DNA of 64,000 nucleotides, taken from the NCBI RefSeq assembly GCF_029626265.1, contig NZ_JARUBN010000001.1, forward strand, positions 4,030,001-4,094,000, written 5' to 3'. The number at the start of each line of letters is the position of its first letter. Positions within the stretch are counted from its first letter, which is position 1. The position numbers and the translations under genes were made by a program. The notes under the pieces are model-generated. The model saw only the letters and a program-made list of their open reading frames with translations. It had not been told where the DNA came from and made no database searches. This DNA comes from Micromonospora sp. WMMD1102. Lineage in GTDB: Bacteria > Actinomycetota > Actinomycetes > Mycobacteriales > Micromonosporaceae. Below are positions 1-64,000 of this stretch, in pieces.

Positions 1-1863
1 GTGCCGGACGGCTGCGAATGCCCGGCGGGCGTGCACCACGACCACGACAACGCGGTGCGGGCACACGCCGCCGCCCTCGACGTCGAGCCGGGCGACCTGC
101 TGGCGGCGACCATAGCCGGTGCCCTGCCGGGCCAGTGGACGGCGGCGGCAACGGCCTGGACGAAGACGCTCCGGTCGGCGTCGTTCTGGCGGCACCTGCA
201 CCACCGGGTGGGACAGCTCGACGACCGGCAGCTCGACGACTCCGCCGTGGACGCGCTGCGCGCGGAACTGCCGGTGACGCTGGTGCGTCCACTGTTGCGG
301 CTGGCGGCGTCCGCGGCCTATCCCGCTCCGCTGCGCAAGCACCTGGCCGAGTGGCCGGTGCCGGCCCGGGAACGCGACCGGCTGCTCGAAGAGGCGGCCG
401 AGCCGCTCTACACGGAACTGGAGTCCACCGTGCGCGACCTGCACGGCCGGCTGGACTCCGGTGACCCGGACGAGGTCGTGACCGAGATGCGGGCACGGGT
501 GAATCCGCTGCTGGCCCGGCTGGAGGGGTTGACGCCGCGCGACCAGCACCGCCGCACGGAGGCCGCCCGCGACAAGGTCGCCGTGCTCCTCAACAACTGC
601 GCACTCGCCCGGAACCGGTCGACCGGGCAGTACGAGGACAAGGTCAAGAACTGGCTGACGGAGGCGGCAAAGCTCGCCACCGATCCGGAGACCCGGCGCC
701 GGGTCCGGGAGAACCTCCGGGGCTTCGACGAGGCGGACAAGGCACTCGACCAGTTCCGGCGCACGGTCGACGAGATCCGGCGGACCCGGGGGCGGTACGA
801 GGCCGCGAGTTTCCTGCGGGGCATCCTCTCCGAGGTCACCGACGAGGCGCTCGCGGCGGCCATCCGGGAGATGCTTGCCGACCTGGATGCCGGCGCACCG
901 ATCTCGTACCGCACGCCCAGCCGTCCGTCCGGATTCCGCGCGCCGATCCGGCTGCACGAGTGGGAGAAGCAGGAGGCGCGGCGGCGGGGTCGGGCGGTGG
1001 GGGTCGTCGTCCTATGTGCGATCGTCCTGGTGGGGCTGGTCTGGTTCATGAACGCCGCGATCGACGGGGAGGAGACGGTCGACATCCATCCGGCCGCCTA
1101 CGGCAACGTCTCGTCGGAGATCGTCTGCGTCCGGGACAAGGACGACTGGCGCGACGGCGACACGACGGTGACCACCGTGTCCTGCGGGCAGGAGCACGCC
1201 GCCGAGGTGATCGCCTATCTGGGGTTGCGGGAGGCGAACCTCTCCTGGCCCACCGCGGACTACGACTACCTGGCCGGCCTCGCCCGGTTCAGCTGCGGCG
1301 AGCAGGCGAACAACTTCGGCCTCTCGGCGGGTAGCCAGTACGCCACCGAGGTCATCCTGCCTGACCGGGACGTCATCCACCGGTCGGACTCGCCGTCCAA
1401 CTACGCGACGTGCCTGGTGATGCGTACCGACGTGGAGCGTTGGTCGTTCCTCGCCGCCTCCCGGCAGACCGGGGCCCAACTTCCCGTGCAACGGCCGATG
1501 ACGTCCCAGAAGGGCCGGGATCACAACGCGCCGGTCGGCTACTGCGTGCGGGGCAGACAGGAGCCCGACCGTGCGGAGAACGTGTGGCCGATCGTGCGCT
1601 GCGACGAGCCGCACTGGGCCGAGATACTCGGCTACGAGATCCTGCGGTGGCCGCCGCCCGACGGCGCGACGCTCCGGCCGCAGCTCGTCGAGGAGGCGAA
1701 CCGCACCTGCCAGAAGCTGGCGACCGAACTACAGGTGCCGGACACGTTCTCGGTCCTGCCGGTCATCAGCGAATGGTGGACCGAGCAGAGCCAGGAGCGG
1801 ATGTACGCGGCCTGCGTGGCACATCGCAAGGACCACCAGTCCTTCTACGGGCGAGTCCGGTAG
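1..1863 (+). CDS. Membrane protein with septum-formation-like ectodomain; 5' end may lie outside the window
   Basis: Open from base 1, so the GTG at 1 may be the start or an internal codon. The roughly 330 N-terminal residues are charged, helical and cytoplasmic in character, with W-x-FW segments near residues 50-65 like those that follow J-domains in some Hsp40-like proteins (inference). One transmembrane helix spans about residues 333-352. The extracellular part has paired cysteines and two CxxxH/CDEPH segments followed by A-E-[VI]-[IL]-x-Y (near residues 189 nt-codons after the helix and again near 525-545), the pattern of septum-formation domains. The next gene starts 32 nt downstream and the following five genes are coupled, so it is probably the membrane sensor or anchor of that operon. 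Function otherwise unknown. Confidence 0.75.
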   Translation: MPDGCECPAGVHHDHDNAVRAHAAALDVEPGDLLAATIAGALPGQWTAAATAWTKTLRSASFWRHLHHRVGQLDDRQLDDSAVDALRAELPVTLVRPLLRLAASAAYPAPLRKHLAEWPVPARERDRLLEEAAEPLYTELESTVRDLHGRLDSGDPDEVVTEMRARVNPLLARLEGLTPRDQHRRTEAARDKVAVLLNNCALARNRSTGQYEDKVKNWLTEAAKLATDPETRRRVRENLRGFDEADKALDQFRRTVDEIRRTRGRYEAASFLRGILSEVTDEALAAAIREMLADLDAGAPISYRTPSRPSGFRAPIRLHEWEKQEARRRGRAVGVVVLCAIVLVGLVWFMNAAIDGEETVDIHPAAYGNVSSEIVCVRDKDDWRDGDTTVTTVSCGQEHAAEVIAYLGLREANLSWPTADYDYLAGLARFSCGEQANNFGLSAGSQYATEVILPDRDVIHRSDSPSNYATCLVMRTDVERWSFLAASRQTGAQLPVQRPMTSQKGRDHNAPVGYCVRGRQEPDRAENVWPIVRCDEPHWAEILGYEILRWPPPDGATLRPQLVEEANRTCQKLATELQVPDTFSVLPVISEWWTEQSQERMYAACVAHRKDHQSFYGRVR

Positions 1864-1895
1864 TCCGGCCGATGGTGCCAACCAGGGAGTCGACA

Positions 1896-2678
1896 GTGGC
1901 TGAGGAAACGCGGACGAGCGGAGCCGTGACGTTGCGGATCACGTCGCCCGAGGGGACGGTCCGGGGCGTCGAGCTGACGGACGGGCCGGTCACGGTCGGG
2001 CGGAGCGCGCCGGACCACGCACCACAGGTGGCGCTGGAGCCGGACCCGCAGCGCTGGATCGGCCGCCTGCACTGCACGCTGGATCTGCACGACGGCGGCT
2101 GGACGGTGACCGACAACGCGAGCGTCAACGGCACGCTGTTGCGCTGTCTGGACGGGCGCACCGAGCGTCTGGTGGGCAGCCGCCGGCTGCGGCACGGCGA
2201 AGCGCTGCTGATCCTCGGCGACATGTCCCCGGACGGCGAGCCGCTGTACTGGGAGCTGACCCTGCTCGACCCGCACACCACCCAGGCCGCGCCGTTCGAG
2301 CCGCCGCCGGCCGTTCCGGTTCGCGGGCCGTGCCTGCGGTACGACTGGGTGGCCGCGCGGGCGTACCGCAGCGACGAGGACGGAGAGACCCCGGTCGGCG
2401 GGCTGCGGCCGCAGGGCCACCAGCTGCTGCGGTACATGGTGGGCCGGAGCAGCGCCGGTGCCGCCGTCGCGTGCGGTCACGAGGAACTCGTGACCGCGCT
2501 CTGGGGCCCGCGTGAGGAGTGGCCGCCGGGCCGGGCCTACAACCGGGCCGACCTGGCCGGCGTCGTGCGGGCGGTGCGTCGCGCCATCGAGGTGGACCCG
2601 TCCGCGCCACGGATCCTGGAGACCATCACCGGCATCGGCTACCGGCTCAACGTCGCGGACTCCGGGGACGAGTCGTGA
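1896..2678 (+). CDS. FHA domain fused to winged-helix (OmpR-type) DNA-binding domain
   Basis: 260 aa from GTG 1896, which has GGGAG six bases upstream; an in-frame ATG at 1872 has no clear ribosome site. Residues about 15-115 form an FHA domain: VGRS, then GRLHCTL in place of the usual S-R-x-H, then DNASVNGT, the phosphothreonine-binding loop pattern. Residues about 160-255 resemble the OmpR/PhoB trans_reg_C winged helix, ending GIGYRL. There is no receiver domain. EmbR-type regulators carry the winged helix first and FHA last, so this order is reversed. The stop overlaps the kinase start by four bases (GTGA). I infer a DNA-binding protein that docks phosphorylated partners, probably substrates of the neighbouring kinase. 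Confidence 0.85.
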   Translation: MAEETRTSGAVTLRITSPEGTVRGVELTDGPVTVGRSAPDHAPQVALEPDPQRWIGRLHCTLDLHDGGWTVTDNASVNGTLLRCLDGRTERLVGSRRLRHGEALLILGDMSPDGEPLYWELTLLDPHTTQAAPFEPPPAVPVRGPCLRYDWVAARAYRSDEDGETPVGGLRPQGHQLLRYMVGRSSAGAAVACGHEELVTALWGPREEWPPGRAYNRADLAGVVRAVRRAIEVDPSAPRILETITGIGYRLNVADSGDES

Positions 2679-3718
2679 GCATGCTGGCCAGTGGCGACCG
2701 CGTCACCGAGACCCTCGTGGTGGACCGGCTGCTCGGCGAGGGCGCCTTCGCCGAGGTGCACCGGGTGCGGCACGAGTATCTCGGCTGGCAGGCCATGAAG
2801 GTCTTCAAACAGGTCGTCTCGCTCGACGAGACACGCACCCTGCTGGAGGAGGCCCGCCTGCTGTCCACGCTCGGGCACCCGAACATCGTGCGGGTCTTCG
2901 ACGCCGGTACGGTGCGCACCTCGAACGGCGTCCGTGGCTTCTTCACCATGGAGTACGTGGCCGGGGGCAGCCTCGAACGGCTGATCCGGGCGCACGCACC
3001 GGCGATGCCGGTGGAGCTGGCGGTCGAGGCGGCCGAGCAGATCGCTGCCGGCCTGACCGTCGCGCACGAGCAGGATCCGCCGATCCTGCACCGCGACCTC
3101 ACCCTGGCGAACATCCTCGTCGGGTACGACGGCAGCGGCCTGCGGGTCCGGGTCAGCGACTTCGGGCTCGCCAAGCGCGCCGACCCGTTCACGATGCTGG
3201 CCAGCGCCCAGGGCACGTTCGCCTTCATGGCCCCCGAGGTGCTGCGCCGCGAGGGATACTCACGGGCCAGCGACGTGTGGTCGGTGGGGACGATCGGCTA
3301 CCTGCTGCTGACCGGCCGGCTGCCCTACGACGACGGTGCACCGCTGTCGTCGTACTCGCCGGGTCGGTTCGCGCGGGCGCCGCTGCCACCGAGCCGGTAC
3401 CACCCGGAGGTGGACCCGGAACTGGACCGGATCATCCTGTCCGCGTTGCAGGTCGATCCGGCCGACCGGCCCGCCTCGGCGGGCGTGCTGGCCGCCGAAC
3501 TGCGCGACCGGCGGCTCGGCGGCGCCGCCAGCGGCCGGGGCGGACCACCCGACGCGCGGGCCCGCCGGCTCGCCACGGAGGCGCTGGCGCTGGCCCGGCA
3601 GGCCGGCCAGCTCGACCGTGCGGCGGAGCTGATGGCGGAGGCACTGGAGCTGGCACCGGACCTGCGCGCCCGCTATCAGCCCAGGTTGGCCCTGTGGCGA
3701 CGAGGAGTGACGATGTGA
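2675..3718 (+). CDS. Serine/threonine protein kinase (soluble, catalytic domain only)
   Basis: 347 aa from GTG 2675, chosen because it overlaps the upstream stop as GTGA and lies behind GGGGACGAG. The kinase domain fills residues about 10-270: glycine loop GEGAFAEV (21-28), ATP lysine K42, HRD at 139-141 with N146, DFG at 162-164, and MAPE. The catalytic-loop lysine normal in Ser/Thr kinases (HRDLKPxN) is replaced: the loop reads HRDLTLAN. There is no transmembrane segment or PASTA domain; the last 60 residues are TPR-like helices. Its place between an FHA protein and a GrpE/Hsp70 pair suggests that it phosphorylates operon partners. Activity is likely but not certain given the altered loop. 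Confidence 0.93.
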   Translation: MSMLASGDRVTETLVVDRLLGEGAFAEVHRVRHEYLGWQAMKVFKQVVSLDETRTLLEEARLLSTLGHPNIVRVFDAGTVRTSNGVRGFFTMEYVAGGSLERLIRAHAPAMPVELAVEAAEQIAAGLTVAHEQDPPILHRDLTLANILVGYDGSGLRVRVSDFGLAKRADPFTMLASAQGTFAFMAPEVLRREGYSRASDVWSVGTIGYLLLTGRLPYDDGAPLSSYSPGRFARAPLPPSRYHPEVDPELDRIILSALQVDPADRPASAGVLAAELRDRRLGGAASGRGGPPDARARRLATEALALARQAGQLDRAAELMAEALELAPDLRARYQPRLALWRRGVTM

Positions 3719-4293
3719 GACGGATCAGCTTACTGCGCGAGGAGCTTCGCCAGCGCCGGCACCACCGCGAGTTCCGGATCGCCCCTGCGGTCTGGGACGA
3801 CGAACAACAGGCCCGCCTGGCGGAGTTGCTGACGGCGGTGCGGGACGCCGAGCCCGCCGAGCTGGAGACGCCCGCCGAGCCCGCGGAGCCCGCCGAGCAG
3901 GAGACGCCGGCCGCGCGGGAGACGCCGGCCGCGCAGCCGGACGAGGCGGCGCTCGCGACGGCGGTCACGAACCTGTGGCGGGCCCAGCGGAAGCTCAGCT
4001 CGGCGGGTGAGCGGCCCTCACCCCGGGACCGCCAGGCCAGCCGGTACCTGCGTACGTCCACCGAGGCGCTGGCGGGCGCCGGCCTGGTCGTCCAGGAACA
4101 CGACGGCGACGCCTTCGACCCGGGACGGGAACTCGAGGTCCTGGTCTACCAGGAGAACCCCAACCTGACCGCCGAGGTCGTCATCGAGACCGTACGGCCC
4201 TCGGTCTACCTGCACGGCCGCCTCGTCCAGATGGGACAGGTCATCGTCGGCACCCCGGCGCAGCCCGTTGACGGAAGGAACGACCATGCGTGA
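3715..4293 (+). CDS. GrpE-like nucleotide exchange factor, short divergent form
   Basis: 192 aa from GTG 3715, overlapping the kinase stop and preceded by GAGGAG seven bases upstream. Residues 1-40 are basic and helical, residues about 45-80 are a Pro/Glu/Ala-rich linker of repeated ETPA and AEPAE units, and the last 70 residues (LEVLVYQENPNLTAEVVIETVRP region) resemble the beta-wing of GrpE. The long GrpE coiled coil is reduced. It overlaps the Hsp70 start by eight bases, the arrangement expected of a cognate exchange factor. The GrpE assignment rests on weak similarity plus context; a dedicated adaptor of unknown fold is the alternative. Confidence 0.6.
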   Translation: MRRISLLREELRQRRHHREFRIAPAVWDDEQQARLAELLTAVRDAEPAELETPAEPAEPAEQETPAARETPAAQPDEAALATAVTNLWRAQRKLSSAGERPSPRDRQASRYLRTSTEALAGAGLVVQEHDGDAFDPGRELEVLVYQENPNLTAEVVIETVRPSVYLHGRLVQMGQVIVGTPAQPVDGRNDHA

Positions 4294-6772
4294 CACCATC
4301 GACTTCGGCATCGACCTCGGCACCACCAACAGCGCGATCGCGGTGGTGGAGGAGGACGGCGGCGCCGCCATCATCAAGAACAACGACGGCTGGGACATCA
4401 CCCCCTCGGCGGTGTGGATCCCGAAGCCCGGTGTCGTGCACGTCGGGCGGCGGGCCCGCGAGCGCGTGCAGAGCGACCCGGACAACGCGGTCGCCGAGTT
4501 CAAGCTGGAGATGGGGCTGGCGGACGTCAGCAAGCGGTTCGCGAGGGCCGGCACCACGCTGACGCCGCCGCAGCTCTCCGCCGAGGTGCTCAAGTCGCTC
4601 CGGGCGGACGCCGCGCACCACAGTGGCAGTCCACCGGAGGCGGCGGTGATCACCGTACCGGCCGCCTTCTCGCTGAACCAGAACAAGGCGACCCTGGAGG
4701 CCGCCGTCCGGGCCGGGCTCAGCGCCGCGTGCCCGCTCGTCCAGGAACCCACCGCGGCGGCCTTCGCGTACGGCTTCCACGACGCCGACGACCGGGCGTA
4801 CTGGATGGTGTTCGACTTCGGCGGCGGCACCTTCGACGCGGCCGTGGTGAGCAAACGCGACGGCGACCTGCGGGTGCTGAACCACGCCGGCGACCCGTAC
4901 CTGGGTGGCAAGCTGATCGACTGGGCGGTGGTGGAGCGGATCCTGGCCCCCGCCGCCGCGTCCGCGTTCGACCTCGCCGACTTCCGTCGGGACAACCCGG
5001 CATGGCGGCTGAACTTCGCCAAGCTGAAGTGGCTCGCCGAGGAAGGCAAGATCCAACTTTCCCGCCGGAACGCTATCGACCTGATGGTGGAGCTGACGCT
5101 CGGCGACGGTGAGGTCGAGACGTTCGAGTACACGCTCCGGCGGGACGAGCTGGACAGGGTCGCCGAGCCGTTCTACGCGCGGGCGGTCAACCTGTGCCGG
5201 ACGGCCCTCGCCGACGGCGGACTGAGCGCGGGTGACATCGACCGGCTGCTGCTCGTCGGCGGCGCCACCCTGGCCCCCGGGCTGCGGGAGCGGCTCGCCG
5301 ACAGCCGGGACGGTCTCGGCATCGCCCTCGACACCAGTCTCGACCCGACGACGGTGGTCGCCCGCGGTGCCGCGATCTTCGCCAGCACCGTCCGGCGCCC
5401 GGATCCGCCGTCGTTCGAACCGGTCGCCGGCGAGTACGCCCTGCAACTCGCCTACGAGCCGAGCGTCACCACCACCACGCCGGTGGTCGCGGGCAAACTG
5501 CACGCCGCCGCACCGGTGGACTGGACCGGGTACGGCGTGACGCTGAGCAACCCGGACGGGCAGCCGCCGTTCCGCACCGGCCGGGTGGCGCTGAACGCCG
5601 AGGGCGCCTTCCTCACCGAGGTCTCCGTCGATCCGCACCGGACGTCGCGGTTCACCGTGGAACTCACCGACGCCTCCGGTGCGCCGCAGCAGGTGTCACC
5701 CGATTCGCTGTCCATCACGCACCGCGATGTCGAGTTCGGGGGCGCCCGACTGACCCACTCGCTCGGCATCCAGCTCGTCGACCGCGCGTTCGCACCGCTG
5801 CTCCGCAAGGGCGCGACGCTGCCGACCCGGGCACGCGAGGTGTTCCGCACCGCCGCGGCGCTGCGCCGCTCCGACGCCGATGCCGTGCTCCGCATCCCGG
5901 TGGTGCAGGGCGAGCGGGACCGCGCCGACCGCAACCGCCTGGTCGGCATGCTGGAGATCCGCCCGCTCGACGTACGGATCGACCTGCCGGCCGGGACCGA
6001 GGTCGAGGTGACGTTCGAGGTGGACGCCTCCAACCTCGTCACGGTCGTCGCCGACGTGCCGCTGATCCAGGCCCAGTTCGAGGCGGAGATCAACCTCGAC
6101 GAGGTCCGCACGCCGCAGCCGGACGAGCTGGCGGCCGCGCTCGCCGAGGCCGAGCGGCGGATGGCCGCACTGCACGAGTCGCGTGCGTCGGAGGCGCCCG
6201 AGGTGCGGGACCGGCTACAGCGACTCGACGACGAGGGCACCCTGACCACCGCCCGGGAGCAGGTCCGGGCCGCCGCCGTGGACGCCGGCGCGGCCGCCAC
6301 CGCCGAGGACCGGCTGCGCGAGGTGCAGGCGCAGCTCGACGACATCGAGGAGGCGGCCGACCAACCGGCGCTGGTCCGGGAACTGCGCGACCTGCTCGCC
6401 GAGGCCGGTCGGCTGGTCTCCGAGGTGGGCCATCCCGCCGACCGGACGGCGCTCGCCGAACTCGGGCAGCGCGCCGACGAGGCGATCGCGAGCGGCAGTT
6501 CGGCGCGGATCAAGGCGGAGACCGAGCGGGTCACCGAGTTCCTGATCGAGCTGGAGCGGCGCCAGCCCGGCTGGTCGGTACGGGTGTTCTACGCGCTGTG
6601 CGAGCAGCAGGGCCGGATGCAGCCTGCCGGCGAGGCCCGGACGCTCGTCCGGGAGGGCAAGGAGGCCCTGGCCGCCGGTGACGAACGCGCACTCGACGCG
6701 GTCAACTACCGGCTCTTCCGGCTGCTGCCGCGCGAGGAGCAGCCGAAGATCATCGGGCTGGTCGGCCGGTGA
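4286..6772 (+). CDS. Hsp70-family (DnaK-like) ATPase with long divergent C-terminus
   Basis: 828 aa from ATG 4286, with GGAAGGA six bases upstream. The ATPase domain covers residues about 1-375: phosphate loop GIDLGTTNS (8-16), an EPTAAAFAYG segment, FDFGGGTFD and LLVGGATLAP. Beyond residue 380 it departs from housekeeping DnaK: a beta-rich region in the substrate-binding position, then about 200 residues of Glu/Arg/Ala-rich coiled-coil helix. Housekeeping DnaK is near 620 aa and sits with grpE-dnaJ-hspR, so this is a specialised paralogue. Its start overlaps the GrpE-like gene and its stop overlaps the OmpA-like gene (GTGA). Likely role: an ATP-dependent remodelling switch in this signalling operon. 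Confidence 0.92.
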   Translation: MRDTIDFGIDLGTTNSAIAVVEEDGGAAIIKNNDGWDITPSAVWIPKPGVVHVGRRARERVQSDPDNAVAEFKLEMGLADVSKRFARAGTTLTPPQLSAEVLKSLRADAAHHSGSPPEAAVITVPAAFSLNQNKATLEAAVRAGLSAACPLVQEPTAAAFAYGFHDADDRAYWMVFDFGGGTFDAAVVSKRDGDLRVLNHAGDPYLGGKLIDWAVVERILAPAAASAFDLADFRRDNPAWRLNFAKLKWLAEEGKIQLSRRNAIDLMVELTLGDGEVETFEYTLRRDELDRVAEPFYARAVNLCRTALADGGLSAGDIDRLLLVGGATLAPGLRERLADSRDGLGIALDTSLDPTTVVARGAAIFASTVRRPDPPSFEPVAGEYALQLAYEPSVTTTTPVVAGKLHAAAPVDWTGYGVTLSNPDGQPPFRTGRVALNAEGAFLTEVSVDPHRTSRFTVELTDASGAPQQVSPDSLSITHRDVEFGGARLTHSLGIQLVDRAFAPLLRKGATLPTRAREVFRTAAALRRSDADAVLRIPVVQGERDRADRNRLVGMLEIRPLDVRIDLPAGTEVEVTFEVDASNLVTVVADVPLIQAQFEAEINLDEVRTPQPDELAAALAEAERRMAALHESRASEAPEVRDRLQRLDDEGTLTTAREQVRAAAVDAGAAATAEDRLREVQAQLDDIEEAADQPALVRELRDLLAEAGRLVSEVGHPADRTALAELGQRADEAIASGSSARIKAETERVTEFLIELERRQPGWSVRVFYALCEQQGRMQPAGEARTLVREGKEALAAGDERALDAVNYRLFRLLPREEQPKIIGLVGR

Positions 6773-7689
6773 CCGCGCCGGCCCTGGGTACCGACCTGGC
6801 GGTGAGTCGGGCGACCGCCGCCGCCCGGCGTGGCGACCTGGACGAGGCGGCCCGGGTCCTCGTCGCGCTCGACGGCGCGGAGCCGGCCGTCCTCGACCTG
6901 CTCGCCCGGATCCGCGCCCAACAGGGTCGCTGGCGGGAGGCGGACGAGTGCTGGGCGACGGTCCAGGCGACCGAACCGGACCACGAGGGCGCCGCCGCGG
7001 GGAGGCGGGCGATCGCCGCCATCCTCGCCGGTGACCGGCGCGCACACCCGCTCGCCTCACCGGTACGCCTCGCCGCGGCCGGGGCGGGGCTGGTGGTGGT
7101 GCTCGCCGCCGGGACCGTACTCGTGGTTCCGTCGTGGTCGCCCTCGCCGCCCGCGAAGCCCGCCGCCTCCGTGTCCACCACGGCGCCGGACACCGCCGCT
7201 CTGGACGCCGAGCGCCGCCGCGCGGCGGAGCTGGAGAGCCGGCTCGAAAAATTGGAGGTGGACCGGGTGGCGGCCGCGCAGGCGCTGGACGCCCGGCTCG
7301 ACGCCATCGCCCGCGCCGTGACCCTGCCCGGCGTGCTCGTGAGACGCCGGCCGGGCGCGGTGGAGGTCTACTTCCGGAAGGGCCTGTTCAGCCAGGACGC
7401 CTGGCTGACCGCGAACGGCGCCGACGTGCTCGCCGACGTCGGACGCCGGCTGCCCGACCTCGACGTGGCCGTCACCGTGGTCGGGCACAGCGTGCCGGTG
7501 CCGGGCGGCCCCACCAGCGGCGGCTCGAACACCGCGCTGACCCGGGCCCGGGTCGCGGCCCGGAAGCTGGCCCAGGCGGGCGATTTGCCGCTGACCGCCT
7601 TCACCCTGCGCTCCGCCGACCAGTCCCAGGGCCCGTTCCGCGAACCGGCCCGCAACCGCACCGCCAGCCTCGTCCTCACCCCCTCGTGA
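6769..7689 (+). CDS. TPR/transmembrane/OmpA-like protein
   Basis: 306 aa from GTG 6769, overlapping the Hsp70 stop by four bases. Residues 1-85 contain a TPR-like pair of helices (ARRGDLDEAARVL; GRWREADECW). A single membrane helix lies near residues 100-122, then a Pro/Ser/Thr linker, a short coiled coil (residues 142-180) and an OmpA-like C-terminal domain (residues about 190-306) with ALTRARVAARKL in the place of the peptidoglycan-binding N-x-x-L-S-x-x-R-A helix. The topology puts TPR inside and OmpA-like outside, so it could tether the chaperone/kinase module to the cell wall. Diaminopimelate-binding residues were not verified. Confidence 0.8.
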   Translation: MTAPALGTDLAVSRATAAARRGDLDEAARVLVALDGAEPAVLDLLARIRAQQGRWREADECWATVQATEPDHEGAAAGRRAIAAILAGDRRAHPLASPVRLAAAGAGLVVVLAAGTVLVVPSWSPSPPAKPAASVSTTAPDTAALDAERRRAAELESRLEKLEVDRVAAAQALDARLDAIARAVTLPGVLVRRRPGAVEVYFRKGLFSQDAWLTANGADVLADVGRRLPDLDVAVTVVGHSVPVPGGPTSGGSNTALTRARVAARKLAQAGDLPLTAFTLRSADQSQGPFREPARNRTASLVLTPS

Positions 7690-7868
7690 CCACAGATGTA
7701 CGGAGTCCGCCCCGACCGGTAGGAGACTCGGCCGCGCCCTGCCGACGACCCTCGCCGGCACACCTGTCCGGAGACCGACGGAGTGCTTGTCCATAGCAGC
7801 GCTGTTGCCCATCCTGTGCCGGTGACCAGGGGTACTCGGCGACGTCACCTGACGTGGCGGGAAGACGG

Positions 7869-9236
7869 ATGAGTGCCGACGGAGGCAGCCGGCGCAGACG
7901 TTGGCCACCGGCGCTGCTGATCGGGGTACTTGTCGCCGCCCTGCTGATCGGCGTGGCGGCTGTGCTGATCGCCCGCGCCGTACCGGACTACCGGACCGCG
8001 TTCCTGGTGGACGCGTCGTCGCCCAGGGACGGGACGGACTTCACCGCCACCGTCGACGCCGTGCGTGCGGCGGCGCAGAACTCGGGCGACCGCGACTCGC
8101 TCTCGCTGCGCCGCTTCGGCGGCGAGTGCGACGACAGCAACAGCACCTCGGCCGTCGTGGACGCCGGCATCGGGCACGCTCAGCAGGTCAGCAGCGCGGC
8201 GCGCGGGTTGACCGCAGCCGGCAAACCCACCCTGCACCGGGGCCTTGCCGCCGCCGTCGAGGACTTCGCCGGCCGCTACCCCTTCCGGGCCAGCAAGCGG
8301 AACCGGATCGTCGTCGTGACCACCCACGGCGCCGACGCCTGCGACAAGGACCGGGACGCCCTTCGGCAGCAGGTTCGGGACCGGGCCGAGGAACTCGGCG
8401 TGCGGCTCGACTTCCGCTTCGTCGGCTACAAGCTGCCGCCGGGCGAACAGCAACAGCTGGCCGAGGTGGCCAGCACGGTGGCCGCGGAGCGACCCCGGTT
8501 CGTCAGCACGCCGAAGGAGTTGGACTCCACCCTGGTCGAACTCACCATCCCCGAGAACACGGACGTCGAGACGATCCGGACCGGCTCGCCCGGCCCTGCC
8601 CCGCCGGCCGACACTCCCGCACCGGTCCACACCGTACGGCTCGCCGCGCAGAGACTGACCCTGTCGGTCCCGCTCGAATGGAAGGCGTACGTCGAGAAGC
8701 CGCAGGATCTCTCCTGGCTGACCGACTCGAAGGGGAAGACGATCGGCCGCGAACGTGGCCGGGGCGGATCAGACAAGATCAGAACGCCCGGGGAGTGCCG
8801 GGACAAGGAGCGTGCCGACAATCCCAGGGACTTTTGGTGTCCAGGGATCGAATTACGCTACGGCGTGCTGAGCATGGCCGTGAATGCCGAGCAGTTCGGC
8901 GTGCGCCCGCTGAGGCTCGACGACAGTCTCGCCGGAAACCACGGGCAGGGACTGTGTCCGGAGAATCCGAACCTCGCCGCCGTGGGAGTCGGTCGTGGGG
9001 CAACCCTGCTGGCGGGTGGCACGAAACCTGTCGGCGACCGCACAGCCGAGTATCGGGAGTGGCGGGTCCCCTGTTTCAAATACGATCCCCAACATGGCCC
9101 CAAGGAACTCCGAGGTCCGGCGGGGGTGTCGTACGTGGAGCGGTACTGGTATCTCCGGAAGGAGCAGGTGCTGATCGTGGACAACTGGCAGACACCTGAC
9201 CTGGACCGGATCCTGGAGCAGGCCACCTGGAAGTAA
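7869..9236 (+). CDS. Membrane-anchored VWA-like protein
   Basis: 455 aa from ATG 7869, preceded by GGGAAG; an in-frame GTG at 7854 is less well placed. A short basic N-terminus leads to a membrane helix (about residues 13-36), then a von Willebrand A-like domain (about 40-215) with VDASSP at the first MIDAS strand and a later THGAD. The MIDAS DxSxS and D-G motifs are degenerate, so metal binding is doubtful. The C-terminal 200 residues are a cysteine-containing extracellular domain I do not recognise. It lies 180 bp after the kinase/Hsp70 operon in the same direction and may act with it; a separate promoter is likely. Confidence 0.7.
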   Translation: MSADGGSRRRRWPPALLIGVLVAALLIGVAAVLIARAVPDYRTAFLVDASSPRDGTDFTATVDAVRAAAQNSGDRDSLSLRRFGGECDDSNSTSAVVDAGIGHAQQVSSAARGLTAAGKPTLHRGLAAAVEDFAGRYPFRASKRNRIVVVTTHGADACDKDRDALRQQVRDRAEELGVRLDFRFVGYKLPPGEQQQLAEVASTVAAERPRFVSTPKELDSTLVELTIPENTDVETIRTGSPGPAPPADTPAPVHTVRLAAQRLTLSVPLEWKAYVEKPQDLSWLTDSKGKTIGRERGRGGSDKIRTPGECRDKERADNPRDFWCPGIELRYGVLSMAVNAEQFGVRPLRLDDSLAGNHGQGLCPENPNLAAVGVGRGATLLAGGTKPVGDRTAEYREWRVPCFKYDPQHGPKELRGPAGVSYVERYWYLRKEQVLIVDNWQTPDLDRILEQATWK

Positions 9237-9286
9237 ACGTTCCCGGCGCGGGGCATGAGCCAGTTGCGGCCGGGTAGACGCCGGGC

Positions 9287-9838
9287 ATGGCGCGGTACAC
9301 GAAGCCCGAGCTCAGGGAGCAGATCAAGGCGGAGATCCAGGCTTCCGACAAGGGCGGCAGACCGGGACAGTGGTCGGCACGCAAGTCGCAGCTGCTCACC
9401 CAGGAGTACAAACGACGCGGCGGGGGCTTCCTGGGCCCGAAGGACGAGCGGCAGAAGTCGTTGCAGCGGTGGGGTGCCGAGGACTGGCAGACCAAGAAGG
9501 GGGACACCCGGGCACGCGGCAGGGGTGAAACAGGTCGCTACCTGCCCAAGCGCGCCTGGGAGCAGCTCTCCGAGAAGCAGCGGCGCGAGACCGACGCGAA
9601 GAAGCGCAAGGAGTCGAAGACCGGCAGGCAGTTCGTCGGCAACACCGAACCGGCCAAACGGGCCCGGAAGACCGCCTCGGCGACCGGTCAGATCGCGGAG
9701 TTGCCGGTCACCGAGGCGACCAAGCTGGTGCGTACGCTCGACACCGGCCAGTTGCGGACGGCGCTGCAACGTGAACGGGCGGGCAAGGCCCGCAAGACGC
9801 TCATCCAGCGGATGCAGTCGGAACTGGAGCGACGCTGA
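9287..9838 (+). CDS. DUF5872-family basic protein
   Basis: 183 aa, very rich in Lys and Arg. The N-terminal 60 residues contain GRPGQWSARKSQLL and YKRRGGGFLGPKDERQKSL, the hallmark of the DUF5872 family. The middle part is a basic region without clear structure, and the C-terminal 40 residues form a predicted helix. The family has no established role; the charge suggests nucleic-acid association (inference). Weak ribosome site; the start is supported by the conserved N-terminus beginning at this ATG. It ends 84 bp before the convergent PucR gene, with a hairpin between. Confidence 0.8.
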   Translation: MARYTKPELREQIKAEIQASDKGGRPGQWSARKSQLLTQEYKRRGGGFLGPKDERQKSLQRWGAEDWQTKKGDTRARGRGETGRYLPKRAWEQLSEKQRRETDAKKRKESKTGRQFVGNTEPAKRARKTASATGQIAELPVTEATKLVRTLDTGQLRTALQRERAGKARKTLIQRMQSELERR

Positions 9839-9875
9839 CCCGGGCGCTCTCCCTGGGCTGCCCGCCCGGTCCGGC

Positions 9876-9904
9876 GGCGAGGTGCCGGGACCGGAACCCC
9901 TTGC
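9876..9904. terminator. Hairpin between convergent genes
   Basis: CCGGTCCGGC (9876-9885) pairs with GCCGGGACCGG (9894-9904) with one bulged base, between the DUF5872 gene and the convergent PucR gene. Likely a bidirectional, U-less actinomycete terminator. Confidence 0.5.
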
Positions 9905-9922
9905 CGACCCCAGGAAGCCGGG

Positions 9923-11149
9923 CTAGCCGACGCTCGGCAGCGGTTCGGCGGGCCAGTTCAGCGCCTTCGCGCCCAGTACGGCGGTCTGCAGGGTGAACCG
10001 GTGCGCGGGGTCGGACGGGTCGTAGCCGGTCAGTTTCCTGATCCGGTCGAGCCGGTAGGTGACGGTCCGCACCGACACGTGCAGGTGCTTGGCCGACTCG
10101 GTCGCCACCCCGCCGGTGCCGAAGTACGCCTGGAGGGTGGCCAGCAGTGGCTCGGCGCCGCCGCGGGCGCGGGCGAGCGGGGTGAGCACGGCGGAGACCA
10201 GATCGACGATGGCCGGCTGGTCCCGGAGCAGTACGCGGTAGACCAGCAGGTCGTGTGCGTTGACGACCCGCTGGTCCACGTGCAGGCGCCCGGCCATGGT
10301 GAGCGCCTCCCGGGCCTCCTCGTAGGAGCGGGCGATGCCGTACAGCCCGGGATGTGCGCGGCCGACCGCGATCCGCCAGGGCCGCCCCTGACGGAGACGG
10401 TCGAGCACCTCGTGCATCAACTGGCCCAGGTCGTGCTGTCGACCGTCGTTGCGGGCGGTACGGCCGGCCGCGCCCGGTTCGGCGGGCGCGATGACGACCA
10501 GCAGCCCGTCCTTGGTGGCGACCAGCACGTCACGGTCGCCGAGCCGGTCGAAGATGACCGCTTCCAGTGCGCTGATCGCGGCGTCGGTGTCGGGCAGTCG
10601 CCGGACGGGCGCCGCCAGCGCCACCTGGTGGACCCGGGCCAGGTCGAGCCCGAACGGCTCGGCCCGCTCGACCAGCGAGGCCAGGTCGGAGTCGCCGCGC
10701 AGCAGGTCGTCGATGAGTTCCCGGCGCAGCGTCTCCTCGCGGCGGACCAGTTCACGCCGAGCCTCGGCATAGCCTTCGGCGAGGGTGGCGACCGCGTCGT
10801 CGACGACGTGCAGCACCGCGGCGGCGGCCGCGCGGACCGCTTCCGGGTCGCGGGACCGGACCACCATGGGCAGGTCCTGCCACAGCCGCCGGGCTGCCGA
10901 CAGGTAGAGCTGGACCACCCGGCCGGCGGAGATCCCCCGCTCGGCGGCCTGGCGGCCGAGCCGGCCGACCGCCTCCAACTCGGCCCTCCTGGGCCGGCGT
11001 CCGGAGACCGCCGCATCGGCCAGCATCGGCAGATAGTCACCGAGCAACTGCACCGGTACGTTGCCGGCGTCCCGGGCCGCGGCCTCGGCCACCTCGTCCA
11101 GCCAGGTCTCCCGCGGAGCAGCACGCCGGTTACGGTTGGTCGCGGCCAC
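9923..11149 (-). CDS. PucR/CdaR-family transcriptional regulator
   Basis: 408 aa from GTG at 11149. The reading frame stays open to 11572, but that extension is Pro/Arg-rich and looks non-coding, whereas the domain begins near ATNRNRRAAP. Residues about 15-130 are helical (an RsbR/PucR-type N-terminal sensor region), the centre (about 150-320) is a GGDEF-like degenerate domain typical of CdaR, and the C-terminus carries the PucR helix-turn-helix (about 350-400) with ESAKHLHVSVRTVTYRLDRI. No linked target operon is evident; the nearest divergent gene, 425 bp away, is the TrkA-C protein. Inducer unknown. Confidence 0.9.
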   Translation of the reverse strand: MAATNRNRRAAPRETWLDEVAEAAARDAGNVPVQLLGDYLPMLADAAVSGRRPRRAELEAVGRLGRQAAERGISAGRVVQLYLSAARRLWQDLPMVVRSRDPEAVRAAAAAVLHVVDDAVATLAEGYAEARRELVRREETLRRELIDDLLRGDSDLASLVERAEPFGLDLARVHQVALAAPVRRLPDTDAAISALEAVIFDRLGDRDVLVATKDGLLVVIAPAEPGAAGRTARNDGRQHDLGQLMHEVLDRLRQGRPWRIAVGRAHPGLYGIARSYEEAREALTMAGRLHVDQRVVNAHDLLVYRVLLRDQPAIVDLVSAVLTPLARARGGAEPLLATLQAYFGTGGVATESAKHLHVSVRTVTYRLDRIRKLTGYDPSDPAHRFTLQTAVLGAKALNWPAEPLPSVG

Positions 11150-11574
11150 GCTCCGCTCACCTCCCGCTCGGGGATCGTCGCACCGGCCGTCGGTGACCCG
11201 CCGGCAGCGGCGGGGCCGACCTCGGGGCATCGGGCGGCCCGATACCGGCCGCGACGGCGTCGCTTTGCCGACTCTCGGCAGTTTAACCCCGACGATGTCT
11301 GCGCGCCGCGCCACTGTTCGGTCCGGCACCGGCGGGCGAACATGGAGCGTGGCACCGGGACCGGGACCAGGACCAGGGCGCCGGGAAGCGCGCGATACCC
11401 GGCCAGGTGGCAGCCGGCCGTTTCGCCGCTCGGGCACACCCGACAGCTCCCGGTCCGGGAGTTCGGTTGCCGACGTCCGGCAACTGAGCACCGATGGCGA
11501 GGGCACCGACACCCCGACGACCACGACGTCCGACCCGGCCAGGGTCGTCGCATCCGATCCGAGGAGGAACACCC
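11150..11574. other. Divergent intergenic region, no gene seen
   Basis: 425 bp between the divergent PucR gene and the TrkA-C gene. Frames are open because of GC content but show no conserved protein. The base just upstream of 11575 carries a strong ribosome site, GAGGAGGAA (11561-11569). No riboswitch fold was recognised. Confidence 0.5.
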
Positions 11575-12060
11575 ATGATCATGGAACGCACCGGTCTGCC
11601 CGGCCTGGGGATCTCCCATCAGTTGACCACCCGGGAGGGCAACCGGCTGGGGGTCGTGTCGCACCTCGACGGTCGGCACGTCCTGGTGCTCTACGACCGG
11701 ACCGAGCCGGAGCAGGCGGTCGGCACCGTGACGTTGCGACCGGACGATGCCCGTACGGTGGCTGACGTCCTGCACGCCACGGTCACCGTGGACCACGTCG
11801 CCGACCTGGTCGAACCGGCGGACGGGGTGCGGGCGGCACGCATCCGCATCCGGGCCGGATCGGCGTACGCGGACCGCCCGCTCGGGGACACCCGGGCGCG
11901 GAGCCGCACCGGGGCCTCGATCGTCTCGGTGCTGCGCGGTGCGGAGGTCAACGCCGCACCGGGTCCCAACTTCGTGTTCCGGGCCGCAGACGTGGTCGTG
12001 GCCGTCGGGCACGAGGACGGGTTGCTCAGGTTGCGGGACCTGCTGGCCGCCGCGGGCTGA
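11575..12060 (+). CDS. Cation:proton antiporter regulatory subunit (KhtT-like, TrkA-C domain)
   Basis: 161 aa from ATG 11575 behind GAGGAGGAA; a second ATG follows at 11581. Residues 1-75 are an alpha/beta N-terminal region beginning GLGISHQL, and residues about 80-160 form an RCK-C (TrkA-C) domain with GASIVSVLRG and VVVAVGHEDGLLRL. KhtT proteins gate a CPA2 K+/H+ antiporter, KhtU, usually encoded immediately downstream. Here the next gene is on the opposite strand and no antiporter occurs in the window, so the subunit is an orphan or acts on a distant partner. Confidence 0.85.
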   Translation: MIMERTGLPGLGISHQLTTREGNRLGVVSHLDGRHVLVLYDRTEPEQAVGTVTLRPDDARTVADVLHATVTVDHVADLVEPADGVRAARIRIRAGSAYADRPLGDTRARSRTGASIVSVLRGAEVNAAPGPNFVFRAADVVVAVGHEDGLLRLRDLLAAAG

Positions 12061-12061
12061 A

Positions 12062-12943
12062 CTAGATGTTGGACCCGTCGGGCGGCAGGTCGGCCGGCGG
12101 TCGCGGTGCGCCGCTGCCGGCCGGGGTGGTCGGGCAGCTGAGGCCGAGCGTGTACGCCGTCATGGAGAGCGACCCGTAGGCGTAGCCGTCGACCAGGATC
12201 TCGGTATCCGTCGCCTCGGTGGCTCCGGCCAGGCCGGCGAGGTACAGCGCGGGGATGAAGTGGTCCGGCGTGGGTACGGCACGGCCGTAGTCGGGGTGGG
12301 CGTCGAGGGTGGCGAACTCGGTCGGGTCGGTGAGCATCCGGGCCCTGGCGTCCTCGTCGAAGCGCCGGGCCCAGTCGTAGCCCTCGTCGGCGAGCTTCCA
12401 ATCCATCCCGCGCAGGTTGTGCACCACGTTGCCGCTGGCGACGATGAGTACCCCCCGGTTGCGCAGCGGGGCCAGCTTCGCGCCCAGTTCGAGGTGGTAG
12501 TCGAGGGGCTTGTCGGCGTTGATGCTGAGCTGGACCACCGGGATGGAGGCGTCCGGGAAGGCGTGCACCAGTACGGACCAGGTGCCGTGGTCGATGCCCC
12601 AGCTGTCGACGTCCGCACCCACCCAGGTCGGATGGACGACGTCGCTGACCTCCGCGGCCATCTCGGGCAGCCCCGGCGCGGGGTACTGCACCTCGAACAG
12701 TTCCGGCGGGAAGCCGTAGAAGTCGTGGATCGTCCGCGGCCTCGGCATGGCGGTGACGGCGGTGGCGTTGATGTACCAGTGGGCGCTGACCACCAGGATC
12801 GCGCGCGGTCGCGGCACCGTCGCACCGAAGGATCTCCACGCCGAGGTGTAGCGGTTGACCTCCAGGGCGTTCATCGGGTTGCCGTGGCCGAAGAAGGCGG
12901 CCGGCATCGGGACGCCGGTGGCGTGGACGGCTTCTGAGGTCAC
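12062..12943 (-). CDS. ygiD: YgiD/LigB-type extradiol ring-cleavage dioxygenase
   Basis: 293 aa. Class III extradiol dioxygenase fold: FFGHGNPMNAL near residue 20 (metal His), VVSAHWYI (second His, about 55), YGFPPELF, WGIDHGTWSVL (about 118-128) and ASGNVVHNLRG (about 170). These match the 4,5-DOPA dioxygenase family, about 260-290 aa with non-haem Fe(II) or Zn(II). It starts at ATG 12943 and ends two bases from the convergent TrkA-C gene. The family cleaves catecholic substrates such as DOPA in vitro; the physiological substrate is unknown, and no betalain- or lincosamide-type pathway genes are adjacent. Confidence 0.92.
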   Translation of the reverse strand: MTSEAVHATGVPMPAAFFGHGNPMNALEVNRYTSAWRSFGATVPRPRAILVVSAHWYINATAVTAMPRPRTIHDFYGFPPELFEVQYPAPGLPEMAAEVSDVVHPTWVGADVDSWGIDHGTWSVLVHAFPDASIPVVQLSINADKPLDYHLELGAKLAPLRNRGVLIVASGNVVHNLRGMDWKLADEGYDWARRFDEDARARMLTDPTEFATLDAHPDYGRAVPTPDHFIPALYLAGLAGATEATDTEILVDGYAYGSLSMTAYTLGLSCPTTPAGSGAPRPPADLPPDGSNI

Positions 12944-13279
12944 GATCGTGGCCTTCCTCGATGCGGCTACCGGCGGAACGTGGATGCCAGTTTCCGATCA
13001 TTATGCCTGCGCCCGGAGGACCGGCACGGTCGTACGGGGCACCCCGGTTCGGGCAGCCGGACCTGCCTTGCCGGCCGTCGGCAACGAGAGGGCGAGGACG
13101 TTACCGACGGCGTACCGTGCCGCGACCGCGGGCGCGGCGGATGCTCGAGGTTCTATCCGGTTGCGTACCCGCGAGATCGTCCGCTAGCAGCAACGCCATG
13201 GCGGACCTGCCGACGCTCGGCAGGCGATCGGGGCTACCTGCATACCCTCCGGTCGGTTCCCACGACCGGTCCGTACTCG
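12944..13279. other. Divergent intergenic region, no gene seen
   Basis: 336 bp between the dioxygenase and MreB-like genes. Slightly AT-richer near 12985-13005. It must hold two divergent promoters; no clear operator or RNA element was recognised. Confidence 0.4.
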
Positions 13280-14125
13280 ATGGGAAGGGGCTTGACGTTG
13301 AGCAACGTCGATCAGCACGGTATCGTGGAATCGGCGTCAGCCACGGTCGCCTTCCTTAGCGACCGTTCGGCCGCCGAGACCAGTGGCACGGAGCCGACCG
13401 CCGTCGGGATCGACCTCGGCAGTGCCTACATCCGGGTCTGGGCCTCCGGGCGCCCGCTGGTCCAGCTGCCCAGTCTCGACGACAGCCTGAGCAACCCCAG
13501 ACCTCTGGTACGGTGCGGCCGCATCGTCGACGAACGTGGCCTGCGGACGCTGCTGGCCCGGATACTCTCCCACTACCGACACCCGCTACCCGCCGGAGCG
13601 GTGCTGGTCGCCTGCCGGCCGGTCCGGAGTACGCCGGACGACGAACGAGCGCTGCGCGACCTGCTCGGCACGGTGTTCGCACCGTCCCGGTTGCTGGTGA
13701 CCCCGACCATTCGGGCCGCCGCGATCGGCGCCGGCGCCGCACCCGGACCGCTGCTCGTCGCGGACGTCGGGGCGCAGCTCGTCGAGGTCGCGCTGCTGGC
13801 CGACGGTGGCCTGGTCGCGGCCCGCCAGGCCAACGTCGGGATCCGGGACCTCGTCGGCCCGACCGCCGTGGACGTGGTCGTGCACACCGTCACCGAACTC
13901 GTCCAGGACCTACGTCGCGAAGGACGGGCGCGGGACGCCGAGCGGGCCGCCCTGCACCGCGGCCTGCTCCTGGTCGGCGGCGGCGCCGACGCGCCGGAAC
14001 TGGCCGCCCGGACCACCGGCGTACTACGGCTGCCGGTCCGGTCGGCCAGGCGCCCGCGCGTCGCCGCCGTGCACGGCGCCGGCCTCTCCGCTCTCGCGGC
14101 GATCCGCCGCCGGGGTCGGCAGTGA
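13280..14125 (+). CDS. Small MreB/actin-like ATPase-fold protein
   Basis: 281 aa from ATG 13280; TTG at 13298 is an attractive alternative because GGGAAGGGG (13282-13290) sits seven bases before it. Actin-fold motifs: AVGIDLGSAYIRVW (phosphate 1), a phosphate-2-like LLVADVGAQLVEVAL, and GLLLVGGGADAPELA (adenosine). Typical MreB is about 340 aa, and this protein lacks part of the subdomain Ib/IIb region, so filament formation is doubtful. It is followed by a DksA-like gene 133 bp on. It may be a degenerate MreB paralogue of the kind seen in several actinomycetes. Confidence 0.75.
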   Translation: MGRGLTLSNVDQHGIVESASATVAFLSDRSAAETSGTEPTAVGIDLGSAYIRVWASGRPLVQLPSLDDSLSNPRPLVRCGRIVDERGLRTLLARILSHYRHPLPAGAVLVACRPVRSTPDDERALRDLLGTVFAPSRLLVTPTIRAAAIGAGAAPGPLLVADVGAQLVEVALLADGGLVAARQANVGIRDLVGPTAVDVVVHTVTELVQDLRREGRARDAERAALHRGLLLVGGGADAPELAARTTGVLRLPVRSARRPRVAAVHGAGLSALAAIRRRGRQ

Positions 14126-14187
14126 CCCGCCCGGGTCGGCGCTGACCCGCCGCATCGGCACCTACCGCCCGCGTCGGCACCTACCGG
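14111..14187. repeat. Short direct repeats after the MreB-like gene
   Basis: GGGTCGGC[AG][GC]TGACCCGCC occurs twice in 14113-14152 and TCGGCACCTACCG twice in 14155-14186. The first copy contains the MreB-like stop codon. Confidence 0.6.
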
Positions 14188-14258
14188 TCCCGGACGATCC
14201 GGGCGCGCAACGCCCGAGCGGCCTCACCAGCCTTGGTAACCAGAAAGGGAGTATCCGG

Positions 14259-14579
14259 ATGACCACCGTCGACAGCAGCCGGCTGCGAAACCTCCGGCAC
14301 GTACTACAGGAACAGCTCGACCAGCAGACCGCGGAGTTGGCCAGGCTCAGGGCGCACCGTACGAGTCCGGAGCAGATCGGCCTGGATCCGCAGACCGTCA
14401 CCGCGCTCATCAGCACCACCCAGCGGGCCGTGGCCGACAACACCGAAGCGCTGAGGCGGGTGACCGACGGCACCTACGGCACCTGCGAGAAGTGCCAGCA
14501 GGACATCCCGACCGAGCGGCTGGAGATCCTCCCGCACGCCCCCTACTGCATGCCGTGCCAGCAGGCCCGCAACGGCTGA
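14259..14579 (+). CDS. DksA/TraR-type zinc finger protein
   Basis: 106 aa from ATG 14259 with AAAGGGAG upstream. N-terminal coiled coil (residues 5-75) and a C-terminal four-cysteine zinc finger: CEKC at about 77-80 and CMPC at about 98-101, the DksA C4 pattern. E. coli DksA is 151 aa and modulates RNA polymerase with ppGpp through acidic residues at the coil tip; whether this short actinomycete form does so is unclear. Monocistronic, probably with its own promoter. Confidence 0.88.
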   Translation: MTTVDSSRLRNLRHVLQEQLDQQTAELARLRAHRTSPEQIGLDPQTVTALISTTQRAVADNTEALRRVTDGTYGTCEKCQQDIPTERLEILPHAPYCMPCQQARNG

Positions 14580-14692
14580 CCGGAAGCCGGTCCACGTCGC
14601 CGACGACGATCGGACCAGCTCCCCTACCCAGTTCGACGGGCGGTCGGGCCCGCTGCTCCCTGTCCCGCTCGGCGATGGTCGGGCCGCCGCCG

Positions 14693-15877
14693 TCACACCC
14701 GCCGGAAGAGGGCGGCGAGGGCCTGGCCACCGCCGATGCACATGGTGACGACACCGAGTTCCAGGTCGTTGCGCACCAGGTGCTTGGCCAGCCGGAGGGC
14801 GAGGATAGCGCCGGTCGCGCCGACCGGGTGGCCGAGCGCGATGGCGCCGCCGTAGGGGTTGACCTTGTCCGGGTCGAGTTCGGCGTCGCGGATCACGGCC
14901 ACCGCCTGGGCGGCGAACGCCTCGTTGCACTCGACGGCGTCGATGTCGTCGGGCGTGGTGCCGGTCCGCTCGAAGAGTTTGCGGAGCGCGGCCACGGGGG
15001 CGTAGCCCATGATGTCCGGATCCAACGCGGCGGTGCTGACCGCCTCGACGGCCACCAGGGGCGTCAGCCCGCGTTCGGCCGCGGCGGAGCCGGTGGCGAG
15101 CACGACCGCCGCGGCACCGTCGTTGATCCCGGCGGCGTTGCCGGCGGTGACCGTCCCACCTGCCTTGAAGGCCGGACGGAGCTGGGCGAGCGCTTCCACC
15201 GTCGTGTCGGGTCTCGGGTGCTCGTCGACCGTCACCTCGACGCCGCGGCGCCCGCCCGTGCTGACCGGCACGATCTCCTCGGCGAACGCCGCCCGGGCCG
15301 TCGGGGTCGCGGCACGGCGCTGCGACTCGGCGGCGAACTCGTCCTGCTCCGCCCGGGAGACCCGGTAGCGTTCGGCGACGTTCTCCGCCGTCACGCCCAT
15401 GTGGATGCCGTGGAAGGGGTCGGTGAGCATGAGTACGGTGCCGTCGACCAGGGCGCGGTCGCCCAGTCGATAGCCGGACCGTGCCTCGAAGTCGTAGAAC
15501 GGCATCCTGGTCATGGACTCGTTCCCGCCGGCGACCGTGCAGCCGATGCCGTTCCAGCGCATCTCCATGGCCGCCGACCAGATCGCCTGGAGTCCGGACC
15601 CGCACAGCCGGTTGACGGTGTAGGCGGGGGTGCGGGCGGGAAGTCCGGCGGCGATGGCCACCCGGCGGGCGTTGTAGGCGTCGGCCCCGACCTGGCCGAT
15701 ACAGCCCATCACGACCTCCTCGACGGCGTCGGCCGGCACCGCCGAACGCGCCAGCGCCGCCCCGGTGGCGACGGCACCCAATTCGTGCGCGGGCGTGTCC
15801 CTGAACACCCCGCCGTACCTGCCCACCGGCGTACGGGCACCGTCGACGAGCAGGATCTGCTGGTCCGGGCTGGTCAT
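14693..15877 (-). CDS. Acetyl-CoA acetyltransferase (thiolase)
   Basis: 394 aa from ATG at 15877, overlapping the SDR stop as ATGA. Thiolase signatures: VNRLCGSGLQAIW with nucleophile C92, NEAFAAQ, ALGHPVGATGA with the catalytic His, and CIGGGQALA with acid/base C380. Catalyses reversible thiolytic cleavage or condensation of 3-ketoacyl-CoA. Paired with the SDR upstream it would process 3-hydroxyacyl-CoA to 3-ketoacyl-CoA to acetyl-CoA, the last steps of a beta-oxidation-type route, in keeping with the acyl-CoA ligase and importer nearby. Confidence 0.95.
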   Translation of the reverse strand: MTSPDQQILLVDGARTPVGRYGGVFRDTPAHELGAVATGAALARSAVPADAVEEVVMGCIGQVGADAYNARRVAIAAGLPARTPAYTVNRLCGSGLQAIWSAAMEMRWNGIGCTVAGGNESMTRMPFYDFEARSGYRLGDRALVDGTVLMLTDPFHGIHMGVTAENVAERYRVSRAEQDEFAAESQRRAATPTARAAFAEEIVPVSTGGRRGVEVTVDEHPRPDTTVEALAQLRPAFKAGGTVTAGNAAGINDGAAAVVLATGSAAAERGLTPLVAVEAVSTAALDPDIMGYAPVAALRKLFERTGTTPDDIDAVECNEAFAAQAVAVIRDAELDPDKVNPYGGAIALGHPVGATGAILALRLAKHLVRNDLELGVVTMCIGGGQALAALFRRV

Positions 15878-16611
15878 ATCGAAATACCTCCGTCCACGGG
15901 CAGGACGATCCCGGTGATGTATCCGGCCTCCTCGGAGGCGAGGAAAGCCGTGGCCGCGGCCATCTCGCTGGGTGCCGCGAACCGGCCGAGCGGGATGGCC
16001 GCGGCGAGTTCCTGCCGCTTCTCCTCGGGGATCGAGCCGATCATCCGGGTCTCGGCGTTGGGCGAGATGGCGTTGACGGTGACGCCGAACGCCGCCAGCT
16101 CCTTCGCCGCCGTCTTGGTGAAGCCGATGATCCCGGCCTTGGCGGCGCCGTAGTTCGCCTGCCCGATGTTGCCGCGCAGGCCGGTGTACGAGGTCACGTT
16201 TATGACCCGGCCGTACCGCTGCTCCCGGAACACCGGGACCGCGGCGCGGGTCAGCCGGAACGTCCCGCCCACGTGCACGTCCAGCACCTCTGCCCAGTCC
16301 TGGTCGGACAGCTTCCACAGTCGACGGTCCCGCAGGATGCCGGCGTTGTTGACCACGATGTCCAGCCGACCGGTCGCCGTGACCACCCGGTCCACCAGGG
16401 CCTCGACGGCTTCGGTGCTGGTGACGTCGCAGGCGACGCCGACGGCGGCCAACTCGTCCGCCGCCAGGGCGACCGCGTCGGCGTCGGCGTCGACCAGGAA
16501 CACCGTCGCCCCGGACTCGTGAAAAAGGCGGGCGAACTCGAGTCCGAGCCCCCGGGCCGCTCCGGTCACGATCGCGGTTCTCCCCGCGAAGTCGAACGTC
16601 AGGTTCGGCAA
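15874..16611 (-). CDS. SDR-family 3-hydroxyacyl-CoA dehydrogenase / 3-oxoacyl reductase
   Basis: 245 aa from a TTG start at 16611 with GAGGAG upstream. Classical short-chain dehydrogenase: TGAARGLG nucleotide loop (16-23), NNAG (88-91), catalytic S141, Y154 and K158. The FabG-like sequence and coupling to the thiolase point to an acyl-CoA substrate; D41 after the second strand (VDADADA) favours NAD(H) over NADP(H). Uses a C-terminal GIVLPVDGG loop. Translationally coupled (ATGA) to the thiolase. Confidence 0.93.
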   Translation of the reverse strand: MPNLTFDFAGRTAIVTGAARGLGLEFARLFHESGATVFLVDADADAVALAADELAAVGVACDVTSTEAVEALVDRVVTATGRLDIVVNNAGILRDRRLWKLSDQDWAEVLDVHVGGTFRLTRAAVPVFREQRYGRVINVTSYTGLRGNIGQANYGAAKAGIIGFTKTAAKELAAFGVTVNAISPNAETRMIGSIPEEKRQELAAAIPLGRFAAPSEMAAATAFLASEEAGYITGIVLPVDGGISI

Positions 16612-16716
16612 CTCCTGCTCCTCCTCACAGACCTGGGTGGTGACGGCCGACGATCACCTTCGCGATCTCGGCCGGCACCGCCCGAACCCTGGCTTCCGTG
16701 CCGCTGTCCGCCACGG

Positions 16717-17397
16717 CTAGCGCAGTTCCTCCGCCGCGTCCCGCAGCGAGGTCAGGACGCGGCGGGTCTGTGGCGTGTCCGGCAGCAACGCGAGGAGCAG
16801 CGGGGAGGTGGAGAAGGTCGACTGTCCGACCATGAGGCTGCGGACCCATTCCATCCCCGCCACCAGCTCGGCGACGGCGTCGGTGACACCGCCGCCGCGC
16901 ACCCAGTTCCCGAGCGCGGACCGGTGGATCGCGTCGATGAGGGCCGCCAGGGCCGTCGCCTGGAAGGGCGGGGCGTCGGGTGGGAGATGGTCGCGCAGGA
17001 ACGAACGGGTGAGCGCCACGTACCGCTCGTGCTCGATGACCTCCCGCTTGCGCAGTTCCGGGACGACGCGGGTGAGTTTGTACCGCCGCAGCACGAGTTC
17101 CGGCCGACCGAGGAAGTCGCGTAGGGATTCCTCGGTGGCCGCGATGACGGCCTCTACCGGGTCGGTGCCGGGAGCGGACTCGACGAGGCACCGCTCGACA
17201 AGTCCGAGCCGTTCGGTGTGGTCCGGGAACGCGAGTTCGTCCTTGCTTTCGAAGTGCCGGAAGACGGTACGCCGGGACACGCTCGACGCCTCCGCGACGG
17301 CCTCGACAGTGACATTCGCGTACCCCTCCTCCAGGAACAGGGCCATCGCCGTTTCCGAGATCCGGTACTTGGTCTCGAGTATTCTCCGCGAAGTCAC
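16717..17397 (-). CDS. TetR-family transcriptional regulator
   Basis: 226 aa from GTG at 17397. N-terminal TetR helix-turn-helix at residues about 10-57: ALFLEEGYANVTVEAVAEAS followed by SVSRRTVFRHFESKDEL. The C-terminal helical ligand domain is unclassified. It lies between the livM gene (100 bp) and the SDR-thiolase pair (105 bp), all in one direction, so it most likely controls this acyl-CoA/transport cluster, possibly in response to an acyl-CoA as in FadR-type TetR proteins (inference). Confidence 0.93.
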   Translation of the reverse strand: MTSRRILETKYRISETAMALFLEEGYANVTVEAVAEASSVSRRTVFRHFESKDELAFPDHTERLGLVERCLVESAPGTDPVEAVIAATEESLRDFLGRPELVLRRYKLTRVVPELRKREVIEHERYVALTRSFLRDHLPPDAPPFQATALAALIDAIHRSALGNWVRGGGVTDAVAELVAGMEWVRSLMVGQSTFSTSPLLLALLPDTPQTRRVLTSLRDAAEELR

Positions 17398-17497
17398 CGA
17401 CAGGTGCCCTTCCCTGATCTGCTGTGGCGCGAAGTGGTCTTCCCGCGCATCGTGGGGTTTGCCGAACTCTCCGACCCTGCGCCGCGGCTGCCGCGGC

Positions 17498-18544
17498 TCA
17501 CCGCCGCGCCCGGTCGGAACCGGCCGGGTTGCGCCGCGACGACGTACGGCGCTGCTGCCGGGTCAGCCATTGATGACGCACGGTACCCCAGATTCCACGG
17601 CGGAACAGCAGCACCACGAGCACAAAGACCGCGCCGGTGACCAGGTCGATACCGTTGTAGCCGGACGAGGCGAGGTAGTCGGCGAGCAGTACCGCCAGGA
17701 ACGCGCCGAGGATCCCTCCCCAGAGCGTGCCGATGCCGCCCAGCACCGTCATCAGCACGACTTCGCCGGAGGTGCTCCAGTGCAGTTCGGTAAGCGCGAC
17801 GAACCCGTGGTTGATGGCGAACACCCCGCCGGCCAGCCCGGTGAGTCCGGCGGAGAGCACGAATGCGATGACCTTGTATTTCTCCACCTCGTAACCGAGT
17901 GCCCGGGCTCGCTGGGTGTTGTCGCGGATCGACACCAGGACCCGGCCGAACGGCGAGTGCACGATCCGCCAGGCCGCCCACATCCCGAGCAGCAGGACCG
18001 GCAGGGCCGCGTAATAGAAGTAGAACGAGTCGGTTTCCACCAACTCGATGCCGAAGAACGCCCGGGGTACGCCCTGGAGGCCGTTCTCGCCGCCGGTGAG
18101 GTCGCTCCACTGGTAGCCGATGAAGTAGACCATCTGCGCGAAGGCGAGGGTCACCATCGCGAAGTAGATTCCGGACCGGCGCACCGACAGATATCCGACG
18201 GGAAGGGCGAGGAGCATCGCGAACAGCGCGCCGCCGAGGACGGCCACCGGAAACGGCGCACCGTAGTGCGTCGCGATCAGCGCCGTCACGTACGCCGAGC
18301 TGCCCCAGAACGCCGCGTGCCCGAAGGACAGCAGGCCGGTGTAGCCGAGCAGGATGTCCAGGGCGATCGCGAACAGTGCCATCGCCGCGATGTCCGTCGC
18401 CACCGGCGGATAGACGAACCACGGCAGCGCCAGGGCCGCCACCAGGCCGGCGGCCAGCAGCACCCAGCGTCGCCGCGCACCGCCAGCCGGCTCGGCGGTC
18501 TGCTTCTCGGTCACCGGGGCCTCGGTGAGCGCGGACCCGGTCAT
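17498..18544 (-). CDS. livM: LIV-type ABC transporter permease LivM
   Basis: 348 aa from ATG at 18544, overlapping the livH stop (ATGA). Eight to ten hydrophobic helices after a short cytoplasmic leader; the conserved LLGYTGLLSFGHAAFWGSSAY and TLWGGILGAFL segments define LivM. Forms the HM heterodimer with LivH. The C-terminal tail is Arg-rich. In a catabolic setting with esterases and an acyl-CoA ligase, the substrate may be an aromatic or other organic acid rather than leucine. Confidence 0.94.
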   Translation of the reverse strand: MTGSALTEAPVTEKQTAEPAGGARRRWVLLAAGLVAALALPWFVYPPVATDIAAMALFAIALDILLGYTGLLSFGHAAFWGSSAYVTALIATHYGAPFPVAVLGGALFAMLLALPVGYLSVRRSGIYFAMVTLAFAQMVYFIGYQWSDLTGGENGLQGVPRAFFGIELVETDSFYFYYAALPVLLLGMWAAWRIVHSPFGRVLVSIRDNTQRARALGYEVEKYKVIAFVLSAGLTGLAGGVFAINHGFVALTELHWSTSGEVVLMTVLGGIGTLWGGILGAFLAVLLADYLASSGYNGIDLVTGAVFVLVVLLFRRGIWGTVRHQWLTRQQRRTSSRRNPAGSDRARR

Positions 18545-19413
18545 GCCGTCGCCTCCTTGCGTCCGAACAACCCGGCGGGCCGGACCAGAATGACCAGGGC
18601 CATCAGGACGAAGATCAGGATCTGTGCGAAGGTCGGGGCGTAGGCCTGGCCGAACGCCTCCACCAGGCCCACCATGAAGCCCGCCACCACCGCGCCGACG
18701 ATCGAGCCGAGCCCTCCGATCACCACGACCGCGAAGAGGATGATCGCGAAGTTGTTCCCCATGTCGGCCGTGATCGCCCGGAACGGCGCGGCGAGTACGC
18801 CGGCCAAACCGGCGAGCGCGACACCAAAGCCGAAGACCGGAGTGACCCAGCGGCCCACGTTGATCCCCAGGGCGCGGGCGAGTTCGGGTTTCTCGGTCGA
18901 CGCCCGGACGATCATGCCGACCCTGGTCCGGGTCATCAGCAGCCAGACGAGCACACAGACCACCACCGAGAACAGCAGGACGAACAGCTGGTAGCGCGGC
19001 AGTACGACGCCGGCCAGGTCGACCCGCCCGGAGAGCGCGCCGGGAAGCTCGTACGGCAGCCCGGAGACGCCGTACCGCTGCTTGACCAGCTCGACCAGGA
19101 CCAGCGTGAGGCCGAAGGTGAGCAGAAAGTTGTAGAGCGGGTCGAGCCGGAGCAGCCACTGCACGAGCAACCGCTCCACCGCGACGCCGAAGCCGAACAT
19201 CAGCGCCGGCACCACCAGCAGCGACCACCACAGGGTGAGGTCGAGGGTGTCGAGCAGCACGGCCGTGGCGACCGCGCCGAGCATGTAGAACGCGCCGTGG
19301 GCGAAGTTCACCACGCCCAGGACACCGAAGATGATCGCCAGTCCCAGGGCGGCCAGCGCGTAGAAACTGCCGGCCGCCAGGCCCTGTACGGCGTACTGCA
19401 GCACTGCGTTCAT
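18541..19413 (-). CDS. livH: LIV-type ABC transporter permease LivH
   Basis: 290 aa, eight predicted membrane helices. LivH hallmarks: GLAAGSFYALAALGLAIIFGVLGVVNFAHGAFYMLG-type N-terminus (residues about 10-45), LGINV in the cytoplasmic loop and GSIVGAVVAGFMVG. The start follows the livJ gene after a 70-bp gap that contains a 12-bp-stem hairpin. Pairs with LivM. Confidence 0.95.
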   Translation of the reverse strand: MNAVLQYAVQGLAAGSFYALAALGLAIIFGVLGVVNFAHGAFYMLGAVATAVLLDTLDLTLWWSLLVVPALMFGFGVAVERLLVQWLLRLDPLYNFLLTFGLTLVLVELVKQRYGVSGLPYELPGALSGRVDLAGVVLPRYQLFVLLFSVVVCVLVWLLMTRTRVGMIVRASTEKPELARALGINVGRWVTPVFGFGVALAGLAGVLAAPFRAITADMGNNFAIILFAVVVIGGLGSIVGAVVAGFMVGLVEAFGQAYAPTFAQILIFVLMALVILVRPAGLFGRKEATA

Positions 19414-19434
19414 GGATTCCTTTCCCGGTGCCGC

Positions 19435-19462
19435 GCCCTGGGCGCCGCGTGGCGCCCAGGGC
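19435..19462 (-). terminator. Intercistronic hairpin between livJ and livH
   Basis: GCCCTGGGCGCC (19435-19446) and GGCGCCCAGGGC (19451-19462) form a perfect 12-bp stem with a GCGT loop, just after the binding-protein gene on the minus strand. It likely protects livJ mRNA or attenuates read-through, giving more binding protein than permease. Confidence 0.7.
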
Positions 19463-19483
19463 CTGCGAAACCGGCTCAGCCGC

Positions 19484-20728
19484 TCACAGCGAGCAGGGGG
19501 ACGCCTCGGCGGGAGGGAACGCCTTCGCCGCGGGGATGGTGGCCACGATCTCCTCGTAGTCCCACTCCTCCTGCACCGCCGACGGCTCCTTGACCCGGGC
19601 CAGGTAGGCGTCGTGCACGACGAGGTGGTCCTTGGCGCGGATCTCGCCGTTGCGCAGGAACACGTCGTTGAGCTTCCTGCCCTCGAGCTTGCCGACGACC
19701 GCGTCGGCGTCGTCGGTGCCGGCGGCCTGCACCGCCTCCAGGTACTGCAACGCCGCGGAGTAGTTGCCGGCGTGCTCGAAGGTCGGCCGGGTCCCGGTCT
19801 CGTCGCGGAACCGGTCCGCCCAGGCGCGCGCCTCGGCGTCCATGTTCCAGTACCAGGCGTCGGTGAACATCGTGCCGGCGAACTGTTCGACGCCGAGGGA
19901 GTGGATGTCGGTGATCAGCATCAGCCCGACGGCCAGTTCGATGCCCCGCTCCTTCAACCCCGACTCGTTGAACTGCTTGACCACGTTGATCAGGTCACCG
20001 CCGGCCTGCATGGTGCCGATCACGTCGGGGTTGGTGCTGCCGGCCCTGGTGAGGAAGGTCGCGAAGTTGTCGTTCGGGAACGGCGTCGGGATGGTGCCCT
20101 GCACGGTGCCACCAGCCCGCTTGATCGCCTCGGTGAAGGACTTCGTCATGTCCTGCCCGAACTGGTAGTCGGGGTAGATGATGTGCCAGTTCTTCCCGCC
20201 GTTCTCGGTGACTGTGGTGCCGGTGCCGTTGGCGAGCATGTAGGTGTTGTAGGCCCACTGGAAGGTGTACTTGTTGCACTGCGCGCCGGTCAGTTCGGTG
20301 GTCGCCGCGCTGACGTCGAGGAACAGCTTCTTGTGGCTCTTCGCCTGGTTGGCGACGGCCAGCGCCGCCGAGGAGGTCGGCACGTCGAGGATCACGTCGG
20401 CACCGCCGCGCTCGTACAGTTCCTTGGCCTTGGTGTTTGCGATGTCCGGCTTGTTCTGGTGGTCGGTCGAGGTCACCTCGATCTTGTCGACCACCGCCCC
20501 GTCGCCGTACTTCTTCTGGTAGTCGGCCACGGCCATCTTGACCGCCTTGACGGAGTTGGGCCCCGACGCGTCCTTGTAGACGCCGGACTGGTCGTTGAGC
20601 ACCGCCAGTACCAGCTTGTCGTCGGTGAAGTCGCCACCCGACCCGCCGGGGCCGCCGCCACCGCAGGCACCCAGCAGCAGTACTCCGGTCATGGCCGCGG
20701 CACCGGCCCGTATCCCCTTGCTCTCCAT
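19484..20728 (-). CDS. livJ: LIV-type ABC transporter substrate-binding lipoprotein
   Basis: 414 aa from ATG at 20728. Signal with lipobox LLGAC, acylated Cys at residue 22, then a Gly-rich spacer and a type I periplasmic-binding fold (Peripla_BP_6) with LVLAVLNDQSGVYKDASG at the N-terminus and NWHIIYPDYQFGQDMTKSF at the hinge. Members of this subgroup bind aromatic acids, amides or amino acids; specificity cannot be read from sequence. Lies 51 bp after livF and before livH. Confidence 0.94.
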   Translation of the reverse strand: MESKGIRAGAAAMTGVLLLGACGGGGPGGSGGDFTDDKLVLAVLNDQSGVYKDASGPNSVKAVKMAVADYQKKYGDGAVVDKIEVTSTDHQNKPDIANTKAKELYERGGADVILDVPTSSAALAVANQAKSHKKLFLDVSAATTELTGAQCNKYTFQWAYNTYMLANGTGTTVTENGGKNWHIIYPDYQFGQDMTKSFTEAIKRAGGTVQGTIPTPFPNDNFATFLTRAGSTNPDVIGTMQAGGDLINVVKQFNESGLKERGIELAVGLMLITDIHSLGVEQFAGTMFTDAWYWNMDAEARAWADRFRDETGTRPTFEHAGNYSAALQYLEAVQAAGTDDADAVVGKLEGRKLNDVFLRNGEIRAKDHLVVHDAYLARVKEPSAVQEEWDYEEIVATIPAAKAFPPAEASPCSL

Positions 20729-20779
20729 GGTGGTTCTCCTCGTGTGGTGTCGGTGTGTCGCGTCGTCGGCTCGGGGCGG

Positions 20780-21472
20780 TCAGATGCCGAGGTGCTTGAG
20801 GAGTTCGCCCTCGCGCCGCCGGAACTCGGAGTTGTCCAGGGTCTCGACGATGCGGCCCTGGCTGAGCAGGTAGTGCCGGTCGGCCACGGTGGCGGCGAAC
20901 TTGACGTTCTGCTCGATGAGCAGCACGCCGACGCCGGTGGCCTTGATCTGGCCGATGATCTCCCGGATCCGGGCCACGACCACCGGGGCCAGGCCCTCGG
21001 AGGGTTCGTCCATCAGCAGCAGCCGGGCACCGGTGCCGAGCGCCCGGGCGATCGCCAGCATCTGCTGCTCGCCACCCGAGAGCGTGGTTCCCGGCGCCTT
21101 GCGGCGCTCGGCGAGCACCGGGAACGCTTCGTAGACCTGCTCCAGCGTCCAGGCCCGGTCGGAGACCTTCGGCGGGAGCCGCAGGTTCTCCTCCACGCTG
21201 AGGCTCGCGTAGATGCCCCGGTCGTCCTGGACCCAGCCCATCCCGGCGCGGGCCCGCTGGTGGGCCGGCATCCGGGTGACGTCGCGGCCGAGGAAGGAGA
21301 CGGTGCCGGTGACCTGCCGGTGCAGGCCGATGAGCGACCGCACCAGGGTGGTCTTGCCGGCGCCGTTGCGTCCGACGAGCGTGACGACCTCGCCCTCCCC
21401 CACCCGTACGTCCACCCCGTGCAGCGCCTGCGCCTCGCCGTACCACGCCTGTAGACCGGTGACCTCAAGCAT
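20780..21472 (-). CDS. livF: LIV-type ABC transporter ATPase LivF
   Basis: 230 aa. Walker A GRNGAGKTT (residues about 34-42), Q-loop, signature LSGGEQQ, Walker B LLLMDEPSEGLAP and H-loop. LivF length and the EGLAP motif are typical. Overlaps the livG end by eight bases. Supplies half of the ATPase heterodimer for the LivHM channel. Confidence 0.96.
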   Translation of the reverse strand: MLEVTGLQAWYGEAQALHGVDVRVGEGEVVTLVGRNGAGKTTLVRSLIGLHRQVTGTVSFLGRDVTRMPAHQRARAGMGWVQDDRGIYASLSVEENLRLPPKVSDRAWTLEQVYEAFPVLAERRKAPGTTLSGGEQQMLAIARALGTGARLLLMDEPSEGLAPVVVARIREIIGQIKATGVGVLLIEQNVKFAATVADRHYLLSQGRIVETLDNSEFRRREGELLKHLGI

Positions 21473-22262
21473 GGTCGGCCTCGCCCAGGTAGGCGGTGAT
21501 CACCCGTTCGTCCGCGCGGACCTCCTCGTAGCGGCCCTCCGCCAGGATCCTGCCCTGCTGGAGCACCGTCACCCGGTCGGCGAGGCTGCCGACCACGTGC
21601 ATGTTGTGGTCCACGAGCACCACGGTGCGGCCGGCGGCGATCCGCCGGACCAGCTCGATGGTGCGGTCGACGTCCTCGATCCCCATCCCGGCGGTCGGCT
21701 CGTCGAGGAGCATCACCCGGGGGTCCAGGGCCAGCACGAGGGCCAGTTCCAGCGCCCGCTTCTGCCCGTAGGCGAGCAGTCCGACCGGTTTCTCCGCCAG
21801 CGGCGTCAGCCCCACCTGCCCGAGCAGGTCGTCCACCCGGCCGCGGTCGCGGCCGAGCAGCTTCGCCGAGCGCCAGAACCGGAAGCCCTGGTTGGTGAGC
21901 CCCTGTAGGGCCAGCTCGACGTGCTCGCGGCTGGTCAGGGTCTCGAAGAGGCTGGTGATCTGGAACGACCTGGCCACGCCGCGCCGGGCAACCTGCTCGG
22001 GCTGTTGGCCGGTGACGTCCTCGTCGAACAGCATGATCGTCCCGGAGGTCGGGGAGACGAAGCCCGTCAGCAGGTTGAACAGCGTGGTCTTGCCGGCACC
22101 GTTGGGGCCGACCAGCGCGTGCACGGTGTTCTCGCGGACAGACAGGTCAACCGAGTCGACCGCCCGGAATCCGCGGAACACCTTCGTCAGGGCCCGGGTG
22201 CGCAGCGCCACCCGACCGTCGGTCGGCGTGTCGCTGCCCGCCCGCTGGTCCGGGGCCGTCAT
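21465..22262 (-). CDS. livG: LIV-type ABC transporter ATPase LivG
   Basis: 265 aa from ATG at 22262, overlapping the upstream esterase stop (ATGA). Walker A GPNGAGKTT, LLDEPTAGM Walker B and D-loop, and the typical LivG RSFQ segment (ARSFQITSLFETLT). The signature is altered: LLAYGQKRALELAL replaces LSxGxQ, as often seen in LivG. An N-terminal Asp/Thr-rich extension of about 20 residues precedes the fold. Its coupling to the tannase-like gene ties ester hydrolysis to uptake. Confidence 0.95.
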   Translation of the reverse strand: MTAPDQRAGSDTPTDGRVALRTRALTKVFRGFRAVDSVDLSVRENTVHALVGPNGAGKTTLFNLLTGFVSPTSGTIMLFDEDVTGQQPEQVARRGVARSFQITSLFETLTSREHVELALQGLTNQGFRFWRSAKLLGRDRGRVDDLLGQVGLTPLAEKPVGLLAYGQKRALELALVLALDPRVMLLDEPTAGMGIEDVDRTIELVRRIAAGRTVVLVDHNMHVVGSLADRVTVLQQGRILAEGRYEEVRADERVITAYLGEADHA

Positions 22263-23920
22263 CGCGTACACACGAAGCTCTGCGCGCTGTCGGGGTCGCC
22301 CGACCGGTACCTCGGCCAGCCCGGGTACTCGCAGAGCGGGCGGGTCCGGCCGTTCCTGCCGTCCACGGCCACCGGCTCGACCGGCGGCCGGCCCTGCTCG
22401 ACCCAAGTTTCGAGTGCGGAGAGCGAGTCCCAGTTGGCGGCGAACGCGGGTGCGCCGACGTTGGCGTGATTCGCCCCCGGCACCAGGTAGTAGCGCATGA
22501 ACTGCCGGGTCTGCCCGGGGCCGACGGTGCCGAGCACCCGCCGGTAGTAGTCGTTCGTCGACCAGTGCGAGACCAGTTCGTCGGCGGCGCCGTGCAGCAG
22601 CAACAGCTTCCCGCCGGAGCGCGCGAAGGGCCGCAGGTCCGGGTCGTTGCGGTCCTGGATCGTCGAGAGGTGACTGATCCGGGGCAGCCACTTCCCCGGC
22701 CGCCGAGGGTCGACGTCGAGGGAGTTGTGCCCGGGGTCCCTGGTCAGGAAGTACTTCACCCACTGGTCCCAGTACTGGACGCCGTAGCCGCTGGTCACCG
22801 GCATCGGGTTGGTCGGGGCCGAGGTGCCGAAGCCGAGTACCGGGGTCCGCATGTCGGCGCCCGAGAGAAGCGGGAAGCCCGGGTAGTACTTCTCGCCACT
22901 GGCGATCCGGTCCGGCCACCGCAACGGCGTGGCGGCGGCGACCACCGAGGCGATCTGCGGGTCGGAGAGGCAGTCCGGCCCGGTGTCGGCACCCCGGGGG
23001 CAGCGGAGCACCCGGGGGTCGAAGTGGCAGCCGTCGGGGTTCGACACGATCCCGTCCTCGACGCCGTCCCGTCCGTCACAGGCCGCCAGCACGCTCTCGT
23101 AGAGCAGGGTCTGCTTGGCGGGCCCGGGGAACGCGCCGGGCCGCGACATCACCTGCGCGATGTGGCCGAGGTGCAGTACTTCGGCGGTGTTGTTCCAGGC
23201 CGGGTAGGCGGAGATGACGCCGTCGAAGGCGTCCGGCCAGCGTTGCGCGACGACGAGCGCCTCGCGCCCGCCCGTCGAGCCACCGGCGAAGTACGACCGG
23301 GAAGGCCCGGCACCGTAGCCACGGCGGATGAGGTGCACGGCGGCGTCCCGGGTCTTCCGGAGCGCGTCGCCGGCGGCGAAGTTCCGAAGCGCCTCGTCGT
23401 GCATCGCGAACGACCCGTCCAGGGACCCGGCGGGGCCCGCCTGGTGGCCGGAGTCGCTGCCGAACGTCGCGTATCCGCGGGCCAGCGGCGCGGGCTGGTC
23501 GGGCCGGCCGAACGGCACGTTCTGGGCGAGGTTGGGGATCGTGCCGTTGAATCCGCCGCCGCCGAACATCATCGCGGCGCGGTTCCAGCCGACCGGCAGG
23601 CCGAGCTGCATCCTGATGTCCGGCGCGGCGGGGTCGACCGGGAAGAGCGCCGCCTGGACGTGGCAGTACTCGACGGTCTCGCCGCTGACGGTCTGGGTCA
23701 CCAGGGCCGCCGACTCGACGCGCCCGCCGCGCGTCGGCAGGCTGATCGCCGACGCCGGGATCTGGCTGCCCGCCAACTCCGCGCATTTCGGCGTCGTGCC
23801 CGCACCGGCGCTGGCCGGTGCGGGGCCGAGGACCGCCGCCGCGCTCGCCAACGCGGTGGCCAGGGCCAGCCCGGCCCGGAGCGGCCGGGATCTTCCACGG
23901 ACTCGCAGCACTTGGCTCAT
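22259..23920 (-). CDS. Secreted tannase/feruloyl-esterase-family protein
   Basis: 553 aa. N-terminal signal with a twin-basic leader and A-x-A site (about residues 10-39). Tannase fold: paired cysteines, MMFGGGGFNG, FGSDSGHQ, nucleophile elbow GGSTGGRE with S215, and late Asp (GAADELVSHW) and His (VPGANHANVG). The usual PGxxHCxGG is changed to PGANHANVG. The family cleaves gallate, ferulate or other aromatic esters and includes MHETase relatives. First gene of the liv operon, so its released acid is the likely cargo of the importer (inference). Confidence 0.88.
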   Translation of the reverse strand: MSQVLRVRGRSRPLRAGLALATALASAAAVLGPAPASAGAGTTPKCAELAGSQIPASAISLPTRGGRVESAALVTQTVSGETVEYCHVQAALFPVDPAAPDIRMQLGLPVGWNRAAMMFGGGGFNGTIPNLAQNVPFGRPDQPAPLARGYATFGSDSGHQAGPAGSLDGSFAMHDEALRNFAAGDALRKTRDAAVHLIRRGYGAGPSRSYFAGGSTGGREALVVAQRWPDAFDGVISAYPAWNNTAEVLHLGHIAQVMSRPGAFPGPAKQTLLYESVLAACDGRDGVEDGIVSNPDGCHFDPRVLRCPRGADTGPDCLSDPQIASVVAAATPLRWPDRIASGEKYYPGFPLLSGADMRTPVLGFGTSAPTNPMPVTSGYGVQYWDQWVKYFLTRDPGHNSLDVDPRRPGKWLPRISHLSTIQDRNDPDLRPFARSGGKLLLLHGAADELVSHWSTNDYYRRVLGTVGPGQTRQFMRYYLVPGANHANVGAPAFAANWDSLSALETWVEQGRPPVEPVAVDGRNGRTRPLCEYPGWPRYRSGDPDSAQSFVCTR

Positions 23921-24228
23921 GTGCGGACCTCCTGGCTAAGAGCACGCTGTGCCGTTAGGCCGCTCCTAGGCGGCACTGAGTGCCAACACTGTGCCATGGG
24001 TCACAACAGCCCGCAAGGGCCGGGCAGCGGAAACGTCGATGCGTCCAACCAGGACTGTCAGCCCCGGCGCGCGGTCCAGGCCGAACCGGGCCGGCGGTTG
24101 CCGGGGACCCGGTGCCGCTCTTGCCCCCGCGATGAGATGCATGCCACAGTGATGGCACGCGGTGGCAACACAGCGCGCATTCACGACACCGCGTGCCAGT
24201 ACGCTCAGAATCCGAGGAGGCAGTGCCC
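23921..24228. promoter_or_regulatory. Divergent control region with repeated TGCCA half-sites
   Basis: 308 bp between the divergent esterase genes, less GC-rich than its flanks. TGCCA recurs: TGCCAACACTGTGCCA (23981-23996, direct) and TGCCACAGTGATGGCA (24142-24157, inverted). GTGCCG (23949-) pairs with CGGCAC (23971-). These are candidate operators shared by both operons, perhaps for the local TetR protein. Confidence 0.45.
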
Positions 24229-26040
24229 ATGCCCGCTGTGCCGTCCCGGCCCGTCGTCGTCCGCGAACCGGCCGGAGTTCGTCGCGCCGCATCGTCGCTG
24301 CGCCGGCCGATCCTCGGCGCCGCCCTCGCGACCATGCTCCTGACCGCCGTCCCGTCCACCGGCGCGTCCGCCAGTGCGCCCGTCGGTGCGCCCGTCGGTG
24401 CGGCCGCCAGTGCGTCCGCCGGTCACGTCCACGTTGGAAAGGACCCGACGCTCGTCCGCACGACGCTCGGTCCCGTCGTCGGGCGGGACGAGGGCCGGTC
24501 GAGCCGGACGTACTCGTGGCTGGGGATCCCGTACGCCGAGCCGCCGGTGGGCGATCTCCGCTGGCGGGCGACGAAGCCCCACCGGACCTGGACCGAGGTC
24601 CGACCCGCCCGGCAGTACGGGTCGGGGTGCGCCCAGCCGGGCCGCTTCTTCAGCCCGTCCCCGAACGGGCCCTTCTACGACCTGGCGGTACGCGACGGGC
24701 TGCGGCAACCCGTCGGCGCGGAGGACTGCCTGACACTCAACGTCTTCCGCCCGGCCACGGCAGCGCGTGACCTGCCCGTCGTCTTCTTCGTGCACGGCGG
24801 GAGCAACGTCGTCGGCTACTCGGCCGACCCGATGTACGACGGACGGGAGCTGGCCAGGCGCGCCCAGGCCGTCGTCGTGACCGTCAACTACCGGGTGGGG
24901 GTCTTCGGCTGGCTGAACGCCGGAGGCTCGGGCGAGCCCCGTTCGGACGCCGGAGGCTCGGGCGAGCGCGGTTCGGACGCCGGAGGCTCGGGCGGTCACG
25001 ACCCGCTGGCGGCGTCCGGCAACTTCGGCACCCTCGACCTGATCGAGGCGCTCCGGTTCGTCGACCGGAACGCCCGGAGGTTCGGTGCCGACCCCGACAA
25101 CATCAGCGTGATGGGCCAGTCGGCCGGCGCGGTGAACGTCTGGTCGCTGCTCGTCTCCCCGCTGGCGCGCGGGATGGTCGACAAGGCCATCCCGCTCAGC
25201 GGCGGCCTGAGCACCCGAAGTGTCGCCGACGCGCGGGCCTACGCCGACCGCGTCGTCCGGGCCGCCGCGACCGAGTACCCCACCTCGGGCCTCGGCGGGA
25301 TGGACCTGCTCCGCTCGCTTCCCGCCGACGACCTGGTACGGGTACTCGTCAAGCACCAACTCGACGCGACCCCGGCAGTCATCGCCGACGGTACGGTGAT
25401 CCCGTCGGACCCGTACGCCGTGCTCGCCTCCGGGGTCGGCCGGAACGTGCCGGTGCTCGCCGGGAACACCCTCGAGGAGGGGAAGCTGTTCGGCAGTTCC
25501 ATCGGCGCGCACCGGCCGAGTGACTACGACCGGTTCACGTTGCAGTACCTCTTCGATCCCGACCATCCCGGCAAGCTGACCGCCGCCGACCTGCTCACCG
25601 ACGAGTACCTTCCGGTGGACGGCCCCGGCGGCTGGAACGATGCCGCCGCGACCCTCACCGAACTCGTCTTCACGGGCATCAACCGGGATTCGCTGGATGC
25701 ACTGGCCCGCAGCGGCAACCGCTCGCTCTACCACTACCGGTTCGACTGGAACCAGCAGCCCGCCCCGTTCGACCAGGTGTACGGCGCCGTACACGCGATC
25801 GACCTGCCCTTCGTCTTCGGCAACTTCGACCGCAACGTCTTCTCGTACGCCTTCAGCCGGCGCAACCAGCCCGGACGGCTGAGGCTGTCGGAGCTGATGA
25901 TCGCCAGCATCCGGAACTTCGTGCACCGGGGATCGCCGCAGCACCGCGGGCTCGGACGCAGCTGGGAGCAGTGGCCGGCGAGCCTGGTGCTCGACGCGGA
26001 CGACCGGCGCGTCCGGCTCGGCTCGACCACCGACCGGTAG
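24229..26040 (+). CDS. Secreted type-B carboxylesterase
   Basis: 603 aa from ATG 24229 with GAGGAGG eight bases upstream. Long Ala/Val-rich signal peptide to about residue 50, then the carboxylesterase/lipase alpha-beta fold: GIPYAEPPVG, EDCLTLNVF, VFFVHGGSN oxyanion hole, GQSAGA with nucleophile S298, LEEGKLF and GAVHAIDLPFVFGN with the catalytic His. A 10-residue glycine-rich repeat (NAGGSGEPRS-type, 2.6 copies) is inserted at about residues 230-256 after GVFGWLN. Divergent from the tannase-like gene; likely acts outside the cell on an ester that feeds the same pathway. Confidence 0.92.
   Translation: MPAVPSRPVVVREPAGVRRAASSLRRPILGAALATMLLTAVPSTGASASAPVGAPVGAAASASAGHVHVGKDPTLVRTTLGPVVGRDEGRSSRTYSWLGIPYAEPPVGDLRWRATKPHRTWTEVRPARQYGSGCAQPGRFFSPSPNGPFYDLAVRDGLRQPVGAEDCLTLNVFRPATAARDLPVVFFVHGGSNVVGYSADPMYDGRELARRAQAVVVTVNYRVGVFGWLNAGGSGEPRSDAGGSGERGSDAGGSGGHDPLAASGNFGTLDLIEALRFVDRNARRFGADPDNISVMGQSAGAVNVWSLLVSPLARGMVDKAIPLSGGLSTRSVADARAYADRVVRAAATEYPTSGLGGMDLLRSLPADDLVRVLVKHQLDATPAVIADGTVIPSDPYAVLASGVGRNVPVLAGNTLEEGKLFGSSIGAHRPSDYDRFTLQYLFDPDHPGKLTAADLLTDEYLPVDGPGGWNDAAATLTELVFTGINRDSLDALARSGNRSLYHYRFDWNQQPAPFDQVYGAVHAIDLPFVFGNFDRNVFSYAFSRRNQPGRLRLSELMIASIRNFVHRGSPQHRGLGRSWEQWPASLVLDADDRRVRLGSTTDR
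24916..24994 (+). repeat. In-frame 30-bp tandem repeat in the carboxylesterase
   Basis: 2.6 copies of a 30-bp unit (24916-24945, 24946-24975, 24976-24994) encoding 10-residue [ND]AGGSGE-type units. The reading frame is kept; it looks like a recent slippage insertion in a surface loop. Confidence 0.85.
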
Positions 26041-26098
26041 GGACCGCCGCACCGCAGAACGTCGACGGCGGGGGCACCCGCGCGGGAACGGAGGAATC

Positions 26099-27724
26099 GT
26101 GCACGGGCTGATGCAGGACGGGTCGCTCGACGTCGACCTGTTGATGCCACGGGCGGACCTGGGATTCCGGCACAAGCGGGTGGTCACGGCGACCGCCTCG
26201 GGCGAGACGGTCGCGACCTGGGGCGAGGTGGTCGACCGGGCGCGGCGGCTCTCCGCCGTACTCGACGTCCTGGCGGTCCCGGCCTCGGCCCGGGTCGGCA
26301 CCTTCGGCTGGAACAGCCAGCGCCACGTCGAGCTGTACCTGGGTGTCCCGTCGGCCGGCCGCGTCCTGCACACGATCAACCACCGGCTCTTCGCCCGCGA
26401 CCTGGTGCACATCATGTCCGACGCGGCCGACGACGTCGTCTTCGCCGACCGGTCGCTGCTGGGCACGGTGTGGGACGTCGTCCGGTCCGTCCCGACGGTC
26501 CGCCGGATCGTCGTGATGGACGACGGCGGCGGCCATGATGTCCCGGACGATCCGCGGATCCTCGACTACGAGGCGCTGCTCGCCCGGTGCCCCGAGCCGG
26601 CGACGGCGGCCCGGGTCGACGAGACCGACGCCGCCAGCCTCTGCTACACCTCCGGCACGACCGGGCGGCCGAGGGGCGTGCTCTACAGCCACCGCTCCAT
26701 CGTGCTGCACGCGATGCTGCTGCTCGGCGTCGACGGCTTCGCCATCTCGGAGCGGGACGTCGTACTGCCCGTGGTGCCGATGTTCCACGTCAACGCCTGG
26801 GGACTGCCGTACGCGGCGGCACTCGCCGGGGCCGACCTGGTACTGCCGGGTCCGGCGACCGCCCCGGCGGACCTGCTCCGGCAGTTGTCCCGGTACCGGG
26901 TGACGTTCGCGGGCGGGGTACCGGCGGTCTGGCGGAGTTTGGAGCCGCTGCTGGGCACCGCGGATCTCTCCGCGCTGCGGATGGTGGTCAGCGGCGGGAG
27001 CGCTCTGCCGGACGCGCTGTCGCAGTCCTGGGAGCAGGCGGTCGGCGTACCCGTCACCAATTCGTGGGGGATGACCGAGACGAGCCCGCTGGTCGCCTGC
27101 GGGCGGGTGTCGTCGGCGCACGACGCGCTTCCGGCCGGCGAACGCCGGCGGTTGCTCGGACAGCCGGGGCCGACGGTGCCGCTCGTCGACGTGCGGATCG
27201 TGGACGAGCAGGGCCGGCCGGTCGCGCGGGACGGGAGCACCTCGGGTGAGCTACAGGTGGCCGGGCCGACAATCGCGGCGGGATACTTCGGCGCCGATCC
27301 CGGCACGTCGTCCTTCACCGACGACGGCTGGCTGCGCACGGGTGACGTCGCGACGATCGACGAGTTCGGCTACCTGCGCATCGTCGACCGCAGCAAGGAC
27401 ATGATCAAATCCGGCGGGGAGTGGATCTCGTCGGTCACGCTCGAGAACGAGCTGATGGCACACCCGGCGGTACGGGAGGCGGCGGTGATCGGCGTCGCCG
27501 ACGACCGCTGGGGCGAGCGGCCGTGCGCGTACGTCGTCTTCGCCGCCGGGGTGGAGGTGGACGAGGCGGGCCTGCGCGAGCACCTGCGCGGGCGGGTCGC
27601 CTCGTGGTGGCTCCCCGATCGCTTCGTCGTCCTGGACGAGATCCCCAAGACGGCGACGGGCAAGTTCTCGAAGGTGGCGTTGCGCGGCCTCACCGGCCCC
27701 GTCGCCAGCTCGCGGCCGTCGTGA
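26099..27724 (+). CDS. Acyl-CoA ligase (AMP-forming, fatty/aromatic acid)
   Basis: 541 aa from GTG 26099, preceded by GGAGG. ANL superfamily: P-loop SLCYTSGTTGRPRGV (residues about 180-194), FHVNAWG, SWGMTET (A5), GDVATIDEFGYLRIVDRSKDMIKSGGEW (A7-A8) and PKTATGKFSK with the catalytic Lys. Closest in style to long- or medium-chain and DMSP/cinnamate-type ligases. It begins 58 bp after the carboxylesterase in the same direction, so it probably activates the acid released by the esterases. Confidence 0.94.
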   Translation: MHGLMQDGSLDVDLLMPRADLGFRHKRVVTATASGETVATWGEVVDRARRLSAVLDVLAVPASARVGTFGWNSQRHVELYLGVPSAGRVLHTINHRLFARDLVHIMSDAADDVVFADRSLLGTVWDVVRSVPTVRRIVVMDDGGGHDVPDDPRILDYEALLARCPEPATAARVDETDAASLCYTSGTTGRPRGVLYSHRSIVLHAMLLLGVDGFAISERDVVLPVVPMFHVNAWGLPYAAALAGADLVLPGPATAPADLLRQLSRYRVTFAGGVPAVWRSLEPLLGTADLSALRMVVSGGSALPDALSQSWEQAVGVPVTNSWGMTETSPLVACGRVSSAHDALPAGERRRLLGQPGPTVPLVDVRIVDEQGRPVARDGSTSGELQVAGPTIAAGYFGADPGTSSFTDDGWLRTGDVATIDEFGYLRIVDRSKDMIKSGGEWISSVTLENELMAHPAVREAAVIGVADDRWGERPCAYVVFAAGVEVDEAGLREHLRGRVASWWLPDRFVVLDEIPKTATGKFSKVALRGLTGPVASSRPS

Positions 27725-27875
27725 CCGCCGGCTCGAAACCGTCGCGACCTGACGGAATCCCCGCTGGCACCCGACAGTGTGATATACATGGATTTCGATT
27801 GATTGGGCAGTGCGGAGCCGCCTTGTATCCACACCTGGGCCCGGCACGGGCCCCGCCGCCGATTGGAACCCAACG

Positions 27876-28931
27876 ATGCCCCGACGACCCACCCGCGCCG
27901 CCCTGGCCGGTACCCTGACCCTGCTGACGGCCCTGACCGTCGGCGCCACGATCGCCGGTGGACCGGCCGACGCCGGTGACACCGTGCGCACCGGCACCCC
28001 GACGGCCGCCGGAGCTTCCGCCGAGTCGGCCGGCCCCTGCGTTCCGGACGCGACCTACCCGGCACCGCTGCCCGCCGCCACCATGACCGCCAGCCGGATC
28101 AGCGGCGGCTTCAGCTTCCTGGAGGGACCGGTCTGGCTCGCCGGACCGGGTCAACTGCTCCTCTCCGACATGCGCGGTGGTACGGGTCCGCAGAACGTGC
28201 AGCCCTCGACGATCCGCCGGTTCACGCCGCCGGCCACCTTCGACGTGTTCCTCGCCGACGCCGGCAGCAACGGGCTGGCGGTGACCGGAGACGGCAGCCG
28301 AATCCTCGCCGCCACCCACGACCAGCGCAGCGTCTCGTCATACCTGCTGTCCGACGGGAGCCGCGGCACCCTGGCGAGCGACTTCCAGGGGCGGCGGTTC
28401 AACTCGCCGAACGACCTCACGATCCGCTCCGACGGCACCGTCTACTTCACCGACCCGAACTTCCAGCGCGGCAACCGGCCGGACGAGCTGGCCGGGATGA
28501 CCGGGGTGTTCCGGGTACGCGACGGCGAGGTTTCCCTCGTCGACGACACCGTCCGCCAGCCCAACGGGGTCGTACTGTCACCGGACGAGACGACTCTCTA
28601 CGTGGGCGGCAACGCCGACAACCTGGTCTTCAGCTACGACCTGCTGCCGGACGGCAGCGTCGGCGAGCGCACCGTGTTCGCGAGCCTGCCCGGTCCGGAC
28701 GGCGCCACCGTGGACTGTGCCGGGAACATCTACTGGGCCTCGTACACCGACGGCCGGATCCACGTCTTCGCGCCCACCGGCGAGAAGCTCGGCACGATCT
28801 CCGCCGGCCGGAACACCACGAACGCGGCGTTCGGCGGCTCCGACGGCCGCACCCTGTTCATCACCTCCGGCACCCGGGGCAACTTCGGCCTGTACCAGGT
28901 GAACCTCGACGTGCCGGGATCGCCGTACTGA
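27876..28931 (+). CDS. Secreted SMP-30/gluconolactonase-like beta-propeller
   Basis: 351 aa from ATG 27876 (weak ribosome site; GTG 27810 would add 22 residues). Signal peptide to about residue 34. Six-bladed propeller of the SMP-30/gluconolactonase family: FLEGPVWL with the metal Glu, FNSPNDLTIRSDGTVYFTDPNF, QPNGVVLSPDE and CAGNIYWASYTDGRI. Such proteins hydrolyse lactones or aryl esters with a divalent metal. Last plus-strand gene of the esterase group. Confidence 0.9.
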   Translation: MPRRPTRAALAGTLTLLTALTVGATIAGGPADAGDTVRTGTPTAAGASAESAGPCVPDATYPAPLPAATMTASRISGGFSFLEGPVWLAGPGQLLLSDMRGGTGPQNVQPSTIRRFTPPATFDVFLADAGSNGLAVTGDGSRILAATHDQRSVSSYLLSDGSRGTLASDFQGRRFNSPNDLTIRSDGTVYFTDPNFQRGNRPDELAGMTGVFRVRDGEVSLVDDTVRQPNGVVLSPDETTLYVGGNADNLVFSYDLLPDGSVGERTVFASLPGPDGATVDCAGNIYWASYTDGRIHVFAPTGEKLGTISAGRNTTNAAFGGSDGRTLFITSGTRGNFGLYQVNLDVPGSPY

Positions 28932-28976
28932 CCGGCGAGACAGCCGGCCCGACCGCTTCCGGCACCGGCACCGGGC

Positions 28977-29116
28977 CGCGCGAGCGGGCGCACCGGGTCG
29001 CGCGAGCGGGCGCACTCCGGCCGCGACCCGGAGCACGGACCGCGAGGACGGCTGCCTATGCTGGCCTCTGTTCGGGTGTCACTGTCGAGGCCGGGTGTCA
29101 CTGTGGAGGCCGGGTG
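28977..29116. repeat. Two short tandem repeats upstream of the methyltransferase
   Basis: CGCGCGAGCGGGCGCAC occurs at 28977-28993 and 28999-29015 (period 22). A 19-bp unit starting GGGTGTCACTGT is repeated at 29074-29092 and 29093-29111, with a further GGGTG. Confidence 0.8.
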
Positions 29117-29175
29117 GCCGGCGGGCCGGCGGGCCTGGGCAGGCACCGAACCTCACCAGTCTGGAAGGCCGCGCC

Positions 29176-29991
29176 ATGACCGATCACGCCGTGTCGTCTG
29201 ACGCCGAGTGGACGCCGAAGATCGACACCAGTGTGCCGCACCAGGCCAGGGTGTGGAACTACCTGCTCGGCGGCAAGGACAACCACCTGGTGGACGAGCA
29301 GGCCGGCAAGGCGATCCTGGCCGCCGCCCCGGGGCTGGTCGCGATGGCCCGCGCCTCCCGGGTCTTCCTGACCCGCGCGGTGCGCTACCAGGTCGAGCAG
29401 GCGGGGATCCGCCAGTTCCTGGACATCGGTACGGGTCTGCCGACCGCCAACAACACCCACGAGATCGCCCAGGCCATCGCTCCGGAGTCCCGCATCGTCT
29501 ACGTGGACTTCGACCCGCTGGTGCTGGTGCATGCCCGCGCCCTGTTGACCAGCGACCCGCAGGGCGCGACCGACTACATCGACGCCGACCTGCGCGACAC
29601 CGAGAAGATCCTGCACGAGGCACACCGGACACTGGACTTCAGCCGGCCGGTCGGAATCATCCTGCTCGGGATCCTGGGCGCCATCGAGTCCTACGACGAG
29701 GCCCGGGCGATCGTCCGCACCCTGCTGGACGCCGTCCCCGCCGGCAGCTACCTGCTGGTCGGCGACGGTACGAACACCAGCGAGGCGATGGTGCAGGCGG
29801 CCCGGGTACGCAACGAGTCGGTCAAGCCGCCCTACATCGTGCGCAGCCCCGCGCAGATCGAAGGGTTTCTCGACGGGCTGGACCTCGTCGACCCCGGAGT
29901 GGTCTCCTTCCCGCACTGGCGGCCCGAACCGGACGCGCCGCAGCAACCGGCCCACGTCGACGGCTACGGCGGCATCGCCCGGAAACGCTGA
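29176..29991 (+). CDS. DUF574-type SAM-dependent methyltransferase
   Basis: 271 aa from ATG 29176 with GGAAGG seven bases upstream. The N-terminus PHQARVWNYLLGGKDNHLVDEQAG is the hallmark of the actinomycete DUF574 (Methyltransf_19) family. Rossmann motif FLDIGTGLPTANNTHE (about 79-94) and acidic IVYVDFDPLVL bind SAM. Members are abundant in Streptomyces and Micromonospora; substrates are mostly unknown. No partner gene is adjacent. Confidence 0.93.
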   Translation: MTDHAVSSDAEWTPKIDTSVPHQARVWNYLLGGKDNHLVDEQAGKAILAAAPGLVAMARASRVFLTRAVRYQVEQAGIRQFLDIGTGLPTANNTHEIAQAIAPESRIVYVDFDPLVLVHARALLTSDPQGATDYIDADLRDTEKILHEAHRTLDFSRPVGIILLGILGAIESYDEARAIVRTLLDAVPAGSYLLVGDGTNTSEAMVQAARVRNESVKPPYIVRSPAQIEGFLDGLDLVDPGVVSFPHWRPEPDAPQQPAHVDGYGGIARKR

Positions 29992-30055
29992 GACGCGACG
30001 GCCCAGACCACGGCCGGGGCCCGGCAGGAACCTCCTCGGCAAGCTCGGCGCCAGC

Positions 30056-30115
30056 GGTGTAAGGAAGGGCCCCTTCATATCGTTTTCAGTTGTAGCGGGG
30101 GCCCTTCCTTACACC
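30056..30115. repeat. Perfect 18-bp inverted repeat, dispersed palindrome/terminator
   Basis: GGTGTAAGGAAGGGCCCC (30056-30073) and its exact complement (30098-30115) flank a 24-nt AT-richer loop, between the methyltransferase and the convergent dehydrogenase operon. From memory, GTAAGGAAGGGCCC-type palindromes are numerous in Micromonosporaceae genomes, so this is probably a REP-like element acting as a bidirectional terminator. Confidence 0.75.
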
Positions 30116-30140
30116 TGCTGCGTGCCGACCGGGAGTGTGG

Positions 30141-31667
30141 TCAACGGTCGGCGGGGCGAGCTCCTTCCAGCCTCCCGTCGACGCGTCGCGGAATCTCGCG
30201 GTAGCCGTCCCTGAGCTCCTCCGGCAGTGTCCACTCCGGAGCGTCCTGCCAGGCCAGGGGGCGGAGGAACCGCCGAATCGAGGTGGCGCCGACGGAGGTG
30301 TGCAGGGAGTTCGTCGACGGCCACGGCCCGCCATGGTGCTGGGCCCACGAGACGCGGACCCCGGTCGGATAGCCGTCGAAGACGATCCGGCCCGTGGACG
30401 CGCCGAACACGTCGACGACGCGCCGCACGACCGCCCTGTCGTCGGACGTTCCCGCGTGGACCGACCCGGTGAGCGATGGCGGCAGGGACGCCAGGGCAGC
30501 GTCGAGGTCGGCGACCGCGTCGTAGCGCGCCACCACCATCAGCGGGCCGAAGCACTCGTCGGTGACCTCCGCCGACAGCCGGGTGATGTCGATCTCCAAC
30601 AGGGCCGGTGCCACGGTGAACCCGGCGGCCGAGGCGAGGTCCGGGCGCGCCGAGACCCGGGCACCGGCCCGCTCCAGCCTCGCCTCCGCGTCGACGTAGG
30701 CGTCGCGGATCCGCTCGTTGAGCAGGACCGCTCCGCCGGCCGAGCCGACCCGGGCCCGGAGCGCCTCGACCAGGTCGTCGCCGGCCGGGTCGGCCGGGAC
30801 GAACGCCAGCCCCGGCTTGGTGCAGAGCTGACCGCCCGATCCGGTGAAGGAGGCGAAGAGCCCGTCGGCGATCTGGCCGGCGCGCTCGGCGGCGGCCCCC
30901 GGCAGTACGGCGATCGGGTTCACACTGCTGAGTTCGCCGTAGAACGGAATCGGTGCCGGACGCTCGTCGATCGCCGCCTGGATGGCGCGGGCCGCGGCTA
31001 CGGACCCGGTGAGCGCGGCGGCGCGGACGGCGGGGTGCCGTACCAGCGCCAGGCCCGCCGCCTGGCCGTGGACCACCGCGACCACCCCCTCGGGTCCGCC
31101 CCGACGGCGGACAGCCGCCGCGATCGCGTCCGCGGACGCCTGGGACGTCAGCGGATGGGACGGGTGGGCCTTCAGCACGACCGGACAGCCGGCGGCGAGC
31201 GCCGAAGCGGTGTCGCCACCGGCGACCGAGAAGGCGAAGGGGAAGTTGCTCGCCCCGAAGACGGCGACCGGCCCCACCGGAACGAGCATGCGTCGCACGT
31301 CGGGAGCCGCCCCGAGCGGTGTCGCCGCGGCGTGGTCGATCGCGGCTTCGAGGTACCCGCCGTCCCGGAGTACGTCGCCGAACATCCGGAACTGGACGAT
31401 CGCCCGGGTGAGTTCGAAGTCGAGCCGCTCGTGGCCCAGGCCGGTCTCGCGTTCGGCGGTGCCGACCAGCTCCGTGCGGTGGGAGTCGAGCGAGGCGGCG
31501 ATCTCGTCGAGCAGCGCGGCGCGGTCGCGCCGGCCGATGTCGGAGAGCCACTCCGTCGCTCCGGACGCGCGGGCGACGATCGACGCCAGCTCCGGGTCGC
31601 CGGTCTCCCGCAGCTGGGTCTCGCGGTGCCGACCGTCCCGCGGGTCGACGGTGAGAACGGTGTTCAC
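30141..31667 (-). CDS. 2,5-dioxovalerate (alpha-ketoglutaric semialdehyde) dehydrogenase
   Basis: 508 aa from GTG at 31667, overlapping the upstream stop (GTGA). Aldehyde dehydrogenase of the KGSADH type: FGASNFPFAFSVAGGDTASALAAGCPVVLKAHPSHP, FYGELSSVNP with the general-base Glu, and SGGQLCTKPG with the catalytic Cys. Oxidises 2,5-dioxopentanoate to 2-oxoglutarate, the final step of the Weimberg-type pathway, which matches the FAH-family and enolase-superfamily dehydratases directly upstream. Confidence 0.92.
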   Translation of the reverse strand: MNTVLTVDPRDGRHRETQLRETGDPELASIVARASGATEWLSDIGRRDRAALLDEIAASLDSHRTELVGTAERETGLGHERLDFELTRAIVQFRMFGDVLRDGGYLEAAIDHAAATPLGAAPDVRRMLVPVGPVAVFGASNFPFAFSVAGGDTASALAAGCPVVLKAHPSHPLTSQASADAIAAAVRRRGGPEGVVAVVHGQAAGLALVRHPAVRAAALTGSVAAARAIQAAIDERPAPIPFYGELSSVNPIAVLPGAAAERAGQIADGLFASFTGSGGQLCTKPGLAFVPADPAGDDLVEALRARVGSAGGAVLLNERIRDAYVDAEARLERAGARVSARPDLASAAGFTVAPALLEIDITRLSAEVTDECFGPLMVVARYDAVADLDAALASLPPSLTGSVHAGTSDDRAVVRRVVDVFGASTGRIVFDGYPTGVRVSWAQHHGGPWPSTNSLHTSVGATSIRRFLRPLAWQDAPEWTLPEELRDGYREIPRRVDGRLEGARPADR

Positions 31668-32854
31668 AACAATCCCCTCCTGGCGAGGTTGCCCATCAGG
31701 TCACGGGCGCCGAAGTCCCACGGCTCGCAGTCCTCCGCGTGTCGCACGCGGTTGACCAGGGTGCCGAGCGGGGACGAACTGATCCGTACGATGTCGTCGA
31801 CCTTGTGCGTGAACCCCTCCCCCGGGCGGTCCCGGTCCTGGACCGGCGCGAACATGGTGCCCAGCATCAGCACCACGCCGTCCGGGTACTGGTGGTGCGG
31901 GCCGATCATCTGCCGGACCAGTGTCTCCGGGTCGCGGGAGATCAGCGACATCTCCGAGACCGCTTCGAGACGGAAGCCGTCCTCGCCCTCGATCTCCAGC
32001 GCCACCTCCAGCCGACGTACCCGGTCCAGGTCGAACCGGTCGTCGAAGAGCCGGATCAGCGGGCCGACGGCGCAGGACGCGTTGTTGTCCTTGGCCATCG
32101 GCAGCAGGAGCGCGGAACGTCCCTCGACGTCCCGCAGGTTCACGTCGTTGGCCAGGGTCGCGCCCACGATCCGCCCGCCCGACTGCACGACGAGCGCCAC
32201 CTCGGGCTCCGGGTTGTTCCAGGTCGAGGAGGCCAGCACCCCGACCGGTACGGCGGTTCCGACGGCGGAGAGCACCTGACCCTTGGTGAAGATCTCGGCG
32301 TCCGGCCCGATCCCCACCTCCAGGTACTGGCTCCAGATCCCCTCGGCGACGAGGAGTTCCTTCAACCGGGCCGCCTCCGCCGAGCCCGGTGACAGGTCGT
32401 GGAGATCGGATCCGACGCCGGCGAGGGTGCGTTGCCGGATGTCCGCCGCGAGTTCCAGGTCGCCCCGGGCCCGCTCCTCGATGACCCGCTCGATCATCGA
32501 CACCGCGAACGTCACCCCGGCCGCCTTGAGCGCGTGCAGGTCGACCGGCGCGAGCAGCCACGGCCGCTCGGGTTCCCGGCCGGTGCCGCCGGTGTTGGCC
32601 AGTAGCTCCGCCAGGCTGCCGACGTACCGGCCGGCGAGCCCGGCGACCGCGTCGGCGGGTTCGGGCAGCTCGCAGATGTCCCGGGTGGTCGGGAAGTCGG
32701 CGCTGATGTCGAAGACGTCGCCGTCGCGGACCAGCACCGGCGACGGGCCACCGGAGACGGGGTCCCAGATCCGGCCGACCAGGACGGCATCGTCGGCGTC
32801 CTCCGGCAACGCGTCGGCGGCCGTGCCGAACCAGGGTGACGACGGCAGCGTCAC
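31664..32854 (-). CDS. FAH-family 2-keto-3-deoxypentonate dehydratase
   Basis: 396 aa from GTG at 32854, overlapping the upstream stop (GTGA). Fumarylacetoacetate-hydrolase fold: metal ligands in WNNPEPEVAL and GATLANDVNLRD, and active-site LPMAKDNN. The length and the long N-terminal domain match the XylX/KdaD group, which dehydrates 2-keto-3-deoxy-pentonates to 2,5-dioxopentanoate. The neighbours supply the steps before and after. Pentose stereochemistry (D-xylonate, L-arabinonate or D-arabinonate) cannot be told. Confidence 0.9.
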   Translation of the reverse strand: MTLPSSPWFGTAADALPEDADDAVLVGRIWDPVSGGPSPVLVRDGDVFDISADFPTTRDICELPEPADAVAGLAGRYVGSLAELLANTGGTGREPERPWLLAPVDLHALKAAGVTFAVSMIERVIEERARGDLELAADIRQRTLAGVGSDLHDLSPGSAEAARLKELLVAEGIWSQYLEVGIGPDAEIFTKGQVLSAVGTAVPVGVLASSTWNNPEPEVALVVQSGGRIVGATLANDVNLRDVEGRSALLLPMAKDNNASCAVGPLIRLFDDRFDLDRVRRLEVALEIEGEDGFRLEAVSEMSLISRDPETLVRQMIGPHHQYPDGVVLMLGTMFAPVQDRDRPGEGFTHKVDDIVRISSSPLGTLVNRVRHAEDCEPWDFGARDLMGNLARRGLL

Positions 32855-34032
32855 CGTGGGTCTCCGAGGTTGAAGAACGAACGCTCGTCACCGGGGCGGA
32901 TGTCGTAGACGGCGTCCTTGAACAACCGCATGGGGTGTGGCGTGAAGGGATGCCGCGCGATCGCCTCGAGATCGAGTTCGATGCCGAGACCTGGGCCGGT
33001 CGGGATCAGGACGTCACCCTCCTGGGTCAGTACGAGTCGTTCGTCGGTGACCTCGGGACGCCAGGGCACGTCGGTCGCCATGATCTCCAGATAGCGGAAG
33101 TTGGGCAGGACCGCACCGAGTTGCAGCGTCGCGGCCGTACTCAGCGGGCCGCTGGGGTTGTGCGGCGCGAACCCGACATAGCTGGTCGCGGCGAGCGTCG
33201 AGATGAAGGCCAGCTCCGCGATCCCGCCGGCATGGGTCACGTCGGGCTGGACGAAGTCGACCGCCTGGCGGGCGAGCGCCGGCGCGAAGCCCTGCCGGCC
33301 GAACCACCGCTCCCCCGCCGCGATCGGCACCGGCGAGGCGCGCCGGATGTCGACGAGGGCGTCGAGGTTGTCCGGCGGGCACGGCTCCTCGAACCAGACC
33401 GGGTCGAACTGCGCGATCTCCCGGGCGATCCTGACCGCGTGCCGCACGTCGAACCGGCCGTGCCCCTCGACGAACAACTCGACGTCCGGCCCGACGGCGG
33501 ACCGGACGGCGTCGAGCTGCCCGAGCACCCGGTCGAGCTGTCGGGACGTGATCGTGAGGTCGTAGTTCTCGAACGGATCCCACTTGAGGCCGCGGAAGCC
33601 GCTCTCCACGGTCCGGCGGGCAGCGGCCGCGTAGTCCTCCGGCGTGACGGCTCCGGAGAACCATCCGTTGGCGTACGCCCGCACCCTGTCCCGGGTGGCG
33701 CCGCCGAGCAGCCGGTGTACCGGGACGCCGAGTTCCCGGGCCGAGATGTCCCAGAGCGCCATCTCCAGCGAACTCAGTGCGGTCATGATGACCGGGCCGC
33801 CCCGCCAGTACCAGTCCCGGGCCAGTTCGTAGAGGGTTCCCGAGATGCGGGTCGGATCCAGCCCGACGACGGCTTCGGCGAGTTCGGCGATCGCCCCCTG
33901 GACGGCGCGTTCCTTGCCCTCCAGTGTCGCCTCGCCGAGCCCGGTGATCCCCTCGTCCGTGGTTACCCGGACGAGGACCAGGTTGGTGCGGTAGAAGTCG
34001 ACGACGATCGGTTCGACTGAAGTGATCTTCAT
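32851..34032 (-). CDS. Enolase-superfamily sugar-acid dehydratase
   Basis: 393 aa from ATG at 34032. Mandelate-racemase-type enolase: capping domain to about residue 120, base loop GLKWDPF, metal ligands in FVEGHGRF, EEPCPPDN and AAGERWFG, and late base APHNPSGPLS. These are the features of galactonate/arabinonate-type dehydratases, removing water from a sugar acid to give a 2-keto-3-deoxy acid. A homologous set of three enzyme families forms the D-arabinose pathway of Sulfolobus. The first metal Asp is Glu here. Confidence 0.9.
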   Translation of the reverse strand: MKITSVEPIVVDFYRTNLVLVRVTTDEGITGLGEATLEGKERAVQGAIAELAEAVVGLDPTRISGTLYELARDWYWRGGPVIMTALSSLEMALWDISARELGVPVHRLLGGATRDRVRAYANGWFSGAVTPEDYAAAARRTVESGFRGLKWDPFENYDLTITSRQLDRVLGQLDAVRSAVGPDVELFVEGHGRFDVRHAVRIAREIAQFDPVWFEEPCPPDNLDALVDIRRASPVPIAAGERWFGRQGFAPALARQAVDFVQPDVTHAGGIAELAFISTLAATSYVGFAPHNPSGPLSTAATLQLGAVLPNFRYLEIMATDVPWRPEVTDERLVLTQEGDVLIPTGPGLGIELDLEAIARHPFTPHPMRLFKDAVYDIRPGDERSFFNLGDPR

Positions 34033-34040
34033 GCTGCGGC

Positions 34041-34871
34041 TCAGCCCTTCACGGCGCCGGCGGTCATCCCGGCGACGACGTACTTCTGCACGAACAGGTA
34101 GAAGGCGACGGCCGGCAGCGTGAACATGAAGGCCACCGCCATGACCGTCTGGATCGGTGTGCCGAGTTCGCCGATGAAGTTGGCGATGCCGACGGACGCC
34201 GGCTGCTTCTCCGGAGTGAAGATGAACGTCACCGCGAAGACGTACTCGTTCCAGGCGTGGAAGAACGAGATGACCGCGGTGGCCGCGATCGACGGAGCGA
34301 TGAGCGGCACGTTGACCCGGGCCAGCACGGCGAACGGCCGTGCCCCGTCGACCCGGGCCGCCTCCTCCAGCTCGCGCGGGATCCCGTCGATCGCGCCCTT
34401 GAGGATGAGCGCGACGATCGGCAGCACGAAGGCGACGTTGGCCAGGATCAGGCCGCCGAGGGAGTCGAGCAGGTCGAACCGGCGGAACAGCGAGAACAGC
34501 GGCACCACCATCAGCGCCTCGGGAAGCATCTGGGTGAAGAGCAGCACCAGGGTGAGCAGCGCCTTGCCCCGGAACGAGAACCGCGAGAGCGCGTACCCGA
34601 GCGGGATGCCGAGGCCGATGGAGAGCACTGTGGTACCGGCGGCGATCAGCAGGCTGTTGAGCAGCCACCCCGCCACCTTGCCCTCGGCCAGCGCGTCGGC
34701 GAAGACGCCGAGCTGGCCGAGGTCGGGCAGCAGTCGGGGCTGCTCGGCGAAGAGGTCGGAGTTGCTGGACAGCGCGGTGACGAGCATCCAGTACAGCGGG
34801 AAGGCCGCCACGCCGAGCACGACGAGGACGGCGACGATACGCAGGGTCAGCCCGACCCGGATCCGCCCCAT
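34041..34871 (-). CDS. Sugar ABC transporter permease, MalG type
   Basis: 276 aa from ATG at 34871, overlapping the malF-type stop (TGATG). Six membrane helices, with the EAA loop ELEEAARVDGARPFAVLARVNVPLIAP at about residues 175-200. CUT1 family. No ATPase gene is present in the cluster. Confidence 0.95.
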   Translation of the reverse strand: MGRIRVGLTLRIVAVLVVLGVAAFPLYWMLVTALSSNSDLFAEQPRLLPDLGQLGVFADALAEGKVAGWLLNSLLIAAGTTVLSIGLGIPLGYALSRFSFRGKALLTLVLLFTQMLPEALMVVPLFSLFRRFDLLDSLGGLILANVAFVLPIVALILKGAIDGIPRELEEAARVDGARPFAVLARVNVPLIAPSIAATAVISFFHAWNEYVFAVTFIFTPEKQPASVGIANFIGELGTPIQTVMAVAFMFTLPAVAFYLFVQKYVVAGMTAGAVKG

Positions 34872-35809
34872 CAGGTGTTCTCCTTCGCGACGGCGCGGGC
34901 GACGAGCCGGCTGCCGGTGATGACGATGAGCGAGATGACGACGCCGACCATGCCGATCGCGGCCGCCGAGCCGAGTTCCTTCGACTCGAAGGCCTGCGCG
35001 TAGAGGTCGATGACGAGCGTCTCCGTCCGGCCGACCGGCCCGCCCTTCGTCATCAGCCAGATCAGTTCGAAGCGCCGCAGCGACCAGATCGTCATGAGCA
35101 GGGCGAGCAGCCCCACGACGGGTTTGATGACCTGCCAGGTGACCGCCCGGAAGGTCGCCCACCTGCCCGCCCCGTCCATCGTCGCGGCCTCGGTCAGTTC
35201 GTGCGGGACGGACTGCAACGCGGAGAGCAGCACCACCGAGGTGAACGGGAACAGCTGCCAGATGGTCGTCGCGAGGACCGCCGGAAGGGCGTACTTCGGG
35301 CTGTCGAGGATCGCGCCGCCGGGGACACCGAGCCCGACCGCGTTCAGGAACCGGTTCACGATCCCGTACTGCGCGTTGAGCATCCAGGTCGCGATGAGCG
35401 CGACCGCGATGCCGGGTGCGGCCCACGGCACGGTGATCAGGGCACGGGCGATCCCCCGGCCGCGGAAGCCCCGGTTGAGCAGCAGGGCGACGGCGAGCCC
35501 GGAGCCGACGGCACCGACGACGCAGACGACCACGTAGACGAAGGTGGTGACGAGGGTCCGGTGGAAGTCCTCGTCGCCGAAGATCCGGGCGAAGTTGTCG
35601 AGCCCCACCCAGCGGCCACGGGTCGGGTTCAGCAGCGTCGTACGCGTGAAGCTCAGGTAGATCTCCTGGGCGAGCGGAATCACCTGGAAGACGACGAGGT
35701 AGAGGGCGGCGGGCGCGAGGAAGAGGTACGGCGTCCACTTGCTGCCCAGCGGACTGCGTCGGCGCCGGGCCGCGGATGGGGGCACTTTCGGCTGCTCCAG
35801 CACGGTCAT
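34871..35809 (-). CDS. Sugar ABC transporter permease, MalF type
   Basis: 312 aa, six helices after an Arg/Pro-rich leader. EAA loop ELTEAATMDGAGRWATFRAVTWQVIKP at about residues 205-230. Forms the channel with the MalG-type protein. A 16-bp-stem hairpin precedes it, after the binding-protein gene. Confidence 0.95.
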   Translation of the reverse strand: MTVLEQPKVPPSAARRRRSPLGSKWTPYLFLAPAALYLVVFQVIPLAQEIYLSFTRTTLLNPTRGRWVGLDNFARIFGDEDFHRTLVTTFVYVVVCVVGAVGSGLAVALLLNRGFRGRGIARALITVPWAAPGIAVALIATWMLNAQYGIVNRFLNAVGLGVPGGAILDSPKYALPAVLATTIWQLFPFTSVVLLSALQSVPHELTEAATMDGAGRWATFRAVTWQVIKPVVGLLALLMTIWSLRRFELIWLMTKGGPVGRTETLVIDLYAQAFESKELGSAAAIGMVGVVISLIVITGSRLVARAVAKENT

Positions 35810-35832
35810 CGGGTTCGGTCCTTTTCACATCG

Positions 35833-35871
35833 GACGCCGCCGGCGCGAAAGGTTCTCGCGCCGGCGGCGTC
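35833..35871 (-). terminator. Intercistronic hairpin between binding protein and permeases
   Basis: GACGCCGCCGGCGCGA (35833-35848) and its exact complement (35856-35871) form a 16-bp stem with a 7-nt loop in the 67-bp gap. As with malE-malF of enteric bacteria, it should lower expression of the permease and enzyme genes relative to the binding protein. Confidence 0.75.
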
Positions 35872-35876
35872 GCTGG

Positions 35877-37124
35877 TCACTTGACCAGTTCGGTCGCCTG
35901 CTGCTGCGCGCGGTCCAGTGCGGTCTTCAGGTCGACCTGGCCCTGCAGGGCAGCGATCACGTTCTGCACGACGACCTTGCGGATGTCCGGCGTCTTCGCC
36001 TCGAACCCGAGCACGATTTGCGGAAGGCTCGACTCGGTCAGGCCGTCGAACACCGGCAGGAAGGGCGTCTTCTCGACCGACGCGGCGCTGCGCTCCGTGA
36101 CGGTCGCGACGCTGCTCGCCCCGAGGATCTCCTGCAACTTGACCTGGTTCGCGGGTTCCAGGGTCCAGCGGATGAAGGTGGCCGCCGCCTCCTTCTCCTC
36201 GCTCGACTCGTTGATGACGATCGGCGCGAGGATCGCACCCTGGCTGCGCACCGGGAACGGAATGGGGGCCACGCTGAACTTCAGGTTGGGATTCTGACCC
36301 CGGGTCGCCGTGACGTACCCGCCGTTGTTGAGTTCCATCCCGACCTTCCCCTCGGCGAACATCCGCCGGAAGGTCGCCGCGTCCGCGCCCCTCGGGATCA
36401 CCTTCGCGTCGTACAGGTCCTTGTATGCCTGCAGGCCCTTGAGGTTCTCGGGCGAGTTGATCGTCAGGTTCTTGCCGTCCGACCACTTGCCGCCGAAGCC
36501 GTAGACGTAGTTGAAGATGTCCTGCCACACGCCGGCCTCCTCGGCCTCCGTCTGGCGGAACGCCAGCCCGAAGACGTCGCCCTTGGTCAGCGACTTCGCG
36601 GTGGCGGCGAACTGCTCGTAGGTCGTCGGCGGGTTCGGGATCAGGTCCGAGTTGTAGAACATTGCGTAGTTCGATGCCTCGAAGATGACCCCGTGGCGTA
36701 CGCCGTCGTGCACGACGAACTGGTCCGGCTGCTTGAGCAGGGTGTACTTGCTGACGTCGACCAGGTCGTCGAGGGGTGCGACGAGGCCGGCGTCGGACGC
36801 GGCCTCGAACTCGGGCATGTCGAAGCGGATCAGGTCGGGGCCCTGTCCGCTGCCCATCTGGGTGAGGACGGTCTGGCCGAAGGTCGGGTACGGCACCGCC
36901 GCGGCGGAGACCTGCACCTCGGTCTGGCTCTTGTTGAACTCCTCGAGCCACTGGTTCAGCAGGGGCCCGCGGCCCGGGTCCCCGAAGGTCGACGCCGCGA
37001 AGGTGAGCTTTGCTACGCCCCCGTCGGAGCCGCCGTCGGAGCCACATCCACCCAACAGGATGGTGGCCACTCCGACAAGGCTGGTCGCCGCCGCCAAACT
37101 GCGGCGTGCGCGGTGTTGTCTCAT
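35877..37124 (-). CDS. Sugar ABC transporter substrate-binding lipoprotein
   Basis: 415 aa from the second of two adjacent ATGs (37124), which is five bases from AAGGAG; the first (37127) is too close. Lipobox LLGGC with acylated Cys at residue 27. Extracellular solute-binding fold family 1: LTFAASTFGDPG at the N-terminus, FGLAFRQTEAEEAG and EGKVGMELNNGGY. Delivers the sugar or sugar acid to the CUT1 permeases. First gene of the pentonate operon, divergent from the IclR gene. Confidence 0.94.
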   Translation of the reverse strand: MRQHRARRSLAAATSLVGVATILLGGCGSDGGSDGGVAKLTFAASTFGDPGRGPLLNQWLEEFNKSQTEVQVSAAAVPYPTFGQTVLTQMGSGQGPDLIRFDMPEFEAASDAGLVAPLDDLVDVSKYTLLKQPDQFVVHDGVRHGVIFEASNYAMFYNSDLIPNPPTTYEQFAATAKSLTKGDVFGLAFRQTEAEEAGVWQDIFNYVYGFGGKWSDGKNLTINSPENLKGLQAYKDLYDAKVIPRGADAATFRRMFAEGKVGMELNNGGYVTATRGQNPNLKFSVAPIPFPVRSQGAILAPIVINESSEEKEAAATFIRWTLEPANQVKLQEILGASSVATVTERSAASVEKTPFLPVFDGLTESSLPQIVLGFEAKTPDIRKVVVQNVIAALQGQVDLKTALDRAQQQATELVK

Positions 37125-37170
37125 CATCACTCCTTGTACACGCCGCAGGACCTTGCCCCGCTGAGCGCTC

Positions 37171-37252
37171 GGCTGCAACGATCGTAGGAACATATGCAAC
37201 GCTGTCAAGTGGCGATTGCGCAACCCGCCAGCTACATTGCACATACTGCAAC
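37171..37252. promoter_or_regulatory. Divergent operator region for the IclR regulon
   Basis: Between the binding-protein and iclR-type genes. TTGCA-CATAC-TGCAA is a perfect inverted repeat (37237-37251), TTGCGCAA lies at 37216-37223, and TGCAACG occurs at 37174-37180 and 37195-37201. The clustering in an AT-richer stretch suggests IclR binding sites (inference). Confidence 0.6.
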
Positions 37253-37266
37253 TCGGGAGGGGTGCC

Positions 37267-38145
37267 ATGGCGCAGTCGATCCAGCGCGCGATCGATCTCA
37301 TCCGTCGGTCGGCGGAGCAGCCGCTGTCACTCACAGAAGCCGCTGAGGTACTCGAAGTACACAAATCGACGGCTCTGCGAATCCTCCAGACCCTCGAGGC
37401 AGCCCGATTCGTCCGGAAGACCGGCACCGGCACGTACGTCTTCGGCAACGGTCTGATCGAACTGTCGGAACTCGCGCTCGGCTCGATGGACCTGCGCCAG
37501 TTCGCCACCACGCACCTGCGCCGACTCCAGCGGCAGACCGGGCACACCGTCCACCTGGCACAGCTGACCGGAACCGAGATCATCTACATCGACAAGGTCG
37601 ACAGCCCGGCCTTCGACGCCGTGCAGCTACCGTCCCGGATCGGACGAGCGGTCTCGATCTACGCCAGCGCGGTCGGCAAGGTGATCCTGGCGTACCTCCC
37701 CCGGCAGGAACGTGACCGCATCCTGTCCCAGGTCGCCTTCGAGCAGCACACCAACACGACGTTCGCGGACCGCGACCGCCTCGAAGCCGAACTCGCGGAC
37801 ATCGCCGAGCGCGGCTGGTCCACCGACAACGGCGAACACGACGCCTACGTCATGTGCGTGGCGGCGCCGATCAGAGACTCGCGCGGCCGGGCCACCGCCG
37901 CCCTGTCCATCACCGCGATCGAGGTCATCGCCACCCTGGAGCAGCTGAAGGGCAACCTTCCGAACCTGCTCGAAACCGCGGCCCAGATCTCGAAGGAACT
38001 CGGCTACACCCCCGCGCCGCCACCGCCACCGCCACGGCCGGAGCCGCCGGCCGAGGCGGGTCAGCCGGCCGACCAGGCGGCCACGGCGCTGCCGTCCCCG
38101 GGGGCGGCCACGGGTGAGGAGGTGGCAGCCACGGTGACGAGGTGA
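37267..38145 (+). CDS. IclR-family transcriptional regulator
   Basis: 292 aa from ATG 37267 behind GGGAGGGG. N-terminal winged helix (residues about 5-65: SLTEAAEVLEVHKSTALRILQTLE) and the IclR ligand domain (about 80-250: IGRAVSIYASAVGKVILAYLP, CVAAPIRD). A Pro-rich tail of about 40 residues, with seven consecutive prolines, is unusual for the family. Divergent from the pentonate operon, which it most likely represses until a pathway intermediate binds. Confidence 0.93.
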   Translation: MAQSIQRAIDLIRRSAEQPLSLTEAAEVLEVHKSTALRILQTLEAARFVRKTGTGTYVFGNGLIELSELALGSMDLRQFATTHLRRLQRQTGHTVHLAQLTGTEIIYIDKVDSPAFDAVQLPSRIGRAVSIYASAVGKVILAYLPRQERDRILSQVAFEQHTNTTFADRDRLEAELADIAERGWSTDNGEHDAYVMCVAAPIRDSRGRATAALSITAIEVIATLEQLKGNLPNLLETAAQISKELGYTPAPPPPPPRPEPPAEAGQPADQAATALPSPGAATGEEVAATVTR

Positions 38146-38160
38146 CGGCCCGTGCGCGGG

Positions 38161-38187
38161 TCCCGCGCCCGCGGAACGGGCGCGGGA
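38161..38187. terminator. Hairpin between convergent genes
   Basis: TCCCGCGCCCG (38161-38171) and CGGGCGCGGGA (38177-38187) form a perfect 11-bp stem with a 5-nt loop, between the IclR gene and the convergent SGNH hydrolase gene. Confidence 0.7.
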
Positions 38188-38198
38188 TCCCCGGTCGG

Positions 38199-39092
38199 TC
38201 AGCTGTTCAGCATCGCCAGCAGTGCGTTGGCCATGCCCTGCTCGCCACGGGCGTTCGGGTGGAAGGGCGCGGCCGAGTTCTCCGGTACGAGTCCCTCGAC
38301 CCAGCGGGTTCCGCTGCTCTTGCAGGTGTCCCGGCCGATCGACGGGGTGTAGACGTCGGCATAGCTGGCGCCGTTCGCGGTCGCGGTACTGGCCAGCATC
38401 GCGTTCAGCGACTTGGCGATGCCGCGCAGGTACGGCACGTCCTGATAGGCGATCGGGACCACCGGCCAGCAGCCGTACCCGCTGTCCGGCACGATGGCCG
38501 GGTATCCGAGCACCACCACCCGGGCGCCCGGTGCGGCCCGGCGGACCGCCTGGAGCACGCTGGTCACCTTCGGTGCGGTAGCGGCGATCCGGGCCTGCAA
38601 CTGGTCCGTGCCACCGGCGGTGTACCGGTTCTTGCACGGCGACCCGAGCGGACTGCTCAGGCTCGCCTCCGCACAGGTGCTGATGATGCCGGAGAAACCG
38701 ATGTCGTTGCCGCCGATCTGCACCGTCACCAGCGCCGTGCTCGAGGTGACCGCGCTAAGCTGCGGCGGCACCGTGATGCCCAGCTGGCCGCTGCCACCGT
38801 TGAGGATGTCGTCGGTGGTGGCACCGGAACAGCTCACGTCGGCGAACGACGAGGATCCGGCGGAGGCGGCCACCAGCGACGGGTAGTTGCGGTTGGACCG
38901 CAGGCAGTTCAGGTCGACCTGCGTGGGGATCAGCGGACCGGCGGCGTAGGAGTCGCCGAGCGCGACGTAGCGGCCGGTCGGAACGGCGGCGGTGGCGGGG
39001 GTGGCGACGGTGAGCAGCACGCCGGCGGTGGCTACGGCGAGTGCGGACAGCCGGGTGGCTGCCCGCAGGAGCCGCAGGCGGGGACGGGTCAT
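38199..39092 (-). CDS. Secreted SGNH/GDSL-family hydrolase (lipase/esterase)
   Basis: 297 aa from ATG at 39092. Signal peptide to about residue 37 (A-T-A-A). SGNH blocks: VALGDSYAAG (Ser), SCSGATTDD, IGGNDIGF and PFHPNARGEQG (catalytic His). Six cysteines suggest disulphides, as in the Streptomyces SGNH lipases. Probably acts on lipid or ester substrates outside the cell. Monocistronic. Confidence 0.93.
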   Translation of the reverse strand: MTRPRLRLLRAATRLSALAVATAGVLLTVATPATAAVPTGRYVALGDSYAAGPLIPTQVDLNCLRSNRNYPSLVAASAGSSSFADVSCSGATTDDILNGGSGQLGITVPPQLSAVTSSTALVTVQIGGNDIGFSGIISTCAEASLSSPLGSPCKNRYTAGGTDQLQARIAATAPKVTSVLQAVRRAAPGARVVVLGYPAIVPDSGYGCWPVVPIAYQDVPYLRGIAKSLNAMLASTATANGASYADVYTPSIGRDTCKSSGTRWVEGLVPENSAAPFHPNARGEQGMANALLAMLNS

Positions 39093-39220
39093 GGCGCCTC
39101 CAGGGGAGCACGATCGTGGTGGTGCCGAGATCCTGTCGCCGACGAAGCCCAACGTCAATATGGATGAGCCTCACTAAATGCGGTTCCGGGGTGTGGGCTC
39201 TGCGGCGCGCGCCGACGATG

Positions 39221-39229
39221 CCCCCCCCC
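39221..39229. repeat. Nine-C homopolymer between two minus-strand genes
   Basis: A C9 run in the 195-bp gap between the radical SAM gene and the SGNH gene. No gene was seen in this gap. A candidate length-variable tract or assembly weak spot. Confidence 0.7.
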
Positions 39230-39287
39230 GGCATTCGGCGGCACCCGCGCACCACCCGGTCAGGAAGGCCGGTCCGACCGCCGCCGG

Positions 39288-40811
39288 TCAGCCGTCCGGG
39301 GACGAGACCGCGTCCCCGGTGGCCGCGAGCCTCGGCGGGGCGGCCCGCTCGATGTGGATGTACAGCTGTTTGCGATCGCGCGGCCCCACCTCGTGCGGGG
39401 TGGGCTCCGGAAGCTGGTACCGGACCGGCCGGCGGTGCTCCGCGTAGAGCCGCTCCGGGTTGTAGACCCGGGAGAATCGCCACAGCATCCTGGCGAAGTT
39501 GGTCTGCCCGTGCGCGAGGCGGCGGGCAACCAGCCCGGCGGTACGGGCGAGCGCGGCGACGCCCAGATGCTTACGATTGATCACGGCCTGCGTGCGTACC
39601 AACTCCCGATAGAACTCCCGCAACGGCAGGTGGGTGGGCATCACCGCGTGCTGGATGTCGAACAGTCGGTAATCCAGGGTGGTCAGTTTCCGGGACTCGG
39701 TATGCCAGATCTCGGTTCCCGGGTACGGCGTCATCACCGACAGGTGAACGATTTCCGGTACGCTGAGCGCCCAGTCCCGAACCAGCCGGAACTGTTCCCT
39801 GTCCCACTTCGGGTCGACGATCAGATTGATGGCGACCGAGAGCCCCAGCTTCCTGGCCCGCTCCAACGCCCTCATGTTCTCGTCCGGGCTGATGCGCTTA
39901 CGGAAGAGCTCCAACCCTTCGGCGTCGAGCGCCTCCATCCCGAGGAAGACGTAGTTGAGACCGAGCCGCTTCCACCGGGCGAACACCTCCGTGCTGCGCA
40001 ACAGGACGTCGGCACGGGTTTCCAGATAATACTGCTTGCGGACCTTCCGACGTTCCAGTTCACCGGCGATGGCGTCGCCGTGCTCGGGCCGGATGAACGC
40101 CACGTCGTCCACGATGAACACCCCGGGCTCCCTGATCCCGGCTATCTCGGCGGCCGCGATCGAGGGCGAGAGCTTGCGGTAACTCCGTCCGTAGAACGTC
40201 CACGCCGAGCAGAACGAGCAGTCCCAGGGGCACCCCCGGGTGAATTCGACGGAGGCCGCCGGGTCCAGCACCCCGATGAAGTAGCGGTTGCGTCGGCGGA
40301 CGAGGTCCCGGGCTGGCCGTGGCGCGTCGATCGACTCCAGCAGGCGGGGTCGGGGGCCGGTGCCATCCAGCGTGACGGCGCCCGGCGCCTCGTGGGCGGC
40401 CCCGTCCCGGGCGGCGTCCAGCAGCGCCACCGTGCCGGTCTCTCCCTCACCCCGCAGGACGGCGTCGATCGCCCCCTCCGACTGCCGCAGAACGTGGTCG
40501 GCCACGAACGAGACCGAGTGCCCGCCCGCGAAGACGAAGGGTGGCCGCCGCTGTTTCTTGAACCAGCGAGCCAGGTCGATGACCTCGGGAATGTTCGCCA
40601 GGTAATTGAGCCCGAATCCTACCGCGTCGGGCTCGAAATCCAGGAACTCCTTGGCCAATTCCGCCTTGTCGTGGGTCTGTAGATCGACTATCCGGACCTG
40701 ATGACCGGCATCGCGCACAGCGGCGGCGACGCACTCGAGCCCCAACGGCTCCAGCCGAAGGAACAGCTCCGAGTACATCAGCACGCTCGGGTGCACCAGC
40801 AGGACCTTCAT
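39288..40811 (-). CDS. hpnR: B12-binding radical SAM protein, hopanoid C-3 methylase-like
   Basis: 507 aa from ATG at 40811. Residues 1-140 are a cobalamin-binding Rossmann-type domain (MKVLLVHPSVLMYSELFLRLEPLGLE), and residues about 185-400 a radical SAM core with the 4Fe-4S motif CPWDCSFC (C194, C198, C201). The sequence around the cluster (AWTFYGRSYRKLSP) and the C-terminal RVYNPERLYAEHRRP resemble HpnR, which methylates hopanoids at C-3. No squalene-hopene cyclase or other hpn gene is in the window. Another B12 radical SAM C-methylase is the main alternative. Confidence 0.8.
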   Translation of the reverse strand: MKVLLVHPSVLMYSELFLRLEPLGLECVAAAVRDAGHQVRIVDLQTHDKAELAKEFLDFEPDAVGFGLNYLANIPEVIDLARWFKKQRRPPFVFAGGHSVSFVADHVLRQSEGAIDAVLRGEGETGTVALLDAARDGAAHEAPGAVTLDGTGPRPRLLESIDAPRPARDLVRRRNRYFIGVLDPAASVEFTRGCPWDCSFCSAWTFYGRSYRKLSPSIAAAEIAGIREPGVFIVDDVAFIRPEHGDAIAGELERRKVRKQYYLETRADVLLRSTEVFARWKRLGLNYVFLGMEALDAEGLELFRKRISPDENMRALERARKLGLSVAINLIVDPKWDREQFRLVRDWALSVPEIVHLSVMTPYPGTEIWHTESRKLTTLDYRLFDIQHAVMPTHLPLREFYRELVRTQAVINRKHLGVAALARTAGLVARRLAHGQTNFARMLWRFSRVYNPERLYAEHRRPVRYQLPEPTPHEVGPRDRKQLYIHIERAAPPRLAATGDAVSSPDG

Positions 40812-41074
40812 GTAATCCCCAACCGGTCATCGCCAGATATCGCGATTCGATACTCGCACACCGCCCGATGCCACCGACGCCGAATGCGCCGGGCCGGGCC
40901 ATCGCGTACCGCCGATATCCGCCCGGTGTCTGCTTGCCAGGCGGATTGGTCCGTCGTCATGAAACCGACGCATACCCGCAGACGGACCGCCACATCGGAA
41001 AGCTAGCTTGAGCCACGGGGCGTTACGGCCTCACGAGCCGCACGAAAGGCCTCACGAGCCGCACGGAGGAAACG
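40812..41074. other. Divergent intergenic region, no gene seen
   Basis: 263 bp between the hpnR-like and STAS genes, with a lower GC content at 40830-40870. Short CTCACGAGCCGCACG repeats (41031-, 41051-) lie just before the STAS ribosome site. Confidence 0.4.
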
Positions 41075-41446
41075 ATGACCCTCATCATCACCACCCAGCG
41101 CCTGCCCAATGCCGCGGTCGCGATCCAGCCCGACGGCGCCATCACCGCCGACAACGCCTCGAAGGTCCAGGACCGGGTGGTCGCGGTCCTGGCGGCCACC
41201 AGGCCCGACACCATTCTCGTCGACCTGCGCGCCGTCCCGGCGATCGACGACGCCGGGGTGGACGCCCTGAAGTCGGGCTACAGCACCGCCGCCGCGTGCA
41301 ACTGCACCCTGGTGGCCATCGATCCGCAGCCCGGTGTCGACCAGCGCCTCCGCGCCGGCGGCCTCACCGACGTGCTGGCCCGGCCGGCGCCGACCGCCGC
41401 ACAGCAGCACGTCAACGGCAGCCAGCACGTCAACGGCAGAGCCTGA
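41075..41446 (+). CDS. STAS-domain protein (anti-sigma-antagonist-like)
   Basis: 123 aa from ATG 41075 behind GGAGGAAA. A single STAS domain (residues about 5-105). Where SpoIIAA has D-S-S-G with the phosphorylated serine, this reads D-D-A-G, so it cannot be phosphorylated there. The C-terminal tail repeats QHVNG. No anti-sigma kinase or sigma-B-type gene is nearby. Stand-alone plus-strand gene facing the STAS/reductase operon. Confidence 0.85.
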   Translation: MTLIITTQRLPNAAVAIQPDGAITADNASKVQDRVVAVLAATRPDTILVDLRAVPAIDDAGVDALKSGYSTAAACNCTLVAIDPQPGVDQRLRAGGLTDVLARPAPTAAQQHVNGSQHVNGRA

Positions 41447-41531
41447 CCGGTCCCGCCCCTCCGGTCCCGGGCCGCGGTCCTGAGGTCGTCGCCCCGGAGG
41501 TGCCGGCGCGGCCGCCGCTGCCGGCGGGCAC

Positions 41532-42011
41532 TCAGTCGGAAACCAGGCGGAGCAGCGGCACACCCCGGTCCGGGTCCGAGCCGATCCGTTCGTACGCCGC
41601 CTCGGAGCCGTCGACGTGCTGACCGATCGTACGCATCAGCAGCGCGGCGGCGCGCGGATGCCGGCGGGCGTAGTCGCGCAGGTACCGGCCGGACTCGTCG
41701 GCGGGTAGCGGGCAGGCCCGCCCGGCCCGCCGCCGCCAACCCACCTGGAACACCACCCGTGGCTCGGCCAGCACGTTGCGGTACCACTGGGCCCGGGACC
41801 CGTAGCCGGAGGCGATCAGGTACCCGCCGTCGCGGTGCCGGCCGACGACCTCGAGCACCACCTGCCGACGCTTGCCGGTCGATCGGCCGGTGTGGGTCAG
41901 CAGCACCAGACGTCGCCCGAGCAGGCCCCCGAGACCCAGCCGGTACAGCCAGATGGGCCCGCGGGCCACGAATCGTTGCAGCCGCGTCCGTGGCGGCTTG
42001 GTGAGTCTCAT
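41532..42011 (-). CDS. Deazaflavin (F420)-dependent nitroreductase-family protein
   Basis: 159 aa from ATG at 42011; an upstream ATG (42065) would add 18 Arg/Pro-rich residues and is less likely. DDN/DUF385 split-barrel: LVLLTHTGRSTGKRRQVVLEVV and YLIASGYGSRAQWYRNVLAEP, the F420-binding signature regions. Actinomycete members reduce quinones, nitro compounds or activated alkenes with F420H2. It lies 75 bp after the Zn-ribbon/STAS gene, probably in one transcript. Confidence 0.92.
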   Translation of the reverse strand: MRLTKPPRTRLQRFVARGPIWLYRLGLGGLLGRRLVLLTHTGRSTGKRRQVVLEVVGRHRDGGYLIASGYGSRAQWYRNVLAEPRVVFQVGWRRRAGRACPLPADESGRYLRDYARRHPRAAALLMRTIGQHVDGSEAAYERIGSDPDRGVPLLRLVSD

Positions 42012-42086
42012 ACCTGGCCTCGGTGCGGCGGTGGGCCGACGGCGTAGAACAGCCGGCAGCAGCATGACACGGTCAGCACGTCGAGG

Positions 42087-42812
42087 TCAGCCGATCCGCC
42101 ACGTCGGGCCGGACTGCTGGTCGACCGTCCCGGCTTCCGCGTCGGCGGAGGGCCCTCGCGTCCGGTCGGTCGAGGGTCGCCGGCCGAGGGCGGCTGGCAC
42201 GTCCCGGAACATCGGAAAGACCCGGATCAGGTGCATGGTGTGCAGCACGGTGAGGATGACCGACGACGGGGCGACGAGCATGACCACCAGGCCGGCTTTC
42301 CTGGCCTCGCGCTGCGCCCGTACCAGCAGGCCAAGACCGACCGGGTCGATGGCGCCGGTGCCGGCGAGATCGAGGACCACGTCCCGGCCGGCGTCGATGG
42401 CCGAGGCGAGGACCGCCCGGAGCCGGCCCGCCACGGCGGTGTCCAGGTCGCCGTCGATGCCCAGCACGGTGACGTCCGGCATCTGACGTACCCGCACGGG
42501 TGTTAGCTCCCGCACAGGAGGTCGCTCCCGCGCGTTCGACGACCCGGAGCCGGTGCGGGGCCCGGCCGGGCCCCGCAGGGGCGTGCCCGGCAGAGGGGTG
42601 GCCAGCAGGGGCGTGCCCAGCAGGGGCGTGGCGGCGCAGCGGGGGCACTGGTGCGGGCCGGTGGCGAGGGCGGAGCCGGCCCAGCCCTCGGCGTCGAGCA
42701 GCGGCCAGACCACGTCGTCGTCCCGCAGGTCGTGGTCCGGCACCTCGACGTCTCCGCCACATACGTCGCAGATCAGCGTCGCCCTGCCGGCGGCGGCGGG
42801 TACGACGCTCAT
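42087..42812 (-). CDS. Zinc-ribbon-like plus STAS-domain protein
   Basis: 241 aa from ATG at 42812, overlapping the upstream stop (ATGA). Residues about 15-60 carry CDVC and CPRC, a likely zinc ribbon. A proline/leucine repeat region ([LP]LGTPL-type, four 5-residue units) follows, then a STAS domain (about 110-215) with AIDPVGLGLL in place of D-S-S-G. Fusion of a zinc ribbon to STAS is not a standard architecture I know. Acts perhaps as a scaffold or partner-switch element; function unknown. Confidence 0.75.
   Translation of the reverse strand: MSVVPAAAGRATLICDVCGGDVEVPDHDLRDDDVVWPLLDAEGWAGSALATGPHQCPRCAATPLLGTPLLATPLPGTPLRGPAGPRTGSGSSNARERPPVRELTPVRVRQMPDVTVLGIDGDLDTAVAGRLRAVLASAIDAGRDVVLDLAGTGAIDPVGLGLLVRAQREARKAGLVVMLVAPSSVILTVLHTMHLIRVFPMFRDVPAALGRRPSTDRTRGPSADAEAGTVDQQSGPTWRIG
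42577..42636 (-). repeat. 15-bp tandem repeat in the Zn-ribbon/STAS gene
   Basis: Four 15-bp units (42577-42591 to 42622-42636) of AGGGGCGTGCCCAGC type, encoding the five-residue PL[LP][GA]T-like units between the zinc ribbon and STAS domain. Confidence 0.8.
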
Positions 42813-43531
42813 GTCCGCCGCCGCGCGCCCGCCGGCTCCGGTCCCACTCGCCCCGCACCGCCCTGGTCGGGGTCGGGACCCCGCGCGCCCGCCGGACGCG
42901 TGCCCGGCCCGAGGTCGCCCCGCGCGGCGGGGCCGGTTCGAACCGATACCGGCCCCGCCACGCGTTCCCCGGGGGGAGGGGACGCGCAATGATCTGGGTC
43001 AGCCGGCACGCGTCCGGAATCCCGGTCGGGGCGCGACGGAGTGACGACAGTGCTCCGCTCGTCGGCCGGGACGGCCGCTACCCCGGACGGATCGGCCGGG
43101 ACGGCCGCCACCCCGGACGGATCGGCCGGGACGGCCGCCACCCCGGACGGATCCGCCGCCACGGCCGCCTGTCCGGGCGGCTCGGCGGGCGGCTCGGCCG
43201 GTTCCGTCCGGAGGACGTTGAGCAGCCGGGTGATCCGGAGGATGCGGCGCACCCGGGTGCTGGGATGACGGAGCGTCACCTCGCCACCGGAGCGCATCAG
43301 GCGGCGGTGCGTGTCCAGCAGGAGCGAGACGCCGGCCGCGTCGACCCGCCGGCAGTCGGCGAGGTCGATCACCAACCGGGCCGGTCGCCGGTCGATGATC
43401 GCGTCGAGTACGGCGCCGAGCCGGGGTACCCGGGCGATGTCCAGTTCCCCGTCGACGAACACCTCGACCGGCTCGGACGGCCCGGCCGAAGCTCCCGGCA
43501 CCCGTGCCGTCGCTCGAACCGACTGCCCCAT
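42809..43531 (-). CDS. STAS-domain protein with repeat-rich C-terminal tail
   Basis: 240 aa from ATG at 43531. STAS domain at residues about 15-115, with VDAAGVSLLL where SpoIIAA has D-S-S-G, so the phospho-serine is absent. The C-terminal half is low complexity: three exact and one degenerate copy of AAVPADPSGV, then a Gly/Pro/Arg-rich tail. Its stop overlaps the start of the zinc-ribbon STAS gene. Divergent from the OmpR-type regulator by 176 bp. Partner unknown. Confidence 0.75.
   Translation of the reverse strand: MGQSVRATARVPGASAGPSEPVEVFVDGELDIARVPRLGAVLDAIIDRRPARLVIDLADCRRVDAAGVSLLLDTHRRLMRSGGEVTLRHPSTRVRRILRITRLLNVLRTEPAEPPAEPPGQAAVAADPSGVAAVPADPSGVAAVPADPSGVAAVPADERSTVVTPSRPDRDSGRVPADPDHCASPPPGERVAGPVSVRTGPAARGDLGPGTRPAGARGPDPDQGGAGRVGPEPAGARRRT
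43062..43180 (-). repeat. 30-bp tandem repeat in the STAS gene
   Basis: Units at 43062-43091, 43092-43121 and 43122-43151 are almost identical, with a degenerate fourth at 43152-43180. Each encodes ten residues in frame, so it is coding slippage and not a CRISPR array. Confidence 0.9.
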
Positions 43532-43707
43532 GTCACCCCCTCCGGCTCGTCCCGTCGGTATGCGGCACAGCCTGCCCAGCCGGCATGGCGGATTGTCCCC
43601 GGGTTCATGACGATCGGATGACAAAGCCGCCACGAGCCGCCCACCAGCCGCCGCCGACCCGGCACCGGGGATTTCCGCTGCCGGGAGCGGAGCAGCATGA
43701 TGGGTGG

Positions 43708-44382
43708 ATGACGAAGGTACTGGTGATCGAGGATGACGACCGCATCCGCACGTCGCTGGTGCTCGCGCTCGAGGACGAGGGATACGCCGCGAGCGGGGTG
43801 CCCAGTGCGGAGGAGGGCCTGGCCGAACAGCGTGCGCGGCAGGCCGACACGATTCTGGTCGACCTGATGCTTCCCGGTGTCGACGGTTTCGAGTGCATCC
43901 GGCAGCTGCGGCGCACCGACGACGTACCGATCGTGGTGATCAGCGCCCGCGACGACACGCACGACATCGTCGCCGCGCTTGAGGCCGGCGCGGACGACTA
44001 CCTGGTCAAACCGGTGGCGGTCAAGGAGCTGACGGCACGGCTGCGGGCGCTGCGCCGACGCTCCCTGGCCGGCCTCGCACCGGTCACGGTGCTCGCCTTC
44101 GACGACCTCGAGGTGCTGCCCGAGGCCGGCGAGGTTCGTCGGCGCGGCAGGCAGATCCCGGTGACCCGGACCGAGTTCCACCTGCTGTGCGAGTTGGCCG
44201 AGCACGCCGGCCGGGTGCTGTCCCGACAGCAGCTGCTGGAGCGGGTGTGGGACTACGCGGTCGGCGACGAACGTCTGGTGGACGTCCACATCGGCCGGCT
44301 GCGGCAGAAGATCGAGGACGACCCCTCCGCGCCACGGTACGTCGTCACGGTCCGCGGACTCGGCTACAAGCTGCAACGATGA
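43708..44382 (+). CDS. OmpR-family response regulator
   Basis: 224 aa from ATG 43708. Receiver domain residues 1-118 with acidic pocket E8-D9-D10, phospho-acceptor D52 and K in DYLVKP; winged-helix effector residues about 130-224 ending RGLGYKLQR. Its stop overlaps the histidine kinase start (ATGA). The CseB/MtrA-like layout with a downstream lipoprotein suggests cell-envelope sensing. Confidence 0.96.
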   Translation: MTKVLVIEDDDRIRTSLVLALEDEGYAASGVPSAEEGLAEQRARQADTILVDLMLPGVDGFECIRQLRRTDDVPIVVISARDDTHDIVAALEAGADDYLVKPVAVKELTARLRALRRRSLAGLAPVTVLAFDDLEVLPEAGEVRRRGRQIPVTRTEFHLLCELAEHAGRVLSRQQLLERVWDYAVGDERLVDVHIGRLRQKIEDDPSAPRYVVTVRGLGYKLQR

Positions 44383-45728
44383 GCCGCGCCGGCCTCCGTA
44401 CCCGGCTGACGGCGGGATTCGCGGCCGGCGCGTTCGTGCTGTCCGGTTCGATGGCGGCGTTGTCGTACCAGTTCACCCGCAACTCGCTGCTGGCGGAACG
44501 AGAGCGCACCGCGATCCGGGCCGCGTACTTCGAGGCGACGGTCGTCCGTGCCGAGTTGGACGCCCAACAGCCGAGGATCATCGACACGCTGCGCTCCCTC
44601 AACACCGGCGAGAACCGGCGGACCCTGCTCAACCGCAACGGCGCCTGGTACGCCCGCAACGCCGACTCCGGACTGACCTCGGCCATCCCGGGTCCGCTCC
44701 AGGACCTCGTCGCCGCCGGGGAGGCGGGCGTACAGCGGATCGAGACCGACGGCACACCGGCGGTCGTGGTGGGGGTTCCCCTCTCCCCCACGACGAGCTT
44801 CTACCACGTCGACTCACTCGAGGAACTCGACCACACACTGCGGGTGCTCGCGCTCGTGCTCAGCATGGTCGCGATCACGACGGCCGGAGCCGGCGCCGGT
44901 TTCGGCTGGTACGCGGCCCGGCACGCGCTGCGCCCGCTGGCCTCGGTGGCCGGCGCGGCTCAGGAGATCATCGCCGGGGACCTGAACGCCCGCCTGAACC
45001 CGGCGACCGAGCCGGACCTGCGTCAGCTCACCTCCTCGTTCAACCAGATGGTGGACCAGCTCGCCGAGCGGATGCGCCGGGATCGCCGGTTCGCCGCCGA
45101 CGTCAGCCACGAACTCCGCTCCCCGCTCCAGACGCTCGCCGCCGCGGCCTCGCTCCTCGAACGCCGCCGGGAGCACCTCGACGAGCGCACCGCCACCGCC
45201 GCGCGGCTCGTCGCCGAGGAGGTGCACCGGTTCCAGCGGCTCGTGCACGACCTGCTGGAGCTGGCGCGCGGCGACCTGTCCGTCGAGCGCCAGGAGATCA
45301 ACGCACCGGCGCTCGCCCGGCAGGTCTGCCGGTCCCGGGGACTTTCCGAGGCGCTCGTGCGCAGTAGTGGAACCTCCCGGTGGTGGGTCGATCCGCGCCG
45401 GTTGCGGCAGGTGATCGGCAATCTCCTCGACAACGCCCACGCGTACGGTGGCGGCCCGTGTGCCGTGCATCTGCGGGCGGGCGACGGCCGTTACGTCGTG
45501 GAGGTCGACGACGAGGGCCCGGGTGTGGACCCCGTCGACCGGGAGAACATCTTCCTGCCCTTCGTACGGGGACGCAGCGCGAACTCCCGGGGGGCCAGTG
45601 ACGGCACCGGACTCGGGCTGGCCCTGGTGGTCCAGCACGCGTCGGCGCACTCGGGAAGGGCCGCGGTGCAGGATCGTCCCGGCGGTGGCGCCCGATTCCG
45701 GGTCGAACTCGAGGAGCCACGGCGATGA
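44379..45728 (+). CDS. Sensor histidine kinase
   Basis: 449 aa from ATG 44379. Membrane helices at about residues 12-32 and 150-175 enclose an extracellular sensor loop; HAMP at about 175-230; HisKA with FAADVSHELRSPL, phospho-acceptor H244; HATPase_c with LLDNAHAYG (N box), DDEGPGV (G1) and GTGLGLALV (G2). Cognate to the upstream regulator and coupled to the GerMN lipoprotein gene by ATGA, as in CseC-type systems. Confidence 0.96.
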   Translation: MSRAGLRTRLTAGFAAGAFVLSGSMAALSYQFTRNSLLAERERTAIRAAYFEATVVRAELDAQQPRIIDTLRSLNTGENRRTLLNRNGAWYARNADSGLTSAIPGPLQDLVAAGEAGVQRIETDGTPAVVVGVPLSPTTSFYHVDSLEELDHTLRVLALVLSMVAITTAGAGAGFGWYAARHALRPLASVAGAAQEIIAGDLNARLNPATEPDLRQLTSSFNQMVDQLAERMRRDRRFAADVSHELRSPLQTLAAAASLLERRREHLDERTATAARLVAEEVHRFQRLVHDLLELARGDLSVERQEINAPALARQVCRSRGLSEALVRSSGTSRWWVDPRRLRQVIGNLLDNAHAYGGGPCAVHLRAGDGRYVVEVDDEGPGVDPVDRENIFLPFVRGRSANSRGASDGTGLGLALVVQHASAHSGRAAVQDRPGGGARFRVELEEPRR

Positions 45729-45769
45729 CCCGAGGAGGCTCGGCGATGACCCGAGGAGGCTCGGCGGTG
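45711..45769 (+). repeat. Tandem duplication carrying ribosome site and start codon
   Basis: GAGGAG followed by a start occurs three times at about 21-bp spacing: starts ATG 45725, ATG 45746 and GTG 45767. The last two units (CGATGACCCGAGGAGGCT) are identical. The lipoprotein start is therefore triplicated. Confidence 0.85.
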
Positions 45770-46345
45770 TGGGCCGGAGGCGCGGCGACGAGGAGCCGGG
45801 TGACGGTGACGGTCGTGACCGTCCTGGTGGCGCTCGCCGGCTGCGGCGTACGACCGGAGGCCGTCCCCCGCCCGGTCGAGCCCTCGGCGAGCAGGTTGCC
45901 GCCGGTGACGGTACCCGCCGCGTCGCCGAACGGTGAGGTGGGCGAGCGGCTGTACTATGTCCGGGACGACCGGCTCGTCGTCGTGACCCGCCAGGTTCCG
46001 ACCCCGTCCGCACCGGCGGCCCTCCTGACGACACTGCTCACCGGCCCCTCCGAGCAGGAACGCGACGCGGGCCTGGGCACCGCGCTTACCGGCGTGGACC
46101 CGACGACGACGGTTCGGCTGACCGGCGACACGGCGACGGTCCACGTCGGCGACCGGCTCGCCGAGGCGGGCCGCACCGACGAGGTCCTGGCCTTCGGTCA
46201 GATCGTCTGCACGGTCGTCGGGCATCCGGCGGTGAACCAGGTCACCTTCCGTCACGACAGCGAGCCACTGGGTATCCCGCGCGCCGACGGATCGCTGTCC
46301 CAGGCACCGCTGACCTGCCACGACTTCGGCTCGCTCCTGGACTAG
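45725..46345 (+). CDS. GerMN-domain lipoprotein
   Basis: 206 aa from ATG 45725, overlapping the kinase stop; ATG 45746 and GTG 45767 are equally plausible in-frame starts with their own GAGGAGG sites. Lipobox LAGC at about residue 40, then a spacer and a GerMN domain (about 70-200). GerMN lipoproteins such as LpqB accompany MtrAB-type two-component systems and tune the sensor kinase. Translational coupling supports that role here. Confidence 0.88.
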   Translation: MTRGGSAMTRGGSAVWAGGAATRSRVTVTVVTVLVALAGCGVRPEAVPRPVEPSASRLPPVTVPAASPNGEVGERLYYVRDDRLVVVTRQVPTPSAPAALLTTLLTGPSEQERDAGLGTALTGVDPTTTVRLTGDTATVHVGDRLAEAGRTDEVLAFGQIVCTVVGHPAVNQVTFRHDSEPLGIPRADGSLSQAPLTCHDFGSLLD

Positions 46346-46431
46346 GAACATCTCGGGCCCGTTGGCATCCCGTTGGCGTGTCGGCGGAGTCGACGACCCG
46401 TCACCGGTCCGGCTGACACCGCGGCGAAGCA

Positions 46432-46454
46432 TGACATATAACCAGGTTATGTCA
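46432..46454. promoter_or_regulatory. Palindromic operator upstream of the oxidoreductase
   Basis: TGACATATAACC and GGTTATGTCA face each other across one base in a lower-GC stretch about 60 bp before the start codon. It resembles HxlR/MarR/TetR-type operators. No regulator gene is adjacent. Confidence 0.6.
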
Positions 46455-46512
46455 GTTTGTCCAAAGACCTTCGGGTGCGGATCGCGGAGCATGGACGAGA
46501 GCAGAGAAACCG

Positions 46513-47457
46513 ATGAAGGCAGTGCGTTTCCACGTGTACGGTGACCCGACCGTCCTGCGCTACGAGGAGGTGGAGCAGCCGGTCCCCGCCACAGGTCAGG
46601 TCCGGGTCCGGGTCGCCGCGACGTCGTTCAACGAGATCGACGGCAACATCCGTGGCGGCTTCATGCAGAATCCCATCCCGGTGACGCTGCCGCACACTCC
46701 CGGACTCGACGTCGCCGGCACGGTCGACGCCCTGGGTGCCGACGTGACCGGCATGCGGGTCGGTGACCAGGTAGTCGGCTTCCTACCGATGACAGAGTCC
46801 GGCGCGGCGGCGGAGTACGCCCTCGCACCGGCCGAGAACCTGACGCCGGCGCCCACGAGCATCCCGCTGGCAGATGCCGCCGCGCTGCCGGTGGTCGGTC
46901 TCACCGCCTGGCAGGCGCTCTTCGACCATGCCGGGCTCACGAGCGGGCAGCGCGTGCTGGTCAACGGTGCGGGCGGCTCGGTCGGCGGCTACGCCGTACA
47001 GCTGGCCAGGAACGCCGGCGGGTACGTGATCGCCACGGCCAGCCCGCGCAGCAGCGGGCGCGTCACGGCAGCGGGTGCCGACGAGGTCGTCGACCACACC
47101 ACCACCGACGTGACCGCGGCGGTGACCGAGCCGGTCGACGTCGTACTGAATCTCGCGCCGATCACCCCGGAGCAGCTGGCCGCACTGGTCGGCCTGATCC
47201 GTCCGGGCGGAGTGCTGGTCAGCACGACGGTGTGGATGCCCGTACCAGCCGACGAGCAGCGCGGGGTGCGCGGCATCGACCTGTTCGTCCGCAGCGACGC
47301 CGCCCAACTGGCCCGGCTGGTGGCGCTTGTCGACAGCGGCGAGCTGCACGTCGACGTCGCCCAGCGGGTGCCACTGGCCGAGCTGTCGGCGCTGCACGCC
47401 CAGGCCGCCACGGGCGCGCTGTCCGGGAAGGTGATCGTCCTGCCATCCGCCGCCTGA
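46513..47457 (+). CDS. Quinone-oxidoreductase-type MDR dehydrogenase
   Basis: 314 aa from ATG 46513. Zinc-independent medium-chain reductase: GroES-like domain (1-120) with PHTPGLDVAGTV, and Rossmann domain with LVNGAGGSVGGYAVQLA (about 145-162). The catalytic-zinc cysteine and histidine are absent. Uses NADPH to reduce quinones or enals. Monocistronic behind a palindromic operator, so probably induced by a redox or xenobiotic signal. Confidence 0.92.
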   Translation: MKAVRFHVYGDPTVLRYEEVEQPVPATGQVRVRVAATSFNEIDGNIRGGFMQNPIPVTLPHTPGLDVAGTVDALGADVTGMRVGDQVVGFLPMTESGAAAEYALAPAENLTPAPTSIPLADAAALPVVGLTAWQALFDHAGLTSGQRVLVNGAGGSVGGYAVQLARNAGGYVIATASPRSSGRVTAAGADEVVDHTTTDVTAAVTEPVDVVLNLAPITPEQLAALVGLIRPGGVLVSTTVWMPVPADEQRGVRGIDLFVRSDAAQLARLVALVDSGELHVDVAQRVPLAELSALHAQAATGALSGKVIVLPSAA

Positions 47458-47500
47458 CGCCTGTCGGATCGTCCGCGCACCGCACCGACTCGACCGGGAA

Positions 47501-49138
47501 TCAGCCGAGCAGGTCACGGCGCTGGTAACCGAACGCTCCCACCGCCGTCAGCCCGGCGGCGACACCCAGCATGACGGCGGTCGCCGGCCAGTCCGGCGGC
47601 AGGTCCGGGACCGGGGCGAGGTGGGTGAACGGGGAGATCCAGGCGACCCAGGCCGGCGCTCCGACACTCTCGGCGGTCACCTGAAGCAGGAACCCGCCGG
47701 CCGCGGGCAGGGCGCCGACCAGCGCGACCGCGCGGGGCAGCCAGCCGAGCGCGAGTACCGCCGCACCCAGGCAGAGCATTCCGACCGGTAGCACGTTCAG
47801 CGAGCCGGCCAGCGCGACGCCGATCCCCAGCGGCGCGTCGACCATGGCGGCGCCGGTCCAGGCCGCCAGACCGGCCCCGGCGGCGAGCACCACCGTGCCG
47901 CCGGCCGTGGCCGCGGCCTCGGCGGCGAGCAGCCGGAGCCGGGTGACGGGCTGGCCGTATAGCAGGGTGAGCCGCCGGTCGGCCTCGTCGGCGGCGTTGC
48001 CGGCGATCCGGGTCGCGGCGAACAGCCCGACCGGGACGGCGAGGAGCGAGCAGAGCGCGGCCAGGTAGCCGTCGACCGACCCGAGGCCCCCGAACCCGGC
48101 CTGCGCGGCAAGCTCGGCGAACCGCGGGTTGTCGGCCAGGAACTCCGTCATCGACACCGTGAGCAGCCCGATGAGCAGGTAGTAGGCGGCCACGCCGAGC
48201 AGCCAGCCGGCCAGTGGGCGGACCAGGCGGCGGAGCGCGAAACCGGGCACCGAGCCGAGCAGCCACAGCCGGGGCCGCCGACCGGCCGGGGTGCCGAGCC
48301 AGCCGCCACGGACGTCACGGTGCCGGGCAGCCACGACGCTCGCCGCCAGCAGGGCCGTGGCGGCGCCCGCCAGTACGACCAGGGGCAGCAGGCGGTTCGC
48401 CGCGTACGGCTGGACGAGCGCGACCAGCCCGAACGGCGACAGCCAGCGCAGCCAGCCGAGCGCGGGTACCCCGTCGCCGACCATTCTCGCCAGCAACCCG
48501 GCGCCGAGCAGCGCGACGGCGGCGCCGGTCGCCGCCTGCCGGGTGGCGAACACCTGTGCGGCCAGCGCCGCGACGGCGGCGGAGAAGACCCCGACGAGTG
48601 CCAGTCCGGTGCCGTGCAACAGCGCCCCGACGGGTGCGGTCCCGGCGGCGACGAGGGCGCCGGCCGCGCCGAACCCGGCGACCAGCAGCACGGCGAGCAC
48701 TACGGCGACGTGCCGGGCCACCAGCGAGGCCACCGGAACCCGGCCGGCGGCGAGCAGCTCCCAGCGGCCGGCGTCCTCCTCGCCCCGGGTGATCCGGGTG
48801 ACGGTGAGCAGTCCCCACACCCCGGCGAGCACCCCGAGCACCGTGCCGGTACGCCAGACGGTGAACCCGCCCGGGTCGTCGAGGGCGACGGGGTTGCCGA
48901 AGAGGGTACGGATCGCCGGGTTCTCCGCCAGGGCGGCCAGCGCGGCGGCGTCCAGGGCGTCGCCGACGGTGCTGGTGTAGGTGGCCGCCACCATGGCGGA
49001 CATCCCGGCCAGCAGCGTGACGACGACGAGCGCGCCACGTCGGATCTGCCGCACGGCGAACCGGGTGACCGTGCGTCCGCCGAGGTCCCGGTCGGTGCCC
49101 ACCGGCATCCGTCCCGGGACGGCGTCGACGGCGGTCAC
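47501..49138 (-). CDS. ABC exporter permease (ABC-2-like, 12 helices)
   Basis: 545 aa from GTG at 49138, overlapping the ATPase stop (GTGA). About twelve hydrophobic helices in two six-helix halves, with a cytoplasmic break around residues 270-295 and an RGEEDAGRWELLAAGRV segment found in both halves of exporter permeases (second as ADEADRRLTLLYGQPV). Works with the ATPase upstream in drug or lipid export. Substrate unknown. Confidence 0.9.
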   Translation of the reverse strand: MTAVDAVPGRMPVGTDRDLGGRTVTRFAVRQIRRGALVVVTLLAGMSAMVAATYTSTVGDALDAAALAALAENPAIRTLFGNPVALDDPGGFTVWRTGTVLGVLAGVWGLLTVTRITRGEEDAGRWELLAAGRVPVASLVARHVAVVLAVLLVAGFGAAGALVAAGTAPVGALLHGTGLALVGVFSAAVAALAAQVFATRQAATGAAVALLGAGLLARMVGDGVPALGWLRWLSPFGLVALVQPYAANRLLPLVVLAGAATALLAASVVAARHRDVRGGWLGTPAGRRPRLWLLGSVPGFALRRLVRPLAGWLLGVAAYYLLIGLLTVSMTEFLADNPRFAELAAQAGFGGLGSVDGYLAALCSLLAVPVGLFAATRIAGNAADEADRRLTLLYGQPVTRLRLLAAEAAATAGGTVVLAAGAGLAAWTGAAMVDAPLGIGVALAGSLNVLPVGMLCLGAAVLALGWLPRAVALVGALPAAGGFLLQVTAESVGAPAWVAWISPFTHLAPVPDLPPDWPATAVMLGVAAGLTAVGAFGYQRRDLLG

Positions 49139-50025
49139 CGGGGCACCTCGGGGTAGTAGTCGAGGAAGATCTCCTCCAGGGTCGGCTCGTGCACCCGCAG
49201 CGCGGTCACGTCCGCCGCTGCCATCGCCCGCAACGCCGGCCCGGGCGGCCCGGTGAGGGTGAAACGCAACCGGGCGGGCGTGAGGTTCTCCACCGTCCCG
49301 ACCCCGGGTACGCCGTCCAGCGCCGGCATCGACCCATTGAAGATCACCTCGACCTGGCTGCGGTGCAGCCGGCGCAGCTCCGGCATCCCGGCGACCTCCA
49401 CCAGCCGGCCCGCGCGGAGGATCCCGACCCGGTCACACACCGCTTCGACCTCGGCGAGCTGGTGGGAACTCAGGAACACCGTCTGCCCACGCCGACGGGC
49501 TTCGACCACCACAGTCTGGAACTCGCGCTCCATCAACGGGTCCAGCCCGCTGGTCGGCTCGTCCAGGACCAGCAGCGGCGCCCGGGTGGCGAAGGCCGCG
49601 ACCAGGGCGACCTTCTGCCGGTTGCCGGTCGAGTACGCCCGACCCGGCTTCGACAGGTCCAGCGCGAACCGGTCCACCAGTTCGTCCCGGTAGGCCCGGT
49701 CGACCCCGGGGCCGGTCCGGCCCAGCAGTTCCAGCGTCTCCGCACCGGTCAGGTCCGGCCACAGCGCCACGTCGGCCGGCACGTACGCGATGGACCGGTG
49801 TGCCACCGCCACGTCGGCGGCATCGCCGTCGAAAATCCACGCCTGTCCGGCCGTCGGGCGGGCCAGTCCCAGCAACAGCCGGATCGTGGTGGACTTACCC
49901 GCGCCGTTCGGCCCGAGGAACCCGAACACCTCACCGGCCGGAACGTCCAGATCCAGCGCTTCCAGCGCACGGACGGTCCCGTAGCGTTTGGTCAGCCCGG
50001 TCGTGCGAATGGCAGGAACAGCCAC
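49135..50025 (-). CDS. ABC exporter ATPase
   Basis: 296 aa. Walker A GPNGAGKST (about 39-47), Walker B LLVLDEPTSGLDP, H-loop SSHQ. The signature is unusual: YSTGNRQK stands where LSGGQ-R/K is expected, as in a subset of DrrA-like exporters. C-terminal domain with PTLEEIFLDYY, typical of ABC-2 exporters. Coupled to the permease gene. Confidence 0.94.
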   Translation of the reverse strand: MAVPAIRTTGLTKRYGTVRALEALDLDVPAGEVFGFLGPNGAGKSTTIRLLLGLARPTAGQAWIFDGDAADVAVAHRSIAYVPADVALWPDLTGAETLELLGRTGPGVDRAYRDELVDRFALDLSKPGRAYSTGNRQKVALVAAFATRAPLLVLDEPTSGLDPLMEREFQTVVVEARRRGQTVFLSSHQLAEVEAVCDRVGILRAGRLVEVAGMPELRRLHRSQVEVIFNGSMPALDGVPGVGTVENLTPARLRFTLTGPPGPALRAMAAADVTALRVHEPTLEEIFLDYYPEVPR

Positions 50026-50250
50026 GGAGGTCTCCCCTGGTCGGCGACGAACAGAACGCCGACCAGACTTCCCGGCACACCAGGGCGGAGCCTACTCCCC
50101 GGACACCAGTGCCGGAAGCTGCCCGGGGAGCAGCCCGGCGGGATTGACGGGATCCGCGCAAACGGATCCGGTTCCGGCCGTTCCCGCACGGCGGGGGTCT
50201 CGGCACCGAGGGCGGGCGGATGCGCGCACGACGCGGGCTGTCGGGCGGGT

Positions 50251-51624
50251 TCATGTCCCGTCGAGGGTCTGCCGGCGCATCGGGGATCGCTGGATCGGCA
50301 CCCACACCAGCGCGCGCGCGGCACAGGCGACCCAGGTGGCGGCACGTGGACCGGAGACGTCACCGACAAGTGCCGCCGCCGCGCCGCCGAGGGTGAGCGC
50401 ACCGCTGAACACCACCCGCAGGGTGCCGTTGACGCGTCCCAGCAGCCACGGCGGCGTGACGTGCTGGCGAAACGACATCAGCAGCACGCTGTCGAACCCG
50501 ACCTTGAAGATCACCAGCGCCCAGGCGAACGCGGCGACCGGCCCGGGAACGACCTGTCCGACAAGCGGCAGTACCAGCGAGACCGGGGCGATCAGCAGTG
50601 CGATCACGAGTACCGAACGACCGGCACCGAGGAGCCTCGACAGCCGCTCCCCGTAGAGCGCTCCGAGCAGGCCGCCGATTCCGCCGGCGCCGAGGAAGAG
50701 CCCCAGCTGCTCCGCCGACCAGTGCAGCTGCTGGATCAGGACGAGCGGCAGCATCGCGACCGTACCCGCGATCGCGAAGTTCACCAGCGCCCCGGCGACG
50801 GCGATCGCGCGTAGGGTCCGGTTGACCAGGACGAACGACAGGCCCTCGCGCACCTCGGCCGGCAGCGAGCGCCGTCCGATCTCGACCTGGCGTGAGTCCG
50901 TCCGCTCCATCCGGGACTCCGCAGACCGGATGCCTGACTCGGACCGCCGAGGGACGCGTGCTTCCGGCCGCTGGTGAAGGCGCGGATCCGGGCGCTTGTG
51001 GATGCGTGCTTCCGGCCGCTGGATCCGGCGGATCCACAGGGCCGACCAGAGGTAGCCGAGCGCCGTCCCGACCAGCACCGCCGAGGCTGTCGACAGGCCG
51101 ACCAGCCAACCGGCCAGCGCGGGAGCGCCGACCAACGCCGTCTGTTCCACGATGCCCAGCCGGCCGTTGGCCGCCACCAGACGCCGGCCGTCCCCCGCAC
51201 CGACCAACTCCGGCAGGTGGCTCTGCATCGCGACGTCGAAGAAGACGGTGGCGACTCCGTTGAGGAACACCACCACCCAGAGCTGGGTCATGGTCAGCAC
51301 GGAGAGGGCGGCGGCGACCGGTACCGAGCCGATCAGCGCGAACCGGGCCAGATCCATGGCGATCATCACCGGGCGACGGGCGACCCGGTCGAGCCACGCA
51401 CCCGCCGGCAGTCCGAGCAGCAGGAAGGGAGCGGTGCCGGCAGCGGCCAGCGCACCGGCCGCGCCCGGACCGGCGCCGAGCGACGTGATGGCGACGAGCG
51501 GGACGGCCACCTTGGCGATGTTGAAGCCCCACTTCGCCGGCACTGCCGCGACCAGGTAGCGGGTGAAGTCGCGGGGCAACGCCCCGACCTCGGACTTCCC
51601 GCGGGGAGCGTGCTGGATCGACAT
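50251..51624 (-). CDS. MFS transporter (drug-efflux type)
   Basis: 457 aa from ATG at 51624. Twelve helices; motif A variant GLPAGAWLDRVARRPVMI between helices 2 and 3. The central cytoplasmic loop (about residues 195-250) is unusually basic and repetitive, with RPEAR[IV]-type units. Family as in enterobactin- and MdtH-like exporters. Divergent from the ArsR-type regulator by 76 bp, the usual repressor/pump pair. Confidence 0.93.
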   Translation of the reverse strand: MSIQHAPRGKSEVGALPRDFTRYLVAAVPAKWGFNIAKVAVPLVAITSLGAGPGAAGALAAAGTAPFLLLGLPAGAWLDRVARRPVMIAMDLARFALIGSVPVAAALSVLTMTQLWVVVFLNGVATVFFDVAMQSHLPELVGAGDGRRLVAANGRLGIVEQTALVGAPALAGWLVGLSTASAVLVGTALGYLWSALWIRRIQRPEARIHKRPDPRLHQRPEARVPRRSESGIRSAESRMERTDSRQVEIGRRSLPAEVREGLSFVLVNRTLRAIAVAGALVNFAIAGTVAMLPLVLIQQLHWSAEQLGLFLGAGGIGGLLGALYGERLSRLLGAGRSVLVIALLIAPVSLVLPLVGQVVPGPVAAFAWALVIFKVGFDSVLLMSFRQHVTPPWLLGRVNGTLRVVFSGALTLGGAAAALVGDVSGPRAATWVACAARALVWVPIQRSPMRRQTLDGT

Positions 51625-51700
51625 GCCCCGAACCTTCGACGGCAGCCGCCGACGGCCACCAATGATTCGGACTACGATGAATCCTCGTGGAGCCGGCCTG

Positions 51701-52174
51701 ATGCTGCGGATGTCGCTGTCCGTCGCCGATCTCGCGAGCATCGGATTCGCCGTCTCCCCTGCCTGGGAGGTCGTCGCGAGCCTGCGGGTGCTCCGCGATC
51801 CCGGTGCGCACGCCGTGCACCTGCCCTGGGTGGGCCGGCGCCGGGCCGCAGTGCTGGCCTCCCCCGACCTGCGGCAACTGCGCGACCTGGCGGTCACCCC
51901 GGAACGGAAGCTGCCTGGCTTCCTCGCCCCGGCACCGCACTCACCCGTCGCCGAGCCCGAAACCGAGTTCGCGGCGGTACGGCAGACCCCGGCCACGGTC
52001 GTCCGCGAAGAACTCGCGCTGGTGTACGGCGACCGCCTGCCGGCCTCGCTGACGGAGTTGCGCCGCGCGCCGCGCCGTGCCCTGCCGGCGATCGTGGAGC
52101 AGATCCGGACGTACTGGGAACTCGCGCTGGCACCGTACTGGGGGCGGATGCGCGGGCTCCTGGAGGCGACGTGA
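51701..52174 (+). CDS. ArsR-type regulator, N-terminal half (frameshift-split)
   Basis: 157 aa from ATG 51701. Corresponds to the N-terminal DUF5937-like domain of actinomycete ArsR regulators of about 330 aa (LSVADLASIGFAVSPAWEVVASLRVL; LAPYWGRMRGLLEA). It stops at TGA 52172-52174, where homologues continue without a break into E-A-D-x-x-x-R-A-R. The continuation is found in the +1 frame, so a one-base deletion near 52165-52171 or a split gene coupled through TGATG is likely. Confidence 0.75.
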   Translation: MLRMSLSVADLASIGFAVSPAWEVVASLRVLRDPGAHAVHLPWVGRRRAAVLASPDLRQLRDLAVTPERKLPGFLAPAPHSPVAEPETEFAAVRQTPATVVREELALVYGDRLPASLTELRRAPRRALPAIVEQIRTYWELALAPYWGRMRGLLEAT

Positions 52175-52671
52175 TGTTCCGGGCCCGACGACTGGCCGAT
52201 TCCGGCCCGCAGAGGATGTTCGCCGAACTCGATCCCACGGTCTCCTGGTCCGACGGCGTCCTGGCGGTGGACCGGCCCGACCTGGACCTGCACTACCAAC
52301 TCGGCGGGCGTGGCCTGGTGCTCGTGCCGTCGCTGTTCGCCTGGCCCAACGTCTTCGTCAAAGCGTCCGAACCCTGGGCGCCGGTGCTGCGTTATTCCGC
52401 CCGGGGCGTGGGTTCGATGTGGCACACCGACCAACCCGCCCCCGAGTTGGCCCTGGTGCTCGGCCGGGCCAGGGCGAGCCTGCTGGCCGAGTTGGCGACT
52501 CCGTCGACGACGACATCGCTGGCCCGGCGCACCGGACTGGCCTCGAGCGGCGTCTCGGCCCACCTCTCCCGGCTCGCGGCAGCCGGCCTGGTCGCCCGGC
52601 AGCGGGCCGGTCGGCTGGTCTTCTACGTACGCACCGCGCGGGCCGACGCGCTGTTCGGCGCACCGCCGTGA
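52174..52671 (+). CDS. ArsR-type regulator, C-terminal helix-turn-helix half
   Basis: 165 aa from ATG 52174, whose A is the last base of the previous stop (TGATG). Contains the second half of the DUF5937 region (LVPSLFAWPNVFV) and a winged helix (SLARRTGLASSGVSAHLSRLAAAGLV) at about residues 110-160. With the previous ORF it would make one repressor controlling the divergent MFS pump. It could function alone as a coupled, split protein. Confidence 0.75.
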   Translation: MFRARRLADSGPQRMFAELDPTVSWSDGVLAVDRPDLDLHYQLGGRGLVLVPSLFAWPNVFVKASEPWAPVLRYSARGVGSMWHTDQPAPELALVLGRARASLLAELATPSTTTSLARRTGLASSGVSAHLSRLAAAGLVARQRAGRLVFYVRTARADALFGAPP

Positions 52672-53353
52672 CCCCGACCGCCGTGGCCGACCGGCTGTGG
52701 CCGGGATTGCCGCCGAACTGGCGAGACCGAAGAAGTCGTTTCTCGGGTCGGGGCTCGCGAGGTTGCTGCTCGACCTGGGTCTCGCAGTCGATCGGTTTCA
52801 TGGGCGGGAGCCCATCGTCCTGCGCCTGTTGCACATTCGCGAACGACCTGGCCGACGTGTGTGGATAACGTCCGGACCGAACACGTTTCGAGCGGCCCGC
52901 CGAATTTCGCTGTGCCGTTCTCGGCTCTCCCTCGGCCGCGGGTCGGACAGCGTGTCCGTCCGTACGGAAGTCGACCCGTGGAGACTGTCGGACGGGTGCG
53001 AGCGGATGTCGACGAGCCGGCTCTCAGCGAATCGGATCGTAGGAGCCGGACGACTTTTATGTTGCCGTAAACCGTGCGCCCCCGGGCCGGGTCGACGGGT
53101 CGACGCATGCCATGCGATGCTCGACCACACCGGTTCATCGCTTTTCCACGGGAACTGCTGGAATCATTCGAGCCGCTTCCAGGAGCGCTCTCCTGACACC
53201 GTCTTTCTTGAGCCTGGTAAGCACCGGCCGATGCCTCGGCGACGCTTTCCGCGCTTACCGGAACGGACCGACTCGGAGTGCCGTACGCGCACGGGCGAGT
53301 TCCGAACGTTCGGGTGAGATGCGGTACACAATTGCCAGGTTATTGTCAGGGCC
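52672..53353. other. 682-bp region without a recognised gene
   Basis: Lower GC than the flanks, especially 52850-53350, with no domain-bearing frame. A frame from 52310 stays open to 53317 but its sequence shows no coding pattern. TACACA (53325-53330) could be a -10 element for the GGDEF-EAL gene. Possibly gene debris or a regulatory/RNA region. Confidence 0.5.
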
Positions 53354-55720
53354 GTGACGCGAGAGGCGCTTCGGTCGGTGGCGGGACCCGCGGTCGATGT
53401 CGCTGCTGCCGGGAACTGCCGGGCTGCCCCACGATATGTGCTGGCCAGTACCGGAATCGCGGCCGTCGGCACCGCCTGGTACGTCGCGTACCTGACGGTC
53501 GGCGCCGGTAGCGAGGCGCTGGCCTACGTATTCGTTCCCGCCGGCGGTGTGCTCGCCACCGCCGCCGTGCTGCACATGCTCCGGGGCGGCGCCCTCAACC
53601 CGGTCGCCCGACGCTTCTGGCGGGCCCTGCTCGGCGCGGCCGGCGTGATCACGATCGGGTACGGCTGGCTGGCGGTGGACATGCTGACGCACGCCGCCGA
53701 GGCGCGTACCCGCAGCATGCCGTTGCCGGCCGCGGCCTGCGTGGCGATCGGGTTCGGCACCGCCATCTGGGCGGTGGCCCGGGTGCCCGTCGTGCTGCCC
53801 GGCGGCGTCGAGTGGTGGCGCATGGTGCTCGACCGCACGATCGCGTTCCTCGGCTGCGCGACCGTGCTGTGGTATCTCGGACTGGCCCCGATGTTCTCCG
53901 CCGAGGAGCCGTGGAGCCGGCAGGCGATGGCACTGGTCGGGCTCGCGTTCCTGGTCGCGGTGGGAGCCGCGACGAAGGTCTCGTACGTCCTGGGTGGCCC
54001 GGTCGACCGCGTCGCGCTGCGGCTCGTCGCGGCCAGCGGTGGCGTCACCGCGGGGATCGTGGCCGTGCTCGCGGTGCGGTTCGGGTACGCCGCCGGTATC
54101 GCCGCCCAGGCGGTCGTGATGCCGCTGACCCCGGTGCTGGCCACGCTGGGTGTCGCGGCACAGTGGCGGGCCGACCTGGGGCTTCGTCGTGCCCCGGCCC
54201 GCAGCGGCGTGCTGCTGCCCTACCTGGCCGTGCTGGCGGTGGACGTGCCGCTGGTCGCGGTCGCGGCCGGGGCGCCGCTGGGCTGGCCGGTCCGGGTCGT
54301 CCTGGTCGCCGCGGTGGTGGTGACCGCGCTGGTCGGGGCCCGGCAGTTCATCGCGTTCCGGGAGAATGCCCGGCTGCTGCGGAACACGCGCCTCCAGGAG
54401 GAGCGCCTACAGTACGAGGTCAGCCACGACGCCCTCACCGGGTTGGCCAACCGGGCACTGTTCCGGGACCGGCTCGCGACCGCGCTGGCCGCGACGGCAC
54501 CGGCGTCGGTGCTCCTGGTCGACCTGGACGACTTCAAGACCGTCAACGACCTGCTCGGCCACGGTGTCGGCGACCGGTTGCTCGTCTCGGTGGCGCGGTT
54601 GTTGCGGGCCGAGGTCGGCGAGCACGGCCTGCCGGTGCGGGTGGCCGGCGACGAGTTCGCGGTGTTGCTCACCGGCGCCGACGCCGACCCCGAGGAGCTG
54701 GCCGGCCGCCTGCTGTCCGCACTCAACCGCCCGATCAGCGAACACCGCCTGCTGGTGCAGGCCAGCATCGGCATCGCCGCCGCCGAACCCGGCGCGACCG
54801 TCGACTCGGTGCTGCGGGACGCCGACGTCGCGATGTACACCGCCAAGCAGCGCGGCAAGGCGAGCTTCGTGCGGTACGCGGACGGCATGGGCGAGCCCGT
54901 GCTGGCGCACATGCAGCTCGGCGGCGAGCTGCGGCGGGCCCTCGACAACGACGAGCTGCGGGTGGTCTACCAGCCGATCCTCCGGCTGCGCGACAATCGG
55001 CTGGTCGGGGTCGAGGCGCTGGTCCGCTGGCATCACCCGACCCGTGGTGTGGTCTGTCCGGGCGAGTTCATCCCGGCGGCCGAGCGGACCGGTCTGATCG
55101 TGCCGCTGGGCCGGTTCGTGCTGCGCGAGACGTGCCGGCAGGCGGCGGCGTGGTCGTCCGAGTACGGGCCGGACGCGCTGCGGGAGGCGGGGTTGAACGT
55201 CTCTGCGCGGCAGCTGCACGACCCCGACTTCGTGTCCGACGTGGCCGCCGCGCTCGCCGACAGCGGGCTGCCCTGTGAGCGGCTCGTGCTGGAGGTGACC
55301 GAGTCTGCGGTGCTTCGGGGTCAGCAGGTTTCCCGGGCACTGTACGAACTCGACCGGATGGGTATCCGGCTGTCCCTGGACGACTTCGGCACCGGCGAGT
55401 CGTCGCTGAGCCTGCTGCGCGCCTTCCCGGCCGCGATCGTGAAGCTCGACAAGTCCTTCGTCGACGGCATCGAGATCGATGACGGCCAGCCGGCCGCCGC
55501 CGACGCCCGGCAGGCGGTGGCCCGGGCGGTGATCCAGCTCGCCCGTGCCCTCCGCCTGGACACCGTCGCCGAGGGGATCGAGAACGCCGCGCAGGCCGCC
55601 GTGCTCCGGGAACTCGGTTACACCTGCGGGCAGGGATACCACCTGGCCCGGCCGATGACCGCGGACGGCGTGTCGCGGCTACTGGCCCGCCAGCAGACGG
55701 TGGCGTCCGCGGACCGCTGA
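53354..55720 (+). CDS. Membrane GGDEF-EAL c-di-GMP signalling protein
   Basis: 788 aa from GTG 53354. Nine or ten hydrophobic helices fill residues about 25-345. GGDEF domain about 365-520: the active site reads AGDEF (431-435), which often still permits diguanylate cyclase activity. EAL domain about 535-780 with E554-A555-L556 and DDFGTGESSLSLL, so phosphodiesterase residues look intact. Could make or degrade c-di-GMP in response to a membrane signal; the net direction is not clear. Confidence 0.94.
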   Translation: MTREALRSVAGPAVDVAAAGNCRAAPRYVLASTGIAAVGTAWYVAYLTVGAGSEALAYVFVPAGGVLATAAVLHMLRGGALNPVARRFWRALLGAAGVITIGYGWLAVDMLTHAAEARTRSMPLPAAACVAIGFGTAIWAVARVPVVLPGGVEWWRMVLDRTIAFLGCATVLWYLGLAPMFSAEEPWSRQAMALVGLAFLVAVGAATKVSYVLGGPVDRVALRLVAASGGVTAGIVAVLAVRFGYAAGIAAQAVVMPLTPVLATLGVAAQWRADLGLRRAPARSGVLLPYLAVLAVDVPLVAVAAGAPLGWPVRVVLVAAVVVTALVGARQFIAFRENARLLRNTRLQEERLQYEVSHDALTGLANRALFRDRLATALAATAPASVLLVDLDDFKTVNDLLGHGVGDRLLVSVARLLRAEVGEHGLPVRVAGDEFAVLLTGADADPEELAGRLLSALNRPISEHRLLVQASIGIAAAEPGATVDSVLRDADVAMYTAKQRGKASFVRYADGMGEPVLAHMQLGGELRRALDNDELRVVYQPILRLRDNRLVGVEALVRWHHPTRGVVCPGEFIPAAERTGLIVPLGRFVLRETCRQAAAWSSEYGPDALREAGLNVSARQLHDPDFVSDVAAALADSGLPCERLVLEVTESAVLRGQQVSRALYELDRMGIRLSLDDFGTGESSLSLLRAFPAAIVKLDKSFVDGIEIDDGQPAAADARQAVARAVIQLARALRLDTVAEGIENAAQAAVLRELGYTCGQGYHLARPMTADGVSRLLARQQTVASADR

Positions 55721-55770
55721 CGCACCAGCAGACCGCCGGCCCCGTCCCGGCTCGACGGGCGGGCGGTGGC

Positions 55771-56826
55771 TCAGCCCGCCGGCGCCGCCGTGCTCGCCCG
55801 AACGGTCAGGGTGGTCGCCAGTTCGAGGCCGGTCCGCTCGGTCGTCTCTCCCCGGCCGAGCGCGAGGGCCAGCTCGGTCGCGGCCACGGCCATCTCGGTG
55901 AGCGGCTGGTGGACCGTGGTCAGCGGCGGGTCGACCAGGGCGGCTACGGGCAGGTCGTCGAAGCCGACCACGCTCAGGTCGGCCGGGACCCGCAGGTTGA
56001 GTGCCCGTGCCGCCCGGTAGACCCCGAGCGCCTGAAGGTCGTTGCTGGCGAAGACGGCCGAGGGACGTTCCGGGCGGTCGAGCAGGTGCACGGCGGCCGC
56101 GTGGCCGTCCGAGGTGGTGAGCTCGGCACGAGCGACGAGATCCGCGTCGACCGGCAGGCCGGCCGCCTCCATCGCCGCGCGGTAGCCGTCCAGCCTGGCG
56201 CGGCAGCAGAGCACCCGGTCGGGACCGGCGACCATGGCGATGCGCCGGTGTCCGAGCCGGATCAGGTGCCGGGTGGCCGACCGGCCGCCGGCCCAGTTCG
56301 TCGCTCCGACGAAGGGAACCCCGTCGGGCAGCTCGACCGTGGGGTCGAAGACCACGAACGGAATCCCCCGGGCCCGGAGCAGGTCCCGCTGCTCGGACGA
56401 GAGCTGGGCCACCGACACGATGCAGTCCGGGCGGCGTGCCAGGGTGTCGTCGATCCAGTAGTGGATCGCGTTGTGCTCCGGCCCGAACTCGGTGAGTACC
56501 ACGCCGACCCGGTTCTGCCGAGCCACCCGTTCCACGCCACGGATGATCTCGATGCCCCACATGTGCTCCAGCTGGTCGAAGACCAGCTCCATCATGTTGC
56601 TGCGGATGGTGGGCGCCGGCCTGCGGTATCCGAACTGGCTGATCAACGCCTCCACCTTGGCACGCGTGTCGGGGGCCACGCCGGAACGCCCGTTGATCAC
56701 CTTCGAGACCGTCGGGACCGAGACCCCCGCCGTCGCCGCGATGTAGGAGATCGTCACCGGACGGGCCGGATCGCCACGCGGCTCTTCCCGGTCGGCGACC
56801 GCCTCGCCCGATTCGGCGTGTGACAC
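55771..56826 (-). CDS. LacI-family transcriptional regulator
   Basis: 351 aa from GTG at 56826 behind GGGAAGGGGG. LacI helix-turn-helix ISYIAATAGVSVPTVSKVING (about residues 27-47), with a 25-residue acidic/basic leader, then a periplasmic-binding-type sensor domain ending ELALALGRG. No sugar operon adjoins it; the LPMO gene 2 kb away has a LacI-type operator, but a link is only speculative. Convergent with the GGDEF-EAL gene. Confidence 0.95.
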   Translation of the reverse strand: MSHAESGEAVADREEPRGDPARPVTISYIAATAGVSVPTVSKVINGRSGVAPDTRAKVEALISQFGYRRPAPTIRSNMMELVFDQLEHMWGIEIIRGVERVARQNRVGVVLTEFGPEHNAIHYWIDDTLARRPDCIVSVAQLSSEQRDLLRARGIPFVVFDPTVELPDGVPFVGATNWAGGRSATRHLIRLGHRRIAMVAGPDRVLCCRARLDGYRAAMEAAGLPVDADLVARAELTTSDGHAAAVHLLDRPERPSAVFASNDLQALGVYRAARALNLRVPADLSVVGFDDLPVAALVDPPLTTVHQPLTEMAVAATELALALGRGETTERTGLELATTLTVRASTAAPAG

Positions 56827-57027
56827 CTGGCCCCCTTCCCGCCCAGCCGGCCGGGCGGTCGGTCGGGCGACCGTCGTCGGGCGCCGGGCACGGAGCAACG
56901 ATAGTCTCCCGGCCCGGACGAGGCCGGCGGAGGATCCGGAGCCGGCCGGGCAGGAGCTGGGGAAGTTACGTGAAGGTGTGGTGAGCACGGCCGTTGGCCA
57001 GCCCCGGCGGCGCTACCTTCGGCGGCT

Positions 57028-58119
57028 ATGGAGACCGTGGACGTACTCGTCGTCGGCGCCGGCCTCGCCGGTCTGCACAGCGCACGCCTGCTCGCCGAAC
57101 AGGGCCATGACGTACTCGTCGTCGACCGTCGACGTGCCCTCGACTCGGGCATCCGCACCACCGGCATCTTCGTCCGCCGTACCCTGGACGACTTCGCGCT
57201 GCCGGCCGAGCATCTCGGGCCGGCGATCCGCCGGGTGCTGCTCTACCCGCCGTCGCTGCGGCGGCCGGTCGAGCTGACCAGCTCACGCGACGAGTTCCGG
57301 GTCGCCGACATGGCCGGCGTCTACGCCCATGCGCTGGCCGGGGCGAGGCGGGCCGGTGCGCGGGTACGCCTCGGCGTCTCCTACCCGGTGGCCGGGGTCG
57401 CGGCCCGATTCACCATCGGCGCCGACGGCGCCCGGTCGACGGTCGCCCGCCGGCTCGGGCTCGACGTCAACCGGCGGGTCATCGTCGGCGTCGAGGAGGT
57501 GTACCCGGTGGCCGGCGCCGCCGGGCCGCCGACGTTCCACTGCGTGGTCGATCCCCGGCTCGCCCCCGGCTACCTCGGCTGGGTGGTCGACGACGGGCGG
57601 CACGCGCACGTCGGGCTGGCCGGGCAGCCGGACCGGCTGGCCGGACCGCTGCCCCGGCTGCTGCGTACCTTCGGTCAGGGTTTCGGCCAGTTGCCGGTGC
57701 CGACCGGCCCGGTGGGTCGGCGCGGCGGGCCGATCCCGGTCGGTGGGGTGCTGCGCCGGATCGCCTGCCCGGCCGGGCTGCTCGTCGGGGATGCCGCGGG
57801 TGCGGTGTCGCCGCTGACCGCCGGCGGTCTCGACCCGTGCCTGCGGATGTCGGAACTGGCTGCCGCGGTGACCGGTGACTATCTGCGCGGCGGGGACGCG
57901 TCGGTGCTGCGGCACTACGACGGAGCGGCACTCCGGGCGCGGTTCCGGGTCCGGCTGCTGCTGCGGCACGCGCTGTCCGGGGTACGGTCGCCGGCCCTCG
58001 CCGAGGCCGGCTTCGCCCTGCTGCGGGCGGCGCCGGGGCGGGCCGCCGCCTCCCGGGTGCTCTTCGGCCACGGGTCGTTCCCGGACGCGCCCTACAACTG
58101 GCGGACCGCCCCGGCCTGA
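57028..58119 (+). CDS. FAD-dependent oxidoreductase (geranylgeranyl-reductase-like)
   Basis: 363 aa from ATG 57028. N-terminal FAD Rossmann motif VLVVGAGLAGLHSARLLAEQGHDVLVVDR (residues 5-33), a mid-protein TIGADGARSTVARRLGL and a second flavin motif LLVGDAAGAVSPLTAGGLDPCL. Layout fits the geranylgeranyl reductase or PHBH-like monooxygenase group but is shorter than most. Substrate unknown; monocistronic. Confidence 0.88.
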   Translation: METVDVLVVGAGLAGLHSARLLAEQGHDVLVVDRRRALDSGIRTTGIFVRRTLDDFALPAEHLGPAIRRVLLYPPSLRRPVELTSSRDEFRVADMAGVYAHALAGARRAGARVRLGVSYPVAGVAARFTIGADGARSTVARRLGLDVNRRVIVGVEEVYPVAGAAGPPTFHCVVDPRLAPGYLGWVVDDGRHAHVGLAGQPDRLAGPLPRLLRTFGQGFGQLPVPTGPVGRRGGPIPVGGVLRRIACPAGLLVGDAAGAVSPLTAGGLDPCLRMSELAAAVTGDYLRGGDASVLRHYDGAALRARFRVRLLLRHALSGVRSPALAEAGFALLRAAPGRAAASRVLFGHGSFPDAPYNWRTAPA

Positions 58120-58133
58120 GGCTCGGATACGGG

Positions 58134-58167
58134 CTCCGGCCCAGGACGCGGACGTCCTGGGCCGGAG
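58134..58167. terminator. Strong hairpin between convergent genes
   Basis: CTCCGGCCCAGGAC (58134-58147) and its exact complement (58154-58167) form a 14-bp stem with a 6-nt loop, between the FAD oxidoreductase and the LPMO gene. Bidirectional terminator. Confidence 0.8.
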
Positions 58168-58249
58168 TGGTGCGGTGACCGTCGATCGGCCGTCCGACCG
58201 GCCGGATCGGCCGTCGGTAAGCCGTTCGACCGGACGGATCAGCCGTCGA

Positions 58250-58930
58250 TCAGACGAAGTTCACGTCGCTGCACCACATGTACGCCTGGTCGAGGTGCGA
58301 GGCCTGCCAGATGACGAACACGATGTGGCGTCCGGTGTACCCGTTGGTCGAGACGTTGAACGAGATGTTCTGCGCCGGCGCGTAACGTCCGGTCGTCGTC
58401 ACCAGGTCGAGGTTGCCCCAACCGAGTCGCTGGGTGGTGGGGTTGAACCCGTTCTTGCTGACGTAGACGCGGAAGTAGTCGGCACCGTGGCTGGCCTGGT
58501 CGTACAGCTGGACCGTGAAGTTGCGACTGACGTTGGTCGCCTTCCAGTTCCCCGGGGTGTTCAGGCTGTTGTTCCGGGAGAGGGCGTTGCTGCACAGCTG
58601 CCCGTCCGGGGTCGAGCCCTGGAAGTTCGCCCGGAGGCCGTCCCGCAGCGCGCTCATCCAGTTCCACATGGTGTCAGGGTTCGCCTGGAACGCCTGGTAA
58701 CACATGGGGTCCTGCTGCTGCATGGCCGGGTTCATGTGGTTGTTGCCCCAGTCCTTCCAGCACTGGTAGGCCCGGGACTGCGGGTTGATGATGGTGCCGT
58801 GGGCCTGGGCCGGTGCGGCCCAGGGCAGCACGCCGACCATCATGGTGACCACCAGGGCGAGTACCCGCAGGGGCTGGCGGACGGCCGACCGGGATCGCCG
58901 GACGGACTGGTCGGGCGTGGGTGGACGCAT
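58250..58930 (-). CDS. AA10 lytic polysaccharide monooxygenase
   Basis: 226 aa from ATG at 58930 with GGAGGA seven bases upstream. Signal peptide cleaved after AQA so that the mature protein begins at H44, the first histidine-brace residue; the second is H148 (ASHGADYF). Mature domain of about 183 aa, with no carbohydrate-binding module attached. Cu-dependent oxidative cleavage of chitin or cellulose. Its upstream region has a CebR-box-like operator, pointing to cellobiose-type control. Confidence 0.95.
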   Translation of the reverse strand: MRPPTPDQSVRRSRSAVRQPLRVLALVVTMMVGVLPWAAPAQAHGTIINPQSRAYQCWKDWGNNHMNPAMQQQDPMCYQAFQANPDTMWNWMSALRDGLRANFQGSTPDGQLCSNALSRNNSLNTPGNWKATNVSRNFTVQLYDQASHGADYFRVYVSKNGFNPTTQRLGWGNLDLVTTTGRYAPAQNISFNVSTNGYTGRHIVFVIWQASHLDQAYMWCSDVNFV

Positions 58931-58960
58931 AGTAGTTCCTCCGATCTGGGGCGCTGAAGA

Positions 58961-60460
58961 TCAGCTTGGGAGCGCTTCCAGTATTACATCGACAGCTGTG
59001 TATATCAACAATGATCTGTTTTTGGGGTAAGTGTGCGGCCTTGGCCCGAGTCGCCGTGGATCGGGCCGCCGCCCCGGCCCGTGCTGACCGCCGTCCCTAC
59101 CGGCGGCGTCACCGGGCCGGGCGACGGTCGGGCGACGGGCACTGCCACGGCACCCGGTGGGCGGGCGACCGGGGCCCACCCTGCGACGACGGCGCCGGCG
59201 GGATGTTGTGCCGGCGCGGAAGAGGTTCCCGGGATCGTACGCGGCCTTCACCAGGCGCAGCCGCCGGTGGTCGGCGGCCGAGTACGCGGTCGCCGTGCGG
59301 CGGGTGTCGCCGAGGAAGTTGAGGAACGCCCCGCCGACCGTCCACGGGCGCAGCGCCTCGGCCAACCCCGGGACCTCCTCGGCCACGATAACCGAGAACG
59401 GCGCCGCACGCTGGCCGGCCGGTCCCGGATCGGCGCCGGGAGCCGCGATCGCACCGCCCCAGTGCCGCACCTCCACCGTGGACCGCAGGCCGGCCAGCAC
59501 CTCGACCGCCGGATCGGAGAGGTCCCGGAGAAAGTCGTGGTAGCGGGCCGGGGTGCCGCCCATCCGCACCTCCGGGTACGCCACGGTGCGCATCTCGTCG
59601 TGCAGGACGGGGCCCGCCGCCGCGTACAGCGGCCCGAGAAGCCGGCGGGCGCTGTCGGCCTCCCCCGCGTACACGGCCTTGAGCAGCACCACCCGGCGAC
59701 CACGCAACGCCGGTGCGACGTCGTCGGTGTCCGGCATCGTGCAGAGCACCACCGCCGTGCTCATCGCGTCCGGCGCGTCGGCGGCCCAGTCGCGGTACCG
59801 GGCGAGGAACCCGGCGGCGCCGGCCGCCGGGAAGTAGGCGAACCCGGCGTACACCGACGACACCGGATAGAGGCGGAACTCCAACGACGTGACCAGGCCG
59901 AAGTTGCCACCGCCGCCGCGCAGCGCCCAGAACAGCTCCGGGTGGCGGTCGGCGTCGGCGGTGACGGAACGGCCGTCGGCGAGTACCAGCTCGGCCCGTA
60001 ACACGCTGTCGGCGGCCAGGCCGTACCGGCGCCCGAGCCAGCCCATGCCGCCGCCCAGGGTGTACCCGGTGACGCCGACCGTCGCCGAGGAACCGGAGAG
60101 CGGCGCCAGGCCGTACCGGGCAGCGGCGGCGAGCACCTGCCCCCATCGGGTGCCGGGACCGACCCGGGCGGTCCGCCGGTACGGGTCGACGGACACCCCG
60201 GCCATCCCGCCGGTACGCAGCAGGATGCCGCCGTCGAGCCCCAGATGGGTACCGTGTCCGGTGGCCTGGACCGCGATCGGCAGCTCCCCGGCGGCCGCCG
60301 CGTCGACGGCGGCCCGGACGTCGGCCACCCCGGTCGCCTCGACCACGGCCACCGGCCGGTGCGACACCGCCGGGTGCAGCGCCCGGCAACGCTCGTCGAA
60401 ACCCTCGTCGCCCGGCCGGTACACCCGGCCCGTCAGGCGCTGTGTGCGAAGCAGAGTCAT
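58961..60460 (-). CDS. BBE-type FAD-linked oxidase with frameshifted C-terminus
   Basis: 499 aa from ATG at 60460. PCMH-type FAD domain with ATGHGTHLG (covalent-flavin His), TVGVTGYTLGGGMGWLGRRYGLA and RGGGGNFGLVT; the second covalent cysteine motif is absent. The family normally ends DPGNLFR-x-x-x-NIPP. Here DPGNLFR is followed by an Arg-rich tail of about 85 residues, while NIPPAP is present in another frame just after (stop near 59109). A two-base insertion or one-base loss near 59210-59225 is likely. The tail runs across the LPMO promoter. Confidence 0.85.
   Translation of the reverse strand: MTLLRTQRLTGRVYRPGDEGFDERCRALHPAVSHRPVAVVEATGVADVRAAVDAAAAGELPIAVQATGHGTHLGLDGGILLRTGGMAGVSVDPYRRTARVGPGTRWGQVLAAAARYGLAPLSGSSATVGVTGYTLGGGMGWLGRRYGLAADSVLRAELVLADGRSVTADADRHPELFWALRGGGGNFGLVTSLEFRLYPVSSVYAGFAYFPAAGAAGFLARYRDWAADAPDAMSTAVVLCTMPDTDDVAPALRGRRVVLLKAVYAGEADSARRLLGPLYAAAGPVLHDEMRTVAYPEVRMGGTPARYHDFLRDLSDPAVEVLAGLRSTVEVRHWGGAIAAPGADPGPAGQRAAPFSVIVAEEVPGLAEALRPWTVGGAFLNFLGDTRRTATAYSAADHRRLRLVKAAYDPGNLFRAGTTSRRRRRRRVGPGRPPTGCRGSARRPTVARPGDAAGRDGGQHGPGRRPDPRRLGPRPHTYPKNRSLLIYTAVDVILEALPS
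58967..58980. promoter_or_regulatory. CebR-box-like operator upstream of the LPMO gene
   Basis: TGGGAGCGCTTCCA differs at one base from the palindromic CebR consensus TGGGAGCGCTCCCA of Streptomyces. It sits 37 bp upstream of the LPMO start. Confidence 0.75.
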
Positions 60461-60510
60461 CTCGGTCCCCCTGGCTCGGATCGGTCGCCGGGTCAGACCG
60501 GCCGGGGTAC

Positions 60511-60546
60511 GGAAACTCATCGGTCCCGCGGCGATGAGTTCCGGCG
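60511..60546. promoter_or_regulatory. Paired CGATGAGTT(T)CC promoter-like motifs
   Basis: CCGATGAGTTTCC reads on the minus strand (60523-60511) toward the BBE gene, about 50 nt before its start. CGATGAGTTCC reads on the plus strand (60532-60542) toward the STAS gene, about 51 nt before its start. Together they form an inverted repeat. Confidence 0.55.
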
Positions 60547-60911
60547 CGTCGACGAGTCCCACAATCAGTGGCCACAACCGAACGGGAGTCGACGTGCAGC
60601 ACGAGCCGGCACCGCCCCTCCTGGTCATCGATCCCGCCCTCGGGCGGACCGACATCCCGGCACTCTGCGCCCGGCTGGTCGACCTGCTGGCCCGGCATCC
60701 GCGTCAGGGTGGCGTGGTCGTCTGCGACGTCAGCCGGATCGCCGCGCCGAGCGCGGTGACCGTCGACGCCCTCGCCCGGCTGCGGTTGACCGCGCGCCGG
60801 CTCGGCGTCGACCTCCGGCTGCGGGCCGCGCCCGTCCGGCTGCGCCAGCTGCTCGCCCTCACCGGCCTGACGGCGGTCATCCCGCTGGAGGGCGACTCGA
60901 CAGACGGCTCG

Positions 60912-60968
60912 GGCGAGTTGGGCGACCCGGAGAGCGAGTCAGGCGAGCTGGGCGACCCGGAGAGCCGC

Positions 60969-60971
<3 letters not shown>
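60912..60971 (+). repeat. 30-bp tandem duplication at the STAS/sigma gene ends
   Basis: Units at 60912-60941 and 60942-60971 differ at only a few bases. The second carries the antisense sigma stop codon (60969-60971). Confidence 0.85.
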
Positions 60972-61928
<957 letters not shown>

Positions 61929-61960
61929 CGGTTCAACGTACCCGAGCGGGCAAATGCGGC

Positions 61961-62016
61961 CCGGTGCCGTCGTACCGGGGCGCGCGGTGCACGCCGGCCG
62001 GTGCCGTCGTACCGGG
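61961..62016. repeat. 19-bp direct repeat in a divergent promoter region
   Basis: CCGGTGCCGTCGTACCGGG occurs at 61961-61979 and 61998-62016, period 37 bp, between the sigma factor and hydrolase genes. Each copy is itself partly palindromic (CGGT...ACCG). Candidate regulator binding pair. Confidence 0.65.
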
Positions 62017-62081
62017 TCGCGGCGCCGGAGCCGCCGGACGACGGAGCCGCCGAGAACTCGCGCGAAATTCGTCCGGCCGGG

Positions 62082-62094
62082 CCGATGAGTTTCC
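62082..62094 (+). promoter_or_regulatory. CCGATGAGTTTCC motif upstream of the hydrolase
   Basis: Third copy of the motif seen at 60511-60546, here 58 nt before the hydrolase start. Confidence 0.5.
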
Positions 62095-62152
62095 GGCGGA
62101 CCACGGGTCTGACCGCACGACAGGAACGAACGACACGGACAGGAGCAGCATC

Positions 62153-62980
62153 ATGACGCAGTCCAGCGGCGACACGCAGGGCACCGGCCGGTACGCGGAG
62201 GTCAACGGTCTCCACCTGTACTACGAGACGCACGGCTCGGACAGCCCGCTGATCCTGCTGCACGGCGGGCTCGGTTCAGGCGAGATGTTCGGCCCGGTCC
62301 TGCCCGAGCTGGCGGCACGGCACCAGGTCATCGCCGTCGACTTCCAGGGGCACGGCCGGACCGCCGACATCGACCGCCCACTGGACTCGGCCCTCATGGC
62401 CGACGACATCGCGGCGCTGATCGACCACCTCGGGCTGGACCAGCCGGCGGTCGTCGGATACTCGCTCGGCGGCGGCGTGGCGCTGCGCCTCGCGGCACGG
62501 TACCCCGGCAAGGTCGGCCGGGTGGTGGCGGCCTCTGCCTACGCCCGGTCCGACGCGGTGTATCCGGAGATCCGGGCGCAGCAGGGCCAGGTGAGCGCGG
62601 CGGCCGTCGAGTTCATGAAGGACACCCCGATGTACGAGCTCTACCAGCGGGTCGCGCCGCGTCCGGAGGACTTCCCCCGCCTGCTCGACAAGATCGGCGC
62701 GGCGATGGCCGAGGACTTCGACCTCACCGAGGAGATCCGTGGCCTCCAGGTGCCCACCCTGATCGTGGCCGGCGACGCCGACATGGCTCCGCCCAGCCAC
62801 TTCGTCGAGGTCTTCGCCCTGCTCGACGGTGGCCTGCGGGACGGAGGCTGGATGGGCGAGGGCCGCCCGAAGGGTGGGCACGCGCTGGCCATCCTGCCCG
62901 GCTGCACCCACTACAACCTCTTCACGTCGCCGCTGTTCGCGGCGACCGCCCTCGCCTTCCTGGCCGAGGCGCAGGGCTGA
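62153..62980 (+). CDS. Alpha/beta hydrolase
   Basis: 275 aa from ATG 62153 with AGGAG seven bases upstream. Alpha/beta-hydrolase fold: LILLHGGLGSGEMF (oxyanion hole), nucleophile elbow VGYSLGGG (about residue 103), VAGDADMAP (acid) and LPGCTHYNLF (catalytic His). No signal peptide. Close in style to haloperoxidase- and lactonase-like hydrolases. Divergent from the ECF sigma gene and preceded by the shared motif, so possibly part of its regulon. Confidence 0.93.
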   Translation: MTQSSGDTQGTGRYAEVNGLHLYYETHGSDSPLILLHGGLGSGEMFGPVLPELAARHQVIAVDFQGHGRTADIDRPLDSALMADDIAALIDHLGLDQPAVVGYSLGGGVALRLAARYPGKVGRVVAASAYARSDAVYPEIRAQQGQVSAAAVEFMKDTPMYELYQRVAPRPEDFPRLLDKIGAAMAEDFDLTEEIRGLQVPTLIVAGDADMAPPSHFVEVFALLDGGLRDGGWMGEGRPKGGHALAILPGCTHYNLFTSPLFAATALAFLAEAQG

Positions 62981-63278
62981 GCGCCGCCGCCGGTCACGGC
63001 ACCCGGGCGTCCACCGGCGTCCGGATGCCGTGACCGACGTCGGCCGGCCCGCCCGGAGTGCGCGGGGCCGGGGACGGTGCCGGGCTGATGCCGGAACGGG
63101 GCGCCCCGGGCGGGTCGGAGCAGTAGCGTGGGGACCGGAACGCTGCGTCACCGGTGGTCCTCGCCGGAGCCGCACCCGCCGGCCCGACTCCCGGAACCCG
63201 CAGCCGCCTGCACGGCGGGGAAGATCCCGGGAGGCGCCGACGGGCGGCATGGCGCCCTGAGCCGGCCGGGAGGCTGTG

Positions 63279-63905
63279 ATGAGCACGGGGGATCTCCGGA
63301 GCGACGCGGGCGGGACGGGAATCGGAAACCTCGACATGAAGCTCGAGGTGGTCGTCGTCCCCGTTACGGACGTCGACCGCGCGAAGGAGTTCTACGGGCG
63401 CCTCGGGTGGCGGCTCGACCGCACCCCGCCCGGCGTGGTCCAGTACACGCCGCACGGTTCCGGCTGCTCGGTGCAGTTCGGCCCGGACCTCACCTCGGCG
63501 GCGCCCGGCTCGGCCAACACCTACCTGGTCGTCTCCGACCTCGACGCGGTCCGGAACGCGCTGGTCTCCGCCGGGGTCAAGGTCGGCGACATCTTCCACC
63601 TCACTCCGGATGGCCCGGCCGACGGGCCGGATCCCGAGCGGCGCAGCTACTTCTCGCGCGCCACGCTCCGCGACCCGGACGGCAACACCTGGCTGCTCCA
63701 GGAGATCACGACCCGGCTGCCCGGACGCGTCGAGGCCGGCCCGACGTCGTTCGCCTCCACGGCCGACCTGGCGAGCGGGCTCCGGCGCGCGGCCGAGGCC
63801 CACGGCGAGCACGAGAAGCGGATTGGCCAGGAGGACGCGAACTGGCCCGACTGGTACGCGGCGTACCTGGTCAGCGAGCAGACCGGCGCGGAACCGCCCA
63901 GCTGA
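63279..63905 (+). CDS. VOC-family (glyoxalase-like) protein
   Basis: 208 aa from ATG 63279, five bases from GGGAGG (GTG 63276 is also in frame). VOC beta-alpha-beta-beta-beta units at about residues 20-150: EVVVVPVTDVDRAKEFYGRLGWRL and RDPDGNTWLLQEI. A helical tail of about 60 residues ends near DWYAAYLVSEQ, resembling a dimethylmenaquinone/bleomycin-type extension seen in actinomycete VOC proteins. Substrate unknown. 298 bp separate it from the hydrolase, with nothing recognised in the gap. Confidence 0.9.
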   Translation: MSTGDLRSDAGGTGIGNLDMKLEVVVVPVTDVDRAKEFYGRLGWRLDRTPPGVVQYTPHGSGCSVQFGPDLTSAAPGSANTYLVVSDLDAVRNALVSAGVKVGDIFHLTPDGPADGPDPERRSYFSRATLRDPDGNTWLLQEITTRLPGRVEAGPTSFASTADLASGLRRAAEAHGEHEKRIGQEDANWPDWYAAYLVSEQTGAEPPS

Positions 63906-64000
63906 GCCGTTCCGTCGGTGTGGTCACCGGCGGCATCGGTGGGGTCGGCCGTCATCGACCCCCTCGCCAAATTCCCGGCGCCCCCGGCGGGGTGGACAAC

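What the first reader, a model, noticed from the sequence alone, without database searches (positions are those of the whole stretch)
1..7689. Six-gene kinase, FHA, GrpE/Hsp70 and OmpA-like operon
Five junctions are overlapping or nearly so. The genes join a membrane protein with septum-formation-like ectodomains, a phosphopeptide-binding DNA-binding protein, a Ser/Thr kinase, a dedicated exchange factor and Hsp70, and a wall-facing OmpA-like protein. I know of no described pathway with this set. I infer an envelope stress or division-linked switch in which kinase signals control a chaperone and a transcription factor.
Basis: partly seen in the sequence, partly recalled or inferred. Interest (0 to 1): 0.85.

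Follow-up and report, generated by a model that had tools for sequence, protein, structure and literature searches.

The report
Mobile membrane-anchored Hsp70-kinase gene cassette
Filamentous soil bacteria carry, at unrelated places in their genomes, a conserved block of genes for a second Hsp70 chaperone set together with a protein kinase and proteins predicted to cross the membrane; it would likely act at the cell envelope, and because its predicted Hsp70 partner protein lacks the usual triggering motif, this Hsp70 would have to be driven in an unusual way.

Summary
The window cuts the first gene: its missing N-terminus is J-like, so the set is J-like membrane protein, GrpE-like protein and Hsp70, plus kinase, FHA/winged-helix protein and TPR-TM-OmpA-fold protein. 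In this genus a histidine kinase and response regulator precede it. In four Plantactinospora genomes the same 9.93-kb block ends within a few bases of the same points but has unrelated flanks. Across other actinomycetes J, GrpE and Hsp70 stay together (39 of 46 J loci), often with OmpA (29) or kinase (26). In 354 family genomes all 21 with this Hsp70 also have the J. The J-like protein lacks HPD, and the Hsp70 lacks the arginine and linker that HPD contacts (as do other divergent Hsp70-likes). The paper searches aimed at the set found no description; the nearest printed theme (GAP1-N2 with Hsp70/GrpE) is distinct by profile. Most likely reading: a membrane- and wall-tethered, transferable Hsp70 signalling machine. 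A septum or division role is unsupported; biochemical function is untested.

The parts
1..1863 (+). J-like membrane protein (first ~89 codons lie upstream of the window): HPD-less J-like domain, helical region, one predicted TM segment, Septum_form (PF13845) outer domain
   Evidence: full reading frame; Septum_form E 4e-8 to 2e-9, above cut-off; AF2 model of the P. mayteni homologue, pLDDT 90; profile match to DnaJ; one TM
1872..2678 (+). FHA domain plus OmpR-type winged helix (start ATG 1872 or GTG 1896)
   Evidence: FHA E 7.6e-7 above cut-off, Trans_reg_C E 1.1e-4 (22.6 bits, below cut-off 26.2); five members, Arg36, His59, Asn78-Gly79 invariant
2675..3718 (+). Ser/Thr protein kinase with a short TPR-like C-terminal tail
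   Evidence: Pkinase E 1e-42; Lys42, HRD (Asp141), Asn146, DFG (162-164) invariant in 10 of 10
3715..4293 (+). GrpE-like nucleotide exchange factor (predicted)
   Evidence: Pfam GrpE matched in 8 of 14 members at E 0.1, best E 6.5e-4; hhalign 93% to canonical GrpE over the C-terminal domain
4286..6772 (+). [quoted passage not shown]
   Evidence: E 3e-79; NBD 7-368, SBD from 492; insert present in 9 of 9 aligned
6769..7689 (+). TPR - TM - OmpA-fold protein (predicted to link cytoplasm and wall)
1..7692 (+). In-window part of the 9.93-kb block shared by four Plantactinospora genomes (whole block G000:C1:4027758-4037692); ends 3 nt after the OmpA-like stop

Best explanation
The six genes belong to a conserved actinomycete cassette that encodes a second Hsp70, a GrpE-like protein and a J-like protein with a predicted membrane anchor, together with a Ser/Thr kinase, an FHA/winged-helix protein and a TPR-OmpA-fold protein, and that likely works as a membrane- and wall-tethered Hsp70 switch which reports on the cell envelope. 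Shown by calls: gene set, order, co-occurrence, the shared block with unrelated flanks, absence of HPD in the J-like protein and of the Arg/linker partners in the Hsp70. Inferred: the J-like protein docks the Hsp70 at the inner membrane face by its basic helix II and carries a replaceable outer sensor domain; the OmpA-fold protein ties the complex to the wall and offers TPRs inside; the GrpE-like protein resets the Hsp70; because the HPD trigger is absent, ATP turnover would be gated by another contact, most simply by the inserted Hsp70 domain or by phosphorylation by the kinase; the FHA protein would bind the phosphorylated product and regulate transcription. Not known: client and target genes.
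For: Same genus: HK-RR-J-FHA-PK-GrpE-Hsp70-OmpA in 4 of 4 cassette-bearing genomes, own included. Wider: of 47 loci examined 46 held J; J+GrpE+Hsp70 in 39 of 46, those plus OmpA 29, plus kinase 26, all five 25, all six 9. Family screen, own genome included: this Hsp70 in 21 of 354 genomes, J in 25 of 354, all 21 within the 25. Unit that changes place: one shared block, unrelated flanks, and the left flank of the window's copy present without a cassette at a site in two other genomes. J homology: the J profile's three non-own hits in 296 phylum genomes (E 3e-4 to 7e-4) are all canonical DnaJ proteins with HPD; hhalign 72.5% to DnaJ versus 0.2% for a control. Kinase catalytic residues intact in 10 of 10. 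TM segments in 42 of 48 J frames and 27 of 31 OmpA frames, fragments counted. The genome has its own canonical DnaK-GrpE-DnaJ set, so this is a second one.
Against: No expression, binding or activity data. J homology is remote: no Pfam DnaJ hit among 16 members at E 1 and no PDB match at E 0.001. Arg167 and linker are missing from most other divergent Hsp70-like proteins scored too, so their loss is not special to this family. Kinase was not found in 13 of the 39 J-GrpE-Hsp70 loci, and FHA was found in only 12 of 46 J loci, so the signalling parts are optional. The OmpA-fold protein lacks the aspartate that I recall as binding diaminopimelate, so wall binding is uncertain. Presence is patchy (25 of 354 family genomes), so the function is dispensable for the group.
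Confidence: 0.5

Rival explanations
1. A conflict (immune-type) system: the Hsp70 set senses or thresholds an invader-induced envelope change, and kinase plus FHA protein set off a response, as proposed in print for other chaperone-based systems of multicellular bacteria.
For: Patchy presence and change of site; the closest PADLOC match of the kinase is mad6, E 5.6e-62; printed theme of Hsp70/GrpE in GAP1-N2 systems and of OmpA/FHA in others (PMC7159879, passages).
Against: No effector domain recognised in the cassette genes scanned; the other cassette proteins have no PADLOC match apart from helix-turn-helix hits of the response regulator; GAP1-N2 not found in this genome.
Confidence: 0.2
2. 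A membrane motor for export or assembly of envelope proteins, built like the mitochondrial import motor with an HPD-less J-like subunit (Pam16 type), Hsp70 and GrpE.
For: HPD-less J-like membrane protein with Hsp70 and GrpE-like protein as the most conserved core; doubled J-like paralogues in three loci, L034, L047, L051.
Against: No translocon or client gene recognised in the cassette; in the loci with two J-like genes neither has HPD, unlike the Pam16/Pam18 pair (recalled; abstracts in a search listing).
Confidence: 0.12
3. An ordinary spare chaperone operon in which kinase, FHA and OmpA-like genes are accidental neighbours.
For: Some loci have J-GrpE-Hsp70 only (for example L108, L113, L120).
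Against: Five-gene set kept in 25 of 46 loci across families; eight-gene block at four sites; overlapping or abutting genes in most loci by nearest-start gene calls.
Confidence: 0.08

Closest known systems
GAP1-N2 GTPase-centred systems with Hsp70, GrpE and DnaJ-fused FNIII protein (Kaur et al. 2020, PMC7159879; passages seen)
   Same: Actinobacterial operons with an Hsp70, GrpE and a J- or TPR-fused FNIII protein; other systems in the same paper have kinases, FHA or OmpA domains
   Different: GAP1-N2 not found in this genome. In 13 fetched GAP1-N2 loci none has this J, GrpE-like or OmpA family at E 1e-3, and their Hsp70s score 104-220 bits against 873-1400 for the cassette Hsp70s printed
HscC with tail-anchored DjlB/DjlC (review PMC8215388; passages seen)
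   Same: Second Hsp70 with its own membrane-anchored J proteins encoded nearby; sporadic distribution
   Different: HscC lacks the GrpE signature; here a GrpE-like gene is part of the core, the J-like protein lacks HPD, and kinase, FHA and OmpA-fold proteins are often added
Canonical DnaK-GrpE-DnaJ
   Same: Same three roles by sequence or profile
   Different: No HPD, no DnaK linker motif, Pro in place of the HPD-contacting Arg, ~120-residue insert
Mitochondrial PAM motor (Pam16/Pam18, mtHsp70, Mge1) (recalled; abstracts in a search listing)
   Same: Membrane-tethered J-like protein without HPD, Hsp70, GrpE
   Different: No HPD-bearing J partner and no translocon in the cassette

Membership tests
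HSP70 (Pfam PF00012) | Profile match above curated cut-off | tested here: met
   267 bits against 20.6, E 3e-79
DnaK-type Hsp70 | Conserved VLLLDV-type linker and Arg167 | tested here: not met
   Linker absent and Pro at the Arg167 position in 36 of 36 family Hsp70s that the pattern scored; 3 further Hsp70 loci (L109, L113, L115) did not fit the pattern and were not scored; own DnaK has both
J-domain protein | J fold/profile | tested here: inconclusive
   hhalign 72.5% and 60% to DnaJ; four-helix layout in model; no Pfam DnaJ hit, no PDB fold match at E 0.001
J-domain protein | HPD motif in the helix II-III loop | tested here: not met
   0 of 46 N-termini; the one HPD string, in L115, lies after helix IV
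GrpE (PF01025) | Match above curated cut-off | tested here: not met
   18.2 bits against 25.8 for the window protein; 8 of 14 members match at E 0.1
GrpE (PF01025) | Profile similarity to canonical GrpE | tested here: met
   hhalign 93% over the C-terminal domain; control 1.1%
OmpA C-terminal-like domain | Fold | tested here: met
OmpA C-terminal-like domain | Diaminopimelate-binding Asp (role recalled) | tested here: not met
   Absent in 13 of 13 aligned members, Arg kept
GAP1-N2 conflict system | GAP1-N2 protein in the operon or genome | tested here: not met
   No match in own genome; 13 of 101 genomes searched have one
Type VI secretion (TagH/TssL) | FHA and OmpA models above cut-off | tested here: not met
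   19.2 of 120.25 bits and 16.4 of 139.8 bits
MADS / BREX-2 defence | Partner genes beside the kinase | tested here: not met
   Among nine locus proteins only the kinase and the response regulator (helix-turn-helix part) match PADLOC
Ser/Thr kinase, active | Lys, HRD, DFG intact | tested here: met
   10 of 10 aligned kinases; activity itself not testable here
One transcript | Co-transcription of all genes | not testable with these tools
   Needs RNA data

The most novel reading that the evidence does not exclude
A new class of Hsp70 machine: a transferable, wall- and membrane-tethered chaperone switch in which HPD-driven ATP hydrolysis has been replaced on both partners by a private coupling (inserted Hsp70 domain and a kinase), so that envelope state or an invader seen by an exchangeable outer domain is read out as phospho-dependent transcription.
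Probability: 0.28. Interest if true: 0.92.

Novelty: new variant of a known kind. Interest (0 to 1): 0.7.

Why it matters
If the reading holds, bacteria own a complete Hsp70 set that does without the HPD contact, whose replacement abolished J-domain stimulation in every system tested according to a review (PMC8215388, passage), and that is wired to a kinase and a DNA-binding protein and handed on as a unit. It would make two questions testable in soil bacteria: how an Hsp70 can be gated without the canonical J trigger, and what chaperone-based sensing at the envelope does in multicellular actinomycetes. It also suggests that a set of proteins named 'septum formation family protein' (72 of 103 J relatives listed carry that domain) are better viewed as J-like anchors of an Hsp70 than as division proteins.

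Tried and rejected
Division link: rests on a Pfam name; PF13845 occurs in no paper text held, 'septum formation family protein' in one listed paper, a Nocardia case report, not opened. Type VI secretion and MADS/BREX: only single-domain similarity. GAP1-N2 conflict system: not found in this genome; of 13 GAP1-N2 loci of relatives 10 carry Hsp70s and 5 a canonical-type GrpE match, none the cassette's J, GrpE-like or OmpA families. Arg167/linker loss as proof of co-evolution: weakened by the control: other divergent Hsp70-likes that could be scored lack the linker and mostly the Arg (one, in L230, has Arg). CxC...H..HD pattern after the J-like helices as a universal metal site: present in near relatives, missing in distant ones. 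Downstream VWA and DUF5872 genes as cassette members: rejected, outside the shared block; VWA relatives occur in 2 of 7 genus genomes, own included, and outside this place only as 39-49% paralogues. Clean empty site: not found; in the two genomes with the left flank but no cassette there, the window's right flank does not follow (no window match in L186 or L187). Fold search with the J model: no PDB match at E 0.001, VIA rows are mainly helical repeats, no conclusion. One search was read in a wrong frame and ignored; one search ran before its loci existed and printed nothing; L012 was fetched and not used.

Limits: genome searches with the J alignment scored only 5-7 candidates per genome, with the Hsp70 2 per genome; counts are lower bounds. 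TM calls are a simple hydropathy scan. Paper searches cover open PMC text only; all ten.

Full report
What is there. The window is G000:C1:4030001-4094000 of an 8.9-Mb genome; its closest named cassette relatives are Plantactinospora mayteni and P. endophytica, whose contigs correspond by length to same-genus genomes. Six genes run in one direction from base 1 to 7689, with four overlaps of 4 or 8 nt and one short gap. Pfam: Septum_form, FHA with a sub-threshold winged helix, protein kinase, sub-threshold GrpE, Hsp70, sub-threshold TPR. The first gene is cut by the window edge. Its full frame adds an N-terminus that reads like a J-domain without HPD. Upstream lie a NarL-type histidine kinase and a LuxR-type response regulator.

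The J-like protein. A profile of 16 members run over 296 phylum genomes gave three hits besides the own gene, at E 3e-4 to 7e-4; all three are canonical DnaJ proteins with HPD. Profile-profile comparison with a DnaJ alignment gave 72.5% for the J region and 60% for the longer alignment, against 0.2% for an OmpA control. The AlphaFold model of the P. mayteni homologue (pLDDT 90) has helices at 23-27, 35-50, 64-75 and 78-86, the J-domain layout, then a helical array. Against it: no Pfam DnaJ hit among 16 members, no PDB match at E 0.001, and VIA matched mainly the helical array. HPD is absent from the expected loop in 46 of 46 N-termini. A TM segment is predicted in 42 of 48 frames, fragments included. 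The outer part varies: Septum_form in 72 of 103 protein relatives listed (that search favours proteins of similar length), a short tail in others. One relative is named 'DnaJ-like protein' by a source.

The Hsp70. It matches solved DnaK structures over residues 7-368 and 492-642. The 120 residues between have no Pfam match above cut-off (Big_9 E 0.07) and are present in 9 of 9 aligned members. The position of DnaK Arg167 is Pro in 36 of 36 scored members and the VLLLDV-type linker is absent in all 36, while the genome's own DnaK has both. According to the passages I saw, the HPD aspartate bonds to R167 and the HPD histidine to linker L391 (PMC8215388), and R167 can pair with linker D393 (PMC7289447). 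So both sides of the trigger contact are missing. Other divergent Hsp70-like proteins that could be scored lack the linker and mostly the Arg too, so this is consistent with, not proof of, a private coupling.

Other parts. Kinase: catalytic residues intact in 10 of 10. FHA protein: phosphopeptide-type residues conserved in 5 of 5 (roles recalled). GrpE-like: hhalign 93% to canonical GrpE, control 1.1%. OmpA-like: hhalign 90%; model pLDDT 81 with TPR, a low-confidence stretch (90-137) that holds the predicted TM, and an OmpA-type domain that matches peptidoglycan-binding domains of PA0833, PomB, YfiB and MotB; the aspartate of the usual motif is missing in 13 of 13.

Conservation. Screens, own genome included, found the J protein in 11 of 61 relatives, 12 of 394 class genomes and 25 of 354 family genomes; one collection scan gave 15 named loci, one of them a fragment. 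The flanks of these hits were fetched and scanned. Of 47 loci, 46 hold J; 39 have J+GrpE+Hsp70, 29 of these also OmpA, 26 also kinase, 25 both, 9 all six; FHA was found in 12 of 46. The two-component pair was seen only in Plantactinospora among the loci searched for it. The reverse screen with the Hsp70 found 21 of 354 genomes, all 21 among the 25 with J. The other four J hits are weak or partial (G558, G600, G030) or a lone divergent J-like gene without Hsp70 (G032).

A unit that changes place. In four Plantactinospora genomes blastn aligns one block of about 9.93 kb (87-89% identity), in the window's copy from a hairpin at G000:C1:4027758 to three bases past the OmpA-like stop, with ends that agree to about 15 bases between pairs and no further match of 150 bp or more in the fetched flanks. 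The hairpin of this genome folds at -29.3 kcal/mol, z -3.7 (another copy z -1.9). The left flank of the window's copy is found without a cassette in two other genomes, one of which has its cassette on another contig; the right flank does not follow there, so a clean empty site was not shown. Actinoplanes L046 and L104 share the cassette and otherwise only a 316-bp stretch at a different distance; L105 shares no flank with either; L107 shares none with L110 or L111, while L110 and L111 share one side. The two Micromonospora loci and an unnamed class pair (L125, L126) sit at one site, and the two Kribbella loci share much flank. None of the eight genes matches an integrase or transposase in Pfam.

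Relation to known systems. Kaur et al. 2020 (PMC7159879, passages) describe GAP1-N2 GTPase systems of which about 14% carry Hsp70 and GrpE with an FNIII protein typically fused to DnaJ or TPR. GAP1-N2 was not found in this genome and was found in 13 of 101 genomes searched. In those 13 loci, Hsp70s score 104-220 bits with the cassette profile, against 873-1400 for the cassette Hsp70s printed, and no cassette J, GrpE-like or OmpA protein was found. HscC with tail-anchored DjlB/DjlC (PMC8215388, passages) is the nearest working analogue but is said not to interact with GrpE. The paper searches aimed at this gene set gave no description of it beyond that 2020 paper's related themes.

How it likely works. 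I commit to a membrane- and wall-tethered Hsp70 switch: the J-like protein brings the Hsp70 to the membrane and looks outward, the OmpA-fold protein ties it to the wall, the GrpE-like protein resets it, the kinase modifies a member and the FHA protein carries the signal to DNA. Only the anatomy, the conservation and the change of site are shown; every step of action is inferred.

Noticed in passing
L052:9962-10937 (Kribbella capetownensis): A likely cassette remnant: FHA gene, a J N-terminal piece and an OmpA-like gene, with no GrpE or Hsp70 match in the fetched stretch.
   Followed up: no
L034, L047, L051: Two J-like paralogues beside one Hsp70, in tandem or across a convergent junction, none with HPD.
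   Followed up: partly
window 7854-9236: VWA-like membrane protein next to the cassette but outside the shared block; paralogues lie in pairs at C1:5617111-5618897 and in one other genome of the genus.
   Followed up: partly
window 9287-9838: DUF5872 protein (E 1.8e-7), function unknown.
   Followed up: no
G000:C1:4027758: Hairpin with a perfect stem of 12 bp or more at the left end of the shared block; its core is kept in the other three copies.
   Followed up: partly
L011:9627-9733: Gap between response regulator and J-like gene holds a stretch (TTCCAACTGTCT) identical in four Plantactinospora genomes: possible promoter or operator.
   Followed up: no
G000:C1, seven places: Besides DnaK and the cassette Hsp70 the genome has seven further Hsp70-like loci; the five that could be tested lack the DnaK linker.
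   Followed up: partly
L222-L231: GAP1-N2 loci of the family carry one or two Hsp70s and in five cases a GrpE match, in line with the printed theme.
   Followed up: partly
L038 J-like protein, residues 96-107: CxC...H..HD pattern in near relatives of the J-like protein, a possible metal site, missing in distant ones.
   Followed up: partly
window 2675-3718: The kinase's best defence-model match is mad6 (E 5.6e-62), so cassette and defence kinases may share an origin.
   Followed up: no
L011:2151-2756 (G000:C1:4022151-4022756): DDE-type transposase piece (DDE_3) about 5 kb upstream of the shared block.
   Followed up: no
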